Source: Paenibacillus sp. NAIST15-1
GTDB lineage: Bacteria > Bacillota > Bacilli > Paenibacillales > Paenibacillaceae
NCBI RefSeq assembly: GCF_001894745.1
Contig: NZ_BBYF01000001.1
Span: forward strand, 372,001 to 436,000
DNA length: 64,000 bases
Direction: 5' to 3'
Part shown: positions 1 to 64,000 of the stretch, piece by piece
Layout of the letters: each line of letters starts with the position of its first letter
Position numbering within the stretch: position 1 is the first letter of the stretch
Notes under the pieces: model-generated
Told to the model about the DNA's origin: nothing
Database searches by the model: none
What the model saw: only the letters and a program-made list of their open reading frames with translations
Translations under genes and position numbers: made by a program

Positions 1-1281
<1,281 letters not shown>

Positions 1282-1319
1282 CTAGTATATCTTTTATTTT
1301 CATATTTTCGCTATAGACT

Positions 1320-1850
1320 TTACTTCATGTACTCGGATTGCAGCAGTCCCATCTGGATAATATCGTGCCAAGCTCCATTGCGGAATAAGGCCTCTTTTAT
1401 AACCCCCTCTTGCTTGAAGCCTATTTTCGAGTACAGCCTAATCGCTCTCTCGTTAAAATCGAACACCCGTAAGGACAATCGATGCAAATTCAACTCATTG
1501 AAGGCATAGTGCAGCAAAATCTGCAATGCTTCCTGACCGTACCCTTTCCCCCAATAATCCGGTTCGCCGATATCTATAATCAGCTCCGCATTGCGATTTT
1601 TGTAATCGATTGAAATGAGCGACATGATTCCGATGGGCGTATCCGTGTCTGCGTCACCAATGATATACGATTTCGAACTCGAAGATCCAAGTATAACAGT
1701 GCGAACAAAAGCATCAGTATCCTCAGGAGCATATACATCCATATGCGGATTCGTTGTCTCCATCACCCTTGCATCGTTTCTCCAGCTATGATACACCTGT
1801 GCATCCTTCTCCGTCATTTTGCGCAATCGGATTCTTTGTGTTGTGAACAT
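1320..1850 (-). CDS. GNAT-family N-acetyltransferase (RimJ/RimL-like)
   Basis: This is a 176-residue cytoplasmic protein of normal length for the RimL/SpeG-like GNAT group. Visible landmarks are the N-terminal RIRLRKMTEKDA strand-helix, the central beta strand AELIIDIGEPDYWGKGYGQEA containing the acetyl-CoA pyrophosphate loop (GKGYG), and the C-terminal NERAIRLYSKIGFKQEG motif. The family transfers acetyl groups from acetyl-CoA to protein N-termini, polyamines or small molecules; the acceptor cannot be read from sequence. An AGGGAGG Shine-Dalgarno precedes the ATG. It is divergent from the SgrR-like gene and apparently monocistronic. Confidence 0.85.
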   Translation of the reverse strand: MFTTQRIRLRKMTEKDAQVYHSWRNDARVMETTNPHMDVYAPEDTDAFVRTVILGSSSSKSYIIGDADTDTPIGIMSLISIDYKNRNAELIIDIGEPDYWGKGYGQEALQILLHYAFNELNLHRLSLRVFDFNERAIRLYSKIGFKQEGVIKEALFRNGAWHDIIQMGLLQSEYMK

Positions 1851-1918
1851 AGGAATACCTCCCTGCTTCTCTCTTGTTTAGAAAACTAATAATAATTGCT
1901 TTATCCCTATTATCAGCC

Positions 1919-1946
1919 TTGCAAAAAGAGGAAAAAAGGGTATAAT
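1919..1946 (+). promoter_or_regulatory. Sigma-A promoter of the SgrR-like gene
   Basis: TTGCAA (1919-1924), a 16-base spacer and TATAAT (1941-1946). Transcription would begin near 1952. That makes the ATG at 1957 an unlikely start and supports the TTG at 1984, which has a GAGGTGA ribosome site. Confidence 0.7.
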
Positions 1947-1983
1947 CCTTGCTTACATGTCCCCTTTTAGTGAGGTGAGTCAA

Positions 1984-3723
1984 TTGCTTCAACTGGATTA
2001 TTTATCATTGCGCGCCTATCTATACGAGCGTGAACATGAGCATACCGCAATGCTGCGGCTGCAAGAACTGGAGAATGTATGGCATTGCAGCCGGAAAAAT
2101 GCTAGACGAAAGCTACTTAAGCTGGTATCTGAGTATGATTGTACTTACATTCCCGGACGCGGCAGAGGAAATCAATCCGAGATTTGCTTCGTTACGGATT
2201 TTTATGAGGATCTGCTTGATTTCATTCAGCTCTGTCTTCAGCAGCAGGACATGGAGCAGCTGCTTCAAGTGCTTCAGCTTCCTTTTCCAAGGCAGTGGAT
2301 CGGTGATTTGCAAAAGCCTATTCAAGAGCAGTTTGGGCTGCAGTCTACAACAGTAGGTAAGGATGTGTTACATGCCATTACGACCTATCCGGTAACGAAT
2401 CTTGATCCTGCGTTCGTATCGATCACCTATGATTCAATGCTTGCCTCGTTGATCGGGGATACACTGCTCCGTTATGATGCCGATCAGAATGAGCTTGTGC
2501 CTCATTTAGCTATTGGGTGGGAGGTCGATGAACAGGGGCTAACATGGACGATATATTTGCGCAAGCAGGTATGGTTCCATCACCATCGCGCTTTGACAAG
2601 TCGGGACGTCAAGTTCAGCATGGAGAGGCTCATGCATTCAGCCTGTCCCAATCGCTGGCTAGCCCGAGATATCGCATCTATAGATTGTCCTTCGCCACTC
2701 GTGGCTCGGATTATACTACATCGCTCGAATCCTTTGTTTGGGCGCTATCTAGCATCAACACCGATGATCATCCTCCCCGAAGATGGTGAGAATACGGACA
2801 GCTTCTTTATCGGCACAGGGCCATATCGGATTGTATCCTGCCAGCAGAATCGAGTTGTACTGCATGCATTTGATTCGTATTTTCGCGAGCGCGCTTATAT
2901 GGATGAAATTCATTGTTGGCAAATGCCCCCGGAACGGGCACATCTTATCCAATATGACATTCCTAGCACTGGAACAGTTCCTTTCAATGCGGCATATGAT
3001 CGTCCCACGGAACTTGGATATCGGTTTGCTATGTATAATACAAAGCACTCTTCTACCATGCAGAATCGCATGCTGCGGAAAGCGTTGAACGAATTGCTGG
3101 ACATGGAAACCATGTGGAAGGAGTTAGGCAGAATTGGGCTTATCCCAGCCTCTCATTTTTTCCCATGGAGAAGCACTCTGATCAGGAAAAGTCTAACTGA
3201 GGCAAAAAGATGGCTAGCCGCCAGCTCCTATAGCGGCGAAAAGCTGCGGCTATATATGCTGGATATCCCAGAGGCATGGGAGGAAGCAGAATGGATTCAA
3301 CAAAGGGCGCTCAGTATCGGGATCCATATCGAACTTCATCCCTACTCCTTTAACGATGTCCATGATTCGACGAACGATCCGCACATGGATATCATCCTGT
3401 CCGGTGAGGTATCATCACTGGATCCGCATCTGTCAGTGCTTGCTGCTTTCCGTAGCGATGCATTGGCTTTCCGTCGTTATTTGAGCGATGAACAGCTCGA
3501 ATGGATTGATTCCCAATTCGTTTTGTTCCAGCATGAAAATGCGGAGGAGAGAGAAAGTCGAATTGATCGCATCGTCCAATACGTAGTTGATGAAGCCTGC
3601 ATTGGTTTCATGCATCATCCGCAGCACGTGCGCCCCATTCATCCGATGCTGCAGCATGTTCAATATGATTCATTTGGATTTGCTGACCTGTATAAATTAT
3701 GGACTCCACTGTTGAAAAATTAA
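1984..3723 (+). CDS. SgrR-like transcriptional regulator with extracellular solute-binding (family 5) domain
   Basis: The protein has about 579 residues. An N-terminal winged-helix region of the SgrR type (roughly 10-110, with WHCSRKNARRKLLKLV as the likely recognition segment) is fused to a family-5 oligopeptide-binding-like domain (about 150-570, with TYDSMLASLIGDTLLRYD and TGPYRIV). No signal peptide is seen, so the solute-binding domain should act as an intracellular ligand sensor, as in E. coli SgrR and Bacillus relatives. The chosen TTG start at 1984 has GAGGTGA 5-6 bases upstream; a longer frame from ATG 1957 has no ribosome site and begins at the expected transcription start. The gene stands alone, so no target is obvious from context. 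Confidence 0.8.
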   Translation: MLQLDYLSLRAYLYEREHEHTAMLRLQELENVWHCSRKNARRKLLKLVSEYDCTYIPGRGRGNQSEICFVTDFYEDLLDFIQLCLQQQDMEQLLQVLQLPFPRQWIGDLQKPIQEQFGLQSTTVGKDVLHAITTYPVTNLDPAFVSITYDSMLASLIGDTLLRYDADQNELVPHLAIGWEVDEQGLTWTIYLRKQVWFHHHRALTSRDVKFSMERLMHSACPNRWLARDIASIDCPSPLVARIILHRSNPLFGRYLASTPMIILPEDGENTDSFFIGTGPYRIVSCQQNRVVLHAFDSYFRERAYMDEIHCWQMPPERAHLIQYDIPSTGTVPFNAAYDRPTELGYRFAMYNTKHSSTMQNRMLRKALNELLDMETMWKELGRIGLIPASHFFPWRSTLIRKSLTEAKRWLAASSYSGEKLRLYMLDIPEAWEEAEWIQQRALSIGIHIELHPYSFNDVHDSTNDPHMDIILSGEVSSLDPHLSVLAAFRSDALAFRRYLSDEQLEWIDSQFVLFQHENAEERESRIDRIVQYVVDEACIGFMHHPQHVRPIHPMLQHVQYDSFGFADLYKLWTPLLKN

Positions 3724-3731
3724 TATATAAC

Positions 3732-3786
3732 CAACAGGAGCGCAGTATGCTTTGTCTTATTTTGTGCATATTGGCTCCTGTTTTTT
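3732..3786 (+). terminator. Terminator of the SgrR-like gene
   Basis: AACAGGAGC (3733-3741) pairs with GCTCCTGTT (3774-3782), followed by a T-run. The 32-base loop is long for an intrinsic terminator. It may also serve the converging gene. Confidence 0.5.
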
Positions 3787-4810
3787 ATTTGCTTGCGTAC
3801 TGCCTCAAAAATGACAAAGATTGCTCCAATGCCTTCATTCCAGACTCGGTATCTAACTTAAATTGAAACTCATGCTCGGTAATCGCCTCATTCTGCTCGA
3901 AAAAGAGCGAATGAACCGGGACATTCACTGCCTCCAGCCTTGCAGCCAGCTCTCTTCCGTGCTCCTCAAATGAATTTTTGTTGCCATCGGTAATAAAGGT
4001 TGGTGGATAATCCTTCGTCACAAAGTTCACAACCGAAGCTAACTTCACCTTCTCCACTTCATGCCAATTCTTCTCTCCGATGTAGCTCCAAGCTACTTGA
4101 TTCAAGAAAAATTGCACAGGCAGTGAATACTTCGTACTGTGGAACAGTTGAAGATCGAATGGGCCGCAATACAGCAGCATTCCCTTTATCGTGTCTCGTG
4201 GCACTGCTTGCTCCATACCCATTTGACGTGCCAAATCTGAGTTCGTCTGAATAGCTGTATAGTTGCTGGCAATCTGTGCTCCTGCTGAATCTCCAGCAAA
4301 GAATAGCCGATTTGTATCAATCGGGAAGCGATCTGGATTTGCCTTCACATATTGATAACATTCATCCAGTTGCAAAAGAGGCGTAGGATATTTGGCTTCT
4401 GGTGCGCGCTCATAATTCATCGCCAATACCACATAACCTTGACTTGCTAACATGGTGGAAAAAATCGCAAGATCCTTCTTATCCCCTCCAACATACGCGC
4501 CTCCATGCACCCAGATAATAGTCGGGTATGATTTCGCTCCTTCGGCGCTTGATGATTGTGGCAAGTATATATCGAATCGGTTGTCCTTATACCTTGATGG
4601 ATAGGTCAAATCATGCTGAACCTGCACTTGGCTGCTATACGAAGCATACCCTGCTGGCTGGGTCGCGATTGGAGTCTCAAATAGTTTTCTTACAAACAGC
4701 GCCGTTAATGCAGGTGTGCTGTTCACCAATATGTAGGGAACCAAAATAATGAGAACAAGGAAGATCAGAAGCCCGATTCTGCGTTTTCGCGGTTTTTTCG
4801 TACGTCGCAT
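3785..4810 (-). CDS. Membrane-anchored alpha/beta hydrolase (esterase/lipase, HSL/BD-FAE-like)
   Basis: This is a 341-residue protein with a basic N-terminus and one hydrophobic segment (residues about 12-30), a signal anchor placing the catalytic domain outside. The oxyanion motif is WVHGGAYVGG (about 100-109). The nucleophile elbow is FFAGDSAGAQ (Ser in GDSAG, about 170-175). The family hydrolyses carboxylic esters through a Ser-Asp-His triad; the acid and His are probably in the last 80 residues (FITDGNKNSFEEHG, AITEHEFQF). Alternative: an acetylxylan or isoprenylcysteine-type esterase. It lies next to a second secreted hydrolase on the same strand. Confidence 0.8.
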   Translation of the reverse strand: MRRTKKPRKRRIGLLIFLVLIILVPYILVNSTPALTALFVRKLFETPIATQPAGYASYSSQVQVQHDLTYPSRYKDNRFDIYLPQSSSAEGAKSYPTIIWVHGGAYVGGDKKDLAIFSTMLASQGYVVLAMNYERAPEAKYPTPLLQLDECYQYVKANPDRFPIDTNRLFFAGDSAGAQIASNYTAIQTNSDLARQMGMEQAVPRDTIKGMLLYCGPFDLQLFHSTKYSLPVQFFLNQVAWSYIGEKNWHEVEKVKLASVVNFVTKDYPPTFITDGNKNSFEEHGRELAARLEAVNVPVHSLFFEQNEAITEHEFQFKLDTESGMKALEQSLSFLRQYASK

Positions 4811-4873
4811 GACCAGCCCCCCTTTGACTATTTATCCATTATAACGCATAAATCATTCCACTCAAAAATCACA

Positions 4874-4912
4874 AAGAGCGCATAGCCTAGCTATCTAGAC
4901 TATCACGCTCTT
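4874..4912 (-). terminator. Possible hairpin terminator between the two hydrolase genes
   Basis: AAGAGCG (4874-4880) pairs with CGCTCTT (4906-4912) around a 25-base loop. On the minus strand it is followed by TTTGTGATTTTT, a weak T-rich tail. Confidence 0.4.
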
Positions 4913-4959
4913 GGTTATAAGCTAATGCTATATTGACGTGTATAACGGCAACGATATCA

Positions 4960-6645
4960 TTAGGATTGAGTTTTTATCCATTTCGCCATGTCAGTAATAA
5001 CATCAAGCGGTACGTTGCCCGGCAGCATATATTCTTCTCCGGTCGATGGTTTATCATACGGTACAAAAACATGGTTCAGCTTCGGATACAGCTTGTATGC
5101 GACATTGGTACGAGCCGACAGCGCCTTCTTCCAGCCGTCTAAATGCTCCTTGCCCACTTGGACATCATTGTCCCCTTGGATGAGGAACATCGGAACTTGC
5201 TGAGTCTTCGCAATGTCTCCGCCATAATAATCGCGGAAATCAAACCACCAAGAAGGTGTGCCGATTGGCAAATTTGCCGGGTAGTTGTCGACTGTATATT
5301 CTTTATTTTTTATGATTTGAAGGGACTGCTTCCATGCTGCTACTTGTGCTTCCAATTGAGCAATTGCCTGCTCTGGAAGCTTCGACTCCTTTGCACGAGC
5401 CAATTGGCCTTCGAATTGCGTCAGCATGAGATCCTCAAGCGGGCCAGATGGCCCTGCTGCAACTACAGCTCCCCGAATTGCCTTAGCAGTATCCTGAGCA
5501 AGAATTCTAGGCACGAGCATTCCGCCTTGACTGTGGCCAAGCACAAAGATCTGCTGCTTGTTCAGCCGCTTGTCTTGGGCCGCCCAAGCAACCGCATGAA
5601 GGGCATCATCTATCGTCTCTTCCTTCACCGTAAAGCGTGGAACTGCGGTGGACTGATACGAATATTCACGCGTCCGCTTCTCATAACGAATCGTTGCAAT
5701 CCCTTGCTTGGCAAGGCCGACGGACAGGTCACGGAACATCTTGCTGCTGCCGATCGATTCATCTCGATCATTCGCACCCGATCCATGTACAAGCACCAGA
5801 ACCGGATAATTCCCGTCTCCTGACGCTGGCACTGTCAGTGTGCCCGGCAGCTTGAATTCCCCTTCTCCGATTACGATCGACTCTTCTCTATAAGCATCCT
5901 TATCATCATAGGATGGGGCTTGATATTGACCTTGGGGTACGAAATTGAAATACATATCATCCACCAAGCCGTCCTTAGCATAACGGAGTACCACGGATAA
6001 TACCGAGCCTTTATCAGTCTTAAATGAGACGGCAGCATTACGATGCACATCATTTTCAGTTTGCGTGACTTGGATCAATTGGGTTGGATGTCCGAACATC
6101 GTCGTAATTTGCTTGGCAAACATGCCGATCGGGTACACGTGACCCGCTTTCTTGAGTGCCGGAGTCAGAGAAGATTGGATCTGCTCCACCGCTTCCGGAC
6201 GGTCAGCGGCTGCTGCGAATTGCATGACAAATTGAGACGCACGCGTCTTCCAGTCCGACGTCTCTGCTTCCACTTTCCCATTTACCCACTTCGCTTGAAT
6301 GTGCAGGGCTTCACACAGATCGTTCCAAGGTACAACCAGAATTCCTTGCTCCACTCTAGGTGCCGCAGTCAGCTTCAACGGTTGGCCGCTAATCGTCGAT
6401 TCAACAGACCCGCTGCGTACGATCCATACACGATCCCCATAAGTAACCGTTGCTTCTTTCGTACTCTGATCCCACTTTACATAAGCTCCAATTGCGTTCG
6501 CCGCTTGCCGCAGTTGCACCATGCTAGCAGTTTCCTTCTTTTCTGATGCCGCTTCCTGCTTCGTCTCCTCCGCAAATGCAGTTGGGACTGCGCTCCCGAG
6601 CAGCAAACATGCTGCCATCATCCATTTCCAAGCTGATTTATTCAA
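4960..6645 (-). CDS. Secreted alpha/beta hydrolase with N-terminal copper-amine-oxidase-like domain
   Basis: This is a 561-residue exported protein. A Sec signal peptide ends near TAFA-EE (about residue 26). Residues about 40-125 form a copper amine oxidase N-terminal-like domain (AANAIGAYVKWDQSTKEATVTYG), a common wall-associated module in Paenibacillus. A linker region (about 130-240) resembles DUF3887. The hydrolase domain has LVLVHGSGANDRDE, nucleophile elbow GHSQGG, acid loop LIQGDNDVQ and His in LNHVF. The start codon is TTG with a strong GGGGGG ribosome site. A 24-base palindrome lies 35 bp upstream. The substrate is unknown; esterase or peptidase activity is possible. Confidence 0.8.
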   Translation of the reverse strand: MNKSAWKWMMAACLLLGSAVPTAFAEETKQEAASEKKETASMVQLRQAANAIGAYVKWDQSTKEATVTYGDRVWIVRSGSVESTISGQPLKLTAAPRVEQGILVVPWNDLCEALHIQAKWVNGKVEAETSDWKTRASQFVMQFAAAADRPEAVEQIQSSLTPALKKAGHVYPIGMFAKQITTMFGHPTQLIQVTQTENDVHRNAAVSFKTDKGSVLSVVLRYAKDGLVDDMYFNFVPQGQYQAPSYDDKDAYREESIVIGEGEFKLPGTLTVPASGDGNYPVLVLVHGSGANDRDESIGSSKMFRDLSVGLAKQGIATIRYEKRTREYSYQSTAVPRFTVKEETIDDALHAVAWAAQDKRLNKQQIFVLGHSQGGMLVPRILAQDTAKAIRGAVVAAGPSGPLEDLMLTQFEGQLARAKESKLPEQAIAQLEAQVAAWKQSLQIIKNKEYTVDNYPANLPIGTPSWWFDFRDYYGGDIAKTQQVPMFLIQGDNDVQVGKEHLDGWKKALSARTNVAYKLYPKLNHVFVPYDKPSTGEEYMLPGNVPLDVITDMAKWIKTQS

Positions 6646-6678
6646 TTGGAATCCCCCCGGCCACAGAATTAGAACCCA

Positions 6679-6702
6679 TTAGACATTTAGATAAATGTCT
6701 AA
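6679..6702. promoter_or_regulatory. 24-bp perfect palindrome upstream of the exported hydrolase gene (operator candidate)
   Basis: TTAGACATTTA, GA, TAAATGTCTAA: 11-base arms around a 2-base centre, located 34 bp before the TTG start of the 4960-6645 gene. The size and AT-rich symmetry are typical of ArsR/SmtB-like dimeric repressor sites. No such regulator gene lies nearby, so the binding protein is unknown. Confidence 0.5.
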
Positions 6703-6920
6703 ATAAAAGATATCACAACACCCAATTCCATGTCAAAAGAATCCATAACCCCTCTCCCCCTAACATTGGCGGGGATAGTCGCTATGAATCCAGCTCATAT
6801 TAACAACACATTCGGTTCACAATTGAACCGAGTGCAGCACGGCTAGACAGATGCTTGCATCTATCCAGCCGCAAACTTACTATGCCTTATTGGGCTCATT
6901 TCAAGAGGAGGCTATCATCC

Positions 6921-7025
6921 ATGTCCATTCCAAAACATCGCCGGGAAAACGCCGATAAAATCCGCAAGCAAACACCGCATGCGCATGGCAAGGTGAAATC
7001 ATTCAAGGAGCTTGTTGAGGAGTAA
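6921..7025 (+). CDS. 34-residue basic small protein (DUF6254-like)
   Basis: The short frame MSIPKHRRENADKIRKQTPH... ends in HGKVKSFKELVEE. It has an excellent ribosome site, AAGAGGAGG (6903-6911), 9 bases before ATG. Short Bacillales proteins with a basic N-terminus and a PHGKVKSFKEL-type tail are known as an uncharacterised family (I recall DUF6254). No function is known. It stands alone between the exported hydrolase and yerC on the opposite strand. A weak hairpin follows (7033-7063). Confidence 0.65.
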   Translation: MSIPKHRRENADKIRKQTPHAHGKVKSFKELVEE

Positions 7026-7248
7026 CATGCATGATAAGGGGCGACTTGAGCATTTCGCTTATCTTGTAATGATGCAGCGAAGCTTAGTCCCCCTCCTTCT
7101 CCCTAATGGTATGAAAATTGTATCGTATCACAAAGAATGAATTGATTTGAAGGCTGATTTTCCTTCTAGGTGCATAAGCTTGCATGGAGAGGTATTCATT
7201 GTACGCAGATCGCAGATACATCGTACGCAAAGTCTGAAGATTGGAAAC

Positions 7249-7563
7249 TTACTTCTCTGGATTGTTCTCTGATTGTTCTTTCATACGTGCGAATACGAAT
7301 TCATAGCTGTGGTTGCCATGATTCAAGGATCGCTTAACGCGGGAAATGGTAGCCGTGCTTGCATTCGCCTCAGCTTCAATCTCACTGTATGTGTTATGGT
7401 TGTGCAGCATCTTCGCAACCTGAAAACGCTGAACCATCGTCTTAATTTCATTTACTGTGCACAAATCATCAAAGAAAGCATAGCACTCTTCAATCGTCTC
7501 CAAAGATAAAATCCCTTGGAAAAATTCATCTAACGCTTTCCCCTGCAGCTCTTCTATTAACAT
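7249..7563 (-). CDS. yerC: YerC/TrpR-related DNA-binding protein
   Basis: This is a 104-residue cytoplasmic protein matching the YerC/YecD family in length and sequence. It has an all-helical N-terminus (LDEFFQGILSLETIEECYAFFDDLC), then VNEIKTMVQRFQVAKML, then a TrpR-like helix-turn-helix TYSEIEAEANASTATISRVKRSLNHGN. The family is named for its TrpR-like fold, but its ligand and targets are poorly known. An AAGGAGG Shine-Dalgarno sits before the ATG. It lies downstream of no evident operon partner; the nhaC gene behind it has its own terminator. Confidence 0.88.
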   Translation of the reverse strand: MLIEELQGKALDEFFQGILSLETIEECYAFFDDLCTVNEIKTMVQRFQVAKMLHNHNTYSEIEAEANASTATISRVKRSLNHGNHSYEFVFARMKEQSENNPEK

Positions 7564-7762
7564 ATGTTTACCTCCTTGAGTACTGACTGGCTGATTTCCA
7601 ATCTCATCATGTTGAAGGTGGGATTAGAAGGTCATTCATATGACATATCCAGTTATGTGATTTTTTTCTCCAAGTATCTGAAATAGGTATAACATATTAT
7701 AGCATTATTTTTCATTAGTAATTAATACCACATATTTCATAAGAAGAGCAGCACCTTCCATA

Positions 7763-7793
7763 GAAAAAAAGCTGGCTCTATGCACCAACTTTT
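7763..7793 (-). terminator. Terminator of the tyrP-tdc-pdxK-nhaC cluster
   Basis: Reading the minus strand, AAAGTTGG pairs with CCAGCTTT (one G-T wobble) around a 9-base loop, followed by seven T. It lies directly behind the nhaC stop. Confidence 0.75.
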
Positions 7794-7810
7794 CTTCTTA
7801 TCGTTTGCGA

Positions 7811-9196
7811 TTATGCTGCTTTGGAAGCTTTGGAAGCTTTCGTAGATTTTCCCAAGAAACCGTACAAAATGTTGAGAAGCGGTGCAACAATACAGAAAAT
7901 CGCGAACGGCAAATATTCAAGTGTCGATACGCCGAGTGTCCCTGTAATAAATACCCCACTGACGCCCCAAGGAATGAGCGCATTAAAAGCTGCTCCGCCA
8001 TTGGCGAGTATTCTCGTCATTTCCTTGCGTCCCACATCAATCGCATCATACTGAGACTTGAACGCTTCTCCCGGTAAAATAATGGACAAGTACTGCTCTC
8101 CAAGGAGAAGGTTAATCCCCATCGAGCTAAGCGCCGTCATCAGAATCAGCTTTCCTTTTGTGCTAACAAATGAAGAGATGCGAGAAATAATCGTTTTGAT
8201 GATGTTCAATTCTACCAACAGCCCGCCTAATGATAATGCAAGCAAAATAAGGGAAACAGACCACATCATGCTCTGGATACCGCCGCGAGACAACAGCTTG
8301 TCCACGCTCTCAACGCCTGTGTGCGCAACATAACCATCCTGCATCAGCTTAGATAGGCTTGCCAAGCTTGTTTCTGGGTGATAAATAAACAGAACTCCGA
8401 TGGTAAAGACAATGCTTAGCAGCAAAGTCGGGATGGCCGGAATCTTGCGCCATGCACATAAGAAGAGTACCAATACCGGAATCAAGGTCCATGCAGATAC
8501 GGTAAATGACGAATTCAAAGTCTGAACAAGTTCATTGATTTGTTCGCCTGTCGTCAGCACCTTCGCGTGACCTACAATTCCAAAGAACAAAAGCGAAATC
8601 AGGAAGGCGGGAATAACAACTCGCAGCATATAACGGATATGTTCGAACAAGTCAACCTCACCAATGGCTGAGGACAGGTTCGTTGTATCCGATAAAGGCG
8701 AGACGTTGTTTCCTAAGAATGCACCTGAAATGATTGCCCCGGTCGTAATGGCGGGATGGTATCCCATAATCTGTCCCATTCCGAAGAAGGCAATACCTAC
8801 AGTTGAGATCGTAGTGAATGAGCTCCCTACTGTAATACCAACGACTGCACAAATGATAAAAACAGAAGGCAAAAAATATTTAGCGGACAAGATGCCAAAG
8901 CCATAAACCATAATCGTCGGAATTGTTCCTGCTGCAATCCACACGCTGATTAAGGCTCCAATTAGCATAAAGATGAGAATAGGGATTAATCCGGGTGTAA
9001 TGCCGTTCGATATTCCTTTGTGAACGCGATCCCAAGATATGCCCTTTATTTTAGCGAAGACGATAATAATCCCCAAGGAGAATAGTATCGGAATTTGTGG
9101 ATCCATGCTTAAGCCGATAATACAAGCTCCTATAATGGCTAATAAAACAACTAAAAGAAATAGGCTTTCTTTCAGTGTAACCTCTTCTTTCTTCAT
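7811..9196 (-). CDS. nhaC: NhaC-family Na+/H+ antiporter
   Basis: This is a 461-residue polytopic membrane protein with about 11-12 hydrophobic segments. The NhaC family signature is clear: GITVGSSFTTISTVGIAF, then AIISGAFLGNNVSPLSDTTNLSSA, then a second-half NLLLGEQYLSIILPGEAF. Relatives include Bacillus MleN and NhaC. It is the last gene of the tyrosine decarboxylation cluster, 83 bp behind pdxK with no terminator between. The lactic acid bacterial tyramine operons also end in nhaC. Its likely job is cation/proton (or possibly amine/acid) exchange linked to pH or sodium homeostasis while tyrosine is decarboxylated. An AGGAG ribosome site precedes the ATG. Confidence 0.88.
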   Translation of the reverse strand: MKKEEVTLKESLFLLVVLLAIIGACIIGLSMDPQIPILFSLGIIIVFAKIKGISWDRVHKGISNGITPGLIPILIFMLIGALISVWIAAGTIPTIMVYGFGILSAKYFLPSVFIICAVVGITVGSSFTTISTVGIAFFGMGQIMGYHPAITTGAIISGAFLGNNVSPLSDTTNLSSAIGEVDLFEHIRYMLRVVIPAFLISLLFFGIVGHAKVLTTGEQINELVQTLNSSFTVSAWTLIPVLVLFLCAWRKIPAIPTLLLSIVFTIGVLFIYHPETSLASLSKLMQDGYVAHTGVESVDKLLSRGGIQSMMWSVSLILLALSLGGLLVELNIIKTIISRISSFVSTKGKLILMTALSSMGINLLLGEQYLSIILPGEAFKSQYDAIDVGRKEMTRILANGGAAFNALIPWGVSGVFITGTLGVSTLEYLPFAIFCIVAPLLNILYGFLGKSTKASKASKAA

Positions 9197-9279
9197 ATAA
9201 GCCGAACTCCTTCATGACCAACTATTGCAATGCTGCGCTCGCAAATGGGGTCTATAGATTGGACATATACCTGCTGTGT

Positions 9280-10107
9280 TTAGCCATTCATGCGTTGTTC
9301 AGCCTTATTGTACGCACCATGCCATACAGGTCCTACAAATTGATTAAGCGCGAATCCGCCTCCAATGCCTGCTGTAACGAATTGCTTCGCTGTAGCTACT
9401 GCATCCCTGACCGACATCCCCTTCGCAAGACCAGCAGCGATAGCCGCCGCAAATGTACACCCTGCACCATGATTATGGTTCGTATCCAGCTTCTCTGCTT
9501 CGAACAATGTGAATGATTGACCATCGAACAGCAGATCAATAGCCTTCTGATCTTCCAATGTCTTGCCACCCTTAATGACTACGTGCTGTGCTCCAAGCTC
9601 ATGAATCTTGGTTGCAGCTTCCTTCATATCCTCTAGCGTGCTAACTTTGCGAATTCCCGCAAGCTGTCCCGCTTCGAATAAATTGGGCGTCACAACCGTT
9701 GCTCTAGGAAGCAGAAGCTCTCGAATGGCTTCACCGTTTTCCGGTTGAACAACTTCATCCTCGCCTTTGCACACCATAACAGGGTCGATGACGACATTCG
9801 TGATGTCGTGCTGGTCAATAACCTCTCTAAGCAGTTCGATCACAGGAATGGAACCGAGCATGCCTGTCTTCATCGCATCTAGTTTGCCCCCAGATAATAC
9901 GGTTTTAATCTGATTGCGAACAAGTTCAGGATCAATCGGATATACGGCATGATGCCAGTTGTTATCCGGATCCATCGTAACGATGGAAGTTATGGAAGAG
10001 AAGCCAAATGTTCCGTATTCTTCAAACGTTTTCAGATCCGCTTGTAGTCCAGCGCCGCCGCTAGAGTCCGAACCTGCAACCGTTAATACCTTTTTGATGT
10101 TTGTCAT
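9280..10107 (-). CDS. pdxK: Pyridoxine/pyridoxal/pyridoxamine kinase (ThiD-like)
   Basis: This is a 275-residue enzyme. The frame is open further upstream, but the ATG at 10107 has AGGAGTG just before it and begins the conserved [22 protein letters not shown]. Other landmarks are [26 protein letters not shown] and the anion-hole motif [15 protein letters not shown]. The sequence follows B. subtilis PdxK, a ThiD-fold vitamin B6 kinase, closely through the whole length. It phosphorylates B6 vitamers to supply PLP. It sits between tyrosine decarboxylase (PLP-dependent) and nhaC, which suggests dedicated cofactor supply. An HMP-(P) kinase role (ThiD) is the main alternative. Confidence 0.88.
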
Positions 10108-10130
10108 ATCCAGCACTCCTTGGATAAAGA

Positions 10131-10165
10131 GGAATGCGCAACAACCGAAGATTGTTACGCATTCC
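10131..10165 (-). terminator. Intercistronic hairpin between tyrosine decarboxylase and pdxK
   Basis: GGAATGCG (10131-10138) pairs with CGCATTCC (10158-10165), extended by AACAA/TTGTT after one mismatch. On the minus strand it is followed by TCTTTATCC, a poor T-tract. It could partly terminate transcription, or stabilise the tdc transcript and lower pdxK/nhaC expression. Confidence 0.55.
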
Positions 10166-10183
10166 ATTTTATTAATTTGAAAC

Positions 10184-12055
10184 TTACATTTCGTACAAGT
10201 AGATTTTTTCCAGCTTGTCTTGAATAGCTTTCTCAATCTTAAGCGCATATTCTTCGAATACGTCTTTGTCATGAGCATATGGAGACAAGGCACAAGCACG
10301 AAGGATTGTAACTTTTTCAACACGATCCCATTCTGGTCTGCTGAATCCAAGGCTGTTGACGAATTCCAATGGGCTGTTGCCATAGTCAGGAATTGCAAAG
10401 TCTGTATGAGAAGTGATGAATTCGTTGTTATACAATCCGCCCTTCACATAGGAAGCGTAATTGAAGAATTCATGGTTCAATTTGTTCATTTTTTCCAAGT
10501 CTGTGTTGCCTTCTTCGTTAAATACATAGTCAACCATGTTGAAGTCTGGTTTAGTCAATGGATGAAGTTTAATCACTTTGCCATTAACGTTGAATGTTCT
10601 TTCCTTCAAGAAGTTGTAGAAGCGATAAGCACCTTCGATGCTTGCGCCCATCAATTTACCAAAGCCTGTAACGTTAAGCGGCAATACTTTGTGTGCTGTC
10701 CATACAGCTGCTGCTGTTGCACCTGCTTTGGAACCTTCGAGAATGTACGCGCCGAGCAATGCTGGGATATCTGCACCCTTCTCGAATACGTATGTTGCGA
10801 AATAAGAGATCGCGTCGCGCATTCTGATATCTTGAATAACGATTGCACCTGCAGAGTAAGGGATATAGCCCATTTTGTGCGGGTCAATTGTAATGGATTC
10901 AACTTGGCTCATTGCTTTGAAGGCTTCATAAACATCTTCAGTAAGCCATTCGTCCTTCAAGCTCATATCTGTGAAGACATTGTGTTTCTTGAATACTTCA
11001 TTGATTTTGTTATATTCGATGAATTGATCGTTTTCATCCAAGAAGATGGAACGTGCATATCCGCCGTAAGCTGCATCGACATGGATATAGAAGTAAATGC
11101 CTTCCTTCGCCAATTTTTCACGAAGAGCAACCATTTTATGAATATGGTCGATTTGACCTTCTTCTGTACTGCCGACTACGCCAACAACCCCAAGGACTGG
11201 CGTATTTTCTGCTGCCAGTTCACGAATGCGTGTTTCCAGCTTCTCAATATCCATGTGATAGCTGCTGTCTACATCGATTGCTTCAACAGCATCCAAGCCG
11301 ATACCGATAATGTCGGCTGCTTTCAACCAGGAATAGTGTTTTGTTTGTGGAATCAACCATTTACCAAGCTTGTCTAAATAACGGCCGCTGCGTGCGGATT
11401 TTGCTTTAATATCATCCAATTTGTCTTGAACTTTGTCCAAAATGTCCATAATTTCATTCGTAGGCATGTTGAGCAATTCCCATTCGGATTTGCCTTCTAC
11501 ATGCTCAGGTGCAACTTCTTTAATCGCAAGCGGCAAGGATTTGATGTTACGTGCATACCAGAGACCTTCCAAGTTCGCGATGGAACCATCGGCACAGATG
11601 TGACCCCAGCTATGTCCTTCGCGATAGCTCATCATTTTGCACAATTCATGTCCAACTTCTTCTTCCATTTGGGATGTACCCGGAGAAGATTCATAAGCTA
11701 CGTTGTTACCGTTCCATAGCATTGCTGCTGTATAAGCGATAATCGCAGGCATCAATGTTTCAGAGTTCATATGACCCCAGAAGCGTCCTGCTGTATGCCA
11801 AGGCAAGGATTCGGAACGAAGCTTGGAAGACAATTGATCGAATACGCTGCGCATATGGTCTGCAGTATTTTGGAAGCTCTCAGAGCTCTTATCGAAAGGA
11901 GAGATGACTGGCAAATCTTGCGGTTGATAGTTTTGTCTCCAGCCAACATGCTCGTCCACAATTTTATTCAATACTTCTTTGAAGAGATTAACGTTTTCGC
12001 CTTTAGAACCAAGGAATAATGCTTTCAGGTTAATTTCCGGAATTTGATAGTTCAT
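10184..12055 (-). CDS. tdcA: Tyrosine decarboxylase
   Basis: This is a 623-residue PLP enzyme of the group II decarboxylase family, the same length as the enterococcal and lactobacillar tyrosine decarboxylases (about 620) and recognisably similar to them end to end ([53 protein letters not shown]). The PLP-binding lysine is K394 in TIDPHKMGY. The cofactor aspartate is D327 in HVDAAYGG. It converts tyrosine to tyramine and CO2 in the cytoplasm, consuming a proton. Upstream tyrP (74 bp away) would exchange tyrosine for tyramine, giving acid resistance and proton motive force. A GGAGG site precedes the ATG. Phenylalanine or DOPA may be side substrates. Confidence 0.93.
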
Positions 12056-12129
12056 GTTCTATTCCTCCCGTGATGTATAAATGAATTGAATGTGATGAAA
12101 CGAATTGATGAAGCACTTAATTTGTGAAA

Positions 12130-13539
12130 CTATTCACTCTTTTTCCAGCTTGGCTTCTTGAATTTATATATGATAAGGGCGATGCCCACCATAACAATTG
12201 TTGCGCCTACTTGATAAATGATATAACCCGTTGTTTGGCTTGGTTCGAGAATAGATGGTGGAATCAAGCTAACAACCAATGTAATGCCTACGCTCAACAA
12301 GGCCAGCAAAGCTACGAACCACATCAAGCCATTGCCTTTGCTGCCAAGTCGGAATGGTCTCTCGACTTCAGGCATTTTGTAACGAAGACGAATTGCTGAA
12401 ATTGCGATAAAAGCATATACGAGACAATAGAGAATTGTCGTTGTAATTGTGATAATCAAGAACGCACTGTTTACGTCAGGTACTACGATATAAAGAACGG
12501 AAACTAACGAGATAACAATCGCTTGGATCAATACGAACGAAATTGGAATACCTTTTCCATTTCTCTTTTGGAAGAATGGCGGCAAGTTACCATCTTCTGC
12601 GACCTTGATCATCGATTTACTTGGTCCAAGTACCCATGCACTAAGCTGAACAAGTACACCGATCAAAATCATTGCCGATATAATATTAACGAAAATTGAT
12701 GGAATGCCTAAGTCTTCACAGAAGATCAGGTAAGGCTGCGTAATGTTCGCAAGTTCCATTTTCCCCATTGGAACACCGTTTGCTACAGTAAGACCTGCAA
12801 TCAGGTTGAAAATAACCAGCAGGATAACGGAAGCGATAACTGCAATCGGATAGTTGCGTTTCGGATTTTCGATGTTATTCGCATGTACAGAGGAGATCTC
12901 TACACCAGCGAAGATAAAGATGATACCGGACAAGAATGCCAAGCTTCCCAAATCGCTTAGATTCGGCAGCAAGTTGCTTGCTTTGAAGTCAGCCAAGTAA
13001 CCTTGTGGGTTAATGCCATTTTTGAACATATACATAAGACCCAGGATTACGAGAATAACGAATGGGATATATACCCCGATAATTGCGCCCCAGTTACCTG
13101 CAATTTTGACCATATCGAACTTCAAGTTCAATAATGTAACGCCCCAATATGAAATCAGGATAACTGCGAATATGAAGTAATTGTTTGATGATAAATCGGG
13201 AACATTAATGACGTATCCGAATAGAACCCCTACTGTGGATGCGACCATTACCATCCCGAAGAACATTTGTACCCATAAGAGCCATGAGGTAACGAAGCCC
13301 CATTTCTCGCCTAAAGCGTTTTTAACCCATACTTGCGGTCCGCCCTCTTCAGGGAACCCTGTTGACAGCTCGGCTGACATCAACGCGATTGGCAAGGCGA
13401 ACAATACGGCTGCAACCAACATATAAAAGATTTGAGTCCAGCCGGTGGCGGCAAGTGTCGGCACACTACGAACAGTACCGAAGAACGCCATCGTAATCCC
13501 AATTAACCCGAATAGCGTCAACTTTTTTGAATTGGCCAT
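12130..13539 (-). CDS. tyrP: APC-family tyrosine/tyramine exchanger
   Basis: This is a 469-residue integral membrane protein with about 12 transmembrane segments of the amino acid-polyamine-organocation superfamily, glutamate:GABA antiporter branch. The typical start KKLTLFGLIGITMAFFGTVRSVP is present, with FPEEGGPQVWVKNALG in the first loop and IIFIFAGVEISSVHANNIENP mid-protein. This branch exchanges an amino acid for its decarboxylation product. Its position immediately before tyrosine decarboxylase argues for tyrosine import and tyramine export. In lactic acid bacteria the order is tdc then tyrP; here tyrP comes first. An AGAAGGATAG ribosome site precedes the ATG. Confidence 0.9.
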   Translation of the reverse strand: MANSKKLTLFGLIGITMAFFGTVRSVPTLAATGWTQIFYMLVAAVLFALPIALMSAELSTGFPEEGGPQVWVKNALGEKWGFVTSWLLWVQMFFGMVMVASTVGVLFGYVINVPDLSSNNYFIFAVILISYWGVTLLNLKFDMVKIAGNWGAIIGVYIPFVILVILGLMYMFKNGINPQGYLADFKASNLLPNLSDLGSLAFLSGIIFIFAGVEISSVHANNIENPKRNYPIAVIASVILLVIFNLIAGLTVANGVPMGKMELANITQPYLIFCEDLGIPSIFVNIISAMILIGVLVQLSAWVLGPSKSMIKVAEDGNLPPFFQKRNGKGIPISFVLIQAIVISLVSVLYIVVPDVNSAFLIITITTTILYCLVYAFIAISAIRLRYKMPEVERPFRLGSKGNGLMWFVALLALLSVGITLVVSLIPPSILEPSQTTGYIIYQVGATIVMVGIALIIYKFKKPSWKKSE

Positions 13540-13690
13540 TGATCTATCCTTCTTTCTCTCAGTTGTCTAACCTTTTCAATCTTCCTAAATTATTCAAATC
13601 AATGAATAAGGTATGAATTGAAACTATAGGAATGCAATTGAAACGCTTCGAGCTCACCCCTTGATCATATGAAATTATTTATATAGTTTT

Positions 13691-13704
13691 GTTAATCGAT
13701 TAAC
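13691..13704. promoter_or_regulatory. 14-bp palindrome in the probable tyrP promoter
   Basis: GTTAATCGATTAAC is a perfect palindrome about 150 bp upstream of tyrP. Reading the minus strand, it lies just upstream of TATATA (a possible -10). It could be an operator overlapping the promoter of the tyrosine decarboxylation cluster. The regulator is not known. Confidence 0.35.
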
Positions 13705-14190
13705 TTGCACCGTCAGTATACGCCTCATTTTTTTGTTCTGTCAATTCGATTCAACACCTTGTCACATAAGGTTTTTTCGTCATTTTCCAGAATCTTGTTA
13801 GCAAATACTTTAAAGCTTTTTCCAACAATTCGATGAAGGCTTTAAAGGTTTTTCGCTTCTATAGGTAAAAGCATTTCCAGGGTGAAATAGTGAATATAAA
13901 TGCGGTAAATAGTATTTTTATATATACATCAATTCATCTTCTCTATCATTTATTTATTGATATTGAACACACATCCTTTCAATCATGAAATAAAAGCACA
14001 CATGGGGATTGGTTGCCTACTAGACGATATCACTATCATGCGTTGGGGAAGTTGTTCTTATTCCCTAAGGTTGAACGTAATTGAGGGCAAAACTGGATTG
14101 GGGAACAAAGAGTGAAGAAAATACAAAAGGGAATACTTATACATGCTGGGGAATATGTTTACCGGCTTGCTGGAGTAAGGGAAACCTCTC

Positions 14191-14225
14191 AGAAATAGAT
14201 AATACCCTCTCTATTTCTATTTTTT
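14191..14225 (+). terminator. Plus-strand intrinsic terminator-like hairpin with no annotated upstream gene
   Basis: AGAAATAGA (14191-14199) pairs with TCTATTTCT (14210-14218), followed by ATTTTTTAT. A transcript on the plus strand between about 13.9 and 14.19 kb would be needed for it to matter. Confidence 0.45.
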
Positions 14226-14521
14226 ATCAAATTCCACTCAAATGCTTGAAGTACGCAGACACAAATGCAGAGGATTAATTTGGTAAGTAATTATGTTGAA
14301 ATCGGCTATTTCTTATATCAAAACATGTACCCTTTCTTATTTTCCTATGATAATCCTCATATTTTAGTTGTGAAATATATCATAGCCAAACATTTCAATT
14401 TTTGATCTTTTAATTGCCTTTATAGATTAATGCGCTCAATCTGCATCAGATAGTGTATAATTTCTCTTCAACTCCCACTTTTTTGAACCAAGCAGTATTC
14501 ATTGGTGACGTTCCGTACAAA

Positions 14522-14555
14522 GAAAGGACTGGATTTTGTCTCAATCCAGTCCTTC
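14522..14555 (-). terminator. Terminator of the Rep-like gene
   Basis: AAGGACTGGATT (14524-14535) pairs perfectly with AATCCAGTCCTT (14543-14554) around a 7-base loop. A T-rich tail (TTTCTTTG) follows on the minus strand. Confidence 0.75.
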
Positions 14556-14610
14556 AAACTTCTATCATCTATATAAATTAAATGATGACTCTATTTCTTA
14601 GGATGATGAT

Positions 14611-15291
14611 CTATTTGAGCCGTATCCCAGGATACCAATCGAGCATGATTTCGAATGCAGCGTTCGCTACGACATCTTCTGTTCGGTACTCGCTCAAATC
14701 ATATACAGGAGCAGGCTTCAACTTCTCCATATATTCCTTCATCACTCTGCTGTATCCGATTAATCTGCGAGAAGGGAGTAGGGTACTTGGCTCACTACTC
14801 TCCAACCTTCGTTGTCCCCTATTCACTACAAGCTTGTCTAAGCCTTCGTCCATCTTTTGAACAGTCGCCTGCTGATCGCCCTTTGGGTTCACAACCTTCA
14901 CGTTCACGGTCACATGGTCTACAGATTCTTTATCCAAAGCTCTGCACCATAGAGACAACCACGACTCTGCCTTAATATAATACCTGCCTTGAAAATAACT
15001 CTTAATTGTTGGAAGCAGAATATGTAGCTTAGGCTGGCAACTCTCTTCATTTCGTATAATATCCAACATTCGAAAGCAGCCTAGCGATATCTGCTTTACC
15101 TGTTTATACTTGCATAATCGATTGAACGCAATCAGCATACGGTCAAGTTCTTCATTCAGTTGATCGAGAGCCACTTCGGCAATCCCGAGATCGAGCATAA
15201 GCCAATTGACTTGCATGTCCTGATTGATAGCCGATATAATGCGATGATTCAGTAGAGCACTTTGCAGCGATTTTTTCCACGATTCTGGCAT
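14611..15291 (-). CDS. Degenerate rolling-circle plasmid replication protein (Rep_1/pUB110-pC194 type)
   Basis: The product has 226 residues; Gram-positive rolling-circle Rep proteins are usually 310-350. Similarity runs in order. An N-terminal SWKKSLQSALLNHRIISA block aligns with the segment after the zinc-finger-like CPMC, which is missing. Next come LDRMLIAFNRLCKYKQVKQ, KSYFQGRYYIKAESWLSLW, SRRLIGYSRVMKEYMEKL and the C-terminal NAAFEIMLDWYPGI. The catalytic HUH motif (normally HPHFHVL) reads QPKLHIL. The region that should hold the nucleophilic tyrosine (KYxxK) is deleted. It is therefore probably dead as a nickase: a chromosomal relic, or a domesticated DNA-binding protein. It lies between tyrS and the tyrosine decarboxylation cluster and has an intact terminator. 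Confidence 0.75.
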   Translation of the reverse strand: MPESWKKSLQSALLNHRIISAINQDMQVNWLMLDLGIAEVALDQLNEELDRMLIAFNRLCKYKQVKQISLGCFRMLDIIRNEESCQPKLHILLPTIKSYFQGRYYIKAESWLSLWCRALDKESVDHVTVNVKVVNPKGDQQATVQKMDEGLDKLVVNRGQRRLESSEPSTLLPSRRLIGYSRVMKEYMEKLKPAPVYDLSEYRTEDVVANAAFEIMLDWYPGIRLK

Positions 15292-15330
15292 TTGGTTATC
15301 CTGCCCCCTAACTAAAGGAGATAAAGGAAA

Positions 15331-15355
15331 GAGAATAGCTGTAGCAGCTATTCTC
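15331..15355 (-). terminator. Terminator of tyrS
   Basis: GAGAATAGCTG (15331-15341) pairs perfectly with CAGCTATTCTC (15345-15355) with a 3-base loop. On the minus strand it is followed by TTTCCTTTAT. Part of the stem lies in the duplicated tyrS 3' sequence. Confidence 0.65.
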
Positions 15356-15390
15356 CAAATTTCATGAGCAGCTATTCTCCCAATTTCACG
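15343..15390. repeat. 24-bp tandem duplication spanning the tyrS stop codon
   Basis: AGCAGCTATTCTCC.AATTTCA.GA occurs at 15343-15366 and again at 15367-15390, differing at two positions. The second copy encodes the last codons of TyrS plus its stop; the first copy lies just behind it. Confidence 0.8.
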
Positions 15391-16637
15391 AGGCTGTAGC
15401 TCTTTTTCCCTTTACGGATAATAATGAAGCGGCCATCGAAGGAATTGTCCACAGTAACTGTCATTTCCAGATCCGTTACTTTTTCTCCATTCATCGAAAT
15501 TGCACCGTTCGCAATATCTTCACGCGCTTGACGCTTGGATGGTTCGATACCAAGATCAACGAGCCAGTCTACAATGTTTTTCTCTTCCTTAGAAGCATGG
15601 AATGTAGGCATATCTTTGAAGCCTTGCTCGATTTCATCTGCAGTCAGCGCTTTGATGTCTCCGCTGAACAAGGCAGCTGTAATTTTCTGAGCTTGTACCA
15701 ATGCTTCTTCGCTATGAACGAATTTGGTCATTTCTTCAGCAAGTACACGTTGAGCTTCACGTTTATGCGGCTCAGTTTGTACTTTCTCTTCCAACGTCTT
15801 GATTTGCTCTTGCGTTAAGAATGTGAAGAATTTCAGGTATCTAATTACGTCACGATCATCTGTGTTTGCCCAGAACTGGTAGAACTCGAATGGAGTCGTT
15901 TTGTTCGGATCGAGCCAGATTGCACCGCCAGCAGTTTTACCGAATTTCGTTCCATCTGCTTTGAGCATCAATGGAATTGTCAAACCAAATGCTTTAGCTT
16001 CTGATCCTTCTTTTTTGCGAATCAAGTCAAGGCCGCTTGTAATGTTACCCCATTGATCCGCGCCGCCGATTTGCAGTTGTACGTCTTCATTAACGAACAA
16101 GTGATGGAAGTCCATCGACTGAAGAATCTGGTACGAGAACTCAGTGAAGGAGATCCCCGTATCGAGACGGCTTGCTACGATATCTTTCGCCAGCATCGTG
16201 TTGACGCTGAAGTTCTTCCCGTAGTCGCGAAGGAAATCAAGAATGGTTACGTTATGAGTCCAATCGTAGTTGTTCACCATGCGCAGGCCAGTGTCGCCTT
16301 CGTTCAAGAACAGCTTCTTCATTTGCGCAGTCAATGCATCTACGTTATTTTGGACTTGATCCATCGTTTGCAGCGTACGCTCTGTTGTACGGCCACTTGG
16401 ATCGCCGATTGTCCCTGTTGCTCCACCAATCAGGATCACCGGACGGTGTCCTGCAAGCTGGAATCTCTTCAGCATCATGAATGGAATCAAGTGTCCGATA
16501 TGCATGCTGTCCCCAGTAGGGTCAACACCACAGTATAATGATATCGATTTCTCGCTTGTTAATTTACGCAAACCTTCAGCATCTGTCTGTTGATTAATGG
16601 CACCGCGCCATTCCAATTCATCGATAATGTTCATCAT
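15372..16637 (-). CDS. tyrS: Tyrosyl-tRNA synthetase
   Basis: This is a 421-residue class I aminoacyl-tRNA synthetase of normal TyrRS length. The HIGH-equivalent is MHIGHLIPFMMLKRF in the Rossmann fold. The tyrosine-binding helix includes YQILQSMDFHHLF and GGADQWGNI. The KMSKS-equivalent is KFGKTAGGAIWLD. A C-terminal S4-like RNA-binding domain (about 355-421) contains SKRQAREDIANGAISMNGEKV. It charges tRNA-Tyr. It is preceded by a complete tyrosine T-box and a strong promoter. In tyramine-producing lactic acid bacteria a tyrS gene heads the decarboxylase operon. Here tyrS is 1.8 kb upstream and separated by a Rep remnant and two terminators. An AGGAG site precedes ATGATG. Confidence 0.96.
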   Translation of the reverse strand: MMNIIDELEWRGAINQQTDAEGLRKLTSEKSISLYCGVDPTGDSMHIGHLIPFMMLKRFQLAGHRPVILIGGATGTIGDPSGRTTERTLQTMDQVQNNVDALTAQMKKLFLNEGDTGLRMVNNYDWTHNVTILDFLRDYGKNFSVNTMLAKDIVASRLDTGISFTEFSYQILQSMDFHHLFVNEDVQLQIGGADQWGNITSGLDLIRKKEGSEAKAFGLTIPLMLKADGTKFGKTAGGAIWLDPNKTTPFEFYQFWANTDDRDVIRYLKFFTFLTQEQIKTLEEKVQTEPHKREAQRVLAEEMTKFVHSEEALVQAQKITAALFSGDIKALTADEIEQGFKDMPTFHASKEEKNIVDWLVDLGIEPSKRQAREDIANGAISMNGEKVTDLEMTVTVDNSFDGRFIIIRKGKKSYSLVKLGE

Positions 16638-16720
16638 TGTGATTCAGCTCCTTGGTGTGATTTTATATTTGATAATTGAGAATGTAAGTTCAAAACGCTA
16701 CCTTATAGGTTTAGAAAAAC

Positions 16721-16962
16721 AAAAAAATCGTCTCCTTGTCTATTGTAGACATAGGGACGATTAATTAACCGTGTTACCACCCAGCTTGCATGAACAGTGC
16801 TGCAGCCACTATTCATACCACTCTCGGCAATGATATCGATTGCCAATCCGCTTAGCGTTACCTAAGAACCTCCAGAGTGTAATTCGCAATTCATTGTGTG
16901 TACCAGGTCGCATCAACCCCTGGCTTTCTGAGAACAGTGACAACATTGCTACTTCGCTCTTT
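16721..16962 (-). promoter_or_regulatory. Tyrosine T-box riboswitch leader of tyrS
   Basis: On the minus strand, Stem I is formed by AGAG/CTCT and GCAAT/ATTGC flanking an AGTA loop (16944-16960). The opposite loop GAATTACA carries specifier TAC (Tyr; 16879-16881) followed by a purine. The T-box GGTGGTAACACGG lies at 16769-16781. A terminator hairpin AATCGTC...GACGATT with seven T ends at 16721. Uncharged tRNA-Tyr should favour the antiterminator and read-through into tyrS. Confidence 0.92.
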
Positions 16963-16993
16963 CATCGGGTTATTCAATATTAGATTACTGACA

Positions 16994-17022
16994 ATCTTAG
17001 AACTTATTAAACCGTCTGTCAA
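16994..17022 (-). promoter_or_regulatory. Sigma-A promoter of the tyrS T-box transcript
   Basis: On the minus strand: TTGACA (17017-17022), 17-base spacer, TAAGAT (16994-16999). The transcript would start about 30 bases before Stem I. Confidence 0.8.
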
Positions 17023-17246
17023 CACCATTTTTTTGAAATTTTAAAAATTGAAGAAGTTCAGAATCAGGGATCTTTTACGCCTCTGCTACTGTCCAGTCCC
17101 GATTAGTATGACTTAAACCGTATGTTCTATACAGCTGGATCAACGTTCAAATCTTCCATTAAGCCCACAACAAGGTCTTGATCCAGCGTCCATCTTGAAG
17201 CTGATACTTCAGCCTCGTATGCTTGCATTTGAACTTCCAGCTCATG

Positions 17247-17280
17247 AAAAGACCGTCAGGATGATCCCTGACGGTCTTTT
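17247..17280. terminator. Strong bidirectional terminator behind the giant surface protein gene
   Basis: AAAAGACCGTCAGG (17247-17260) pairs perfectly with CCTGACGGTCTTTT (17267-17280). T-runs on both strands allow bidirectional use. The interval 17040-17246 shows no gene. Confidence 0.85.
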
Positions 17281-17298
17281 GGGTTCTGCGCGTATTCG

Positions 17299-20200
17299 TT
17301 ACTTATTCAACATTATATACAGCATCTTCGAGATTTCCGCTCTCGTTACTGAGCCGCGCGGATCGAAACGGTTGTTGTCTTTGCCGTTAATGATACCCGC
17401 TGCTTGCAGCTTCGTCACCGCATCCTTCGCCCAGCCGGCAATGCTGCCCAAGTCAGCAAATGCTGGCACGGAGGACGATCCCGAAATTGGCTTCTTCATG
17501 TATTCTGCCATTTTGTTCAGAATCACCGCCGCTTCTTGGCGCGTAATCGGCTCCGTCGGACGGAATTTGCCGTTGCTGCCCTGTACTAATCCCAGTTCAG
17601 CCGCTTTGCTCACATAGCCTGCATAGTAACGGTCTGCCGCTACATCCGCGAATGGCGTCTGTCCTTCTGCTGCTTGGATACCCAGAGCACGGATGACGAG
17701 CGTCGCGAAATCCGCTCTCGATACATGCAAGTTCGGGCGAAATTGGTTATTCTCCATCCCACTAATGATATTCTTCGCAGCCAGCTTGAGGATGTACTCA
17801 TCAGCCCAACCGCCGATTAAGTCAGCGAACTGCTTGTGAACCTCGAGCACTGCGAATTGCCCCAATTGATCAGTCGTGAAGCTAATTGTGCTGCCATCGA
17901 ACGTACCATCTATCAGCTCTGCTTTGCCGCCCACCAGACGATACATATTCGCGTATTCTTTTTGCAGCTGCTTCTGTTGCTCTGCCGTTAGCGTACGCTT
18001 CACGGTAATCGAACCGCTGAATTGCTGAACCGCCGTCTCTGTCTTTCCTTTGAACGTAACGAGCTTAATCGTAAAGACTACGCCTGTCGACTTCAGTTCA
18101 CCGTTCGAGCTGATTGCCTCGTTGATTGCCGTCTGGATTGAGGAATTCATCGTCGGATCAATATGAAGTACGATGCGATCCGCATCTGCAATGCCATTCG
18201 GCAAGGAAGCTGCCGGAATCGTCACGGTAAATCCAGATCCCACAATTTCAATACTCAATTTGCGCTCTTTCGCTTTCTGCACACCAGCCGCATCCAATAC
18301 GAGCTGAGCCGCTTGTTCCGAAGACGCTGCCTCGAGCTTAATCGCCACTTTACCGTGCTCTGCTTGATTGACTGCTTTTTCAAGCGCAGCGCGATCTACC
18401 GCATAAGCGCCATCCGCGCCCGGTTTAATGCTCATAACCCCTTTGTCCGAAGAAGTCTCCGGCTTATGCTGAGGTTTTGGATCAGACTTTTGTTCTGGCT
18501 TTGGATCTGGTTTCGTAGTACCAGGGCCTGGATCAGGATTACTCACCTTACCTGTATAGAAGCCCCAAATATCCGATAACACTTGACCGCTGTTGCCGTC
18601 TTCTGCCTTCGTATACCATTGATAGTAGCTATCGCCTTGGAGACCGTTCCAAGTAAAAGCTGCCTGCTGGCCGCTCTTCACGTTATTCACTTTGCCGATC
18701 GGTAATTCACTATAGACCTTCACGCCAATGTAGTCGGTTGCGACGCGTTTGATCTTCGGCTGTAAATCCAAATCCAGCGAGAACTCGTCTTTGCCAGGAT
18801 AGAATTCAGGATCATAATAGTTATAATCGTCCAAATATGGCGAATACGTCTTGATGTGAAACTTGTTGTTCTTCATGTCGAACTGCATCAGACGGATATA
18901 GCCGAGACCGCCTTCCGGCGCGCCTTGATAGTCCGCGAGCATCTGATAGACTTTGCGCTTCTCGCCGTTGTCGTCCTCCAGCTCATCGATCTTCAGCTGC
19001 GCATCGTGATAGTGTCCGGACAATGCCGCGATGACGTTCTTGTTCGGCTTAATGACCTTCTCGAAAATCTTATCGGCAATCGGGGCACGGTTATTGGATA
19101 CGAGCATGTATTCATGCAAGCACAAGATTGCCTTACGCTCTGGATATTTCGCCACGACCTCATTCATCCAGTCGATTTCCTTGTCACCCAGGCCCCAGCC
19201 CATATAGACGATGATAAAATCATTGCCTCCGGCCGAAACGAGATCGTAGTGTCCGCGATTGTTCTGATAGGACTCGCCGTACGTTGGCATATCCTTGAAT
19301 CTCTGTTCTCCGAAATACTGCCAGTACTTCGTATAGTCGTTGTCTTGGTGACCAACATCATGGTTACCAGCAAGCACGCCGTAAGGAATGTTGGCATCTT
19401 CCAACACCTTCATATCCTCGTCCGCTTCCTGCCATTGATACTCTTGATAGGATTTATCGACGATGTCTCCCGTATGGATGACATATTTAATATTGTTGCT
19501 CTCTTTGTTATCCTTCACCCAATTCACGATTTTCTTGTAAATCTGAGGATAACTCTGCGAGTAGTACTGCGTATCCGACATCCATACGAAGGAGAAATCA
19601 TACGTATCTTGGGCCGTATCAGACTTGAGTTCCTTCATCTCCGCGATCTCATCTTGCACGATGATCTGGATTGTCTGTCCCATTGCATAGTCTTCAACTT
19701 TAACCGTGGACTTCAATTCGAAATCCTCTGTGCCTGCAATGCGGGTAACGAGCTGCACCCATTTCTTCGCGCTCTCGTTCCAAGCATACAAGCTGACTTT
19801 ACGTCCTTCGATCGATTTGCCCTTCCAGACGATATCGACGCGGTCTGTCTTCTGAACCGCTGGGTCAAGCTTAATCTGATAACGTTGGTATGGGAATTGC
19901 TCCACTGCGTCATTGACTAAGTAATCGCCGTCTTCTGCGCTGATCTTACGGTAATCCTCCGCCGTTAATGTCTGCTCTCCTTCCGGAATCATGACTTTCG
20001 GCGGTTCGGTATCGGATGCGTTCATGAAGCCTGTGAATCCTTCTGCAGTGCGGTTGCCATCATATTGGAAGCCTCTGTAGAACGTGACGTTCATCGGATC
20101 ATTCGTCGGATCCTGCACTTTCACCTTCAGACCCACGCTGCCGCCCAATTCGGATTGACCTTGCGTTGGCGCGATCAATTCCGGCTTCAGCGGATTTTCC

Positions 20201-23200
20201 TCCGGCGTCGTGAATGTGACCGTACGCTCCGCTTGATTGCCCACCTTATCGGATGCCGTAATCGTCAGCGTGTGCTTGCCCGCCTTCATGCTGCCGGAAG
20301 ATAAAACATAGGGAAGCTTAATATCTTGGTTATCCAGCTTCACGATCACTTGGTCTACGCCGGCAATCTGGTCTTTTATCTCCGCATCCAGATTGAAGCT
20401 GCCGCGGTACTGCTTGCCTTCTTCAACATTCGGCTTGATCGAAGGCGGCGTATTGTCTACCGTGACATTCGCTGTCACGTCAACGTTGTTGCTATCGGTC
20501 ACTTTCACCTGATGCGCACCGTCCGCCACTTTGGTCGTATCCCAAGCATAGGCGCGCGACTGGAAGTACTTCGCATCCAGATTGAAGTTGAAACCGATTC
20601 CTTCCATTTTTCCCGGGCTGTCGCCGATCTTGATTTCTTTACCCTTCACGTAGAGTGGATCCCAAATCTCGGTACCATCCGCTAGCATTAAGCGTACGTT
20701 TCGTACTTCGAAATCGTCTTTATTCTCTTCCTTGCGGTCATCGAATGGACTTGTCTTCGAACCTGCACGAATATAGATCACGTTATCCGCACCAATATGG
20801 AAGCGGCTCGCATCGATTTTAAAAGTCAATGTCGTATACGTCGGAATCGGATCCATGAATGTATAGAGGATCGTCTTATCCTTCTCGCTCTCCGGCCCCA
20901 TCGTGACGGCATTCTTGAAATAATAGTCCACGTTCTTCGCTTCGAAGACGAAGTATGCATCATGCTCTAATGCATCGAACGAACCTTGTGTAATCGCTTG
21001 GCCGTCTACGCTTAACTTCAACGTATTCGCAGGCGTTGTCTCCGACGTCCCTTTCAACGTCTTCGTGCCGTTCACGATATCCCCGTTCTTCACGTTGAGA
21101 CGGAGCGGATCATGACCCGGCTTGCCGGTGATGTCCACCTTGGCCTTTACCGTCTCCACCTCATTTGTACCGTCAGATACCATGAAATAATATTCAATAT
21201 ACTTGCTGCCGATCAGCGTAGCTGCAGGCACGAGATAATGATACAACGAATCAGTGAAATTCTGCGTCAGTGCATAACCGGTATAATCCGCTTCTTTGTC
21301 CGTGCGGATATAGACTTTTACTGTCGCCACTTGCCTCTCATCATCCGCAAAAGCTTTCAGATCAAGGTTCTGCGATTGCTCTACCGACGTTATGCCAGAG
21401 CGGTCTTCTGCCTTTGGCGGCGTCGTGTCTTGCTCGACATGTACAGGCACAGCCGGAACGAGCGCCGGATCGATCACGCCAGGAGTAGGCGCCGCGAGCC
21501 CGGAACTTGTCTTGATCATCGTGATGCTGCCGTCCATTGGATATTTGAATAGAATCGCTTTGTCTTCCTTGGTCTCGTCACTCACGCCGCCTTCATATAC
21601 GGTCGTTGCGTCATAATTGGCATAAGAAATTTCTTTGCCCGTGTTCGTCTTAATGACGATACCACGGCGACCCGAATTCGCCATGCCGTCACTCATGATT
21701 ACGAACAGGTTCGCATCCTCAACCAAGTTTGTCTTGTGGAAGTTGTTGAAATCCGCAGCCGTATAGCTATTGTTCGCGCCGTTCTTAATCCAGAACACGA
21801 CCGACTGCTGGGACGGAATCATGAAGTCCTCTTTGGTCGTAGGCCATTTCAAATCAGCTTCCGGCCCATCATCAGGATATCGATAGTTGACCTTATAGTT
21901 CTTAAAATCGATCGGTGCATCGGTATTGTTGTACACTTCAATCATTTCGAATGCGTCCGAAGACGTGTTCGGTACGTTCGTCGTGTTCGGGACGATCTTC
22001 GTCACGAGCAATGACGGCACCTTCGCCGCGTTAAATGGCGGAATATTGACATCCACGGTGTAGCTCTTCTCGACGTCTTTCACACGAATGGTGTAATCGA
22101 GCGTGGATTCGACGAACGCCTTCGCCGGAATGGTGACGCTATAATCATTGCCATCAGGTTGCAGCTGCTTCATTGTCAGCAGGGTGTACTTCGCCTGCGA
22201 TGGCGACTTGTACAGCAGCTCTACTTTGTCAATTTTGACTTTATCCGGATTGTTCAGCTTCGCAGTAATGAGCAGATCCTTCGCATCGACTTGTTTCGCT
22301 GAAGTATGCTCGATTTGAAGCTTGTCCCCTTGTACCGGCGGCAAAGATTCGACCTCGACCGCATATGTACCCGTACGCTCCGGCTGCAGATTGCCGTCCG
22401 CCGCTTCAATATAGTATTGAAGCAAATTGCCATCATTGACCGCTTGGCCCGGAATCGTAGCCGTATGCTTCACGCCGTCTGCCGACGCCATCACTAGCGG
22501 CGTATAAGCCGTCTGAACGTCTGTCTTATAGTATACGGAAGCGGTAACTGAAGTCAGGTTGCCTGTGATGGACGCATCGATCGGCACATCTTGATTCACG
22601 AGCGTCTTGCTTGCCGGCACGTGATCGAAATTCAGAGTCGTAGCAGCAGGCGGTTCCCCGATATCCGAAGGGAATGCCGGCACTTGAATCGCCTCAACGG
22701 TTCCCGGGGAAGCCGGTTGCGATTCCGCTGCGCCTACCATCGCCATATTCTTACTTGCATCTATTGGATAATTATAGTGAATGCCGTAATTTTCTTTGGA
22801 CTTGGTTACCGAATAAGCCGCTTTGGCAATCTCGACACCGCCTAGCGTATGAATTGCTACGCTGCGGTCTCCCGTATTCGCCATGCCTCCGCCGGCATCA
22901 ATCCGGAACAGATTCGTGTTTTCAATCAAATTGGACGTATATCCGTTAATTGTATAATTGGTATTAAATGCATCAGCCGTCTCGTTCGAATTACTACCGT
23001 TCATGATCCAGAGCACGATCGTCTGATGCGGCTTGATGATCACGGGAACTTTCTTATCCGTAAGCGGCCAGTCATTGTTGCTGCCGTTGTTATACACGAT
23101 TTTGTAATCTCTGAAGTTGATGTCTCGGTTCGTATTATTGTAAATCTCAATGCTCTCATAACCGTCAGCCGAATTCACATTCTTCGTATCCGGCACCAGC

Positions 23201-23331
23201 TCTGTAATTAATAGCTTCGGTACCTTGGTATAATCGAATCCAGGTGAAGCTTGCGCCAATGCGGGCTGCAGCACGCCAAGCAGCATGCTCCCCAGCAATG
23301 CCAGAGACAACCATTTTCTGCGTATTCGCAT
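17299..23331 (-). CDS. Giant cell-surface metallophosphoesterase with lamin-tail domains and SLH anchor
   Basis: This is a 2010-residue secreted protein. A Sec signal peptide ends near ALAQA (about residue 28). There are two lamin-tail-like domains (about 35-190, 437-590; both with ELVPDT/KIVPNT and ESIEIYNN/EMIEVYNN). Between and after them are Ig/fibronectin-like beta domains, one reading DNTPPSIKPNVEEGK. A calcineurin-type metallophosphoesterase spans about 1245-1530: MSDTQYY, HTGDIVDKS, LAGNHDVGH, LCLHEYM and LSGHYHDAQ provide the metal ligands. A Pro/Lys linker (about 1597-1630) follows, and then three SLH repeats (about 1837-2010). The SLH repeats bind pyruvylated wall polymer. The likely role is phosphate ester, nucleotide or nucleic-acid hydrolysis at the surface. 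Monocistronic. Confidence 0.9.
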   Translation of the reverse strand: MRIRRKWLSLALLGSMLLGVLQPALAQASPGFDYTKVPKLLITELVPDTKNVNSADGYESIEIYNNTNRDINFRDYKIVYNNGSNNDWPLTDKKVPVIIKPHQTIVLWIMNGSNSNETADAFNTNYTINGYTSNLIENTNLFRIDAGGGMANTGDRSVAIHTLGGVEIAKAAYSVTKSKENYGIHYNYPIDASKNMAMVGAAESQPASPGTVEAIQVPAFPSDIGEPPAATTLNFDHVPASKTLVNQDVPIDASITGNLTSVTASVYYKTDVQTAYTPLVMASADGVKHTATIPGQAVNDGNLLQYYIEAADGNLQPERTGTYAVEVESLPPVQGDKLQIEHTSAKQVDAKDLLITAKLNNPDKVKIDKVELLYKSPSQAKYTLLTMKQLQPDGNDYSVTIPAKAFVESTLDYTIRVKDVEKSYTVDVNIPPFNAAKVPSLLVTKIVPNTTNVPNTSSDAFEMIEVYNNTDAPIDFKNYKVNYRYPDDGPEADLKWPTTKEDFMIPSQQSVVFWIKNGANNSYTAADFNNFHKTNLVEDANLFVIMSDGMANSGRRGIVIKTNTGKEISYANYDATTVYEGGVSDETKEDKAILFKYPMDGSITMIKTSSGLAAPTPGVIDPALVPAVPVHVEQDTTPPKAEDRSGITSVEQSQNLDLKAFADDERQVATVKVYIRTDKEADYTGYALTQNFTDSLYHYLVPAATLIGSKYIEYYFMVSDGTNEVETVKAKVDITGKPGHDPLRLNVKNGDIVNGTKTLKGTSETTPANTLKLSVDGQAITQGSFDALEHDAYFVFEAKNVDYYFKNAVTMGPESEKDKTILYTFMDPIPTYTTLTFKIDASRFHIGADNVIYIRAGSKTSPFDDRKEENKDDFEVRNVRLMLADGTEIWDPLYVKGKEIKIGDSPGKMEGIGFNFNLDAKYFQSRAYAWDTTKVADGAHQVKVTDSNNVDVTANVTVDNTPPSIKPNVEEGKQYRGSFNLDAEIKDQIAGVDQVIVKLDNQDIKLPYVLSSGSMKAGKHTLTITASDKVGNQAERTVTFTTPEENPLKPELIAPTQGQSELGGSVGLKVKVQDPTNDPMNVTFYRGFQYDGNRTAEGFTGFMNASDTEPPKVMIPEGEQTLTAEDYRKISAEDGDYLVNDAVEQFPYQRYQIKLDPAVQKTDRVDIVWKGKSIEGRKVSLYAWNESAKKWVQLVTRIAGTEDFELKSTVKVEDYAMGQTIQIIVQDEIAEMKELKSDTAQDTYDFSFVWMSDTQYYSQSYPQIYKKIVNWVKDNKESNNIKYVIHTGDIVDKSYQEYQWQEADEDMKVLEDANIPYGVLAGNHDVGHQDNDYTKYWQYFGEQRFKDMPTYGESYQNNRGHYDLVSAGGNDFIIVYMGWGLGDKEIDWMNEVVAKYPERKAILCLHEYMLVSNNRAPIADKIFEKVIKPNKNVIAALSGHYHDAQLKIDELEDDNGEKRKVYQMLADYQGAPEGGLGYIRLMQFDMKNNKFHIKTYSPYLDDYNYYDPEFYPGKDEFSLDLDLQPKIKRVATDYIGVKVYSELPIGKVNNVKSGQQAAFTWNGLQGDSYYQWYTKAEDGNSGQVLSDIWGFYTGKVSNPDPGPGTTKPDPKPEQKSDPKPQHKPETSSDKGVMSIKPGADGAYAVDRAALEKAVNQAEHGKVAIKLEAASSEQAAQLVLDAAGVQKAKERKLSIEIVGSGFTVTIPAASLPNGIADADRIVLHIDPTMNSSIQTAINEAISSNGELKSTGVVFTIKLVTFKGKTETAVQQFSGSITVKRTLTAEQQKQLQKEYANMYRLVGGKAELIDGTFDGSTISFTTDQLGQFAVLEVHKQFADLIGGWADEYILKLAAKNIISGMENNQFRPNLHVSRADFATLVIRALGIQAAEGQTPFADVAADRYYAGYVSKAAELGLVQGSNGKFRPTEPITRQEAAVILNKMAEYMKKPISGSSSVPAFADLGSIAGWAKDAVTKLQAAGIINGKDNNRFDPRGSVTRAEISKMLYIMLNK

Positions 23332-23583
23332 GTGATCTTTTCTCTCTCCTTTGTTATCTGTTACAGAATGGTAGATGTATTGCTACTGAATTCTACCCCC
23401 AAATTGTAATATCCAGGTCATCCCCATATGGAGTGTCTGTAAAAGAAAGTGAAAGCAAAAAAAAGGAATCACGCGATCTAGCCAGGGGGATGCACCATTT
23501 ATTTAGAACAGAGTATTATAATAAATATAGTACCTTGACTGTCAGTGTAATATATTTTATTATGCAGTTGTGGAGGTGATTGT

Positions 23584-23836
23584 ATGAGCGAGAACAAGAT
23601 CACATCCGACCTACTGCGCGGACATACGGATACGATGATGCTTATATGTTTGCAATAAGGGTGTATAAAAAGAGGGTATAAAAAGAGGGTATAAAAATTT
23701 TAACCGCCGAATGCTCGACACAGGCATCTCCCTAAACAAGGCGGTAGAGTAGAAACTGATTCAGAAGGAAAGTATTGAACAAAGAAAGATGATCGTATAC
23801 AAAGCTGTAGAACAAAATGAGTGCCCCAGCAAATAG
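23584..23836 (+). pseudogene. Remnant of a PadR-family transcriptional regulator
   Basis: A strong GGAGGTGAT ribosome site precedes ATG and MSENKITSDLLRGHTDTMML, a typical PadR start, but the frame stops after 24 codons (TAA 23656). A short tandem repeat follows. Then another frame reads RMLDTGISLNKAVE, an in-frame TAG, and KLIQKESIEQRKMIVYKAVE, ending at 23836. I read this as the eroded C-terminus of the same gene after an internal deletion. The N-terminal match is the firm part; assigning the C-terminal piece to PadR is inference. Confidence 0.55.
23659..23700. repeat. Short tandem repeat inside the PadR remnant
   Basis: Three imperfect copies of GGGTATAAAAAGA (13-15 bp each). This is probably slippage-derived junk at the deletion point. 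Confidence 0.75.
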
Positions 23837-23849
23837 AGCTGAGGCACTC
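23819..23849. terminator. Hairpin between the PadR remnant and the CPBP gene
   Basis: GAGTGCC (23819-23825) pairs with GGCACTC (23843-23849), with a further AGC/GCT pairing inside. It lies right behind the CPBP stop. Confidence 0.5.
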
Positions 23850-23864
23850 ATCTTATAGAGTCGC

Positions 23865-24647
23865 TCATTGCGACATTTGAGGTTGTTGATCAGTAGAATT
23901 AGTGATGCTACTCTCTTGCGCAATATGCTTCTTCCAAAGATAGATCGCATAAAACAATAAAAGTGCTACCTGCACGGGTAGTATAATAATTCCAGTTTCG
24001 ATACTGCCTTCTGTCAGAAGTGAGATAAAGTCATGTGCGGCATGCCATACAATTACGAACCACAAGCTCTTCGTAATCGATACAATCTCCGCGAATACAA
24101 TACCAACCAGAAAAGCATAAACAACCTGCAGTAAGCTGTAGCCAATATTTTGGCCACCAAATGCATTCGCCATATGTAATACCCCAAATATTACCGACGA
24201 CCATATGATCGCCGCTTTAATTCCTTTTTCCCCTATGTACCTTAGAGCCAACCCCCTAAAATAGATTTCCTCATTGAAACCAATCGAAATCGTAAATAAC
24301 AGGGTAAACACATATTGTACCGGACGTATTTCACCACTGAAGCCATACGCTACAATAGAAAGCACTTCAATTACGAGCAGCGGAATGTAAAACATAACCT
24401 TACTACTGCTCTTAGCCTCGCTATAACGGAATCCGTAATCATATAACGAAAACCGTGACTTCTTCATAATCATAAACCCAATAATGGCTGATACAGCGAG
24501 AAAAGCTGCCAATACTAACAAGCTATGATCATCGTCTAACCCGATAGCCTTCGTTACAGCGAAGCCGGTTGCTGTCATCAAAGTGCAAAGCAATCCTACA
24601 AGTATTGCCGCCCAGTATGGGTGTCTTATCGAAAATTCTGTCTTCAT
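23865..24647 (-). CDS. CPBP-family intramembrane metalloprotease (YdiL-like)
   Basis: This is a 260-residue polytopic membrane protein with about 7-8 hydrophobic segments. The CPBP (CAAX/Abi) motifs are GFNEEIYFRGLALRYIGEKG (EExxxR), SVIFGVLHMANAFG (FxxxH) and VIVWHAAHDF (HxxxD). The family comprises intramembrane proteases linked to bacteriocin immunity, prenyl-protein processing or protein maturation. The ATG at 24647 has GAGGAG five bases upstream. In B. subtilis a CPBP gene, ydiL, lies next to groES-groEL, so this is probably the syntenic counterpart on the other side of groEL. It is flanked by two broken regulator genes. Confidence 0.82.
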   Translation of the reverse strand: MKTEFSIRHPYWAAILVGLLCTLMTATGFAVTKAIGLDDDHSLLVLAAFLAVSAIIGFMIMKKSRFSLYDYGFRYSEAKSSSKVMFYIPLLVIEVLSIVAYGFSGEIRPVQYVFTLLFTISIGFNEEIYFRGLALRYIGEKGIKAAIIWSSVIFGVLHMANAFGGQNIGYSLLQVVYAFLVGIVFAEIVSITKSLWFVIVWHAAHDFISLLTEGSIETGIIILPVQVALLLFYAIYLWKKHIAQESSITNSTDQQPQMSQ

Positions 24648-24756
24648 CAATACTCCTCATTTCGCTCATTAGTATTGTTAAGGAAATAACGCATACCTAC
24701 CTTGGTATGAATGATGCAGCATTTCTCTGCTCTCCGCGGCGTGTCTCTGTAAGTTG

Positions 24757-24845
24757 ATCCGGGATGGAGCTTCGGATTCGATTGAGCACTTGCTCGTATA
24801 GTGGTTTGCTTAAATCCAACGTGATTCACATTCCGCAACAATCAT
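24757..24845 (-). pseudogene. N-terminal remnant of a GntR-family (YtrA-like) regulator
   Basis: Behind AAGGAAGGAGC (24858-24869) an ATG opens a frame that hits a stop after 11 codons. Shifting frame gives LDLSKPLYEQVLNRIRSSI, the hallmark N-terminus of GntR regulators (PLYEQV...IR..I). Similarity then stops, with no helix-turn-helix completion. A large palindrome of operator type immediately upstream fits a former autoregulated GntR gene. Confidence 0.55.
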
Positions 24846-24870
24846 GTCATTCAATGAGCTCCTTCCTTTG

Positions 24871-24920
24871 GTGTATCATTTGTATGTAGTGTATTATATC
24901 ACTTGATACACTACATACAA
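24871..24920. promoter_or_regulatory. Large palindromic operator upstream of the GntR remnant
   Basis: TTGTATGTAGTGTAT (24880-24894) and ATACACTACATACAA (24906-24920) are perfect 15-base arms around 11 bases. An overlapping pair GTGTATCA/TGATACAC (24871-24878/24904-24911) shares the same sequence. GTGTA/TACAC-type half-sites are typical of GntR repressors of the YtrA group. The cognate gene now appears broken, so a paralogue would be needed to read it. Confidence 0.55.
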
Positions 24921-25015
24921 TAGGTAAATGAAAAAAATGTTAAAAATAATTCCTCAAACTGGATATATCAAGATAACTTCAGCTCCGTGTACAGGAATTC
25001 GATCACTGAGTTCAA

Positions 25016-25055
25016 CAAAAAGAACAGCTATCCAGCGCTTGTGCGCGAATAGCTG
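25016..25055 (-). terminator. Intrinsic terminator behind a 30-codon fragment
   Basis: On the minus strand CAGCTAT pairs with ATAGCTG, with an inner CGC/GCG, followed by TTCTTTTTG. Confidence 0.65.
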
Positions 25056-25090
25056 CTTTGTCGATAACGGATAGGTTCACTTATTAACTG

Positions 25091-25184
25091 ATTAAAACTG
25101 ATCGCCTTGTCCACGAAGACGGGCCATTTGCTGCCAGACTGTACCAACAGCCTCTTCATCAGAACGGATGCGCTCAATCGCCAT
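25091..25184 (-). pseudogene. Short open frame, probably a gene fragment
   Basis: Thirty codons read MAIERIRSDEEAVGTVWQQM and then ARLRGQGDQF, with an ATG directly after an in-frame TAG and no ribosome site. A terminator follows it. It looks like the 3' tail of a lost gene, but a genuine short peptide cannot be excluded. I do not recognise it. Confidence 0.3.
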
Positions 25185-25230
25185 CTAGAATATGGCTGAG
25201 GAACATCTATATGCAGTAAAAGAAACCAAT

Positions 25231-25275
25231 AAAAAAAGAAGCCACTCAAACGTTCAGAGAACGAATGAGAAGCTT
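25231..25275 (-). terminator. Terminator of groESL
   Basis: On the minus strand, nested pairs GAAGC/GCTTC, CTCA/TGAG and CGTTC/GAACG form a long hairpin followed by seven T. Confidence 0.85.
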
Positions 25276-25341
25276 CTCATAATCAATGTAGATAATTTAG
25301 GCGCGGTCGACCATCTTCGAATTGCTTCGAAAATGATTCTA

Positions 25342-27003
<1,662 letters not shown>

Positions 27004-27103
27004 TCAATATGTTCATTCATTCATCTTCATGTATGTGATTCAGCGGTTCCCTCTCTGGAACGTGATCATGTGATTGCAAAATGAGCGCATACGCTCTCCG
27101 GCT

Positions 27104-27388
27104 CTATTCGCCGATTACTGCGTGGATGTCGCTTTCTTTCATAATCAAGTATTCTTTGCCTTCGAATTTAATTTCAGTTCCAGCGTATTTGGAGAACAGC
27201 ACGCGGTCGCCTTCTTTTACTTCCAAAGCCACACGTTGGCCGTCTTTCCACACTCCGTTACCTACTGCCACAACTTTACCTTCTTGCGGCTTTTCTTTGG
27301 CAGTGTCCGGCAATACGATTCCGAAAGCTGTAGTTTCCTCCTTCGCAATTGCCTCGATCAATACGCGTTCACCTAAAGGTCTGATCAT
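27104..27388 (-). CDS. groS: Co-chaperonin GroES (Hsp10)
   Basis: The protein has 94 residues. ATG 27388 begins [18 protein letters not shown] and is preceded by AAGGAGG; the longer frame is unsupported. The mobile loop ([19 protein letters not shown]) and the [15 protein letters not shown] strand are intact. It caps the GroEL ring during ATP-dependent folding. First gene of the groESL operon. Confidence 0.98.
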
Positions 27389-27481
27389 GAAAAATAGCCT
27401 CCTTTTAAACAAGAGTTATAAAGTGAAGAATCCGCTGCCCGACAGTACGGACAAAGGCTCCACAACAAAATTAGTAATGTG

Positions 27482-27508
27482 TTAGCACTCGATAGTGGTT
27501 AGTGCTAA
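27482..27508. promoter_or_regulatory. CIRCE operator (HrcA site) of groESL
   Basis: TTAGCACTC, nine bases, TAGTGCTAA. One position of the second arm differs from the consensus GAGTGCTAA. It lies just downstream of the groES promoter. Confidence 0.92.
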
Positions 27509-27519
27509 TAACAATTCTT

Positions 27520-27548
27520 ATGATACTGATTTTAAGATTCGATTGCAA
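27520..27548 (-). promoter_or_regulatory. Sigma-A promoter of groESL
   Basis: On the minus strand TTGCAA (27543-27548), 17-base spacer, TATCAT (27520-27525), directly upstream of CIRCE. Confidence 0.65.
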
Positions 27549-27624
27549 GGGGGTATTCGCTTAAAAATTTTTAACTTTTTATAACCCTTATGTCTCCAAA
27601 GCTTATAAAGACGGGCTGATTTAA

Positions 27625-27682
27625 ACAAAAAATGCAGGTAAGGAAAAGTGCAAATCGAATCACACTCTCTCTACCTGCATTT
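27625..27682 (-). terminator. Terminator of tatA-tatC
   Basis: AAATGCAGGTA (27630-27640) pairs perfectly with TACCTGCATTT (27672-27682). A T-rich tail follows on the minus strand. Confidence 0.75.
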
Positions 27683-27687
27683 ATAAC

Positions 27688-28470
27688 TTAAGCGATTGTC
27701 GCATCTGCTGATTCATCGAACTCTTTCTCCCAAGCAAGCTGTTCTGCTATCTGTTTGCGATAAACAATTGAAGACAAGAACACACTTAACTCATAAAGGA
27801 TGAGCAGCGGAATCGACACCAAGATGTCTGAAATGACATCCGGCGGCGACAGCATCGTACCTAACACAATTAAGATAAAATACGCTAAACGGCGCATTTT
27901 GCGCAGCCGAAGCGGATTTAACAACCGTATTCGTGTCAGGAACATGATCACAACTGGCAGCTCAAACAGCAGCGATATCGGGAGCAATATATTGAACATG
28001 AACGAGAAATATTGCGTAATCCCATACGTTGCTTGCAGATCCATATGCTTATTAATACTAGAAGTGAACTCGAAAGCCATCGGAAAGACAACAAAATACG
28101 CAAATGACAGCCCTAACAAAAATAATACGAACACAAAGGGCACATAACGAAGAGCCGCTCGCCGTTCTATCACTCTCAAGCCCGGACTAACGAAAGCCCA
28201 CAGTTGATACAGCGTAATCGGCAGCGTAATCGCCAAGGCAAAAATAAAGGCGAACTTCATATAAATATTGATGCCATCCCAGAGCGAAAATCCATGTAGG
28301 GGGATATTTTTGGCCGGCTCGACACTGCGCAAATAGGTATAGATCGGATCAGCTATAATAAGTCCGCCTACAAGCCCAATAACAAGCGCCACCAGAATGA
28401 GAACAATCCGTTTGCGCAGTTCGACAATGTGCTCGACCATTGTCATTTGGTCTTCCTTTTCTATCGACAT
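27688..28470 (-). CDS. tatC: Sec-independent translocase subunit TatC
   Basis: About 260 residues with six transmembrane helices. TatC signatures are MVEHIVELRKRIVLILVAL at the N-terminus, YQLWAFVSPGLRVIERRAAL in the first cytoplasmic region and LGTMLSPPDVISDILVSIP near the last helices. It recognises twin-arginine signal peptides and forms the Tat receptor with TatA. The start is uncertain: ATG 28470 is used here, but ATG 28446 has a better AAAAGGAAG ribosome site. It lies 77 bp behind tatA on the same strand. Confidence 0.95.
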   Translation of the reverse strand: MSIEKEDQMTMVEHIVELRKRIVLILVALVIGLVGGLIIADPIYTYLRSVEPAKNIPLHGFSLWDGINIYMKFAFIFALAITLPITLYQLWAFVSPGLRVIERRAALRYVPFVFVLFLLGLSFAYFVVFPMAFEFTSSINKHMDLQATYGITQYFSFMFNILLPISLLFELPVVIMFLTRIRLLNPLRLRKMRRLAYFILIVLGTMLSPPDVISDILVSIPLLILYELSVFLSSIVYRKQIAEQLAWEKEFDESADATIA

Positions 28471-28547
28471 TGCTACACCAGCCTGTTCATCACATTGTTG
28501 CAATCTTCGCTAGGTCACAGCCAGTAGGTTGTGACACCAATGAAGCA

Positions 28548-28817
28548 TTATTCCGGCAAACGCCGCTGTGATTCGGAATGAGTCGCCGAAGCCGTAGGAG
28601 AAGGCTGTTCAGACTTCTCTACATCTACATGCTGCACTTCCTTGCGAACAGGCTTAGATTCTTCGTCATCGCCCATAATATCGCGAGCACCTGCTTTGAA
28701 CTCCCGTAAAGTGCGGCCAAATGCGCGGCCAAGCTCAGGAAGTTTATTCGGTCCGAACAATAACAAGGCAATAATCAACAGCAACAGAACACCAGAAACC
28801 CCGATTCCGTTAAACAC
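28548..28817 (-). CDS. tatA: Twin-arginine translocase subunit TatA
   Basis: About 89 residues. GTG 28817 with AAAGGTGG upstream is chosen because the following VFNGIGVSGVLLLLIIALLL gives the normal TatA N-terminal helix; the longer frame adds 28 unlikely residues. The FGPNKLPELGRAFGRTLREF hinge and amphipathic helix are diagnostic. A charged tail ends the protein. It oligomerises to form the Tat pore. Confidence 0.93.
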   Translation of the reverse strand: MFNGIGVSGVLLLLIIALLLFGPNKLPELGRAFGRTLREFKAGARDIMGDDEESKPVRKEVQHVDVEKSEQPSPTASATHSESQRRLPE

Positions 28818-28944
28818 CTTGTAATTCCACCTTTCATTGCCTCTATAAAATGAAATGCTATGATATACATCATAACATACTAGATATGTAGAAAATACCA
28901 ATGAACTGTAACAAATTTATGAAAATCATTCCAAATTCGGCACA

Positions 28945-29445
28945 CTACTCGAATTCGTCCGCACTGCTCAAATTCCCGCTAACCGCGTACAAAGCATGCG
29001 GCAACTGGTCGATAATCGCCAGCAAATGATCGTGTACACCCTTTGGACTTGCAGGCAAGTTGATAATGAGTGATTTGCCTCTTATTCCACAGACTGCACG
29101 AGACAGCATTGCCTTTCGGGTTCGCTGCATAGCTGCGTACCGCATTGCTTCTGCCAATCCAGGAACTTCCTTATCAATCACCTTCATCGTCGCTTCAGGC
29201 GTCACATCACGCGGAGCTAATCCATTTCCTCCGGTGGTAATAATTAAGTCCGCTTGGAAGTAGTCAGCCATCTCAATTAATGATGCTGAAATATCATTGA
29301 CCTCATCCGGCACAATCCGGTATTCTACAACCTCACCATGCAATTCTTCCTCGACTAGCTCACGGATAACCTGTGCGCTCGTATCCTCCCGTTCGCCACG
29401 TGAACCTTTATCACTTGCTGTTAATATCGCCACTTTCCAAAGCAT
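28945..29445 (-). CDS. mogA: Molybdopterin adenylyltransferase (MogA/MoaB family)
   Basis: This is a 166-residue cytoplasmic protein. The start ATG 29445 is set by GGAAGGAGG seven bases upstream. Motifs: VAILTASDKGSRGEREDTSA, IITTGGNGLAPRDVTPEAT (the TGGxG molybdopterin-binding loop) and LIINLPASPKG. It adenylylates molybdopterin before molybdenum insertion. It precedes tatA, and many Tat substrates are molybdoenzymes, so the adjacency makes functional sense. Confidence 0.92.
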   Translation of the reverse strand: MLWKVAILTASDKGSRGEREDTSAQVIRELVEEELHGEVVEYRIVPDEVNDISASLIEMADYFQADLIITTGGNGLAPRDVTPEATMKVIDKEVPGLAEAMRYAAMQRTRKAMLSRAVCGIRGKSLIINLPASPKGVHDHLLAIIDQLPHALYAVSGNLSSADEFE

Positions 29446-29580
29446 GTCCATTCCTCCTTCCGCCATTCGCCAATTCATCATAATAATCTCTTGTTCCATG
29501 CTAAGCTCGTTTATATTTTCTCAGTTGTGTCTGTCTAGTCCAATATAAAAAGTGGCAGTCTAATCAGTACCATGAGTCTG

Positions 29581-30261
29581 CTACTGCAATCCAAGTTCGA
29601 GCTCTTCCTGCGAAATCCTTCCTTGCTCGCAAAAAATTATGCCTTCTTCGGAAATAAGCAGATCCACCCCAATGTCATGGGGCTCCATTGGAACATCATC
29701 AGTAATCTGCCAAGAATAGACACAGCTTATCCGCACGACCGAGAGATCCCCTTCGATATCTTGATTGTTCGTGAAGCTCTCCATATAAGACTGCCAGAAG
29801 CGATCATAATATCCAGCCCCTAATCCGAGTCTGCCGCCTTCGGTATCAAACGCAATACCAGGTACAATAATCACGTCTAAACTTGTCCATTCTTCGCTCG
29901 GCAGCAAGTCCGTATGTGCTTCAGGTTCACGGAGTCCGAAGCAGCCATCCGTAAACGTCGTCTGGTCATCCCATCGATGCAGTGTCATTGTTCGTGTAGC
30001 AGGGATCGTTCGCGGCAAGTAAATCTGATCTCCAACTGCTAAACATGCAGCAAGCAAGGGTTTGATGTCCAATTCTCTTCCAAATGGCCAATAGCCAAAT
30101 ATCCGAAGAGGGCGTTTCAAATGTTCCCGCAGCTGCGCGAAATAGGCAGAAGCATGATTGCATACTTCTGCACTGGATACAGTGTACTCCTTCTCCATTA
30201 CCGCCTTTCGGCGCTGTTTGAATCGTTCTCGTAGTGTGCCTTTATCTGCCGCTTGCTCCAA
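29581..30261 (-). CDS. 5-formyltetrahydrofolate cyclo-ligase
   Basis: This is a 226-residue enzyme (family 180-210, so slightly long because of an insert near residues 165-180). The N-terminal RERFKQRRKAV and the substrate/ATP loop VIIVPGIAFDTEGGRLGLGA followed by GYYDRF are diagnostic. It converts 5-formyl-THF and ATP to 5,10-methenyl-THF. The start is TTG with GAGGAGGGG upstream. It is separate from mogA by 135 bp. Confidence 0.93.
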   Translation of the reverse strand: MEQAADKGTLRERFKQRRKAVMEKEYTVSSAEVCNHASAYFAQLREHLKRPLRIFGYWPFGRELDIKPLLAACLAVGDQIYLPRTIPATRTMTLHRWDDQTTFTDGCFGLREPEAHTDLLPSEEWTSLDVIIVPGIAFDTEGGRLGLGAGYYDRFWQSYMESFTNNQDIEGDLSVVRISCVYSWQITDDVPMEPHDIGVDLLISEEGIIFCEQGRISQEELELGLQ

Positions 30262-30584
30262 CTGTACCCCTCCTCGGCTGCGTTACATTCTTCCATTCGG
30301 CTTAAATCTCTTATGTATGTTCATTTGCTCTTATTTTCACTCATTTTCACCATTTTCAACCTTAGTTTACCATCCTTACTTCATTTCCGCTAGCTATGCG
30401 CAAGCATTCTCCATTTTCGATACCGACTGCTTTCAATATTATCATCTCATACATGGAAAGACTTCGCACTTTTCCGCATTTTCATGTAAACTTAAGGGGA
30501 CATGTTCAATTCTGATTGCTCTTGTAGCACGGATTGGACAACCTCTTAAGACATGGTAGTTTGCCCAAAACGGAGGAGATACCG

Positions 30585-32555
30585 ATGCTGCTTCAAGCGA
30601 ACGGCATATGCAAAAGTTACGGGATTACCCCCGTGTTATCCAACATTACTTTTCAAATTTTAGAACGTGAGCGGATTGGCTTAGTTGGGGTCAACGGCGC
30701 CGGCAAGTCTACGCTCCTGCAAATGATTGCCGGAGAGCTCACACCTGATGATGGCATCATATACAAGTCGAAGGAAACTCGAATCGGCTATCTTGCCCAA
30801 CATACCGGCCTTCATTCGGAACGGACGATTTGGGAAGAGATGATGTCCGTATTCTCTCACCTCATTGAGGCTGAGCAGGAGCTTCGAGAATTAGAGCGTC
30901 TTATTGCTGACCCTGCAACTGCGGAGAATGAATCTCGATATGAAGAGATCTTGCGTCGATATGCGGAGCAACAAGATTGGTTCCGCCAGCATGGCGGCTA
31001 TGAGATGGAGACGCGTGTGCGCAGCATCTTGCACGGCATGGGGTTCGGCCAGATGGATCCGAACACGATTCATATTCACACGCTGAGCGGTGGACAGAAG
31101 ACGAGATTGGCACTTGCCCGAATTTTGCTGCAACAGCCTGATTTGCTCCTGCTTGACGAACCTACGAACCATCTAGACATCCATACCCTTACATGGCTCG
31201 AAGGTTACTTACGCTCCTACCCTGGCGCTGTCCTTGTTGTATCGCATGACCGGTACTTCCTAGATGCGATGGTGACGACGATAATCGAGATCGAACGCCA
31301 TCAGGCCAAGCGGTATACAGGCAATTATTCGAAATATATCGAGTTGAAGGCAGCCGAATATGAGCAGCAAATGAAACTCTATGAGAAGCAGCAGGTTGAA
31401 ATCTCAAAGCTTGAAGATTTTGTACAGCGCAATATCGTACGCGCCTCAACAACCAAGCGTGCACAAAGCCGTCGTAAAGCACTCGAAAAAATGGAACGAA
31501 TCGATAAGCCATTAGGGGATCTGAAGCGTGCAAGCTTCAGCTTCGAGATTACACGTCAAAGCGGGAAAGATGTGCTTAAAGTAGAAGAAGCATCTGCATC
31601 CTATGACCATAAGCCTCCATTATTCCGCCATGTAAGCTTCGAATTGAAGCGTGGAGAAATGGTCGCTCTCATTGGCCCGAATGGTATCGGCAAGTCCACC
31701 TTGTTGAAAGCATTGACTGGCAAGCACGATCTATTAGCTGGACAGATCCAATGGGGCACGAATGTTTCGATTGGTTACTATGATCAGGAACAGACGAATC
31801 TGAACCCGAATGTAACCGTCATAGAGGAAGTATGGTCTGCCTATCCGCATATGGAAGAAGTTCGAATTCGAACCGTACTCGGAAGCTTCTTATTCAGCGG
31901 AGACGATGTACAGAAGAAGATCGCTTCCCTCAGTGGTGGGGAAAAAGCTAGAGTAGCACTAGCCAAGCTGATGCTCCTTCAAGCAAATGTGCTCATACTC
32001 GATGAGCCGACCAACCATTTGGATCTATTCAGCAAGGAAGTGCTCGAATCCGCTCTGATTGACTATGAAGGCACACTGCTCTTTATTTCACATGACCGTT
32101 ACTTCCTGAACAAGATGGCTGAGCGCATCGTGGAAATGAGTGCAGAAGGAACGTGTCATTTCCTAGGAAATTATGACGACTATGTAGAGAAGAAGCAGCA
32201 GCTGGAAGAAGATAAGGATCTGCTCTCCACAAATCCATCTCAGCCGAGCAAACCTGCTTCATTCCAGAGCAGTACGGCGGAAGGCAAATCAGAAGCAGCA
32301 CCTAGCGGATTGTCTACGTATGAAGCAGATAAGCAGTCGAAGCGAGAAGAACGCGCACGACAACGTAAGCTGGAGCAAATCGAGAAGCAAATTGCCGAGT
32401 TGGAAGCAGAGATTGCTGCTCGTGAGCTAGAACTTACCGAACCCGAAGTGTTCAATGATTATGTACGCGTCCAGTCGATTCAAGAACAATTAGATGCGTC
32501 CAAAGCCGCACTTGATGAAGTATATGCCGAGTGGGAGCTGCTTATGGAGGCATAA
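30585..32555 (+). CDS. ydiF: ABC-F family ribosome-associated ATPase (YdiF-type)
   Basis: The protein has 656 residues. Start ATG 30585 follows GGAGGAG. Two ABC domains: Walker A GVNGAGKST and GPNGIGKST, signatures LSGGQKTRLALARIL and LSGGEKARVALAKLM, each followed by LLLDEPTNHLD or LILDEPTNHLD. The interdomain linker (about 240-320) with ASTTKRAQSRRKALEKM is the P-site tRNA interaction motif of ABC-F proteins. A C-terminal coiled coil (about 580-655) is rich in Glu/Lys/Gln. There are no membrane segments. It likely remodels stalled ribosomes. It is similar to B. subtilis YdiF throughout, and its place near tsaD and the Tat genes matches that genome. Confidence 0.93.
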   Translation: MLLQANGICKSYGITPVLSNITFQILERERIGLVGVNGAGKSTLLQMIAGELTPDDGIIYKSKETRIGYLAQHTGLHSERTIWEEMMSVFSHLIEAEQELRELERLIADPATAENESRYEEILRRYAEQQDWFRQHGGYEMETRVRSILHGMGFGQMDPNTIHIHTLSGGQKTRLALARILLQQPDLLLLDEPTNHLDIHTLTWLEGYLRSYPGAVLVVSHDRYFLDAMVTTIIEIERHQAKRYTGNYSKYIELKAAEYEQQMKLYEKQQVEISKLEDFVQRNIVRASTTKRAQSRRKALEKMERIDKPLGDLKRASFSFEITRQSGKDVLKVEEASASYDHKPPLFRHVSFELKRGEMVALIGPNGIGKSTLLKALTGKHDLLAGQIQWGTNVSIGYYDQEQTNLNPNVTVIEEVWSAYPHMEEVRIRTVLGSFLFSGDDVQKKIASLSGGEKARVALAKLMLLQANVLILDEPTNHLDLFSKEVLESALIDYEGTLLFISHDRYFLNKMAERIVEMSAEGTCHFLGNYDDYVEKKQQLEEDKDLLSTNPSQPSKPASFQSSTAEGKSEAAPSGLSTYEADKQSKREERARQRKLEQIEKQIAELEAEIAARELELTEPEVFNDYVRVQSIQEQLDASKAALDEVYAEWELLMEA

Positions 32556-32580
32556 GAAAGTTTATCCTCAATACGTGTTG

Positions 32581-32610
32581 AAAAGGGATCTCCATTGGGA
32601 TCCCTTTTTT
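32581..32610 (+). terminator. Terminator of ydiF
   Basis: AAAGGGATC and GGGATCCCTTT form a short stem followed by a T-run. Confidence 0.75.
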
Positions 32611-32648
32611 GTATACACTTCAGGCACCATACAACTTATCCATATGAA

Positions 32649-33125
32649 CTATGTGATAGAAACTACCTTTCCGTTCGTTAATTCCACTAACTGCTCAGGC
32701 GTTAATTGAAAGACAGCTTTGGGATGTCCTGCTGCGGCCCATATCACTTCATATTTCATCAGTTCTTCGTCGATCAGCGTCTCAATCGATTCCTTATGGG
32801 CAAACGGCGGAACACCTCCGATCACATAGCCTGTATGTTCTCGGACAAAATCAGCATCTGCCTTGCCAATCTTTTCGTTCAATAGATAACTGATCGCTCT
32901 CTCATTTACGCGATTCGTCCCACTTGCCACAATCAGCAAAGGGAGGTCTGCAGCCTTTCTGCGAAATATAATTGACTTTGCGATTTGCGATATTTCACAC
33001 CCGATTGTGTTTGCGGCTTCTTGCGCGGTTCTCGTGCTATCCGGCAGCTCAACAACCTGATTAGGCAGACCCCTAGCTGCAAGCTTGTCCTGCACAATCT
33101 GAGCACTGTTCTTAAGCTCATCCAT
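32649..33125 (-). CDS. YbaK/EbsC-type aminoacyl-tRNA deacylase
   Basis: This is a 158-residue single-domain protein of the YbaK/ProX superfamily. Conserved points are the catalytic-lysine segment QIAKSIIFRRKA, the GTNRVNE loop and GYVIGGVPPFAHKE. The family hydrolyses mischarged Cys-tRNA-Pro or Ala-tRNA-Pro; which one applies here is not resolvable. A GGAGGTG ribosome site precedes the ATG. It converges with ydiF. Confidence 0.88.
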   Translation of the reverse strand: MDELKNSAQIVQDKLAARGLPNQVVELPDSTRTAQEAANTIGCEISQIAKSIIFRRKAADLPLLIVASGTNRVNERAISYLLNEKIGKADADFVREHTGYVIGGVPPFAHKESIETLIDEELMKYEVIWAAAGHPKAVFQLTPEQLVELTNGKVVSIT

Positions 33126-33340
33126 TCCAACACCTCCATCACAGCTCGGTGAATCAATTTTACTCTGAATGGCTACTTACAAGATGGATGGTCAGTGCTG
33201 AATAGCATCAGCACCGAACCATTATTTATCGGGAGAAAGATAAGTCATCCCGCAGCATCCATGCCCCGCATCCCACTCCACCATTTGGAATTTTCATAAA
33301 GAAATGCAGACCTTAAGACCACATCCACGTAAATCACAGG

Positions 33341-33588
33341 TTATTCACAAGATTCATCTTTATGAAACAGAATTCAAGTTTTCATTTCCACTCATTTTTT
33401 ATTGGTAGAGCAGTGTTTTGATTTTGTAAACCAAGATTATCCACTGTTTTATCCACATTATCCACAATTCCAGTGTATTCCATTGCAAATGTTATTCTTT
33501 TTTTCACCAAAACTAGATCCTTAGTCCTGCATGGCCGAAAGCGTTCTATCCACGTTTTCAACGGAATATGTGGATAACTTTGTCCACA
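33341..33588. promoter_or_regulatory. DnaA-box cluster between the ybaK-like gene and leuA
   Basis: Nine-base DnaA boxes: TTATTCACA (33341-33349), TTATCCACT (33437-33445), TTATCCACA (33449-33457), TTATCCACA (33458-33466) and, on the minus strand, TTATCCACA (33569-33577). Near-matches lie at 33546-33554 and 33580-33588. There is no dnaA, dnaN or AT-rich unwinding-element context, so this is not oriC. B. subtilis has DnaA-box clusters away from oriC that influence initiation timing, and I recall one near gcp (tsaD), which is about 3 kb away here. Confidence 0.75.
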
Positions 33589-33593
33589 CTCCG

Positions 33594-35168
33594 TTAGGAT
33601 ACCTCCACAATCCCCGACTGGGCAATAGGGTCTGACTCAGCCACTTGGCCTCGAACGGCTTGATTGCATGCAGCAACATAGGCTTGTGCAGCCGCCATTA
33701 CAATATCTTGGTGCATCGCACTTCCTTGGTATCGGCATTCATTGCACGACACGGTAACTATGGCCTCGCCCGCAGCATTCTCCCCGGAAGACAACGAATG
33801 AAGCTCTAAGTCTTCAAATTGAATCGGTTCAGAGAAGGACTGCGTAATTGCCCGTATCACGGCTTCAATTGGCCCGCTGCCCACACCGGCATAAGTATGC
33901 TCCATTCCAGTATCCTGCTTCTTAACTACCACGGAGGCAACACGACTGCGAGAGCTCCCCGCTATTACTTGAACATCAAGCAGTTCAACAGCCTCCAGCT
34001 GTTCATTCAACGTCTCCCCGATGCAATGAAGCAGTTGTTCATCCGTCACAACCTTCTGCTGATCAGCCATCTGCTTGAAGTTCGCATATACCTCTTCCAA
34101 CTGATTCGTATCCAATGAGACTCCATATTGGGCAGCTCTATGCTTGAGTGCATGGCGTCCCGAATGCTTGCCCAGAATAATCATATGATGAGGAATGCCC
34201 AGCTCAACAGGATCCATGATCTCGTAAGTGCTGCGGTTTTTGAGCAATCCATCCTGATGAATACCAGACTCATGCTGGAAAGCGTTGCGGCCCACAATCG
34301 GCTTGTTGAATGCAATCGGGAAATGCATCATGCGGCTAACCATGCGAGACGTTTCGTATAAGTGCTCTGGCTTGATCTGCGTGCCCGCCCGCAATACATC
34401 ATTCCGCGTATTCAGTGCCATCACGAGCTCTTCCAACGCGCAATTGCCTGTGCGTTCCCCAACCCCATTTACCGTTACTTCAATCTGAGTAGCTCCTGCC
34501 TTAATCGCAGCGATGCTGTTCGCAACAGCAAGACCCAGATCATTATGGCAATGGGCACTGAATTGAACTTGGTCTGCCCCCCGCGCGCCTTGTCTCACCT
34601 TGCGGAATAATGCTCCGTACTCCTCAGGAAGAGCATAACCAACTGTATCCGGCAAGTTAATAATTGTGGCTCCTTCTTGAATAGCAGTCTCTACAAGTTC
34701 AATTACATAATCAGCGTCTGCGCGTGTCGCATCCATAGCCGTGAACTCAATCTGATCTACAAATTGCTTGGCGTAGGACACCATTTCCCGTGCCATTTGC
34801 TTCACTTCTTCCCGAGTCTTGCGCAGCTGATATTGCAGATGAATATCCGAAGCGGAAATAAAGAGATGGATACGTCTCTTCGCTGCATCTTCGGTTGCGC
34901 GAACCGCAGCATCGATATCCTCTTTTACCGCACGTGCAAAACCACAGATTTCAACCTCAGGGAACATTCTTGAAATGCGCTGTACGGCCTCAAATTCCCC
35001 TGGGCTGGATACCGGAAATCCCGGCTCCATGACATCTACACCCAATGCAGCGAGTCTCCCCGCCAGCTCCAACTTCTGATCCAACGTGAGAGCTGCACCT
35101 GGTGCTTGCTCTCCATCCCGCAGCGTAGTATCGAAAATTCGAACCATATTGCTATTGTTCGTTGACAT
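33594..35168 (-). CDS. leuA: 2-Isopropylmalate synthase
   Basis: This is a 524-residue enzyme of LeuA length. The TIM-barrel catalytic domain opens with IFDTTLRDGEQAPGAALT and has the metal-binding SAHCHNDLGLAVANS. GVGERTGNCALEELVMAL follows. The C-terminal LeuA dimer regulatory domain (about 400-510) senses leucine. It condenses 2-oxoisovalerate and acetyl-CoA, the first committed step of leucine synthesis. It is controlled by two tandem leucine T-boxes and has an AAGGAGG ribosome site. No leuB/C/D gene is adjacent; behind it lies the DnaA-box region. Confidence 0.96.
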   Translation of the reverse strand: MSTNNSNMVRIFDTTLRDGEQAPGAALTLDQKLELAGRLAALGVDVMEPGFPVSSPGEFEAVQRISRMFPEVEICGFARAVKEDIDAAVRATEDAAKRRIHLFISASDIHLQYQLRKTREEVKQMAREMVSYAKQFVDQIEFTAMDATRADADYVIELVETAIQEGATIINLPDTVGYALPEEYGALFRKVRQGARGADQVQFSAHCHNDLGLAVANSIAAIKAGATQIEVTVNGVGERTGNCALEELVMALNTRNDVLRAGTQIKPEHLYETSRMVSRMMHFPIAFNKPIVGRNAFQHESGIHQDGLLKNRSTYEIMDPVELGIPHHMIILGKHSGRHALKHRAAQYGVSLDTNQLEEVYANFKQMADQQKVVTDEQLLHCIGETLNEQLEAVELLDVQVIAGSSRSRVASVVVKKQDTGMEHTYAGVGSGPIEAVIRAITQSFSEPIQFEDLELHSLSSGENAAGEAIVTVSCNECRYQGSAMHQDIVMAAAQAYVAACNQAVRGQVAESDPIAQSGIVEVS

Positions 35169-35289
35169 AGAAAGTCCTCCTTCATATGGAAAGGCTATAG
35201 GGAATCAGCATAGAAACTCGTTATTCATCTTCAAACGGAAATTATTTTTCTGTCGTCCAGAGACATACTCCAAAAGGAGAAATGAATAC

Positions 35290-35590
35290 AAAAAAACCTA
35301 TCGTCTCCACGTATCAGGAGACGACAGGTTGTATGCCGCGGTACCACTCCGATTGAAGGCCATATAAGATGCAGGCGCAGCCAGCTCCTATTCGAGACCT
35401 TCCTCTCATGCCTGATAACGGCAGGTACCGTAACTGCTTATCGAATATAATCGGAATATCGTCATATCCAATCATGCTCGTTCAGCTGTTCCACTCCCAG
35501 GCGAGTTCAGACTTTACTGTCACTGCGTCGCATCACCCCGCAGCTTGCTGTGAGACAGTTCAACTCTTACTACTCCTGTTCGTTGTGTAT
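35290..35590 (-). promoter_or_regulatory. Leucine T-box riboswitch, proximal copy
   Basis: On the minus strand: Stem I base CAGG/CCTG with AGTAGTA loop, opposite loop GAACTCG carrying specifier CTC (Leu; 35503-35505), T-box AGTGGTACCGCGG (35339-35351) and terminator ACCTGTCGTCTCC...GGAGACGATAGGT with a seven-T run. It is the second of two tandem leaders before leuA. Confidence 0.93.
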
Positions 35591-35636
35591 GAATACTATG
35601 TTATTGTCGTGTCGTTCGATTAAGTTGGGTGACAAT

Positions 35637-35935
35637 AAAAAAACCTGTCGCCTCGTTAGAGACGACAGGTGTTCTGCCGTGGTACCACTCTAGTTGATGA
35701 ACTCCATCTTCGCGATAGATGAAGCCTCATCCGCTTCATGCACATGTCGATACACGCAGGCCACAGCCTAGAAATATATCGTCATGTACGCCCGATGACG
35801 GGGGCTACCGTATCTGCGTACTTCATTCCGCCGATCCGCTCACAGGCGAGTTCAGGCTTGCTGCCACTGCGTTGCACCATCCCGCAGCTCTCTTCATTTG
35901 AACAGCAATTTCCCTACTACTCCTGATCTTAGCGT
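35637..35935 (-). promoter_or_regulatory. Leucine T-box riboswitch, distal copy
   Basis: It has the same architecture as the proximal copy: CAGG/CCTG stem base, AGTAGTA loop, GAACTCG with specifier CTC (35848-35850), T-box AGTGGTACCACGG (35677-35689) and terminator ACCTGTCGTCTC...GAGGCGACAGGT with a T-run. Two terminators in series imply that two uncharged tRNA-Leu molecules are needed for read-through. Confidence 0.93.
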
Positions 35936-35980
35936 TATACCGTATTTCCCATTCCATGGAAGGATTTAGGTTTGATGACT

Positions 35981-36009
35981 ATTATATTGCCCTCATCTGA
36001 AATCGTCAA
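35981..36009 (-). promoter_or_regulatory. Sigma-A promoter of the leuA leader
   Basis: On the minus strand: TTGACG (36004-36009), 17-base spacer, TATAAT (35981-35986). It lies between tsaD and the distal T-box. Confidence 0.85.
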
Positions 36010-36053
36010 TACCTAATTATCGACGCTTGAAAGAAGCTGCATTCTGCAATGGA

Positions 36054-37103
36054 TTACACGGACCACGCTTCTAAGGAGAACGATGGCTCTGCCTTGAAGT
36101 CAAGCGGCGTAGACTGACCATGCTTCCACTTCAAGTAAGCAGCAGCTCCAATCATTGCCGCATTGTCCGTACAATATTCGAATGGCGGGATGAGCAGCGG
36201 AATCCCCTCAGCAGCACAGCGTTCTGCCAATGCTGCCCGCAGGCCCCGGTTGGCGGCAACCCCTCCGCACAGCAGAAGCTGCTTCGCACCGTATTGTTGA
36301 ACAGCCCGCATCGCTTTGCCAATCAGCACGTCGATGACAGAGAGCTGGAATCCACGGGCAATTCCTGCGTAATTCGGCTCGTCCCCCTTCATCTTTGCCT
36401 GGTTGACCGCATTCAGCACGGCAGATTTCAATCCACTGAAGCTGAAGTCGTACGATTCGGGATCAAGCCAAGCTCGGGGCATCTCGACCTCCTCGATTGA
36501 TTCAACTGCCAGCCGGTCGATATGCGGACCCCCCGGATATGGGAAGCCGACTGCCCGTGCTACCTTGTCATAAGCCTCGCCTACTGCGTCGTCTCTTGTA
36601 CGCCCGATTAACTGGAATTTTCCTTCTTCCTCCAAGAGCACAAGTTCTGTATGACCCCCAGACACTACGAGCGCCATGCATGGGTACTCAATCTCTTCCA
36701 CTAGTCGATTCGCATAAATATGACCCGCAATATGATGAGTTCCAATGAGCGGAATATCAAGAGCCATAGACAGTGATTTGGCAGCGACAACGCCAACAAG
36801 CAGCGATCCGACTAGACCCGGCCCTTGTGTTACCGCAATTGCATCTACATCTGCCATCGTAACGTCTGCTTCCTGAAGCGCCTGCTCCAGCATCACCGTA
36901 ATCGTCTCGACATGCTTGCGAGAGGCAATCTCCGGAACAACTCCGCCGAAGCGGCGATGAACGTCGATTTGACTGGACACCATATTGGACAGTACCTCTC
37001 GTCCATCGCGGACGAGAGCTACTGAGGTCTCATCGCAGCTCGTTTCAATAGACATAATGAGGCAAGAATTATCTTTAATAGATTGGTTCGTCAATGATTT
37101 CAC
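36054..37103 (-). CDS. tsaD: tRNA t6A37 threonylcarbamoyltransferase TsaD
   Basis: The protein has 349 residues with the ASKHA fold. [12 protein letters not shown] begins the phosphate loop. [11 protein letters not shown] (His 123 and 127) supplies metal ligands. [10 protein letters not shown] and the C-terminal [13 protein letters not shown] and [12 protein letters not shown] complete the family pattern. With TsaB and TsaE it transfers threonylcarbamoyl to A37 of ANN-decoding tRNAs. The GTG at 37103 may not be the true start; a TTG nine bases inside has AGGTGA before it. Last gene of tsaE-tsaB-rimI-tsaD. Confidence 0.96.
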
Positions 37104-37124
37104 CTGCTTTAATCAGTTAGCGCC

Positions 37125-37697
37125 TTAGGGTCTTGCATAGGGAGCCGTAGGATCCAAGTCTGACCACATAATAAGCGCGTCTTCTTGGTTATCGGAGTAA
37201 TAGCCTTTGCGCACGCCTTGCGAAGTGAAGCCGAACTTGGCATACAATCGCTGTGCGACATGATTCGAGACACGCACTTCAAGTGTCATTCGCAGCATTT
37301 CAAGTGAGTGCGCCAGCTGAACTAGCTCTTGCAGCAGCATTTCTCCGAGCCGCTGCCCTCGATATTCTGGATGTACAGCAATATTCGTAATATGCGCCTC
37401 ATCCAGGACGGTCCACATTCCTGCATAACCGATAATACGCTCACCCGCTGTCATCACGATATATTTTGCAAATAAATTGTTCGTCATCTCATTACGGAAA
37501 GCATCTTGTGTCCATGGCAACGTAAATGAAGCATGCTCAACCGCGAGCACACCCGAGATATCATCAATCGTCATACGGCGAAATTGAACATGTTGAGCTT
37601 GTTTCAGCTGAGAAGAGTGATTAACATTCGCCTCGTCCTGACCTGCATGTCGCGGCTGTGACACAATTCCAGCCTTCTGTTCTTCAGCTTGTCCCAT
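37125..37697 (-). CDS. rimI: Ribosomal-protein-alanine N-acetyltransferase-like GNAT (RimI)
   Basis: The protein has 190 residues; the GNAT core starts at about residue 38 (VQFRRMTIDDISGVLAVE), after a non-conserved hydrophilic N-terminal extension of about 35 residues. Acetyl-CoA binding: ITNIAVHPEYRGQRLGEMLL. The C-terminal RLYAKFGFTSQGVRKGYY is typical of RimI. It acetylates protein N-termini. The position between tsaB and tsaD is conserved in Bacillales. Confidence 0.92.
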   Translation of the reverse strand: MGQAEEQKAGIVSQPRHAGQDEANVNHSSQLKQAQHVQFRRMTIDDISGVLAVEHASFTLPWTQDAFRNEMTNNLFAKYIVMTAGERIIGYAGMWTVLDEAHITNIAVHPEYRGQRLGEMLLQELVQLAHSLEMLRMTLEVRVSNHVAQRLYAKFGFTSQGVRKGYYSDNQEDALIMWSDLDPTAPYARP

Positions 37698-37712
37698 TCG
37701 AAGTACGCTCCT

Positions 37713-38594
37713 TTACGATTGTTGTACAGCCTTGGCTGCCGCCTGCTCCTTCGCAAGCAGCTTCGATTCCGCTTCCGTCAATTGTGTGTAATTCGGCTCC
37801 AGTCGGTGTGTGTCACCAATCTCACCTTGATGGAAGGCCTTGCTTCCAATTCGGCCGATCCAATGGGCCTTCATCATACAAGGAACCGCCTGTATCCGAT
37901 CTCCGAATTGTTCTTGAAGTGCTGCAATTCGTTCCATATGCGGCTCAATCTCTCCGACGAACCATACATGTTCGGGAATATCAACCGGCTCTAAATCAGT
38001 GGATTGCAATAGGTGTGCCACCTCTTCAGCCACCTGACTGAACAATCGAATGCCATCCTCTTGCACGCGATATCCGAGTTGTGCATCCCATTCCGGTTCT
38101 TGTCTAGAAGTCTTATCTTCTACTTCGACAGCGCCTGTATCTGTCCCTGTGCGGAACCGAGCCGTATATACTTGGCCTCTCCGAGCGTCCACTAACGGAT
38201 AAACCCAGTCTCTGCCTATCTTTAGGGCCCCATCTGAGACTTTTCCCTCGCGAACAGCTTCTAGTCCGCTTAGCGCTAATGCATGCAAGCTTGACACACC
38301 GACAACCGGTTTGCCCCATGCCCAGGCCATGGTCTTCGCAGCTGTAACGGAAATTCGCACACCTGTATAAGAGCCTGGTCCAATCCCCACGGCGAGGAGA
38401 GACAGATCAACCCCCTTCCAATCCAGATCCTTCAGCATGGATTGCATCGCTGGAACCAGCTTCAAGGAATGATTGCGTTCAGCTTGGGATTCAAGCTGAG
38501 CTGCTGTTCTCTTATCATGAAGAAGCGCTAGAGCCATAGTAGAAGTAGAGGTATCTAACGCTAACACCTTGACTTGCTCCTGTTGTACTGCCAT
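37713..38594 (-). CDS. tsaB: TsaB, partner of TsaD in t6A synthesis
   Basis: This is a 293-residue ASKHA-fold protein, longer than the usual ~230-240. It starts with VLALDTSTSTMALALLH and carries LAVGIGPGSYTGVRISVTAAKTMAWAWGKPV, the family signature. It lacks TsaD's metal histidines, as expected of the non-catalytic dimer partner. It is three bases from tsaE upstream, so translation is probably coupled. Confidence 0.93.
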   Translation of the reverse strand: MAVQQEQVKVLALDTSTSTMALALLHDKRTAAQLESQAERNHSLKLVPAMQSMLKDLDWKGVDLSLLAVGIGPGSYTGVRISVTAAKTMAWAWGKPVVGVSSLHALALSGLEAVREGKVSDGALKIGRDWVYPLVDARRGQVYTARFRTGTDTGAVEVEDKTSRQEPEWDAQLGYRVQEDGIRLFSQVAEEVAHLLQSTDLEPVDIPEHVWFVGEIEPHMERIAALQEQFGDRIQAVPCMMKAHWIGRIGSKAFHQGEIGDTHRLEPNYTQLTEAESKLLAKEQAAAKAVQQS

Positions 38595-38597
38595 GAT

Positions 38598-39077
38598 TCA
38601 TACTCCCATCCGTTTCAATTCATTCACCCATGACACGTACGGCTCCCCGTATCCAGTCAATCGAATGATGCGTTCTGTCTCTCCCTCATTCTGAATGAAC
38701 AAGTGCAAATGCTGCGGAGGCAAGATCGGGGTAATAATGCTGGACCATTCCACCAAGGACACGCCTTCTCCATAGAAGTACTCATCCAGCCCCAGCTCGT
38801 CCGCTTCCGCCATCGATATCCGATATACGTCCATATGATATAAAGGCAACGCATCGCCTTCGTATTCCTTAATAATCGTAAAGGTTGGGCTGTTCACGAC
38901 ACCCGTAATGCCCAGCGCCTTCGCTACAGCCTGTGAGAACCTCGTCTTGCCTGCGCCTAAGTCCCCATCAAGCGCGATTACAGTTCCCGCATGGAACCGT
39001 TCAGCCAGCCGGGAAGCCAGTCGTTCCGTATCCGCTTCGCTGCTTGAGCGGAAGGCAAATTCCGCAATTTGATTCAT
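38598..39077 (-). CDS. tsaE: TsaE, ATPase of the t6A synthesis complex
   Basis: The protein has 159 residues. Walker A GDLGAGKTRFSQAVAKALG and VNSPTFTIIKEY (switch segment) are clear, with HMDVYRI and LVEWSS (Walker B-like region) downstream. It drives turnover of the TsaBD complex. First gene of the operon. ATG with GGAGGAC upstream. Confidence 0.95.
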   Translation of the reverse strand: MNQIAEFAFRSSSEADTERLASRLAERFHAGTVIALDGDLGAGKTRFSQAVAKALGITGVVNSPTFTIIKEYEGDALPLYHMDVYRISMAEADELGLDEYFYGEGVSLVEWSSIITPILPPQHLHLFIQNEGETERIIRLTGYGEPYVSWVNELKRMGV

Positions 39078-39117
39078 ATTTGTCCTCCATCACGATACGT
39101 ATAGTAACTAAGTTATC

Positions 39118-39145
39118 ATTATAGCATAAATTCTACATCTCCAAA
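39118..39145 (-). promoter_or_regulatory. Extended -10 promoter of the tsaE operon
   Basis: On the minus strand TATAAT (39118-39123) preceded by TGC, an extended -10. The -35, TTTGGA, is poor. It lies about 40 bp upstream of tsaE. The rest of 39146-39300 shows nothing recognisable. Confidence 0.55.
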
Positions 39146-39303
39146 CCGAGATCTGCCCTAGAAACATGCGAAGTCATCGTACAAATGTACCATTGGAAAA
39201 TAGATTTCTAAGACCCTACATGCAATCCATGTCACGCTCCCATCACCATCCAAGAACCATCTTCACCTACCAAAAAGAAAGGCTTACCATCAAATGTCCA
39301 ATA

Positions 39304-39335
39304 TACAAAAAGACACCTGCATGCCGCAGGCGCCT
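39304..39335 (-). terminator. Terminator of sspH
   Basis: On the minus strand GCGCCTGC and GCAGGTGT pair (one wobble and one mismatch at the base), followed by CTTTTTG. Confidence 0.7.
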
Positions 39336-39372
39336 TCTCCCTTCTCTTGATACATCATTCTATAAAGAGGCG

Positions 39373-39564
39373 TTAATGCTTCTTCTCCTCAATTAAACGG
39401 TCAACCGCTACCGTCTGCGTGTTCAATGGATTCGTTCCCACTTGAACGGTTGCCATACTATTCGCTACATCCACACTTTCAATCCATACAGACTGTTCAC
39501 CGTCCAAGCGAACAGGCACCGTATCCTTCATCTCCAATATTTGCTTCGCACGATTGGCGTCCAT
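39373..39564 (-). CDS. sspH: H-type small acid-soluble spore protein
   Basis: About 63 residues, MDANRAKQILEMKDTVPVRL then GEQSVWIESVDVANSMATVQ, ending in VAVDRLIEEKKH. This follows the SspH pattern (RAKeI, VWIesV, ATV). AAGGAGG sits upstream; either ATG of the ATGATG pair could start it. SspH proteins are made in the forespore and packed in the spore core. It supports a spore-forming host. It is divergent from ku, itself forespore-expressed in B. subtilis. Confidence 0.85.
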   Translation of the reverse strand: MDANRAKQILEMKDTVPVRLDGEQSVWIESVDVANSMATVQVGTNPLNTQTVAVDRLIEEKKH

Positions 39565-39780
39565 CATCTTGTCCCATCCTCCTTCAATTTCCATGCCGCA
39601 TTCGCCAGATCCAGCCTGCAGCTACCTTCTGTTAAGATGGCTCAGCGCTTCCTATTTCATGCATGATTCTGAATGGGTAACCCCTGTGCATCTGTCACAT
39701 ACTGAGATCAGGCAATCATTTTACATTTGTCATGCTTACTAATGTGATCATCAAGTATCGATAAGCAAAGGAGGCACAGC

Positions 39781-40884
39781 ATGCATACGGTTTGGAAAGG
39801 CGCCATAAGCTTCGGCCTTGTACACGTCCCTGTCAAAATGCATACCGCAACCGAGGATAAGGATATATCCATGCGCATGATTCATAAAGAGTGCGGCAGC
39901 CCGTTATCCTACGTTCGATCCTGTCCGGTATGCGACAAAGAGGTGGCCTGGGACGAGATCATCAAGGGATATGAGTATGAGAAAGGGCGTTTCGTCTTAT
40001 TCGACAAAGAGGAATTGGAGCAGCTGCAAGAAGAGGCCAACCGTGCTATCTCCATCATTGATTTTGTCGACTTGCAGGAAATTGACCCAATTTATTACCA
40101 GAAAACGTATTACCTCTCCCCAGACCAAGCAGGGGCGAATGCGTATCAACTTCTGAGGGAAGCCCTCAATGAGACTGGCAAGATTGGAATTGCTAAGGTT
40201 ACCCTTCGTGCAAAGAGCAGTCTTGCTGCAATCCGTGTTTTGAACAATTGCCTCGTAATGGAGACGATGCATTACCCCGATGAGATCCGGGCTTCGACTC
40301 AAGTACCGAATGTTCCGGAACAGGTACAGGTGAACCCTAAAGAACTCGAGATGGCCAAGCTGCTTATTAGCCAGTTATCAACTACCTTCGAGCCTGAAAA
40401 ATATACGGACGAGTACCGAGCACGCCTATTGGAACGTATCGAACGGAAAATTGCAGGACAAGAGGTTCGAACCGCTCCTGCTGCTCAGCCTACCGCCAAT
40501 GTCGTTGATTTGATGGCTGCATTGCAAGCCAGCATCGAGGCAATGAAATCACCTGCACCGATTAGCACGGATACAGGCGTAAGTCAGCCGGTAACAGCAA
40601 GCAATGCAACAGCTACAGAAGGCGCATCGTCACGGAAACGAAGAACAACTAAACGAAAATCTGAAACGGCAGCACAGGAAACAAGTACCGTGCAAACCGA
40701 TGCAAATGCAGCTGTGAACGATTCAGCCCTGTCCGAAGAAGCTCCTCGAAGCAGGCGCAAGGCTCGCAGCACTTCCACACGTGTTCCAGCTAAGCAAGCA
40801 GCTAGCGGAGAAGCTGCAGAACCAGCCCCTCCTGCACGTCGGCGCAGAAGTACTAAGAAATCGAAGGAAGGCTTGAGCTCCTAA
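39781..40884 (+). CDS. ku: Non-homologous end-joining protein Ku
   Basis: The protein has 367 residues. The Ku core (about 1-235) starts with MHTVWKGAISFGLVHVPVKM and includes CPVCDKEVAWDEIIKGYEYE. A long C-terminal extension (about 270-367) is rich in Ala/Ser/Thr with Lys-Arg clusters (SRKRRTTKRKSE, RRRRSTKKSKEG), reminiscent of DNA-binding tails of some bacterial Ku proteins. It forms a ring on DNA ends and recruits LigD. ATG with AAAGGAGG. Its stop overlaps the next start (TAATG), so ligase synthesis is coupled. Confidence 0.95.
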   Translation: MHTVWKGAISFGLVHVPVKMHTATEDKDISMRMIHKECGSPLSYVRSCPVCDKEVAWDEIIKGYEYEKGRFVLFDKEELEQLQEEANRAISIIDFVDLQEIDPIYYQKTYYLSPDQAGANAYQLLREALNETGKIGIAKVTLRAKSSLAAIRVLNNCLVMETMHYPDEIRASTQVPNVPEQVQVNPKELEMAKLLISQLSTTFEPEKYTDEYRARLLERIERKIAGQEVRTAPAAQPTANVVDLMAALQASIEAMKSPAPISTDTGVSQPVTASNATATEGASSRKRRTTKRKSETAAQETSTVQTDANAAVNDSALSEEAPRSRRKARSTSTRVPAKQAASGEAAEPAPPARRRRSTKKSKEGLSS

Positions 40885-41930
40885 TGAGAGAGGATGGGCC
40901 GCGTAATCTGACTGCAACGTCGATTGCCAATTCTAACGTTCCCTCACAATCAGACTTACTTTCTATACCTTCTAATCAAGGTACAGAACAGACGAAGGAA
41001 TCTCTTTCTGCTGCGTATCGACTGCCTGCCCCTCCCATGTCCCCGCTGCTGTCCTCCCATATCCCTACAGGAGCAGGCTGGACGCATCAACTAAAGTGGG
41101 ATGGGGTACGCATATTAGCTTTATGCTCTCCTGGGAGCGTACAGCTGTACTCGAAGAAATTGCTTAACAAGACCAGTATCTACCCAGAAGTAACCGGGAT
41201 ACTCAATCAATGGTCGAGAACGCTTCAGCACCCTGTGCTCTTGGATGGAGAAGTCGTTGTAATGGATCCTAAGACGCTGCGCCCGTCATTCCCGCTTGTG
41301 CTTCAGCGGGAGCGGACAAGAGCGCAAGGAGCAGGTAAAGCGTTGCAAGCCATCTACGTACTCTTCGACCTGCTCGCATGCAATGGGAAGGATGTCCGGG
41401 CATGTCCCTACTCTGAGCGTTATGAACGCCTTATTAGCCTGCCAATACCATCAACAGAACGTTGCTTCGTAACGGATTGCTTCGATGATGGCGACGCCTT
41501 ATGGCAGTGGGTCAACGAGCGTGGGTGGGAAGGAATCGTCAGCAAGCGATTGGATTCGCCCTATGTAGAAGGGAAACAGCATCGAGATTGGATAAAGAAG
41601 AAGAAGGATATGCAGCTTGAGTCTTTCGCAATTGGCTATGTGCGTAAAGACAATCGTCCTTCAAGCATTGTCTTGGCGGATTCTGCAGGGCAATATATAG
41701 GCAAGGCCTCTATCGGATTGGACGAGCTCCGCAGACAGCTGCTTACGGCATGGGCAATCAAGCATCCAGCAGACCGTCCAACAACACAAGGGCTGCCTGC
41801 TTCCTTATCGAAGGAGCAGATTATCTGGTATCGACATCCTATCCCTTGTCTCATCGGTGCTCTAGAATACACAGACGCTGGCTTGCTTCGCCATCCGCGC
41901 ATCTTAACGCTGCCACTGCTTAATACCTGA
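40884..41930 (+). CDS. ligD-lig: ATP-dependent DNA ligase of the NHEJ system (LigD ligase module)
   Basis: The protein has 348 residues. The first 45 are low-complexity. The adenylation lysine is K71 in LKWDGVRI. Further nucleotidyltransferase motifs are LLDGEVVVMD, YVLFDLLACNG, GWEGIVSKRLDSPY and DWIKKKKD. The OB-fold domain follows (about 245-348). The RxDK-like motif II region reads YSKKLLNKTSIYP, somewhat divergent. It seals the breaks held by Ku. It is encoded separately from the polymerase module, whereas B. subtilis LigD carries both in one protein. Confidence 0.92.
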   Translation: MREDGPRNLTATSIANSNVPSQSDLLSIPSNQGTEQTKESLSAAYRLPAPPMSPLLSSHIPTGAGWTHQLKWDGVRILALCSPGSVQLYSKKLLNKTSIYPEVTGILNQWSRTLQHPVLLDGEVVVMDPKTLRPSFPLVLQRERTRAQGAGKALQAIYVLFDLLACNGKDVRACPYSERYERLISLPIPSTERCFVTDCFDDGDALWQWVNERGWEGIVSKRLDSPYVEGKQHRDWIKKKKDMQLESFAIGYVRKDNRPSSIVLADSAGQYIGKASIGLDELRRQLLTAWAIKHPADRPTTQGLPASLSKEQIIWYRHPIPCLIGALEYTDAGLLRHPRILTLPLLNT

Positions 41931-42037
41931 AATTCCAAAACATTTTCAAACACGGTGCCTGATAAATTCGGCTATAGCGCGTTGAAGAGTGGCCATAGAG
42001 CGGCCATCATCAATGTGCGTGAAGGAGGTTTCATATA

Positions 42038-42979
42038 TTGGGAACTTCAAAGGGGACTATCAGCCAGGCACAGACTTCTGCCACGACATTGAACATCGGC
42101 GGGAATCATGTGCAGATTACCAATCCTGACAAGATGCTGTTCCCTGAAATGGGGATTACTAAAGGACGGTTCATGCAGGAGCTTGTACGGCTTAGTCCTT
42201 ATTTGCTGCCTGCATGTGAAGGAAGATACTTAACGACAATACGTTATCCAGATGGCGTAAGCGGGAAATTCTTCTATCAGAAAAATGCCCCTGAGCCCAC
42301 TCCACCTTATGTTCAAACGGCTGTATCGGAAGGCATTTCTTATGTGGTGCTCAATGATATTACGACATTGCTCTGGCTTGGGAATCTGGCTTGCATCGAA
42401 TACCACCCCTCCCTGCATAAGGTTCATGACCCGCTTCCGACGGAGTGGATTATTGACCTTGATCCATCTGTCGAGGAGGAGCCTCGGATCATGGAGGCAG
42501 CTGCGCTCGTCGGTGATATGCTGGAGCAGCTGGGGCTCCGCTCCGTGCCGAAGACCTCCGGTGCAACAGGCGTACAGATTGTAGTCCCCATTGAGCAAGG
42601 CCCTTCCTTCACTCAGTTAAAAGAACTGGGACATGTGGTTGCGGCTTATTTATGTGAACGTCACCCGAAGCTGTTCACGATTGAACGATTCAAAAAAAAT
42701 CGCGGCACTAAGATTTATATCGATTACATGCAGCATGACAAAGGACGAACCATCGCGGCTCCCTATACACCACGAGCAACGCGATATGCATCCGTCTCCA
42801 TGCCGCTTACTTGGGATGAAGTCAGACGGAATCCGATGCCTCGGGATTTCCATCTGCTTAATGCTGCTGATCGCCTGCAGCTAACAGGCGATCTCATTCA
42901 GCTTGAGCCGAAGCAGCACATTGAGCCAGTATTGGAAGCACTAGCAAGCCACATTGCTGCATTACAGAAGCGGCGATAG
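42038..42979 (+). CDS. ligD-pol: NHEJ polymerase/primase (LigD polymerase module)
   Basis: The protein has 313 residues of archaeo-eukaryotic primase type. Conserved points are VQITNPDKMLFPEMGITKG, FFYQKNAPE, the metal-binding WIIDLDPS (D140, D142) and SVPKTSGATGVQI, with a likely third acidic residue in IYIDYMQHDKGRTI. It fills gaps with ribo- or deoxynucleotides during end joining. The start is TTG with GAAGGAGG upstream. It lies 107 bp behind the ligase gene and probably in the same operon. Its 3' end overlaps the converging cls gene by 18 bases. Confidence 0.93.
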   Translation: MGTSKGTISQAQTSATTLNIGGNHVQITNPDKMLFPEMGITKGRFMQELVRLSPYLLPACEGRYLTTIRYPDGVSGKFFYQKNAPEPTPPYVQTAVSEGISYVVLNDITTLLWLGNLACIEYHPSLHKVHDPLPTEWIIDLDPSVEEEPRIMEAAALVGDMLEQLGLRSVPKTSGATGVQIVVPIEQGPSFTQLKELGHVVAAYLCERHPKLFTIERFKKNRGTKIYIDYMQHDKGRTIAAPYTPRATRYASVSMPLTWDEVRRNPMPRDFHLLNAADRLQLTGDLIQLEPKQHIEPVLEALASHIAALQKRR

Positions 42980-44389
42980 CAGCCGAGCCAACGCCTCGGC
43001 TGCCCGTTGCCAGCGGGAGCGATGAACGAACTTCGTATAATCAATTTCAACACTGTCATCAAAATCCTTATAGAAATCCTGCTCCAATCGTTCAATTGCC
43101 TGCTTGTCGAACAACACCGCATTGATCTCAAAATTACTAAAAAAGCTGCGCATATCCAAATTCGCAGTTCCGACTGAACCCAGCGCGTTATCCATAATAA
43201 ATGCTTTTGCATGGGCGAAGCCTTTCTGATATTGATAAAAGCGAACCCCGGACTGCATGAGCTCTTCCACATAGGATAAGGAGCCCCAATCTACGATGCG
43301 TGAATCCGACTTCCCCGGAATAATAACCCGCACATCAATTCCGCTTACCGCTGCCGTCTTCAATGCAAGCCGGATGCTTAAATCAGGAATGAAGTATGGC
43401 GTTATTATCCACATCCGTTCCTGCGCCGAGCTTAATGCTCCGAAGAACAGCTCTTGAATGGCATCCCAGCTTGCGTCTGGCCCGCTTGAAATCATCTTCA
43501 CCTGCTCACAGCCTTGACAGGTATGTTCAGGAAATAGATCCTGCCGATCATTCGGCGGCTCCTTCACAAAGGACCAGTCGTGCAGAAATACGGCCTGAAG
43601 CGCGTAGACACCATCCCCTACTACCCGCAAATGTGTATCTCTCCAAAACCCCAGCTTGTGGTTCAACCCTAAATAATCGTCACCGATATTAATACCGCCA
43701 ACAAATCCAATCGTCCCGTCAATCACGACAATCTTGCGATGGTTCCGGTAGTTGAGCCTGCGCCGAAAGAAAGATACCCACACAGGAAGGAACCAATGAA
43801 ATTCCACGCCTGCCTGCTGGAGCTTGCGCACATATTTGCGCCGCAGCTCAATGCTTCCTACCCCATCCGCAATGATGCGCACCTTGACGCCTTCCTTCGC
43901 CTTCGCAATCAGTGCTTCTTGAAACATCGTGCCAATACCATCATCTCGAATAATATAAAATTCCATATGTATATGACGCTTCGCCCCGCGGATAGCGTCC
44001 AGCATCGATTCAAACGCAGCCTGTCCATTCGTTAATACCTCAGTTGAGTTGCAGCTGGTTATCGGGCTGGGCGACAAAGTAGAAATTAAAGAAAACAAAC
44101 GTTCATGCTTAAGCATATCGCTGTTGTTCAATTCCTCAACTTGATCAATAATACTCAACTTGGACAGCTCGCTTTTATTAACGTATTCTCCCCACAATTC
44201 ATGCTTGCGCACACGTCTACGAGCCGTATATTCCTGAGCCAGAAAGTAATACATGACAAAGCCAATGAGAGGAAAGCAGAAAAGAATCAATAACCAGGCA
44301 ACTGCTTTAGATGGATGCTTGTATTCTGAGAGCACAATCGTCACGATTTGGAAGAAGTACACAAGCAATATTACGATGACCCATATCAT
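42962..44389 (-). CDS. cls: Cardiolipin synthase
   Basis: About 475 residues: two N-terminal transmembrane helices (5-25, 35-55) and two phospholipase-D HKD motifs, HRKIVVIDGTIGFVGG (about 216-223) and HAKAFIMDNALGSVGT (about 393-400), each followed by conserved Gly/Asn. It condenses two phosphatidylglycerol molecules to cardiolipin at the membrane. ATG 44389 is chosen because the TTG four codons earlier touches the GGAGG ribosome site. Confidence 0.95.
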   Translation of the reverse strand: MIWVIVILLVYFFQIVTIVLSEYKHPSKAVAWLLILFCFPLIGFVMYYFLAQEYTARRRVRKHELWGEYVNKSELSKLSIIDQVEELNNSDMLKHERLFSLISTLSPSPITSCNSTEVLTNGQAAFESMLDAIRGAKRHIHMEFYIIRDDGIGTMFQEALIAKAKEGVKVRIIADGVGSIELRRKYVRKLQQAGVEFHWFLPVWVSFFRRRLNYRNHRKIVVIDGTIGFVGGINIGDDYLGLNHKLGFWRDTHLRVVGDGVYALQAVFLHDWSFVKEPPNDRQDLFPEHTCQGCEQVKMISSGPDASWDAIQELFFGALSSAQERMWIITPYFIPDLSIRLALKTAAVSGIDVRVIIPGKSDSRIVDWGSLSYVEELMQSGVRFYQYQKGFAHAKAFIMDNALGSVGTANLDMRSFFSNFEINAVLFDKQAIERLEQDFYKDFDDSVEIDYTKFVHRSRWQRAAEALARLLSPLL

Positions 44390-44574
44390 GAATTCGTGCA
44401 ACCTCCGTAATGTGACGTCTTCTATTTATACCATATTCCTATCCATTCCAGATCATTTGATGGTTCACACGAACAGTACTGCGTTTTTTCCATTGTATCC
44501 TCTTGTACAATAACCACACTCCATGTACAGTAAATATTACTACCCCAACACTTTCCATGGAGGATCAGTCGATC

Positions 44575-46785
44575 ATGAACCGCAGAATTCGATTGCGCGT
44601 ATTTGCACTAGGTATGATCATGGTATTTGTTTTTCTCGTCTTAATCATACGCACGTTCTGGATTCAAGTCATCAGTTATGATTTCTACATGGAACACAAT
44701 GTAAAGACCTGGGCGCGCAGCGAGGTTCTTCTGGCCAAAAGAGGCACAATATATGATCGAAACCAGAAGCCGCTTGCTCTCGAAGCCTCAGCATATAATC
44801 TGGTGGTTTTCCCGCAGGAGATCGAGCATCTGAAGCAGCAAAGTCGAGTTGCCGATGGGCTTCATCAAATAACGGGCAAACCTCTTCCCGAGCTCAATGA
44901 TCTCATTAGCCGAACGAAGCAGCGCCAAGTCGAAGTGCGCACAGAAGGCTGGCTCATGGACTATTCGAAGCTCGATGATTTCCGCACCCTCTTCGGCAAA
45001 GAATTGGATTATGGAGAGTGGCTGCATTTCCCTGATTATGGGGTTGGATTAATGAAGTCCTCCAAGCGTTATTACCCCTATAATCAATTAGCCGCTCACG
45101 TACTCGGATATATCAATAAAGAAGGACAAGCTGTATCCGGCATTGAAGGCAAATTCAATGAACAGCTGCAAGGTGTGAATGGCAAGGCAGCATTTCTGAG
45201 GGATAATCGCGGCAACCCCATTGCACTGGCAAGCCGTTCGACAACACCGCCCATTGACGGTCAGTCCGTAACGCTTACGATTGATATCGAGGTTCAGCGG
45301 TTCGTAGACGAGGCCATGACTCGTGTCATGAAGCAATGGCAGCCTGCCAGAGCCATGGCCGTTGTTATGGATCCGTATTCGATGGAAGTGCTAGCTATGT
45401 CCTCGAAACCGGATTTCAATCCGAACCGATACTGGGATATATCGAATATTGGCGCCTTGACGAACGATACCATACATTTCGGATACGAGCCTGGATCAAC
45501 GTTCAAGATCGTTACACTTGCAGCTGCCATTGAGGAGAACGTATTCCGACCGGACGATACATTTGTCTCTGGCTCGATCAAGGTTCCCGGCAACCTCATT
45601 CACGATGTGAAGAAGGATGGCTGGGGAACGATCAGCTACCAGCAAGGATTGGAGAAGTCAAGTAATGTCGCCTTCGTCAAATTGGGCTTGGAGAAGCTCG
45701 GTAAGGAGAAGCTGTACGACTATATTGACCGCTTCGGATTTACATATCCAACAGGCATCGAATTAAGTGGGGAGGCAGCGCCTCTTATTCGATTTGAGCG
45801 TCCTTCCGAGATTGCAACCGCAACATACGGGCAAGGCAGTGTGCGCGTAAACACACTCCAGCTTGCAGCCGCTTATGCCAGCATCGCGAACGGTGGGAAA
45901 TGGATGCCGACAAGCATCCTGAAGAATGACTTCACTCCTTCCACTCAGACTGAGCATCAGGTCGTCTCCCCTGCCACTGCGAGAGAGGTCACAGAGCGCT
46001 TAGAGCAAGTTATTCTAAAAGGCACGGGCAAGCCTGCCATCATCGATGGCTATCGAGTAGCCGGCAAGACCGGTACTGCACAGAAACCGACCAAACGAGG
46101 AGGATATAAGGAGAAAAATTGGCTTATTTCATTTGTCGGCTACGCACCGGCCGATAACCCGAAGGCTGTCGTCGCGGTTGTAGTGGACGAACCCGATCTT
46201 GGAGGCGACTCCTCCTTGGGTGGTCAGGTCGCTATGCCCGCCTTCCGCTCCATCATGCTCAGTACGCTTCAATATATGGGGATTAAGCCCGATCCAAGTC
46301 TACTCCCTACTAACGATGAAGGTTCTGAACCACCGGTAAAGATCAACAGCAAAGTGGAAGCGAAGAATACAGCTGTCGTAGGAAATTATAAATCAAAACC
46401 GGTAAAGGACTCCGTGCAGGCTATCAAAGATAGACGCATGCATGCCGTTGTGCTTGGAAAAGGTACGCAAGTGCTTGAACAATATCCGCAGCAGGGTGAA
46501 GAGCTGTATGAACAGCAGCCAGTCTATTTACTAACAAGCAAGGAGAAGGACGTTCCCCTCCCTACGCTTGCCGGATTGTCGCTGAGAGACGCACTTACCA
46601 TCTGCCAGTTGCTTGATCGCAAAGCCACCATCATCGGGGAGGGGTATGTCGTCAAGCAAGAAGAGAGTATGGCCGGAGAACAACAATCTGTAACACTCTA
46701 TTTGCAAGCCGGAAGCTATCGAAATCCACAACAAGGCTCTACTTCTTCTGAAACTTTGGTGCCAACCAAGACAGAGAACAAGTGA
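44575..46785 (+). CDS. Class B penicillin-binding protein with PASTA domains (SpoVD/PBP2B-like)
   Basis: About 737 residues; ATG 44575 with GGAGG upstream (longer in-frame starts lack a site). One N-terminal signal anchor (about 10-32). Dimerisation/pedestal domain (about 50-230). Transpeptidase domain with active-site STFK (near residue 307), SSN (near 362) and KTGTAQ (near 498). Two C-terminal PASTA modules (about 610-735). It cross-links peptidoglycan and is a beta-lactam target. It is not in a division cluster but lies before a membrane M23 peptidase and a bactofilin, suggesting a role in local wall shaping or sporulation. Which of SpoVD or PBP2B it resembles more is unclear. Confidence 0.9.
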   Translation: MNRRIRLRVFALGMIMVFVFLVLIIRTFWIQVISYDFYMEHNVKTWARSEVLLAKRGTIYDRNQKPLALEASAYNLVVFPQEIEHLKQQSRVADGLHQITGKPLPELNDLISRTKQRQVEVRTEGWLMDYSKLDDFRTLFGKELDYGEWLHFPDYGVGLMKSSKRYYPYNQLAAHVLGYINKEGQAVSGIEGKFNEQLQGVNGKAAFLRDNRGNPIALASRSTTPPIDGQSVTLTIDIEVQRFVDEAMTRVMKQWQPARAMAVVMDPYSMEVLAMSSKPDFNPNRYWDISNIGALTNDTIHFGYEPGSTFKIVTLAAAIEENVFRPDDTFVSGSIKVPGNLIHDVKKDGWGTISYQQGLEKSSNVAFVKLGLEKLGKEKLYDYIDRFGFTYPTGIELSGEAAPLIRFERPSEIATATYGQGSVRVNTLQLAAAYASIANGGKWMPTSILKNDFTPSTQTEHQVVSPATAREVTERLEQVILKGTGKPAIIDGYRVAGKTGTAQKPTKRGGYKEKNWLISFVGYAPADNPKAVVAVVVDEPDLGGDSSLGGQVAMPAFRSIMLSTLQYMGIKPDPSLLPTNDEGSEPPVKINSKVEAKNTAVVGNYKSKPVKDSVQAIKDRRMHAVVLGKGTQVLEQYPQQGEELYEQQPVYLLTSKEKDVPLPTLAGLSLRDALTICQLLDRKATIIGEGYVVKQEESMAGEQQSVTLYLQAGSYRNPQQGSTSSETLVPTKTENK

Positions 46786-46932
46786 CGCCTCCACGAAAAA
46801 AGGTATGTTTTGAGGAATCGTTGAATAGAGATCAATAGACAACTTTCTTACGAGCATGCGAATCGTGCGCGAGCAGCAAGCTAACCCGGGAAGGGGAATG
46901 CTTGATGACGCGTCTAAAGTTGAGGTGATAGG

Positions 46933-48051
46933 ATGAAACGGCATTGGTGGAATGGATCGATGACACTGCTTGTCATTCGTGATGCAGATCAAGCAGTGAA
47001 GCAGGTCAGTGTATCGAAAATGCTAGTTGTCTCCGTCCCGATTGCGGCAGTCATATCGATATCTGGGCTCTTTCTGGCTATGCAATGGAAATCTACCGCA
47101 CATATTCAAGAGCTTCAGGGACAAGTGACTTCCCAGACTATGGCCTTGGACGTCACCGTGAAGGACAAGGACGAGGCTATTCGTCTTCTGAAAAATGAAG
47201 TCATCCGCTTGTCTTCCCAAGCAGAATCCGTCAAGGATCAAATGGAGCAGATGAGTTCCCTGGAGAAGCAGCTTCAGCAATTCGTCGAAGGATACATCGC
47301 TCCTTCGGATGCATCCAAACATTCAGCTATGCTATCTGCCCCCTCACAATCCTCTGTTTGGAATGAACGCATTCAGGTTGGCGGCGAAGACATCGAGGCG
47401 AGCACGGATCAAATTCTGAATTTGGCAAACCGCTCTCGCATCGATCTCAAGCAAGTAAGTGACATGTTGAATACAATGCAGCGTTCTGTTCCGACTACCT
47501 TGAAGCAAGCACAGAACAGACAATCGACGATCGCAGGAACGCCGTCCATCTGGCCGACGAAGTCACGCCGCATCACATCCAGCTTCGGCTATCGCCAAGA
47601 TCCAATGCATGGCCGAGCCGCCTTCCATGCGGGACTCGACATCGGCGGCGAGCTGGGCGACCCCGTCTATGCCGCAGCTGACGGCAAGGTCATTGAGGCC
47701 GGATTTCAGCCAGCTCGCGGCAACTATATCGTCATCCGCCATGTCAATCAGCTAGACACCTGGTATATGCATCTACAGTCGATCCTCATCGACGTAAATG
47801 ACACAGTGGCGAAAGGCGACCATATTGCCAAGCTTGGGAATACCGGAAGAAGTACAGGGCCTCATCTTCATTTTCAAATTGTACAGCGCGGCGAACCGAT
47901 CGATCCGTTTCCTTATGTACGCAACGCTCTGTATGAGACTACAAGTTCCAAGAAATCTATCCCTACTCCTCTTATTCGCAACAGACGTTCAAGCGAACCA
48001 TTAACGTCTCTCAGCACTCGTGCCGACTCGTATCCGATTTATCAATCCTAG
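46933..48051 (+). CDS. Membrane-anchored M23 peptidase (LytM domain) with coiled coil
   Basis: The protein has 372 residues. One transmembrane helix (about 30-50), a predicted coiled coil (about 55-120, heptad-like LQGQVTSQTMALDV and LKNEVIRLSSQAESVKDQM), then a LytM domain (about 205-340) with HAGLDIGGELGDPVYAAADG (His and Asp Zn ligands) and TGPHLHFQIV (HxH). It is an endopeptidase cutting peptide cross-links. Only 40 bp separates it from the bactofilin gene, a pairing known in other bacteria where bactofilin positions an M23 enzyme. GAGGTGATAGG precedes ATG. Confidence 0.9.
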   Translation: MKRHWWNGSMTLLVIRDADQAVKQVSVSKMLVVSVPIAAVISISGLFLAMQWKSTAHIQELQGQVTSQTMALDVTVKDKDEAIRLLKNEVIRLSSQAESVKDQMEQMSSLEKQLQQFVEGYIAPSDASKHSAMLSAPSQSSVWNERIQVGGEDIEASTDQILNLANRSRIDLKQVSDMLNTMQRSVPTTLKQAQNRQSTIAGTPSIWPTKSRRITSSFGYRQDPMHGRAAFHAGLDIGGELGDPVYAAADGKVIEAGFQPARGNYIVIRHVNQLDTWYMHLQSILIDVNDTVAKGDHIAKLGNTGRSTGPHLHFQIVQRGEPIDPFPYVRNALYETTSSKKSIPTPLIRNRRSSEPLTSLSTRADSYPIYQS

Positions 48052-48090
48052 CTTCGTCATCCCGATCCATTTCAAGGAGGTTATGCGAGC

Positions 48091-48531
48091 ATGCTCCGTC
48101 GCTCAACACAACAACCGAAGCACAGTGACACGTATATCGCACCTGGGACTCAATTAGAAGGCGCAATCCGCTGCGAGGCAAACATCCGCATTGACGGCAA
48201 GTTCACAGGAGAAGTGACTTGCAGTGGTACGATTACAATTGGTGAACATGGAGAGGCACACTCTACCCTTACCGCCAATCATATTATTGTAGCAGGCAGC
48301 GTAGTTGGCGATATTCACGCAAGCGGCAAATTAGTAATTTCCTCAACGGGGCAAGTCTGCGGCAATTGTCTATCGGAAGTGCTGTTAATCCAGGAAGGCG
48401 GATTACTGAATGGAACAAGCCTCATGGAACGTTCATCCGAGGCTAGCTCATCCAAAAAAGGCGGCAAGGGGAACAAACAAGAGACGGCCAATGCATCTAG
48501 TCATAAAGAAAACGAGAAGCAAGCGGGATAA
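48091..48531 (+). CDS. Bactofilin
   Basis: The protein has 146 residues. A short polar N-terminus is followed by a beta-helical bactofilin core (about 15-110): YIAPGTQLEGAIRCEANIRI, DGKFTGEVTCSGTITIG, VAGSVVGDIHASGKLVIS. The C-terminal 35 residues are Lys/Ser-rich and disordered. Bactofilins self-assemble into nucleotide-free filaments under the membrane and scaffold wall enzymes. AAGGAGG upstream. Confidence 0.93.
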   Translation: MLRRSTQQPKHSDTYIAPGTQLEGAIRCEANIRIDGKFTGEVTCSGTITIGEHGEAHSTLTANHIIVAGSVVGDIHASGKLVISSTGQVCGNCLSEVLLIQEGGLLNGTSLMERSSEASSSKKGGKGNKQETANASSHKENEKQAG

Positions 48532-48545
48532 CCGCTTGCTTCTTC
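48515..48545 (+). terminator. Terminator of the M23-bactofilin operon
   Basis: AGAAGCAAGCGG (48515-48526) pairs perfectly with CCGCTTGCTTCT (48532-48543). The stem overlaps the last codons and stop of the bactofilin gene. Confidence 0.75.
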
Positions 48546-48608
48546 TATTATATAGAGGAGAAGGTGTTAACATGGGAATTCTCGCTCATTTTTTATGTAT
48601 TTATATGT

Positions 48609-49613
48609 TTACCCCTTCAATTGGTTGCGTATCGATTCGGCTATTTTCTGCAATTGTTCTTCATCAGGGAGGAAGTAGTAGATCCCATTGATCATCTTCC
48701 CCTTCCCCTGCAGCACCTGCTGCTCCACTTTCGTCAACTGTGGCCGATAATGAAGCATCAGCTGCTTCCAATCGTCAAATTGCAGGTTTGTACGGATATT
48801 CTCCTTTACCTGTGCGAGCAAATCCATCCAATGTCCTGCTGAGTCAAGTTGGGCCGACTTGTTCAGTATCGCCTGCAGCACTTGGCGCTGTCGCTGCATG
48901 CGGCCAAAGTCGCCATCTGGATCCTGCTTGCGCATCCGAACATATACGAGTGCTTCTCTCCCTTGCAACGCCACCTTGCCCTTCGGGAAAGTTATACCGT
49001 CGTCCGTGAATGATAAGCGATTCTCTATTTCTATGCCGTTTAAGGCATCTATCATCGACACAAACCCATTCATATTCGTCTTCACATAATAATGAACAGG
49101 CACCTTAAAGAGTTGTTCCACCGTGGCAACTGTCATTGGAACTCCGCCAAATGCATAGGCATGATTGATTTTATCAACCGTATGGTGGCCTACGATTGAC
49201 GTCCTCGTATCACGAGGAATGCTGAGCAAGGACAAGGTACCACTCTGCGGGTGAACCAGAACCAGGGCGAGCGAATCAGATCTCCCCTTATCGCCAGGCC
49301 GCTCATCCGTTCCGATCAGGAGCAGCGTAAAGGGGCTCTGCTCGGATAAATTCGGCAGACCAGTAGCTGCCTTTGTCGATGCTGGCACTGTCTCGTTCCT
49401 ATCTCGCACAGCATGCTTCGTCAAATCAGATGTCGGCTGCTCCAGTAATGGCCCTCTCGTTCCTTCCGGGAGCGGTTCATACATCGCATCAGCCGTTCCC
49501 TTCAACGTATTCCATACGATAAGAAGAACGGTAGATACAATTAATATCATAGCTCCAAGCAGGATAAGAACGACCTTGTGCCATCTTCGCAATGAGTTCC
49601 TTCGTACTATCAA
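48609..49613 (-). CDS. LytR-CpsA-Psr (LCP) family glycopolymer transferase
   Basis: The protein has 334 residues. One N-terminal transmembrane helix (about 14-35), a linker, then the LCP domain (about 90-300): FTLLLIGTDERPGDKGRSDSL, LLSIPRDTRTSIVGH, KINHAYAFGGVPMTVATVEQ and RQRQVLQAILNK. LCP enzymes move teichoic acid or capsular glycans from lipid carrier to peptidoglycan. Placement next to dTDP-rhamnose genes suggests it attaches the glycan made by this region. The start is TTG with AGGGGAG before it. Confidence 0.93.
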   Translation of the reverse strand: MIVRRNSLRRWHKVVLILLGAMILIVSTVLLIVWNTLKGTADAMYEPLPEGTRGPLLEQPTSDLTKHAVRDRNETVPASTKAATGLPNLSEQSPFTLLLIGTDERPGDKGRSDSLALVLVHPQSGTLSLLSIPRDTRTSIVGHHTVDKINHAYAFGGVPMTVATVEQLFKVPVHYYVKTNMNGFVSMIDALNGIEIENRLSFTDDGITFPKGKVALQGREALVYVRMRKQDPDGDFGRMQRQRQVLQAILNKSAQLDSAGHWMDLLAQVKENIRTNLQFDDWKQLMLHYRPQLTKVEQQVLQGKGKMINGIYYFLPDEEQLQKIAESIRNQLKG

Positions 49614-49759
49614 ACAATCTCCCCTCCCCTTGCTCCCCTCTATTCACCTTGATCGTTCGTGCAAATTTGAACCGACCGGCCAGATCGCGCAAGCAAACAA
49701 CGAATAACGAGATCCATCTTATTCACTTGTGCGATCTGCCCTTTCACCCTATTACCACT

Positions 49760-50629
49760 CTATTTCTCGGGAGGAGCATCCTTCTGCAAGAAATGCCGTA
49801 TTGCCTCATTCCAATGTCGAAGCAGCGAGAAGTCATTAAGCCTCAACGCTAGTGGCTCCAACACTGAATATTCAGGTCTGCGAGCAGGCCTTGGAAAATG
49901 AGAGGTGGGCACCGCGCGTACGATCGTAGACAAGCCTGCCTCCTTGATAATTGCTGTAGCGAATTCATGCCACGAGCAGCTTCCGCTGTTCGTAATATGA
50001 TAGGTTCCATATTTGGTAGTGTAGAGCAATTCGACTATCTTCTCCGCCAAATCAAGCGTATACGTAGGCGAACCAACTTGGTCATTAACGACTTGCAGCA
50101 CTTGTTCCGTCTGTGCCTTCCTTAGAATCGCTTTGACGAAGTTGTCCCCATACAAGCCGAAAACCCAAGAGGTGCGTACAATAAATGCACCAGGATGATG
50201 ATTTCGTACAAATCTCTCGCCTTCCCACTTCGAACGCCCATAGATATTGATGGGACGAACGGAATGGAACTCATTGTATGGGCAGTCACTCTTCCCATCA
50301 AATACATAATCCGTGCTGATATATACAAGTGCTGCACCAATACGGTTAGCCGCTACGGCCACGTTGCGCGTCCCGTAGCTGTTAATTCGATACGCTGTGT
50401 CAGAATCCGACTCAGCCAAGTCTACCTTCGTATACGCCCCAGCGTGGATAACATGTGTAGGACGCTCCTTCTCCATCACCGTCCGCACTCGCTCCGCATC
50501 CGCCACATCCATATCGTGATGCCCGTAGCCAACTGCCGATATGCCGTGGCGATGCAGCACAATCAGCATCTCCATTCCAAGTTGCCCACCTGCTCCTGTA
50601 ACCAGCACCTTCATCTCTTCCTTGTTCAC
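49760..50629 (-). CDS. rfbD: dTDP-4-dehydrorhamnose reductase
   Basis: This is a 289-residue short-chain dehydrogenase/reductase of RmlD type. Rossmann motif VTGAGGQLGMEM, YISTDYVFDGKSD, catalytic YGRSKWEGE (YxxxK), VRTSWVFGLYGDNFV and VVNDQVGSPTYTLDLA are all characteristic. It makes dTDP-L-rhamnose with NADPH. The GTG start overlaps the rfbC stop (GTGA), so translation is coupled. rfbA and rfbB are not in this window. Confidence 0.95.
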   Translation of the reverse strand: MNKEEMKVLVTGAGGQLGMEMLIVLHRHGISAVGYGHHDMDVADAERVRTVMEKERPTHVIHAGAYTKVDLAESDSDTAYRINSYGTRNVAVAANRIGAALVYISTDYVFDGKSDCPYNEFHSVRPINIYGRSKWEGERFVRNHHPGAFIVRTSWVFGLYGDNFVKAILRKAQTEQVLQVVNDQVGSPTYTLDLAEKIVELLYTTKYGTYHITNSGSCSWHEFATAIIKEAGLSTIVRAVPTSHFPRPARRPEYSVLEPLALRLNDFSLLRHWNEAIRHFLQKDAPPEK

Positions 50630-51216
50630 TCGGCAGCACCATCCTTATTGCAAGAATTGGGGGCTGCCTTCCAAGCAGGAAGCTCGGCATCTTCTAACAT
50701 CGGATGCTTGGCATCCTTCTCTGACAAGATTGGCTTGCTTACAGGCCAGTCAATATGAAGCGCTGGATCGTTCCATGCAATCCCTCGGTCGGATGCCGCA
50801 TGATAGGGAGCATCCACCTTATATAGAACCTCTGTATTCGGAACGAGCGTGCAGAAGCCATGTGCAAAGCCTTGCGGGACGAGAAGCTGCCGACGATTTG
50901 ATCCGCTTAAGATAGCACCAACCCATTGTCCGAACGTCGAAGAGCCTTGGCGAATATCAACCGCAACATCATAGACGGCTCCGACTGCAACCCGTACCAG
51001 CTTCGTCTGCGCATAAGGATCCAACTGATAATGAAGACCTCGCAGTGTGCCAGCACGCACGGATAAGGAATGGTTATCCTGCATGAACGAATAATTTATA
51101 CCAAGCTCTTCCCACTTATGTGCGTGATAGCTCTCCATAAAAAATCCGCGTTCATCCTCGAACACATTCGGCTCGAGAAGAAATACTTCGGGTAATTTTG
51201 TCTGACTGACCTTCAT
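50626..51216 (-). CDS. rfbC: dTDP-4-dehydrorhamnose 3,5-epimerase
   Basis: This is a 196-residue cupin-type epimerase. Start ATG 51216 is set by AAAAGGGAG; 21 extra upstream codons are not conserved. The family core is FEDERGFFMESYHAHKWEEL, TLRGLHYQLDPYAQTKLVRV (catalytic His), VYDVAVDIRQGSSTFGQWVG and LVPQGFAHGFC. It epimerises C3 and C5 of dTDP-4-keto-6-deoxyglucose. First of the rfbC-rfbD pair. The 160 bp upstream show no gene. Confidence 0.95.
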   Translation of the reverse strand: MKVSQTKLPEVFLLEPNVFEDERGFFMESYHAHKWEELGINYSFMQDNHSLSVRAGTLRGLHYQLDPYAQTKLVRVAVGAVYDVAVDIRQGSSTFGQWVGAILSGSNRRQLLVPQGFAHGFCTLVPNTEVLYKVDAPYHAASDRGIAWNDPALHIDWPVSKPILSEKDAKHPMLEDAELPAWKAAPNSCNKDGAAE

Positions 51217-51378
51217 CCTGACAACTCCCTTTTCGAGAGATAATTCGTGACTGATTGAAGAGGCTTTTCGCCCACTCATTACTATTCTATGCCGTTCACC
51301 CTCTTATTGACATTCAATGTGGGGAAAGTGCGACATATATCCATCAATCACATATTCGGGATGATTCCAGTTCTACGG

Positions 51379-51852
51379 TCAGCCGAACCATTGGACTTGC
51401 GCCCAAGCAGGATCGGGGTTATACAAAAAACATTGATTATACGTATTCATCATTTTGGAATAATGCGGACATGCCTTCGTAAGTTGAATGTTTAGTCGTG
51501 AGGTAAGCATTGCTTTCTGCTGAGGGGTTAATATAAATTTGACGGTGTATTGATATTCAACCTGTTCTTGTTCATGCTTCCGTTCTTTGCACACAACGTT
51601 TCCGCGAATGGACATACGGTCGTCGTCAAATTCACATGTAAATGCTAAGGAGTAATGGTTCGATATTGGCAAGCTCAAATGAGTAATCATCGTTAAGCAG
51701 TTCGGGCTAAGCCCGACAAGCATAACTTCACAGCTTCGCGCGTGATGAACAGGCTCCTGATGCACGCGATCTATTGTCATCAGAACGGGTACCGGCTTGG
51801 GCAAGATAATGAATAGTTGCGACGGATACGCAGTTGGCCAATTATTCGTCAT
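51379..51852 (-). CDS. PilZ-like domain protein of unknown function
   Basis: About 157 residues. ATG 51852 overlaps the stop of the 52-residue upstream gene (ATGACGAATAA), supporting this start over a longer frame. The beta-rich middle (LMTIDRVHQEP, EVMLVGLSPNCLTMITHLSL, LAFTCEFDDDRMSIRGNVVC, VEYQYTVKFILT) has the spacing of a PilZ domain. The c-di-GMP-binding RxxxR and D/NxSxxG motifs are absent or degenerate. The last 40 residues are Tyr/Asn-rich and unfamiliar. It is co-transcribed with the flippase. The PilZ assignment is by pattern only. Confidence 0.5.
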   Translation of the reverse strand: MTNNWPTAYPSQLFIILPKPVPVLMTIDRVHQEPVHHARSCEVMLVGLSPNCLTMITHLSLPISNHYSLAFTCEFDDDRMSIRGNVVCKERKHEQEQVEYQYTVKFILTPQQKAMLTSRLNIQLTKACPHYSKMMNTYNQCFLYNPDPAWAQVQWFG

Positions 51853-52000
51853 GATATTCCTCTTGTACAATCTGAACAACAGAATGACTCGCAGCACATT
51901 CCCACCTTGCACGCAAAATGCCTAATTGCAGCATGATGTCCGTAATATCAACCGTCCGTTTCTCTGTCAAGGACTCTCTTTCAAGTTGCTCAACTGTCAT
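51842..52000 (-). CDS. 52-residue protein of unknown function in the flippase operon
   Basis: It starts MTVEQLERESLTEKRTVDIT and continues DIMLQLGILRARWECAASHS, ending EEYHDE. ATG 52000 follows GGAGTGAGG and begins two bases after the flippase stop; its own stop overlaps the next start. The tight coupling on both sides argues that it is real. It is hydrophilic and probably helical, with one cysteine. I do not recognise the family. Confidence 0.55.
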   Translation of the reverse strand: MTVEQLERESLTEKRTVDITDIMLQLGILRARWECAASHSVVQIVQEEYHDE

Positions 52001-52001
52001 G

Positions 52002-53372
52002 TCATGCCTCACTCCTATCACCTCGTTCATTCACTGTCGTATCGGTTCCACCTGTTGCAGCGGAATTCATCCACTCTTCCTTACGCTTCCTTATGCCGAT
52101 AGCGCTCATTCGATAAATAATCAAATAGAATACGCCCAATATGACGGCTTGCAAGATGGCTGCCGCCAGCGGGGACAATTGCAGCCATACGACGATTAGC
52201 AAACCTAGCGCCAATGACAGAAAACGAGTAACCGTCCACCAAAAATTCCAATGCTGCAGGCGAAGGGATTCTAGAATGACGGATACCGGAGAAAACAAAA
52301 TATTTACACCGTACAATAGCGCGTAGACCGGCACATATTTGGCAGCAGGTTCCCATGCAGTACCGAACAGCCATACAAATAACGGCGGGCCTACAACCGC
52401 GATTACAAGAATAGGTACTACTCCAATCCGACATAGCTTGCGAAACGTATCCCGGAATAGTTGCTCGAGCATCTGCGGATTCTCGCGTGCATGCTTCATC
52501 GATTCCGCGTAGAACACTTGCGAGATAGACATGCTCAGCAGCAGTATCGGCCCTCCCAGCACCTTATCAACGAGAGCGATGGAGCCCGCTTCCTTCAACC
52601 CGTAATATCCCGCCATGAAGAGCGGCAGCATTTGGAGTGTCATCGAGGTGAATACTCCTGATCCAGTCACATACAGCGCAATTTTGCGATATCGGCTGAC
52701 CATCTTCTTCATAATGCTCCAATTCGCTTGACGGGCCCATTGGCCAGGCCGGAATTGCTTATGAAATAACGTGTACAGTGTTCCCGTTCCTGCTACGCGT
52801 CCAAATACTTCGCCCAATACGAGACCGACTCTACCCAATCCGACAAACGGAGCAGCCAACTGGATAAGGATTCCCCCCATCCCCTGCACCCATTTCGTTC
52901 TGGCTAGCGGTCCATAGCTTCTCGTTCGGAGCGCCCAATAATTTAACGTATTATAGAGGCCGTAACCGAAGAAAGATATAGGAAGCAGGTACACGATCAT
53001 TCCAATTCTGAACGAATCAGATATCATCGGTGCAAACAAAATAATCGCTGCCAAGAACACACCGGTGAGAAGAATGAGAAGCAAAAAACAAAAGGATACG
53101 ATATAGGGGATATGCTCTTCGTCCTCCTCCATCGGTATCGCTCGTTCAAACCCCAAGCTTCCGAACAAAACAGAAATCGCCAGTATAGACATATAAACAG
53201 CCAGCTCACCGTATTGCTCAGGTGTATACAAATGTGCCAAGAGGGGGGATAGAACAATCCCTATTCCTTGGGCGGCAGCCGTCCCGCTAAGCATAATAAT
53301 AACGTTCTTAACAAAGGATCCCTGGCCGGTGAGCACGCGCCAGCGCTTGATCGCAGTATGGATAATATTCAT
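52002..53372 (-). CDS. Wzx-type oligosaccharide flippase (MOP superfamily)
   Basis: This is a 456-residue integral membrane protein with about 12-14 helices. The N-terminus VKNVIIMLSGTAAAQGIGIV followed by SPLLAHLYTPEQYGELAVYMS is the polysaccharide_synt pattern. The C-terminal 30 residues are charged and cytoplasmic. It flips lipid-linked repeat units from the inner to outer membrane leaflet. It sits immediately behind the heparinase-like gene (27 bp) and ahead of the 52-residue and PilZ-like genes. Confidence 0.9.
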   Translation of the reverse strand: MNIIHTAIKRWRVLTGQGSFVKNVIIMLSGTAAAQGIGIVLSPLLAHLYTPEQYGELAVYMSILAISVLFGSLGFERAIPMEEDEEHIPYIVSFCFLLLILLTGVFLAAIILFAPMISDSFRIGMIVYLLPISFFGYGLYNTLNYWALRTRSYGPLARTKWVQGMGGILIQLAAPFVGLGRVGLVLGEVFGRVAGTGTLYTLFHKQFRPGQWARQANWSIMKKMVSRYRKIALYVTGSGVFTSMTLQMLPLFMAGYYGLKEAGSIALVDKVLGGPILLLSMSISQVFYAESMKHARENPQMLEQLFRDTFRKLCRIGVVPILVIAVVGPPLFVWLFGTAWEPAAKYVPVYALLYGVNILFSPVSVILESLRLQHWNFWWTVTRFLSLALGLLIVVWLQLSPLAAAILQAVILGVFYLIIYRMSAIGIRKRKEEWMNSAATGGTDTTVNERGDRSEA

Positions 53373-53398
53373 TCTCGTAACCTTCCTTTGTCATTCCG

Positions 53399-56300
53399 CT
53401 AAAATTGGCGTACTTGCGATAGAGGGATAACAAACGACTGCCCTGCCTGAACATCGTAGATGAATCTATCGCCAATCTGTTGTTGAATAAAGGTCGTATT
53501 GCCAAGGCTAACGACCACATGACTGCCTTCCTGCTTGATTACACTCTTAATCGTATAAGCCGCATTCCGTACAGCTGCAGAGTTCGATGAAGTCACCGAA
53601 TGATTGTCAACATACACCGTAGCACCAACTAGTTTCTTCACATCGAACGATGCCATATTTTCAAATTGGAGTTCCAAACGATTATCAAGGCTCCACCCTG
53701 TTGTAAAGCCAGCAACTTTCCCCACTAAGCGCTCTGCTTCCGATTTGGACTCCTGCTTGCCGCCATCGTTCTGCAGCCACGTTCCATCGTGTGCATACTG
53801 AACCTTCGCCCCCTTAGACGACATACTTGTCAGTCCAAAAAAGCCCTTGAATGACAGTCCGTTCTCCAATTGGTATTCCCGATTCGATTCCAGACTGCAA
53901 ATAATCGTATCTTTCCGACCATTTTGGAGGGCAACCTCAATGGCCATCGCTTCCCATTCAGGAACAGCCGCACCTTCATGGGTTACGCTAAGCCTTCGAA
54001 TTGTTTTGATCGTTCGTTCCTTCGCGAATGGCTCCAGAATCGAAGTGAACAAGCTCTCCCCGCCAGGACGCCGTGTTAATAAATAATCGAGTCGCCGAGG
54101 ATTCCCCGGCTTATTTTGGGGTGGATCTCCCTGGGCAACTGCTGCATCTGTATACGAACCAAGCATCGTAACCCGCAAATTCGGCTTCACCTGCGCGCGG
54201 TTATATGACACAGACTTCGCCGACTTCCACTCTGCATAAAACTGGCCGATCGGATCCTTGTCCTTACGGACATTGTACAAATAGTTATATCCGCTCTTGC
54301 TCTGCTCCGAATAGGCGGGATCTGCAAGAGGAATCTGTTCGCCAGCATACGTGCCTGACTTCTGCTCCACTAATTTCAGCCCACCAGTCTCGACCGTTCC
54401 TTCCATGCCGTGAAAGCTTGACACTTGTTCACCCGCCCCCTTGACGCGGAAGAAATCAACGGCATAGGCAAGTCGATCATCAATGGGAATAAGAGCGAAC
54501 GTCCTTCGATACACGTCAGCCCCCTCGTATGCATAGGGCGCCTCCACATCGATTAATTTGGCGTATTTGCCGTCATCATAATGACGTGGAATGCCAACCC
54601 ATGAATTTGGCTGCTGTCCTTCCTTATTGAACACAACTGTATTATGCGATATGGTGTTCGATTCCCAGCGTCTGCGCAAAATGTTATCGTCAGCGAAGGT
54701 CACGTAACCAAGATCCGGGGCCATATCTAGACCGAACCCATATAACCCGATATTCAGCGCATCCCGATGAGCGTGGGATGTGCCATTTCGCCCATAGTAC
54801 AGCCAAGCCTCAATATCCCCATGCCTCAAAGCTGTGTATCCATATCCCGTTAAATTGATACTTTTGAACTTATAGCTGCCCTGAGATTGTACGACTTTCC
54901 GGAACTGAGCTAGCAGCGCTTCCATCTTCGGCTGAAACAAATCATTTGTAATCCCTTCCGTTCGGTTTCCATTCAATAGAAATGCTGCCTGGGCAAATAA
55001 AGGATCGCGATATTTAACAAATGCCCTCCATACCAAGTCCCGCTTCGCCCAAATATTATCTTTGCCTATCGAGCCGGAATCCCCGATATTGGGTGTGTCC
55101 TTGCCTTGCATCACAAGATCAAGAAAGGCATAGAACATCTTCTTCACCTTCGGATGCTTATACAAATCCGCGCTTGGGACGCGCTCATAGCTGTCCAAAA
55201 TATCCGCCAAACTGTTCATTCGTTCCAACCAGGTCACATTGTATTCAGGTGAAGCTTCATCACCATAGCCATCGCGATCAATACGATTCGCCAGAACGTC
55301 ATAGACGCCTCCGCCACTTATTCTCCATCCGCCGCCCGCTACACGCTCCAACTGCCCTGACTGCAGCGCAAATTGAATCCACTCCGCAGATTCAGGAAGC
55401 TGATCCAAGGTAATAGCCGCTAGTGCGATCACATTCTGATGAGATCCGAAGTTGCCTGAAATTTGCGCTTTCTTGACAGCAGGCACAATTTGACGAATGA
55501 TACGATTCTCAAAGTTTTGCTTTATACTGTCGGCTGTTCCCTTCGATGAGGGAAGGCTGTAACGAGCGGCTTTCTTTTGCAAAAAGGACAAGTATGGAGC
55601 AGTCTTCTTCTGGAGTACGGGTAAAAAGGCATCGTAACTGAGGAGCAGCTGCTCCGTCAGTGTAACTTCAGCAATTGATCCCAATACTTTGCCTTGTCCC
55701 GTCCCGCCGTGCGCATTTTTGAACCCATCCTCCCACCGATACACGGAGACGTCCATATCAGGATACACATCGGCTACACGATCTAATAGAACCAGACCGC
55801 TATATGCATACTTCTCATTTCCCGTATATAAGTAGGCTTCACGCAGCGAACGCAATGCATCAGTTAACCACTGACTCCATACCCAATGATTGTAGAACGC
55901 GATGAACGTATACTTGTTGCCTTTTTCATCAACATATCCACTGCCGTCATCGACGCCAAATGCCGTGCCTTTGTCCGGATACAGCGTATTCACCAAATAT
56001 TTGCGGTCGGCGCGCTTCGGATCAAATCCTCCCTTATCATCTAAGCCGCTCCGGTAGTATGAAGCGAAATCATTCGTTGGGAACATCATTCCATTCGATT
56101 TATCCGTTACTTTCCACGGCTTCGCCACAGGATCAATTTCGTAGCTTGAACGGTCATCACGAGGCCCCTTCTGACCACCTATCACACTTCCCATCTCTTC
56201 ATTCACATCATAGCTTCTCGGCAAGGCCTGCGTGGTAATCATCGACCATAGCTCTTCGTAGCTCAAATCTATATATTTTTGCGCCCTTCTTATGCTTGCA

Positions 56301-56503
56301 TCCCTTTCATCCCGCGCCCATTTATACATTTTCACATTGTCCTGAACAGCTTGACGTTTCTCTGCTGTATAGTAATTGCTCCTGGACTGGCCTGCTGCAT
56401 GCGGACTGTTCATAAGCACGAAATCGATACAAAAATATAGTACAGCAATAATGAAAGAAACGATAATTAACTTCCATTTCCAATCAATTCTATAAGTTGT
56501 CAT
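53399..56503 (-). CDS. Membrane-anchored heparinase II/III-like polysaccharide lyase
   Basis: About 1034 residues. ATG 56503 with AAGGAG ten bases upstream. Signal anchor about 8-30 (WKLIIVSFIIAVLYFCIDF). An alpha/alpha toroid (about 60-520) is followed by the heparinase II/III domain: RNGTSHAHRDALNIGLYGFG (about 575-590) and RWESNTISHNTVVFN (near 618) carry likely catalytic His/Asn. Beta-sandwich domains continue to the C-terminus. Such enzymes cleave uronic-acid-containing glycans by beta-elimination. In a biosynthetic cluster with Wzx it may trim or release the polymer. The substrate is not predictable. Confidence 0.82.
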   Translation of the reverse strand: MTTYRIDWKWKLIIVSFIIAVLYFCIDFVLMNSPHAAGQSRSNYYTAEKRQAVQDNVKMYKWARDERDASIRRAQKYIDLSYEELWSMITTQALPRSYDVNEEMGSVIGGQKGPRDDRSSYEIDPVAKPWKVTDKSNGMMFPTNDFASYYRSGLDDKGGFDPKRADRKYLVNTLYPDKGTAFGVDDGSGYVDEKGNKYTFIAFYNHWVWSQWLTDALRSLREAYLYTGNEKYAYSGLVLLDRVADVYPDMDVSVYRWEDGFKNAHGGTGQGKVLGSIAEVTLTEQLLLSYDAFLPVLQKKTAPYLSFLQKKAARYSLPSSKGTADSIKQNFENRIIRQIVPAVKKAQISGNFGSHQNVIALAAITLDQLPESAEWIQFALQSGQLERVAGGGWRISGGGVYDVLANRIDRDGYGDEASPEYNVTWLERMNSLADILDSYERVPSADLYKHPKVKKMFYAFLDLVMQGKDTPNIGDSGSIGKDNIWAKRDLVWRAFVKYRDPLFAQAAFLLNGNRTEGITNDLFQPKMEALLAQFRKVVQSQGSYKFKSINLTGYGYTALRHGDIEAWLYYGRNGTSHAHRDALNIGLYGFGLDMAPDLGYVTFADDNILRRRWESNTISHNTVVFNKEGQQPNSWVGIPRHYDDGKYAKLIDVEAPYAYEGADVYRRTFALIPIDDRLAYAVDFFRVKGAGEQVSSFHGMEGTVETGGLKLVEQKSGTYAGEQIPLADPAYSEQSKSGYNYLYNVRKDKDPIGQFYAEWKSAKSVSYNRAQVKPNLRVTMLGSYTDAAVAQGDPPQNKPGNPRRLDYLLTRRPGGESLFTSILEPFAKERTIKTIRRLSVTHEGAAVPEWEAMAIEVALQNGRKDTIICSLESNREYQLENGLSFKGFFGLTSMSSKGAKVQYAHDGTWLQNDGGKQESKSEAERLVGKVAGFTTGWSLDNRLELQFENMASFDVKKLVGATVYVDNHSVTSSNSAAVRNAAYTIKSVIKQEGSHVVVSLGNTTFIQQQIGDRFIYDVQAGQSFVIPLSQVRQF

Positions 56504-56618
56504 ATATGTAATCTCCTTACTCATATATCGTGACATTTGCTGTCATCACTTTCTAGTAGGGCGTTTCATATTGTATAAAAAACAAGCTACTATTCCGATA
56601 GAAGAGGATGTGTTGCCT

Positions 56619-58259
56619 ATGATTAATCCGAACTTTGTTACGCCGCAGAACTTCGGAGCTTTGTACGATGGAGCAGCAGACGATACCACTCCCGTCAATA
56701 AAGCGCTGCAATTCGCTGCGGTCAATCAGATGAGCGTCTACTTTCCTCCCGGCAAAGGTGCTGTAGTCTCCCAAGCAATCACCGTGCCATCCGGCGTCAG
56801 ACTTATTATGGATGCCCCGCTTATTTATAAGGGAGACAACACTCAACCTTGTCTGCTGATCGGCAATGCCATCGAATCTACCACCATGATGGATTACAAA
56901 TTGAATGTCCGAAATGCGCAAGTATCCGACTGGAGCAGCGAAGGGAACATCGGCATCATTCTGACCAACTTCATCTCATGTAATATCGATATTGTGGGAA
57001 TCGATGGCTTCACAATCGGTCTGCAAGCTAAGGGAAATAGTAAAGGATTCTCCTTCAACAAGCTGACACTTGGACAAATCATAAATAATAAGATTGCGCT
57101 GGATTTGTCGGCAGTTCGTTCTGGCTGGGTCAATGAAAATTTATTTGAGAATGGAAGGTTTGGATGCTGGAGTCAGGTCAATACGAATGCAAGCCGTTAC
57201 GGAATTCGCATTGTATCGCCTGATAATTCGTACTTTTACAATAACAACAATGTCTTTATCAAACCTAGCTTCGAGCTTGGCCAATCCTACCTTACGGGCA
57301 ATGCCGAAGCAGTCCCGCTTCTGATCTATCACGGTGAGCAAAATAAATTCCAAGATATGCGCAACGAGGACAATAATACGACCTTTGTACGGGTGTTCAA
57401 CTCGTCTTCGAATAACGTGTTCAATGTCGGTTATGGAGAACTGAACGGAAGCAATATCGATGATCGAAGCCGTTATCCTGTATCCGTGTACTCCTCACGC
57501 AAATCCAAATTAATCAATACAAAAGGAAACATGATCTTCCTATCCGGTTCCCTGAATAAAATAGCCTGCTACTATAATGGGAACAGCTTAGTCAATATTC
57601 CACGCGTTAATGTCGCCACTTCTCGCACGTCCACAGTTCTGAAGTCCGGAGCAATGACGCTCGCCAATGAATATGTAGAGCTTATTCAGCCAGCAATCGG
57701 CGTATTCATCAACACCTCCAAAGCCAAGCGATTTATTGTACAAAAAGATACGATCACTGGATATGGGGGACGCGTCATTGTCATCTGCTACGATGCAAAC
57801 GGCAACATTCTAGGAAGCACTATTCAAAATGAAGCAACAGTCAAAGGCTCCTCCAACGCAGAGCCCTACTTCAACACAACCGCACCCGGGGGTGGAGCAA
57901 TAGGCGGTTATATTACCGGCTCTGACTCCAACAAAGACTTCTATTTCCGTGTTCATTCTGATGTCACTATGATACGCGTCTTGTTATCAGGAGGAACACA
58001 GCCGCTGCGCATCAAGAGTTTCTGCATTTACAGCATCGACTGCACGGCAGCGGTCTGGTCTGGCTACGAAGAGATCATACCTGGTGTGAATCTTGGCACG
58101 CAGCCGCCTACTGCAGGACAATGGGATAAAGGGCGAATGATCTTGAACGATAATCTCTCGCTGCTCGGCACCGAAGGCAGCAAATATGTCGTAGAAGGCT
58201 GGCAATGCATTCAAGCGCCCAATCAGTGGATAGAAAAAAGATCCTATACAGGCTTATAG
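56619..58259 (+). CDS. Right-handed beta-helix protein (pectate lyase 3 / GH28-like, tailspike-like)
   Basis: About 546 residues. The start is uncertain: ATG 56619 follows AGAGG by 11 bases, while TTG 56571 is possible but unsupported. The N-terminal VTPQNFGALYDGAADDTTPVN is the hallmark of Pectate_lyase_3 beta-helices (FGAxxDGxxDDT). Asn-rich repeated rungs follow (about 80-320), then a beta-sandwich-like C-terminal part. No signal peptide is visible, which is odd for a glycan-active protein; phage tailspikes share this layout. It is divergent from the heparinase-like gene across about 115 bp. Confidence 0.7.
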   Translation: MINPNFVTPQNFGALYDGAADDTTPVNKALQFAAVNQMSVYFPPGKGAVVSQAITVPSGVRLIMDAPLIYKGDNTQPCLLIGNAIESTTMMDYKLNVRNAQVSDWSSEGNIGIILTNFISCNIDIVGIDGFTIGLQAKGNSKGFSFNKLTLGQIINNKIALDLSAVRSGWVNENLFENGRFGCWSQVNTNASRYGIRIVSPDNSYFYNNNNVFIKPSFELGQSYLTGNAEAVPLLIYHGEQNKFQDMRNEDNNTTFVRVFNSSSNNVFNVGYGELNGSNIDDRSRYPVSVYSSRKSKLINTKGNMIFLSGSLNKIACYYNGNSLVNIPRVNVATSRTSTVLKSGAMTLANEYVELIQPAIGVFINTSKAKRFIVQKDTITGYGGRVIVICYDANGNILGSTIQNEATVKGSSNAEPYFNTTAPGGGAIGGYITGSDSNKDFYFRVHSDVTMIRVLLSGGTQPLRIKSFCIYSIDCTAAVWSGYEEIIPGVNLGTQPPTAGQWDKGRMILNDNLSLLGTEGSKYVVEGWQCIQAPNQWIEKRSYTGL

Positions 58260-58263
58260 AGGT

Positions 58264-58433
58264 TGTTCAAAAAGTCCGCTTTTGATCACGAAGTAAATCA
58301 TGAAGTGGGCTCGGCATCGAATCTTGAATTCAGCCGGGCCTTCCGGTGCTCATGTACCCAAAACGTACGCTCCGCTCCTCATGCCCTAGCTTCATCCAAC
58401 TTTCTCGGTGCTGAAAACCAGCCTTTTTGAACA
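58264..58433. mobile_element. MITE-like dispersed repeat with terminal inverted repeats
   Basis: A 170-bp non-coding segment is bounded by perfect 11-base inverted repeats, TGTTCAAAAAG (58264-58274) and CTTTTTGAACA (58423-58433). The interior is GC-richer than the flanks (GCTCGGCATCG, GTACGCTCCGCTCC). I recall similar sequences scattered in Paenibacillus intergenic regions, but this needs a search. No coding capacity. It sits just after a stop codon and separates two glycan operons. Confidence 0.55.
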
Positions 58434-58460
58434 CGCACTTATAAAAAAAATGGTACGGGC

Positions 58461-58488
58461 AGCCGGGTGATTCCTTCTTCACTCGGCT
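58461..58488 (-). terminator. Possible terminator of the aminotransferase operon
   Basis: AGCCGGGTGA and TCACTCGGCT pair with one mismatch. On the minus strand a run of eight T follows after a 12-base gap, so termination may be weak. Confidence 0.4.
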
Positions 58489-58506
58489 TCTATGCTTCTT
58501 CCTGTT

Positions 58507-59676
58507 CTACACACTTTGCCGATAAATCGCATTCTGCTGTAAATGTTCCAAAACGACATCGACCACCCGATCCTGTTCAGCACTCGTCAGATTCGAGCCG
58601 GATGGCAAGCATAGCCCTTGTGCAAACAATTGCTCGGACACACTAAGATGCGACTCGTGAGGGAAATATAAGCTGGAGTGGAACATCGGCTGCAGATGCA
58701 TCGGCTTCCATACGAGACGCGACTCGATGCCGTTCTGCTGCAGAGCAGTTTTGATCGAGAGCGGATACGTCCCCGTACGCTTGCAGTCAACCAAGATAAC
58801 CGTAAGCCAGCAAGTCGATCTTCCGTAGGTAGGTTCTGATATCAGTCGAATACCATCATAAGCTTCCAATACACTCCGATACCGCTGATATACAGCCCTT
58901 CTTGCGGCAATTCGCCCTTCAATCACGGTGAGCTGACCACGTCCAATTCCTGCCAGCACATTGCTCATCCGGTAATTGTACCCCATCTCATAATGCTCAT
59001 AGTACGGCAGATCTTCTTTAGCCTGTGTCGCCCAATGTCTGGCCTTTCTAAGTGCCACGGGGTCGCTGCTCACCAGCATTCCCCCTCCGGATGTGGTAAT
59101 GAGCTTATTGCCGTTGAACGAATAGATGCCGAAATGACCGATTGTCCCACAATGTCTGCCACGATAGGTCGTACCTAGTGACTCTGCTGCATCTTCCACC
59201 ACAATAATGCCATAACGATTGCAGATAGCCATAATTGCATCCATATCTGCGCTCTGCCCATAGAGATGAACGATGACAGCAGCTTTCGGCGTCTTCCCCT
59301 CTTGCGCAAGCTGCTCACATGCCCGTTCCAGCGCCTCTGGCGACATATTCCAGGAGTTCGGCTCCGAATCAACAAATACAGGAATCCCGTTCAAGTACAG
59401 GATAGGATTCACACTAGCTATAAAGGTAAACGTGGAACATAGCACATAATCGCCCGCTTCTACCCCGGCCAGCCGTAAAGCCAAATGGATGGCCGCCGTC
59501 CCTGAGCTTAGCGCAACTGCTCCTTGCGCCCCTACATAATGGGCCACTTCTTCTTCAAATGCCTGAATATGCGGACCGACGGAGGACAGCCAATTACTAG
59601 CAAATGCCTCATCGATTTTAATCCGTTCTTCATCTCCCATATGCGGAGGAGACAGATATATATAAGGCTTAGACAT
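58507..59676 (-). CDS. DegT/DnrJ/EryC1 sugar aminotransferase (EpsN/PglE-like)
   Basis: This is a 389-residue PLP enzyme. IYLSPPHMGDEERIKIDEAF opens the family fold. ALSSGTAAIHLALR binds PLP phosphate. VVEDAAESLGTTYRGRHCG precedes the Schiff-base lysine in FNGNKLITTSGGGM (K near 191). YNYRMSNVLAGIGRGQL follows. It transfers an amino group to a UDP-4-keto (or 3-keto) sugar. With a PglC/EpsL-like transferase and a hexapeptide acyltransferase in the same operon, a bacillosamine-type N-acyl sugar is the best guess. ATG overlaps the previous stop by 8 bases. Confidence 0.9.
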   Translation of the reverse strand: MSKPYIYLSPPHMGDEERIKIDEAFASNWLSSVGPHIQAFEEEVAHYVGAQGAVALSSGTAAIHLALRLAGVEAGDYVLCSTFTFIASVNPILYLNGIPVFVDSEPNSWNMSPEALERACEQLAQEGKTPKAAVIVHLYGQSADMDAIMAICNRYGIIVVEDAAESLGTTYRGRHCGTIGHFGIYSFNGNKLITTSGGGMLVSSDPVALRKARHWATQAKEDLPYYEHYEMGYNYRMSNVLAGIGRGQLTVIEGRIAARRAVYQRYRSVLEAYDGIRLISEPTYGRSTCWLTVILVDCKRTGTYPLSIKTALQQNGIESRLVWKPMHLQPMFHSSLYFPHESHLSVSEQLFAQGLCLPSGSNLTSAEQDRVVDVVLEHLQQNAIYRQSV

Positions 59677-60784
59677 ACTGGGTCACCTCTGCTGAGTCAA
59701 TCCCAACCGCCATAAGTGAAGGGTCGCGATAAAATGGGAAATACTCGCTCTCCGTAATACCATTAAATTTGCTTTTCAATAATTTGTATAGGTAGGGATC
59801 TCGTACTTTCCTTCCAACATAGAAGTCCAATGGTTCATGATTATTGAACCCTTTCTTGAAGCGATACAAGGAATCATTGCCTGTATAACCGCCGCCTAAA
59901 TGAATCTTCTTGAATCCTCGTTCCTTGAAGTGCTGTATGGCGAAGTACAGCAAAAAATTATTGGGCGCGCAAGAAAAATATCGCTCATTGGAAGCGAGCA
60001 GATGATAGTGCACATGTTCACCTTCATGCAAAAATATCGATGCACAAACCAACTCGTCTTCCGCGTATATTCCCAGCATGGTGAGCTGATCGGATAGGCG
60101 ATCCAGCATGTCATAAAAGTATTGTTCGGTAAAGTAATAGCTGGCCTGAGCCTTCACACGATCCATCGTGTGATAATACATATCAATGAAAGATTGAAGC
60201 CGTTCTAACGTCATCGTTTCCTGCCGTCCAAAAAGTCCAGATTTCAAAGATACACGAATTCGATTCCGGTTCTTGGAGCTGAACTTGGCGAAAATATCGT
60301 CCACCGCCGGTTCTAAATCCACACTGATCGTATTGCGCACGAAGCACGGATCCACGTCCATGTAATCCTGATGATTGCGATAAAGAGGATGAAATCTGAC
60401 AAACTCCGTTATAATTTTTTGATCCTTACAATAGCTGGAGAAGGCTTGCTGAAATCGCCCAAGCAATCCATTACGATCTTCATTATGTAAGGAAGTGCAT
60501 ATAGGTCCTCCATAACCGTATGGGGTAATAATGTCGTACATTTCCGGAGCGTCTTCCCATAAGCGCTTAATATGCGGTAGAGTATTGACTTGCCTGAGAA
60601 CAAATGGATACATGACAGTTCCGGTATCTTCTTTGTAAATAAATAGACGTGCCGATTCTTCCTGTCCGCTCTCGTATAAGGAGCAATAGCCTGATAACCA
60701 ATATATGTCCGGATTCACTATACTCATGGCAAGTTCATCCCATTGCTTCCTATCGTCAGGCGACAGTATTTGAACATTACCCAA
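59669..60784 (-). CDS. GNAT-fold transferase of the CelD/FemAB-like type
   Basis: About 371 residues. TTG 60784 with AAGGAGG eight bases upstream is preferred over an ATG 15 codons earlier that lies inside the preceding gene. The two-lobe FemAB/CelD pattern shows in FAKFSSKNRNRIRVSLKSGL (N-lobe end), then CASIFLHEGEHVHYHLLASN and LLYFAIQHFKERGFKKIHLGG, with GNDSLYRFKKGFN near the end. Relatives in exopolysaccharide loci attach acyl or amino-acid groups to glycans. The donor and acceptor are unknown. Confidence 0.75.
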   Translation of the reverse strand: MGNVQILSPDDRKQWDELAMSIVNPDIYWLSGYCSLYESGQEESARLFIYKEDTGTVMYPFVLRQVNTLPHIKRLWEDAPEMYDIITPYGYGGPICTSLHNEDRNGLLGRFQQAFSSYCKDQKIITEFVRFHPLYRNHQDYMDVDPCFVRNTISVDLEPAVDDIFAKFSSKNRNRIRVSLKSGLFGRQETMTLERLQSFIDMYYHTMDRVKAQASYYFTEQYFYDMLDRLSDQLTMLGIYAEDELVCASIFLHEGEHVHYHLLASNERYFSCAPNNFLLYFAIQHFKERGFKKIHLGGGYTGNDSLYRFKKGFNNHEPLDFYVGRKVRDPYLYKLLKSKFNGITESEYFPFYRDPSLMAVGIDSAEVTQYV

Positions 60785-62138
60785 TTGGACACCCTCCTTG
60801 AATGACGAACGAATGATAGTAATTCGCATACGGCTTCCAGAACGAGTTGCGAATGTTGGAGTTGTGCCACAATAAAACGAACTGTCCGCGATATCGATGC
60901 ACGACTCCTAGAAGGTTATTCATCTGCTCAAACATCTGAGCGGGTTCAAGTCCTTGATAACCGCCAAGGCTTACCTCCATTGCGGTTAGAGGGAGCTCCT
61001 GTAGAGATAAAGGCTGTCTGGCATGAATATCAAAGACACGGTATGAATGGCAGATTCCGCTGCGAAACCCGATTTCATCGGCATACCCAATCGTACTGTC
61101 TATCTTCATCCCAGCTCGCTCCCATATGCCCCATGTATCCGGAACACGGAAGCGCAAATAATGATGCCTTCCCTCTGTCACCACGCATCCCGCCGCCTCT
61201 TGAAGCCGCTCCTTCTCTTGCAAGAACAACTCTTCATTGCAGTATGCATCATAGCTGGGGTGGAATCCGACGATATGACCGCGCTCACGTACACGCTTGA
61301 GCACCGAACGAGCGAGTTCTCCCCGGACATCATATCGATTGTCGTAAAAGGTCGTGCCCCCCGCCATAAAATAGAACCTGGATTGAACTCCTGCCTGCTC
61401 AGACAGGTCCATCAGCCAATCAAATGTATCGTACGGGTCGGCACATCTACCTGACTTTACTTGTATGTATTCCTGCATGCTTCGAATGGGAGCCAATGGA
61501 CTCAAGTTGGCCAAGCCTCTTGCCATACTCCGAATAAGACGCTTCATACCGTCCCAATATCGCAAATCATCCACATCATGCGTCACAATCAATTCAGAGG
61601 GACGATTTGTTCGTTCTGCCTCCAACCCTACTTCAATGAGCATATTCCAGAGCATCTCAGCCATCTCATTCACAACAGGACGCTGCCAGAAGCGGCTCCG
61701 AACAGCCAAACTGCCGGATGAGGGGAACCGTTCATGACGGTCTCTTATGTTCGCGCACTCTTCCCATCGAGTGAGCATAAAAAAGCAAGCAGCCAGCAGA
61801 TCTGCTTCGCAATACAAGTCCCCTCCATCCACTCGCCATTCCCCTCTCCCGAACCATACGGGCAAATCCCCTTCGGGAGCAAATCTGGAGTTGGCATAGG
61901 ACACACGTAGTTGGCTCGTATCCGCGGACAAGTAAGACAATCCATCCTCATATTGAGCAAAGAAGGCATCTCTGATATACAGGCTGCTCCCGTTCGACAG
62001 TGCGAACCGGATATAGGGCGACTGATCCTTATCATTGTCCACGACGAGCTGATACGGTAATCCAAGCATATCGCCGACCAATTGTTGAATGATATATGTT
62101 CGTTCGGGTACGAACAATGCAGGTATTGTAATAATCAT
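60777..62138 (-). CDS. Polysaccharide deacetylase-like protein (DUF7033-type N-terminus)
   Basis: The protein has 453 residues. The N-terminal half (about 1-170) with YSNSRF-like and LLAACFFMLTRWEE segments matches the domain found before deacetylases in exopolysaccharide loci. The C-terminal half has NodB-like features: IVTHDVDDLRYW (metal-binding Asp/His), GHIVGFHPSYDAY, RHHYLRFRVPDTWG and VLLWHNSN. No signal peptide is visible, so it may act on cytoplasmic lipid-linked intermediates. It overlaps the next gene by 8 bases. Activity is inferred. Confidence 0.75.
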   Translation of the reverse strand: MIITIPALFVPERTYIIQQLVGDMLGLPYQLVVDNDKDQSPYIRFALSNGSSLYIRDAFFAQYEDGLSYLSADTSQLRVSYANSRFAPEGDLPVWFGRGEWRVDGGDLYCEADLLAACFFMLTRWEECANIRDRHERFPSSGSLAVRSRFWQRPVVNEMAEMLWNMLIEVGLEAERTNRPSELIVTHDVDDLRYWDGMKRLIRSMARGLANLSPLAPIRSMQEYIQVKSGRCADPYDTFDWLMDLSEQAGVQSRFYFMAGGTTFYDNRYDVRGELARSVLKRVRERGHIVGFHPSYDAYCNEELFLQEKERLQEAAGCVVTEGRHHYLRFRVPDTWGIWERAGMKIDSTIGYADEIGFRSGICHSYRVFDIHARQPLSLQELPLTAMEVSLGGYQGLEPAQMFEQMNNLLGVVHRYRGQFVLLWHNSNIRNSFWKPYANYYHSFVIQGGCPIG

Positions 62139-62168
62139 GGCCCTTAACCCTTTCCTGTCCTCATCTTA

Positions 62169-62990
62169 TCAAGACAATGGCTTCACCATGCGAAACGCTA
62201 CAGCCAACTGTTCCATGCCGGAGTGAGGCGGCTCTTCCCCTCCGTCTGACACAAGCACCCTTCGATGCGGGGCAAGACGTGCAAGCAGAGCAAGCACATC
62301 CTTATTCATTGCAGCTTTCAAGCGCATACGGAAATAATTCTCCTTCATAAGCACAATTCGTTCTTCTTGATGATCGAAGCTCACGCGAAAGAATCCATAT
62401 CCATACACTTCGAGGCTGGCTACCGCTTGCGGCCAGTCTTGAATCATATAATCCAAGCTGCCCTCTTCCGCTTCTACGTCCATCCATTGATGCAGCGGAG
62501 CACTTGCATACCAATAATAAGCATGCTGGCGAACGAATCCGTTCCGCTCATATAGCCGAATGGCAGATTCGTTCGTGTCGAATGCATCAAGCTGCACGGA
62601 AGAGAAGCCCTCCTTCGCGGCGTGAATGCTTGCCTGTCGAATCACATGGGAGCCGATGCCTCTTCCTCTGAACAGAGCAGATACGTAGAAATTATTCAGA
62701 AATAAGATGTCATCGAACAGTCTCCATTCTGCGAAGCCAATCAGGGAATTCGCATTCGTATATATCCCTATAAAATGCGAAGTGAAACGAGACGGAGGGA
62801 TAGCAAGCGAAGCACGCAAAAAATCAGCATATCCATGGGCCGAAAAAAGCGTCGCTTCATAGAGCCCCGCAGTCATCCATGTCTCGCTCATGCGGGAGAT
62901 TTCCTCATAATGTTCCGGTTCCAACGTTCGGACATGAACAGATTCGCCTCGTGACTCGATGCGGCAGTCAGGAAATAATCGTTTCCACAT
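62169..62990 (-). CDS. GNAT N-acetyltransferase with C-terminal extension
   Basis: About 273 residues. ATG 62990 follows GGGGTGATGGGG and begins just after the sugar transferase stop; a longer frame overlaps that gene. The GNAT core (about 20-165) contains ILFLNNFYVSALFRGRGIGS (acetyl-CoA loop) and NESAIRLYERNGFVRQ. The remaining ~100 residues are unfamiliar. In this operon it probably N- or O-acetylates a sugar or lipid-linked intermediate. Confidence 0.8.
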   Translation of the reverse strand: MWKRLFPDCRIESRGESVHVRTLEPEHYEEISRMSETWMTAGLYEATLFSAHGYADFLRASLAIPPSRFTSHFIGIYTNANSLIGFAEWRLFDDILFLNNFYVSALFRGRGIGSHVIRQASIHAAKEGFSSVQLDAFDTNESAIRLYERNGFVRQHAYYWYASAPLHQWMDVEAEEGSLDYMIQDWPQAVASLEVYGYGFFRVSFDHQEERIVLMKENYFRMRLKAAMNKDVLALLARLAPHRRVLVSDGGEEPPHSGMEQLAVAFRMVKPLS

Positions 62991-62997
62991 GTCCCCA

Positions 62998-63606
62998 TCA
63001 CCCCTCGCGGCTGTGATATCGTTCCTTATCGAGGTCAGAAGCCCCACGACTTCCAGGAAGTGCAACTCCCTCCCGCTTGACCACGGTAATGATTGTTAAG
63101 AACAAAATTTTGATATCCAGCCAGAAGGACCAGTTCTCCACATACTGGACGTCAAGCTCCAAACGTTCATTCCAGGATAGATGGTTCCTTCCCTTCACCT
63201 GGGCTAATCCAGTAATGCCCGGACGAACATGGAATCGTTTCTGTTCCCGCTTCGTGAAGTACGGCAAGTGCTTCACGAGCAAAGGACGTGGTCCTACCAG
63301 GCTCATGTCTCCGCGCAACACGTTCCACAATTGGGGCAGCTCATCCAAGCTCGTTGAGCGCAGGAACGTACCGAAAGGGGTAATGCGGTGGGCATCTGGA
63401 AGCAGTTGCCCTGCACTGTCTCTGGCGTCTGACATCGTGCGAAATTTATAAACCTGGAATACGCGTTTATCCTTGCCCGGCCTCTCCTGCTTGAAAATGG
63501 CCGGCGAACCTAATGCAACGCGAACGCAAATATAGGTAATAAGGAGGATTGGGCTGATTACGAGCAGTAAAATGGACGAAACTGCAATATCGAATATACG
63601 CTTCAT
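62998..63606 (-). CDS. Initiating sugar-phosphate transferase (PglC/EpsL-like)
   Basis: This is a 202-residue monotopic phosphoglycosyl transferase. One re-entrant membrane helix (about 5-30), then KQERPGKDKRVFQVYKFRTM, STSLDELPQLWNVLRGDMS (catalytic Asp-Glu), LVGPRPLLVKHLPYF and RPGITGLAQVKGRN. It loads the first sugar phosphate onto undecaprenyl phosphate. The short form typically uses N-acetylated diamino sugars such as UDP-diNAcBac. Its start overlaps the upstream stop (TAATG). Confidence 0.93.
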   Translation of the reverse strand: MKRIFDIAVSSILLLVISPILLITYICVRVALGSPAIFKQERPGKDKRVFQVYKFRTMSDARDSAGQLLPDAHRITPFGTFLRSTSLDELPQLWNVLRGDMSLVGPRPLLVKHLPYFTKREQKRFHVRPGITGLAQVKGRNHLSWNERLELDVQYVENWSFWLDIKILFLTIITVVKREGVALPGSRGASDLDKERYHSREG

Positions 63607-64000
63607 TACTGATGCTGCAGCAATTGTTCCTCGGCCACTTGACGGAGAACGCGTGCAGGAATCCCCATGACCAATTGCTGTCCTTCCACATCTTTAGTAA
63701 CAACACTTCCAGCCGCGACAACGGCTTCTTCTTCAATGACAACCCCCGGCAGCGTTACGACTCCAGCCCCAAGACGTCCGCCCTTCTTCACAGTTATTCC
63801 CTTCATCCACTTAAATCGTTCCTTCGTTCGGCCAATGAAATTGTCATTGCTCGTGATAACACCCGGCGCAACAAATACATCATCACCAATAGTGGAATAA
63901 GCCGTAATGTAACAATTCGTTTCCAGCTTGCAGCGTGCGCCTACCGTACAATCGTTCTCTACCGAAGCTCCGCGTCCGATAATCGTACCAGCACCTACAC
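63606..64000 (-). CDS. Hexapeptide-repeat acyltransferase (5' end outside window)
   Basis: The last 131 codons are visible, open to the window edge. A left-handed beta-helix with hexapeptide repeats (VGAGTIIGRGASVENDCTVG, then VFVAPGVITSNDN, LGAGVVTLPGVVI) ends in VVTKDVEGQQLVMGIPARVL. It resembles WbpD- or NeuD/PglD-type N-acetyltransferases of nucleotide sugars. Such an enzyme would acetylate the amine installed by the DegT-type aminotransferase. Confidence 0.85.
   Translation of the reverse strand, partial: VGAGTIIGRGASVENDCTVGARCKLETNCYITAYSTIGDDVFVAPGVITSNDNFIGRTKERFKWMKGITVKKGGRLGAGVVTLPGVVIEEEAVVAAGSVVTKDVEGQQLVMGIPARVLRQVAEEQLLQHQ

Follow-up and report, generated by a model that had tools for sequence, protein, structure and literature searches.

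A DnaA-box cluster linked to tsaD is conserved in many Bacillota and probably restrains replication initiation

Introduction

The control that limits initiation of chromosome replication to once per cell cycle is, to our knowledge, poorly known in Gram-positive bacteria outside B. subtilis. In the window, by which the whole 64,000-nucleotide stretch of DNA analysed from Paenibacillus sp. NAIST15-1 is meant, a dense group of DnaA boxes was identified in a noncoding gap close to tsaD (gcp). This raised the question whether the boxes have come together by chance or form a control element of the chromosome, and which role such an element would have.

For B. subtilis, the gcp/ydiF region was found to be among the regions most strongly bound by DnaA in vitro, where it is region 4 in a table of the top 20 (PMC4447404). 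The removal of six clusters outside oriC resulted in early initiation, an effect which was strong only when all six were gone (PMC5295017, PMC13220808). The precedent near gcp, which the first-pass annotation of the window had cited, is thus real. The B. subtilis gcp/ydiF cluster is already known, and what is new here is the depth of its conservation: among the published matches listed, judged by their titles and the beginnings of their abstracts, no report on conservation beyond B. subtilis was identified, while Okumura 2012 may describe a part of it.

The Boxes and Their Gene Neighbourhood

A motif scan identified three perfect DnaA boxes, three boxes with one mismatch and one weak box in the cluster (Table 1). 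All five boxes named in the first-pass annotation, i.e., the distal box, the third core box, the tandem pair and the head box, were found, and the TTGTCCACA box and the two-mismatch box CTATCCACG were identified in addition. The position of the latter, 14 bp from the head box, is occupied by a box in many relatives.

Table 1: Features of the cluster and its neighbouring genes (positions in the window).
Feature	Position	Strand	Remarks
ydiF-type ABC-F ATPase gene	30534..32555	+	NF000355, 504 bits (cut-off 380); convergent to tsaD
ybaK-like gene, aminoacyl-tRNA deacylase family	32649..33125	-	TIGR00011, 68.5 bits, under the cut-off of 153; between cluster and ydiF
Distal DnaA box TTATTCACA	33341..33349	+	Matches the distal-box position of the family layout
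Third core box TTATCCACT	33437..33445	+	3 bp before the tandem pair; a third box at 3 bp is also present in many other genomes of the order
Tandem pair, box 1, TTATCCACA	33449..33457	+	Perfect box
Tandem pair, box 2, TTATCCACA	33458..33466	+	Abuts box 1
Weak box CTATCCACG	33546..33554	+	Two mismatches; separated from the head box by 14 bp
Head box TTATCCACA	33569..33577	-	Faces the other boxes; conserved block in the alignment
TTGTCCACA box	33580..33588	+	2 bp past the head box; conserved block in the alignment
leuA, 2-isopropylmalate synthase	33594..35168	-	NF002086, 669 bits (cut-off 532); stands between tsaD and cluster
tsaD (gcp)	36054..37103	-	TIGR03723, 431 bits (cut-off 296); anchor gene across the phylum

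The genes are arranged in the order tsaE, tsaB, rimI, tsaD, leuA, cluster, ybaK and a convergent ABC-F gene, which we take to be ydiF from its position, followed by a gene for 5-formyltetrahydrofolate cyclo-ligase and a MoaB-like gene. The boxes are located between leuA and ybaK, the end of the last box being 2.5 kb from tsaD, and thereby in the interval between the 3' ends of tsaD and ydiF, which exists in relatives in versions with and without leuA and ybaK. The locus of the window has the same address as the B. subtilis gcp/ydiF cluster with two genes added, so that the first-pass annotation of a similar neighbourhood was right as to the gcp-ydiF address and needs correction only in that leuA and ybaK lie inside the interval.

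Two tandem T-box leaders were identified upstream of leuA on the minus strand, at 35314-35592 and 35655-35939 (Rfam RF00230, 111 and 102 bits). These were the only structured RNAs returned by the search, and the explanation that the cluster coincides with an RNA of known structure was rejected. A gene for Ku, involved in non-homologous end joining, adjoins the tsa genes (39781-40884).

Clustering of the Boxes Compared to Chance

A cluster score, taken as a proxy for affinity, was used in which a perfect box counts 3 and a box with one mismatch counts 1. The intergenic stretch between ybaK and leuA scores 12, a value reached by none of 1000 dinucleotide shuffles (mean 0.29, maximum 4), and none of 150 permuted motifs reached the score in the locus of the window. 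The density beyond chance that had been claimed for the boxes was thereby upheld. Over the entire window, the count of boxes is by itself ordinary, with five occurrences of TTATNCACA against 2.3 expected and 11 of 100 shuffles reaching five; it is the clustering that matters. Genome-wide, 79 perfect boxes were identified in 6.77 Mb, compared to 29 for a reversed control, and from these 79 boxes about 1e-4 sets of three perfect boxes within 129 bp would be expected in the genome. Single boxes are thus common, which could speak for a clustering by chance or by base composition without any function. This explanation was rejected on the shuffles and the permuted motifs, and with the phylum-wide conservation and the clean gene controls described below it is hardly credible.

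At two other places in the genome, three or more perfect boxes are found within 500 bp. One of them (C15:12243-12617), with nine boxes upstream of dnaA, is the presumed oriC. The other (C4:61268-61695, or L001 9269-9696) contains three perfect boxes and three boxes with one mismatch and is flanked by motA/motB-like genes and a gene for a PDZ-domain protein, its first box being located inside the 3' end of the motB-like open reading frame. At the end of a further contig (C24:41-260, L003), two perfect boxes and two boxes with one mismatch were identified; at the thresholds used, no NCBIfam or Pfam match was obtained for the four open reading frames that follow.

Conservation within the Order

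For the order of the window, the tsaD region was analysed in 60 genomes, picked across genera from about 150 listed; 293 genomes other than that of the window had a match. Together with the locus of the window itself, 51 of 61 loci had a score of at least 7, reached by at most two of 150 permuted motifs. In nine of the remaining ten genomes the ydiF side was searched, and a cluster was identified in eight, with 0 of 150 controls in each case. In total, 59 of the 61 genomes contain a cluster; no cluster was found in the other two, G223 and G262, which both belong to genus g7.

The cluster tends to follow ydiF in this order. In L141, L142, L143, L147 and L148 it lies beside ydiF, with tsaD at a distance of 16-30 kb or, in L148, on a different contig. 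Many relatives have the cluster in the gap where tsaD or leuA on one side and ydiF on the other converge with their 3' ends. The ydiF-side boxes of L146 and L149, which represent one genus of another family, are present in an inverted and different arrangement.

Conservation in Other Orders and Classes

The class set consisted of 40 of 139 genomes from other orders of the same class, covering 32 families and chosen with regard to contig ends. A score of at least 6 was obtained for 31 and of at least 7 for 29 of the 40 loci, each with at most one of 150 controls reaching the score. L128, from a 2.5-Mb genome, had a score of only 6 (1 of 150 controls). In some loci of the class, e.g., L101, L117, L128, L132 and L137, the cluster is not at the stop codon of tsaD, being 0.6-2 kb away from the gene. 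Among the 40 loci, no cluster was identified in L109, L112, L114, L115, L121, L135, L136, L138 and L139. G346, G386 and G416 (L150-L153) were likewise without a cluster on the side of ydiF.

For named Bacillus-like species, one Bacillus TsaD served as the query, and the best 80 of its 209 relatives were scored without the permuted-motif control. All 80 loci had a score of at least 5 and 78 of at least 7. They include B. spizizenii, B. mojavensis, B. velezensis, Metabacillus, Rossellomorea and Jeotgalibacillus. In L204, the cluster is 5 kb from tsaD in a locus without ydiF. The record L192, named Paenibacillus bovis, contains a TsaD with 78% identity to the Bacillus query and a tsaD-ydiF locus of the Bacillus type, and is possibly misnamed.

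From other classes of the phylum, all 58 genomes found were analysed, two genera being represented twice (L235/L236 and L254/L286). A score of at least 7 was obtained for 37 of the 58 loci, with at most one of 150 controls. In 34 of these 37, the best 400-base segment is centred between 200 bases before and 600 bases after the stop codon of tsaD. The other 21 loci are below 7, two of them at 6 and 19 under 5; L255, L261, L282 and L292 are shortened by contig ends, of which L282 scored 7. The ydiF of the window had a match in only one of the 58 loci (L250), which was weak with 24% identity. Anchoring of the cluster to ydiF alone was therefore rejected, since the cluster follows tsaD in the loci of other classes.

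As gene controls, 30 loci each for GroEL and RecA were scored with 1500 bases on each side, after a search of 47 genomes. None of either set reached 7, the highest scores being 2 and 3. When the tsaD loci were trimmed to a size like that of the controls, 35 of 57 still reached 7. Conservation among close relatives, which the first-pass annotation had proposed to look for, was thus found well beyond the Bacillales, and its view of a conserved chromosomal control element is supported. The element is not essential, since it was not found in two of 61, nine of 40 and 19-21 of 58 genomes of the order, class and phylum sets.

The abutting pair was also searched by itself. With at most one mismatch, the motif TTATCCACATTATCCACA has a single match in the genome of the window, which is the locus described here. 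The search sets for other genomes were picked by hand (20 from the family, 16 from the class and 31 of the 58 from the phylum). In the 20 family genomes, 16 matches were identified, all within 35 kb of tsaD, compared to three for the reversed control. Two of 10 matches in the class set and 27 of 50 in the phylum set are at the tsaD locus, the phylum numbers being biased towards the locus because most of the sampled genomes contain the cluster. Outside the family, the motif is thus not confined to this locus, with eight of the 10 class matches and 23 of the 50 phylum matches elsewhere. Those of the phylum set, e.g., in G469, G476 and G484, may mark oriC or other conserved clusters.

Genes beside the Cluster

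DnaA is also a transcription factor, and the cluster might be a site at which it regulates a neighbouring gene. In the window the boxes are upstream of ybaK, three weak promoter-like matches are present in the stretch, compared to a mean of 1.3 in shuffles, and in 34 of the 37 loci from other classes the next open reading frame is co-directional, by a crude call of frames of at least 110 amino acids. Some of the neighbours recur: among 20 of the 37 next frames, which were picked mainly by length and typed, radical SAM (8), LGT (5) and Mur ligase (4) genes repeat, the others being an AMP-binding gene, a cyclo-ligase gene and one without a match. A neighbour shared by all loci is, however, not present, with ybaK in the window, convergent 3' ends in many relatives and, in the other classes, genes from five or more families. 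Where the flanking 3' ends are convergent, no promoter is expected at the cluster. A promoter for one fixed gene was rejected, as a conserved single target gene beside the boxes is absent, and transcription control in general is considered quite improbable.

Layout and Spacing of the Boxes

In the orientation of tsaD, the commonest layout in the order begins with TTGTCCACA on the opposite strand, followed after 2-3 bp by the head box TTATCCACA on the tsaD strand. After 14 bp, a weak box is present on the opposite strand, and after about 80 bp two abutting boxes on the same opposite strand. A third box, whose last base is C or T, follows 3 bp further. The layout ends with one or two distal boxes, mostly at a distance of 84-87 or 96-98 bp. 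Single parts are absent from some genomes. The abutting pair was identified in 57 of the 59 clusters of the order at no more than two mismatches per box, and in 55 (50 of 51 and 5 of 8) at no more than one.

Among the 51 clusters in which the distance from head box to pair was measurable, it is 91-94 bp in six, 101-106 bp in 43 and 112-114 bp in two, and the distances from pair to distal box are 88-89, 96-99, 107-112, 116-119 and 127 bp. In 56 of the 59 clusters (without L145, L146 and L149), circular concentrations of 0.79 and 0.75 were obtained on 26 and 27 distinct genus-spacing states, and neither was reached by any of 2000 jittered sets, a null model which ignores shared descent. In the order of the window, the layout is thus largely fixed, and its spacings differ by steps that each correspond to about one helical turn; insertions of this length are what an ordered protein-DNA complex would be expected to tolerate. 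In an alignment of the same 56 clusters, the stretches between the boxes are weakly conserved except for the short block GGGGATAG. This block is placed between head box and tandem pair, has no match in the window itself and is possibly a low-affinity DnaA site.

At no more than one mismatch, the pair is on the strand opposite to tsaD in 50 of 51 clusters of the order, five of eight of the extended order set, 14 of 29 of the class, 68 of 78 of the named set and 27 of 37 of the phylum. It is on the tsaD strand in 0, 2, 0, 1 and 1 of these, respectively. Half of the class clusters are without an abutting pair, whereas several other classes again have the pair together with a third box at 3 bp.

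Position in the Chromosome

In the draft genome, dnaA is on contig C15 and the cluster on C1, so the cluster is not adjacent to dnaA. Of 62 genomes, 35 were used to calculate the distance to oriC. The distance between tsaD and dnaA is 0.16-0.27 of the chromosome in 19 complete genomes of the family and 0.07-0.35 in 16 other Bacilli, and it is below 0.25 in 32 of these 35 complete relatives. The description of the locus as far from oriC needs correction to the extent that it is oriC-proximal in most complete relatives. With tsaD close to dnaA, the site is copied early in the cycle in most relatives, and judged from these it would also be copied early in the organism of the window.

The boxes, together with an A/T-rich stretch among them (about 33480-33505), could also be taken for a second or ectopic replication origin. 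Since the presumed oriC with its nine boxes is upstream of dnaA on another contig, and since the locus is at a distance from dnaA in all complete relatives analysed, this is very improbable.

Predicted Role of the Cluster

The element in the window probably belongs, with the gcp/ydiF site of B. subtilis, to one kind of noncoding DnaA-box cluster, which binds DnaA and restrains replication initiation. Its most likely role is predicted to be that of an early-duplicated, ordered sink for ATP-DnaA that restrains re-initiation. In the proposed mechanism, ATP-DnaA would nucleate on the perfect tandem pair and spread for about 100 bp in both directions, reaching the head box and the distal boxes on their set helical faces, and an ordered complex of high affinity would result. 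Because of its oriC-proximal position, the cluster would be duplicated soon after initiation, and the second copy would then take active DnaA from the pool and delay the next round. For the organism of the window, it is inferred that DnaA binds, how its complex is shaped and how initiation responds. A sink for active DnaA is the best reading because the six-cluster deletion in B. subtilis leads to early initiation, because the site is replicated early, and because its B. subtilis counterpart prefers ATP-DnaA.

Two points do not fit well with a simple sink. In B. subtilis, an overproduction of DnaA of about 10-fold did not lead to over-initiation, unlike in E. coli (PMC13220808), which disfavours simple titration. 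Titration alone also does not need a fixed helical spacing.

The overproduction result, together with a helical geometry that exceeds the needs of a sink, leaves room for an activity like that of E. coli datA, which acts by ATP hydrolysis, or DARS, which acts by ADP release. In this alternative, an ordered DnaA complex would change the nucleotide state of DnaA in addition to holding it. Besides the fixed layout with helical-step spacing and the failure of excess DnaA to cause over-initiation, it is favoured by the strong preference of the B. subtilis counterpart for ATP-DnaA, with a 16-fold difference to ADP-DnaA at 55 nM (PMC4447404), and by the fact that, in a 2026 review, the control of the DnaA nucleotide state in B. 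subtilis, and whether regulators of it exist there, is described as not known (PMC13220808). However, datA of E. coli requires IHF (PMC5295017), and B. subtilis is described as being without IHF, datA and DARS (PMC13220808), so a nucleotide-switching complex is rather unlikely compared to the predicted sink.

In the widest interpretation, which is put forward tentatively, the tsaD-linked cluster would be an ancestral, phylum-wide replication-control locus that has stayed at one gene address since a time before the Bacilli separated from the other classes sampled. A DnaA complex of defined geometry would assemble there and switch or store the activity of DnaA, as a functional counterpart of datA and DARS in bacteria which are said to be without them. 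A noncoding DnaA site that stays at one gene throughout a phylum and has helically stepped spacing in one order offers a defined DNA on which titration and switching can be distinguished, and for organisms without any work on replication, the tsaD cluster is a control locus that is easily found.

Comparison to Known Systems

The closest system is the gcp/ydiF cluster of B. subtilis, for which the comparison was made on B. spizizenii, B. mojavensis and other named Bacillus (L176, L169) and not on B. subtilis 168. The gene address, the dense boxes in a noncoding gap and the abutting tandem boxes are alike. In contrast to the Bacillus type, the interval in the window also contains leuA and ybaK. 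The distance from head box to tandem pair is about 103 bp in the order of the window and about 80 bp in B. spizizenii, and the pair is followed by the third box after 3 bp in the window but preceded by it at 13 bp in B. spizizenii.

The E. coli loci datA, DARS1 and DARS2 are at gene addresses different from that of the tsaD cluster. They are likewise noncoding DnaA-box loci outside oriC which modulate initiation, whereas for Bacillota sites no switching activity is known according to the 2026 review (PMC13220808). In a titration model for E. coli (PMC12371093), an early-replicating region enriched in boxes was also proposed to titrate DnaA. There, the boxes form a broad density gradient, while at tsaD they are packed into a single cluster beside a fixed gene; Bacillus, Bacillota and tsaD are not mentioned in the main text of that paper. 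For the double DnaA box of E. coli, it was shown that close pairs on the same strand bind DnaA best and that the spacing matters (PMC11317965), which resembles the core of the cluster described here. The E. coli pairs are 2-3 bp apart, whereas the core in the window consists of a pair at 0 bp with a third box at 3 bp.
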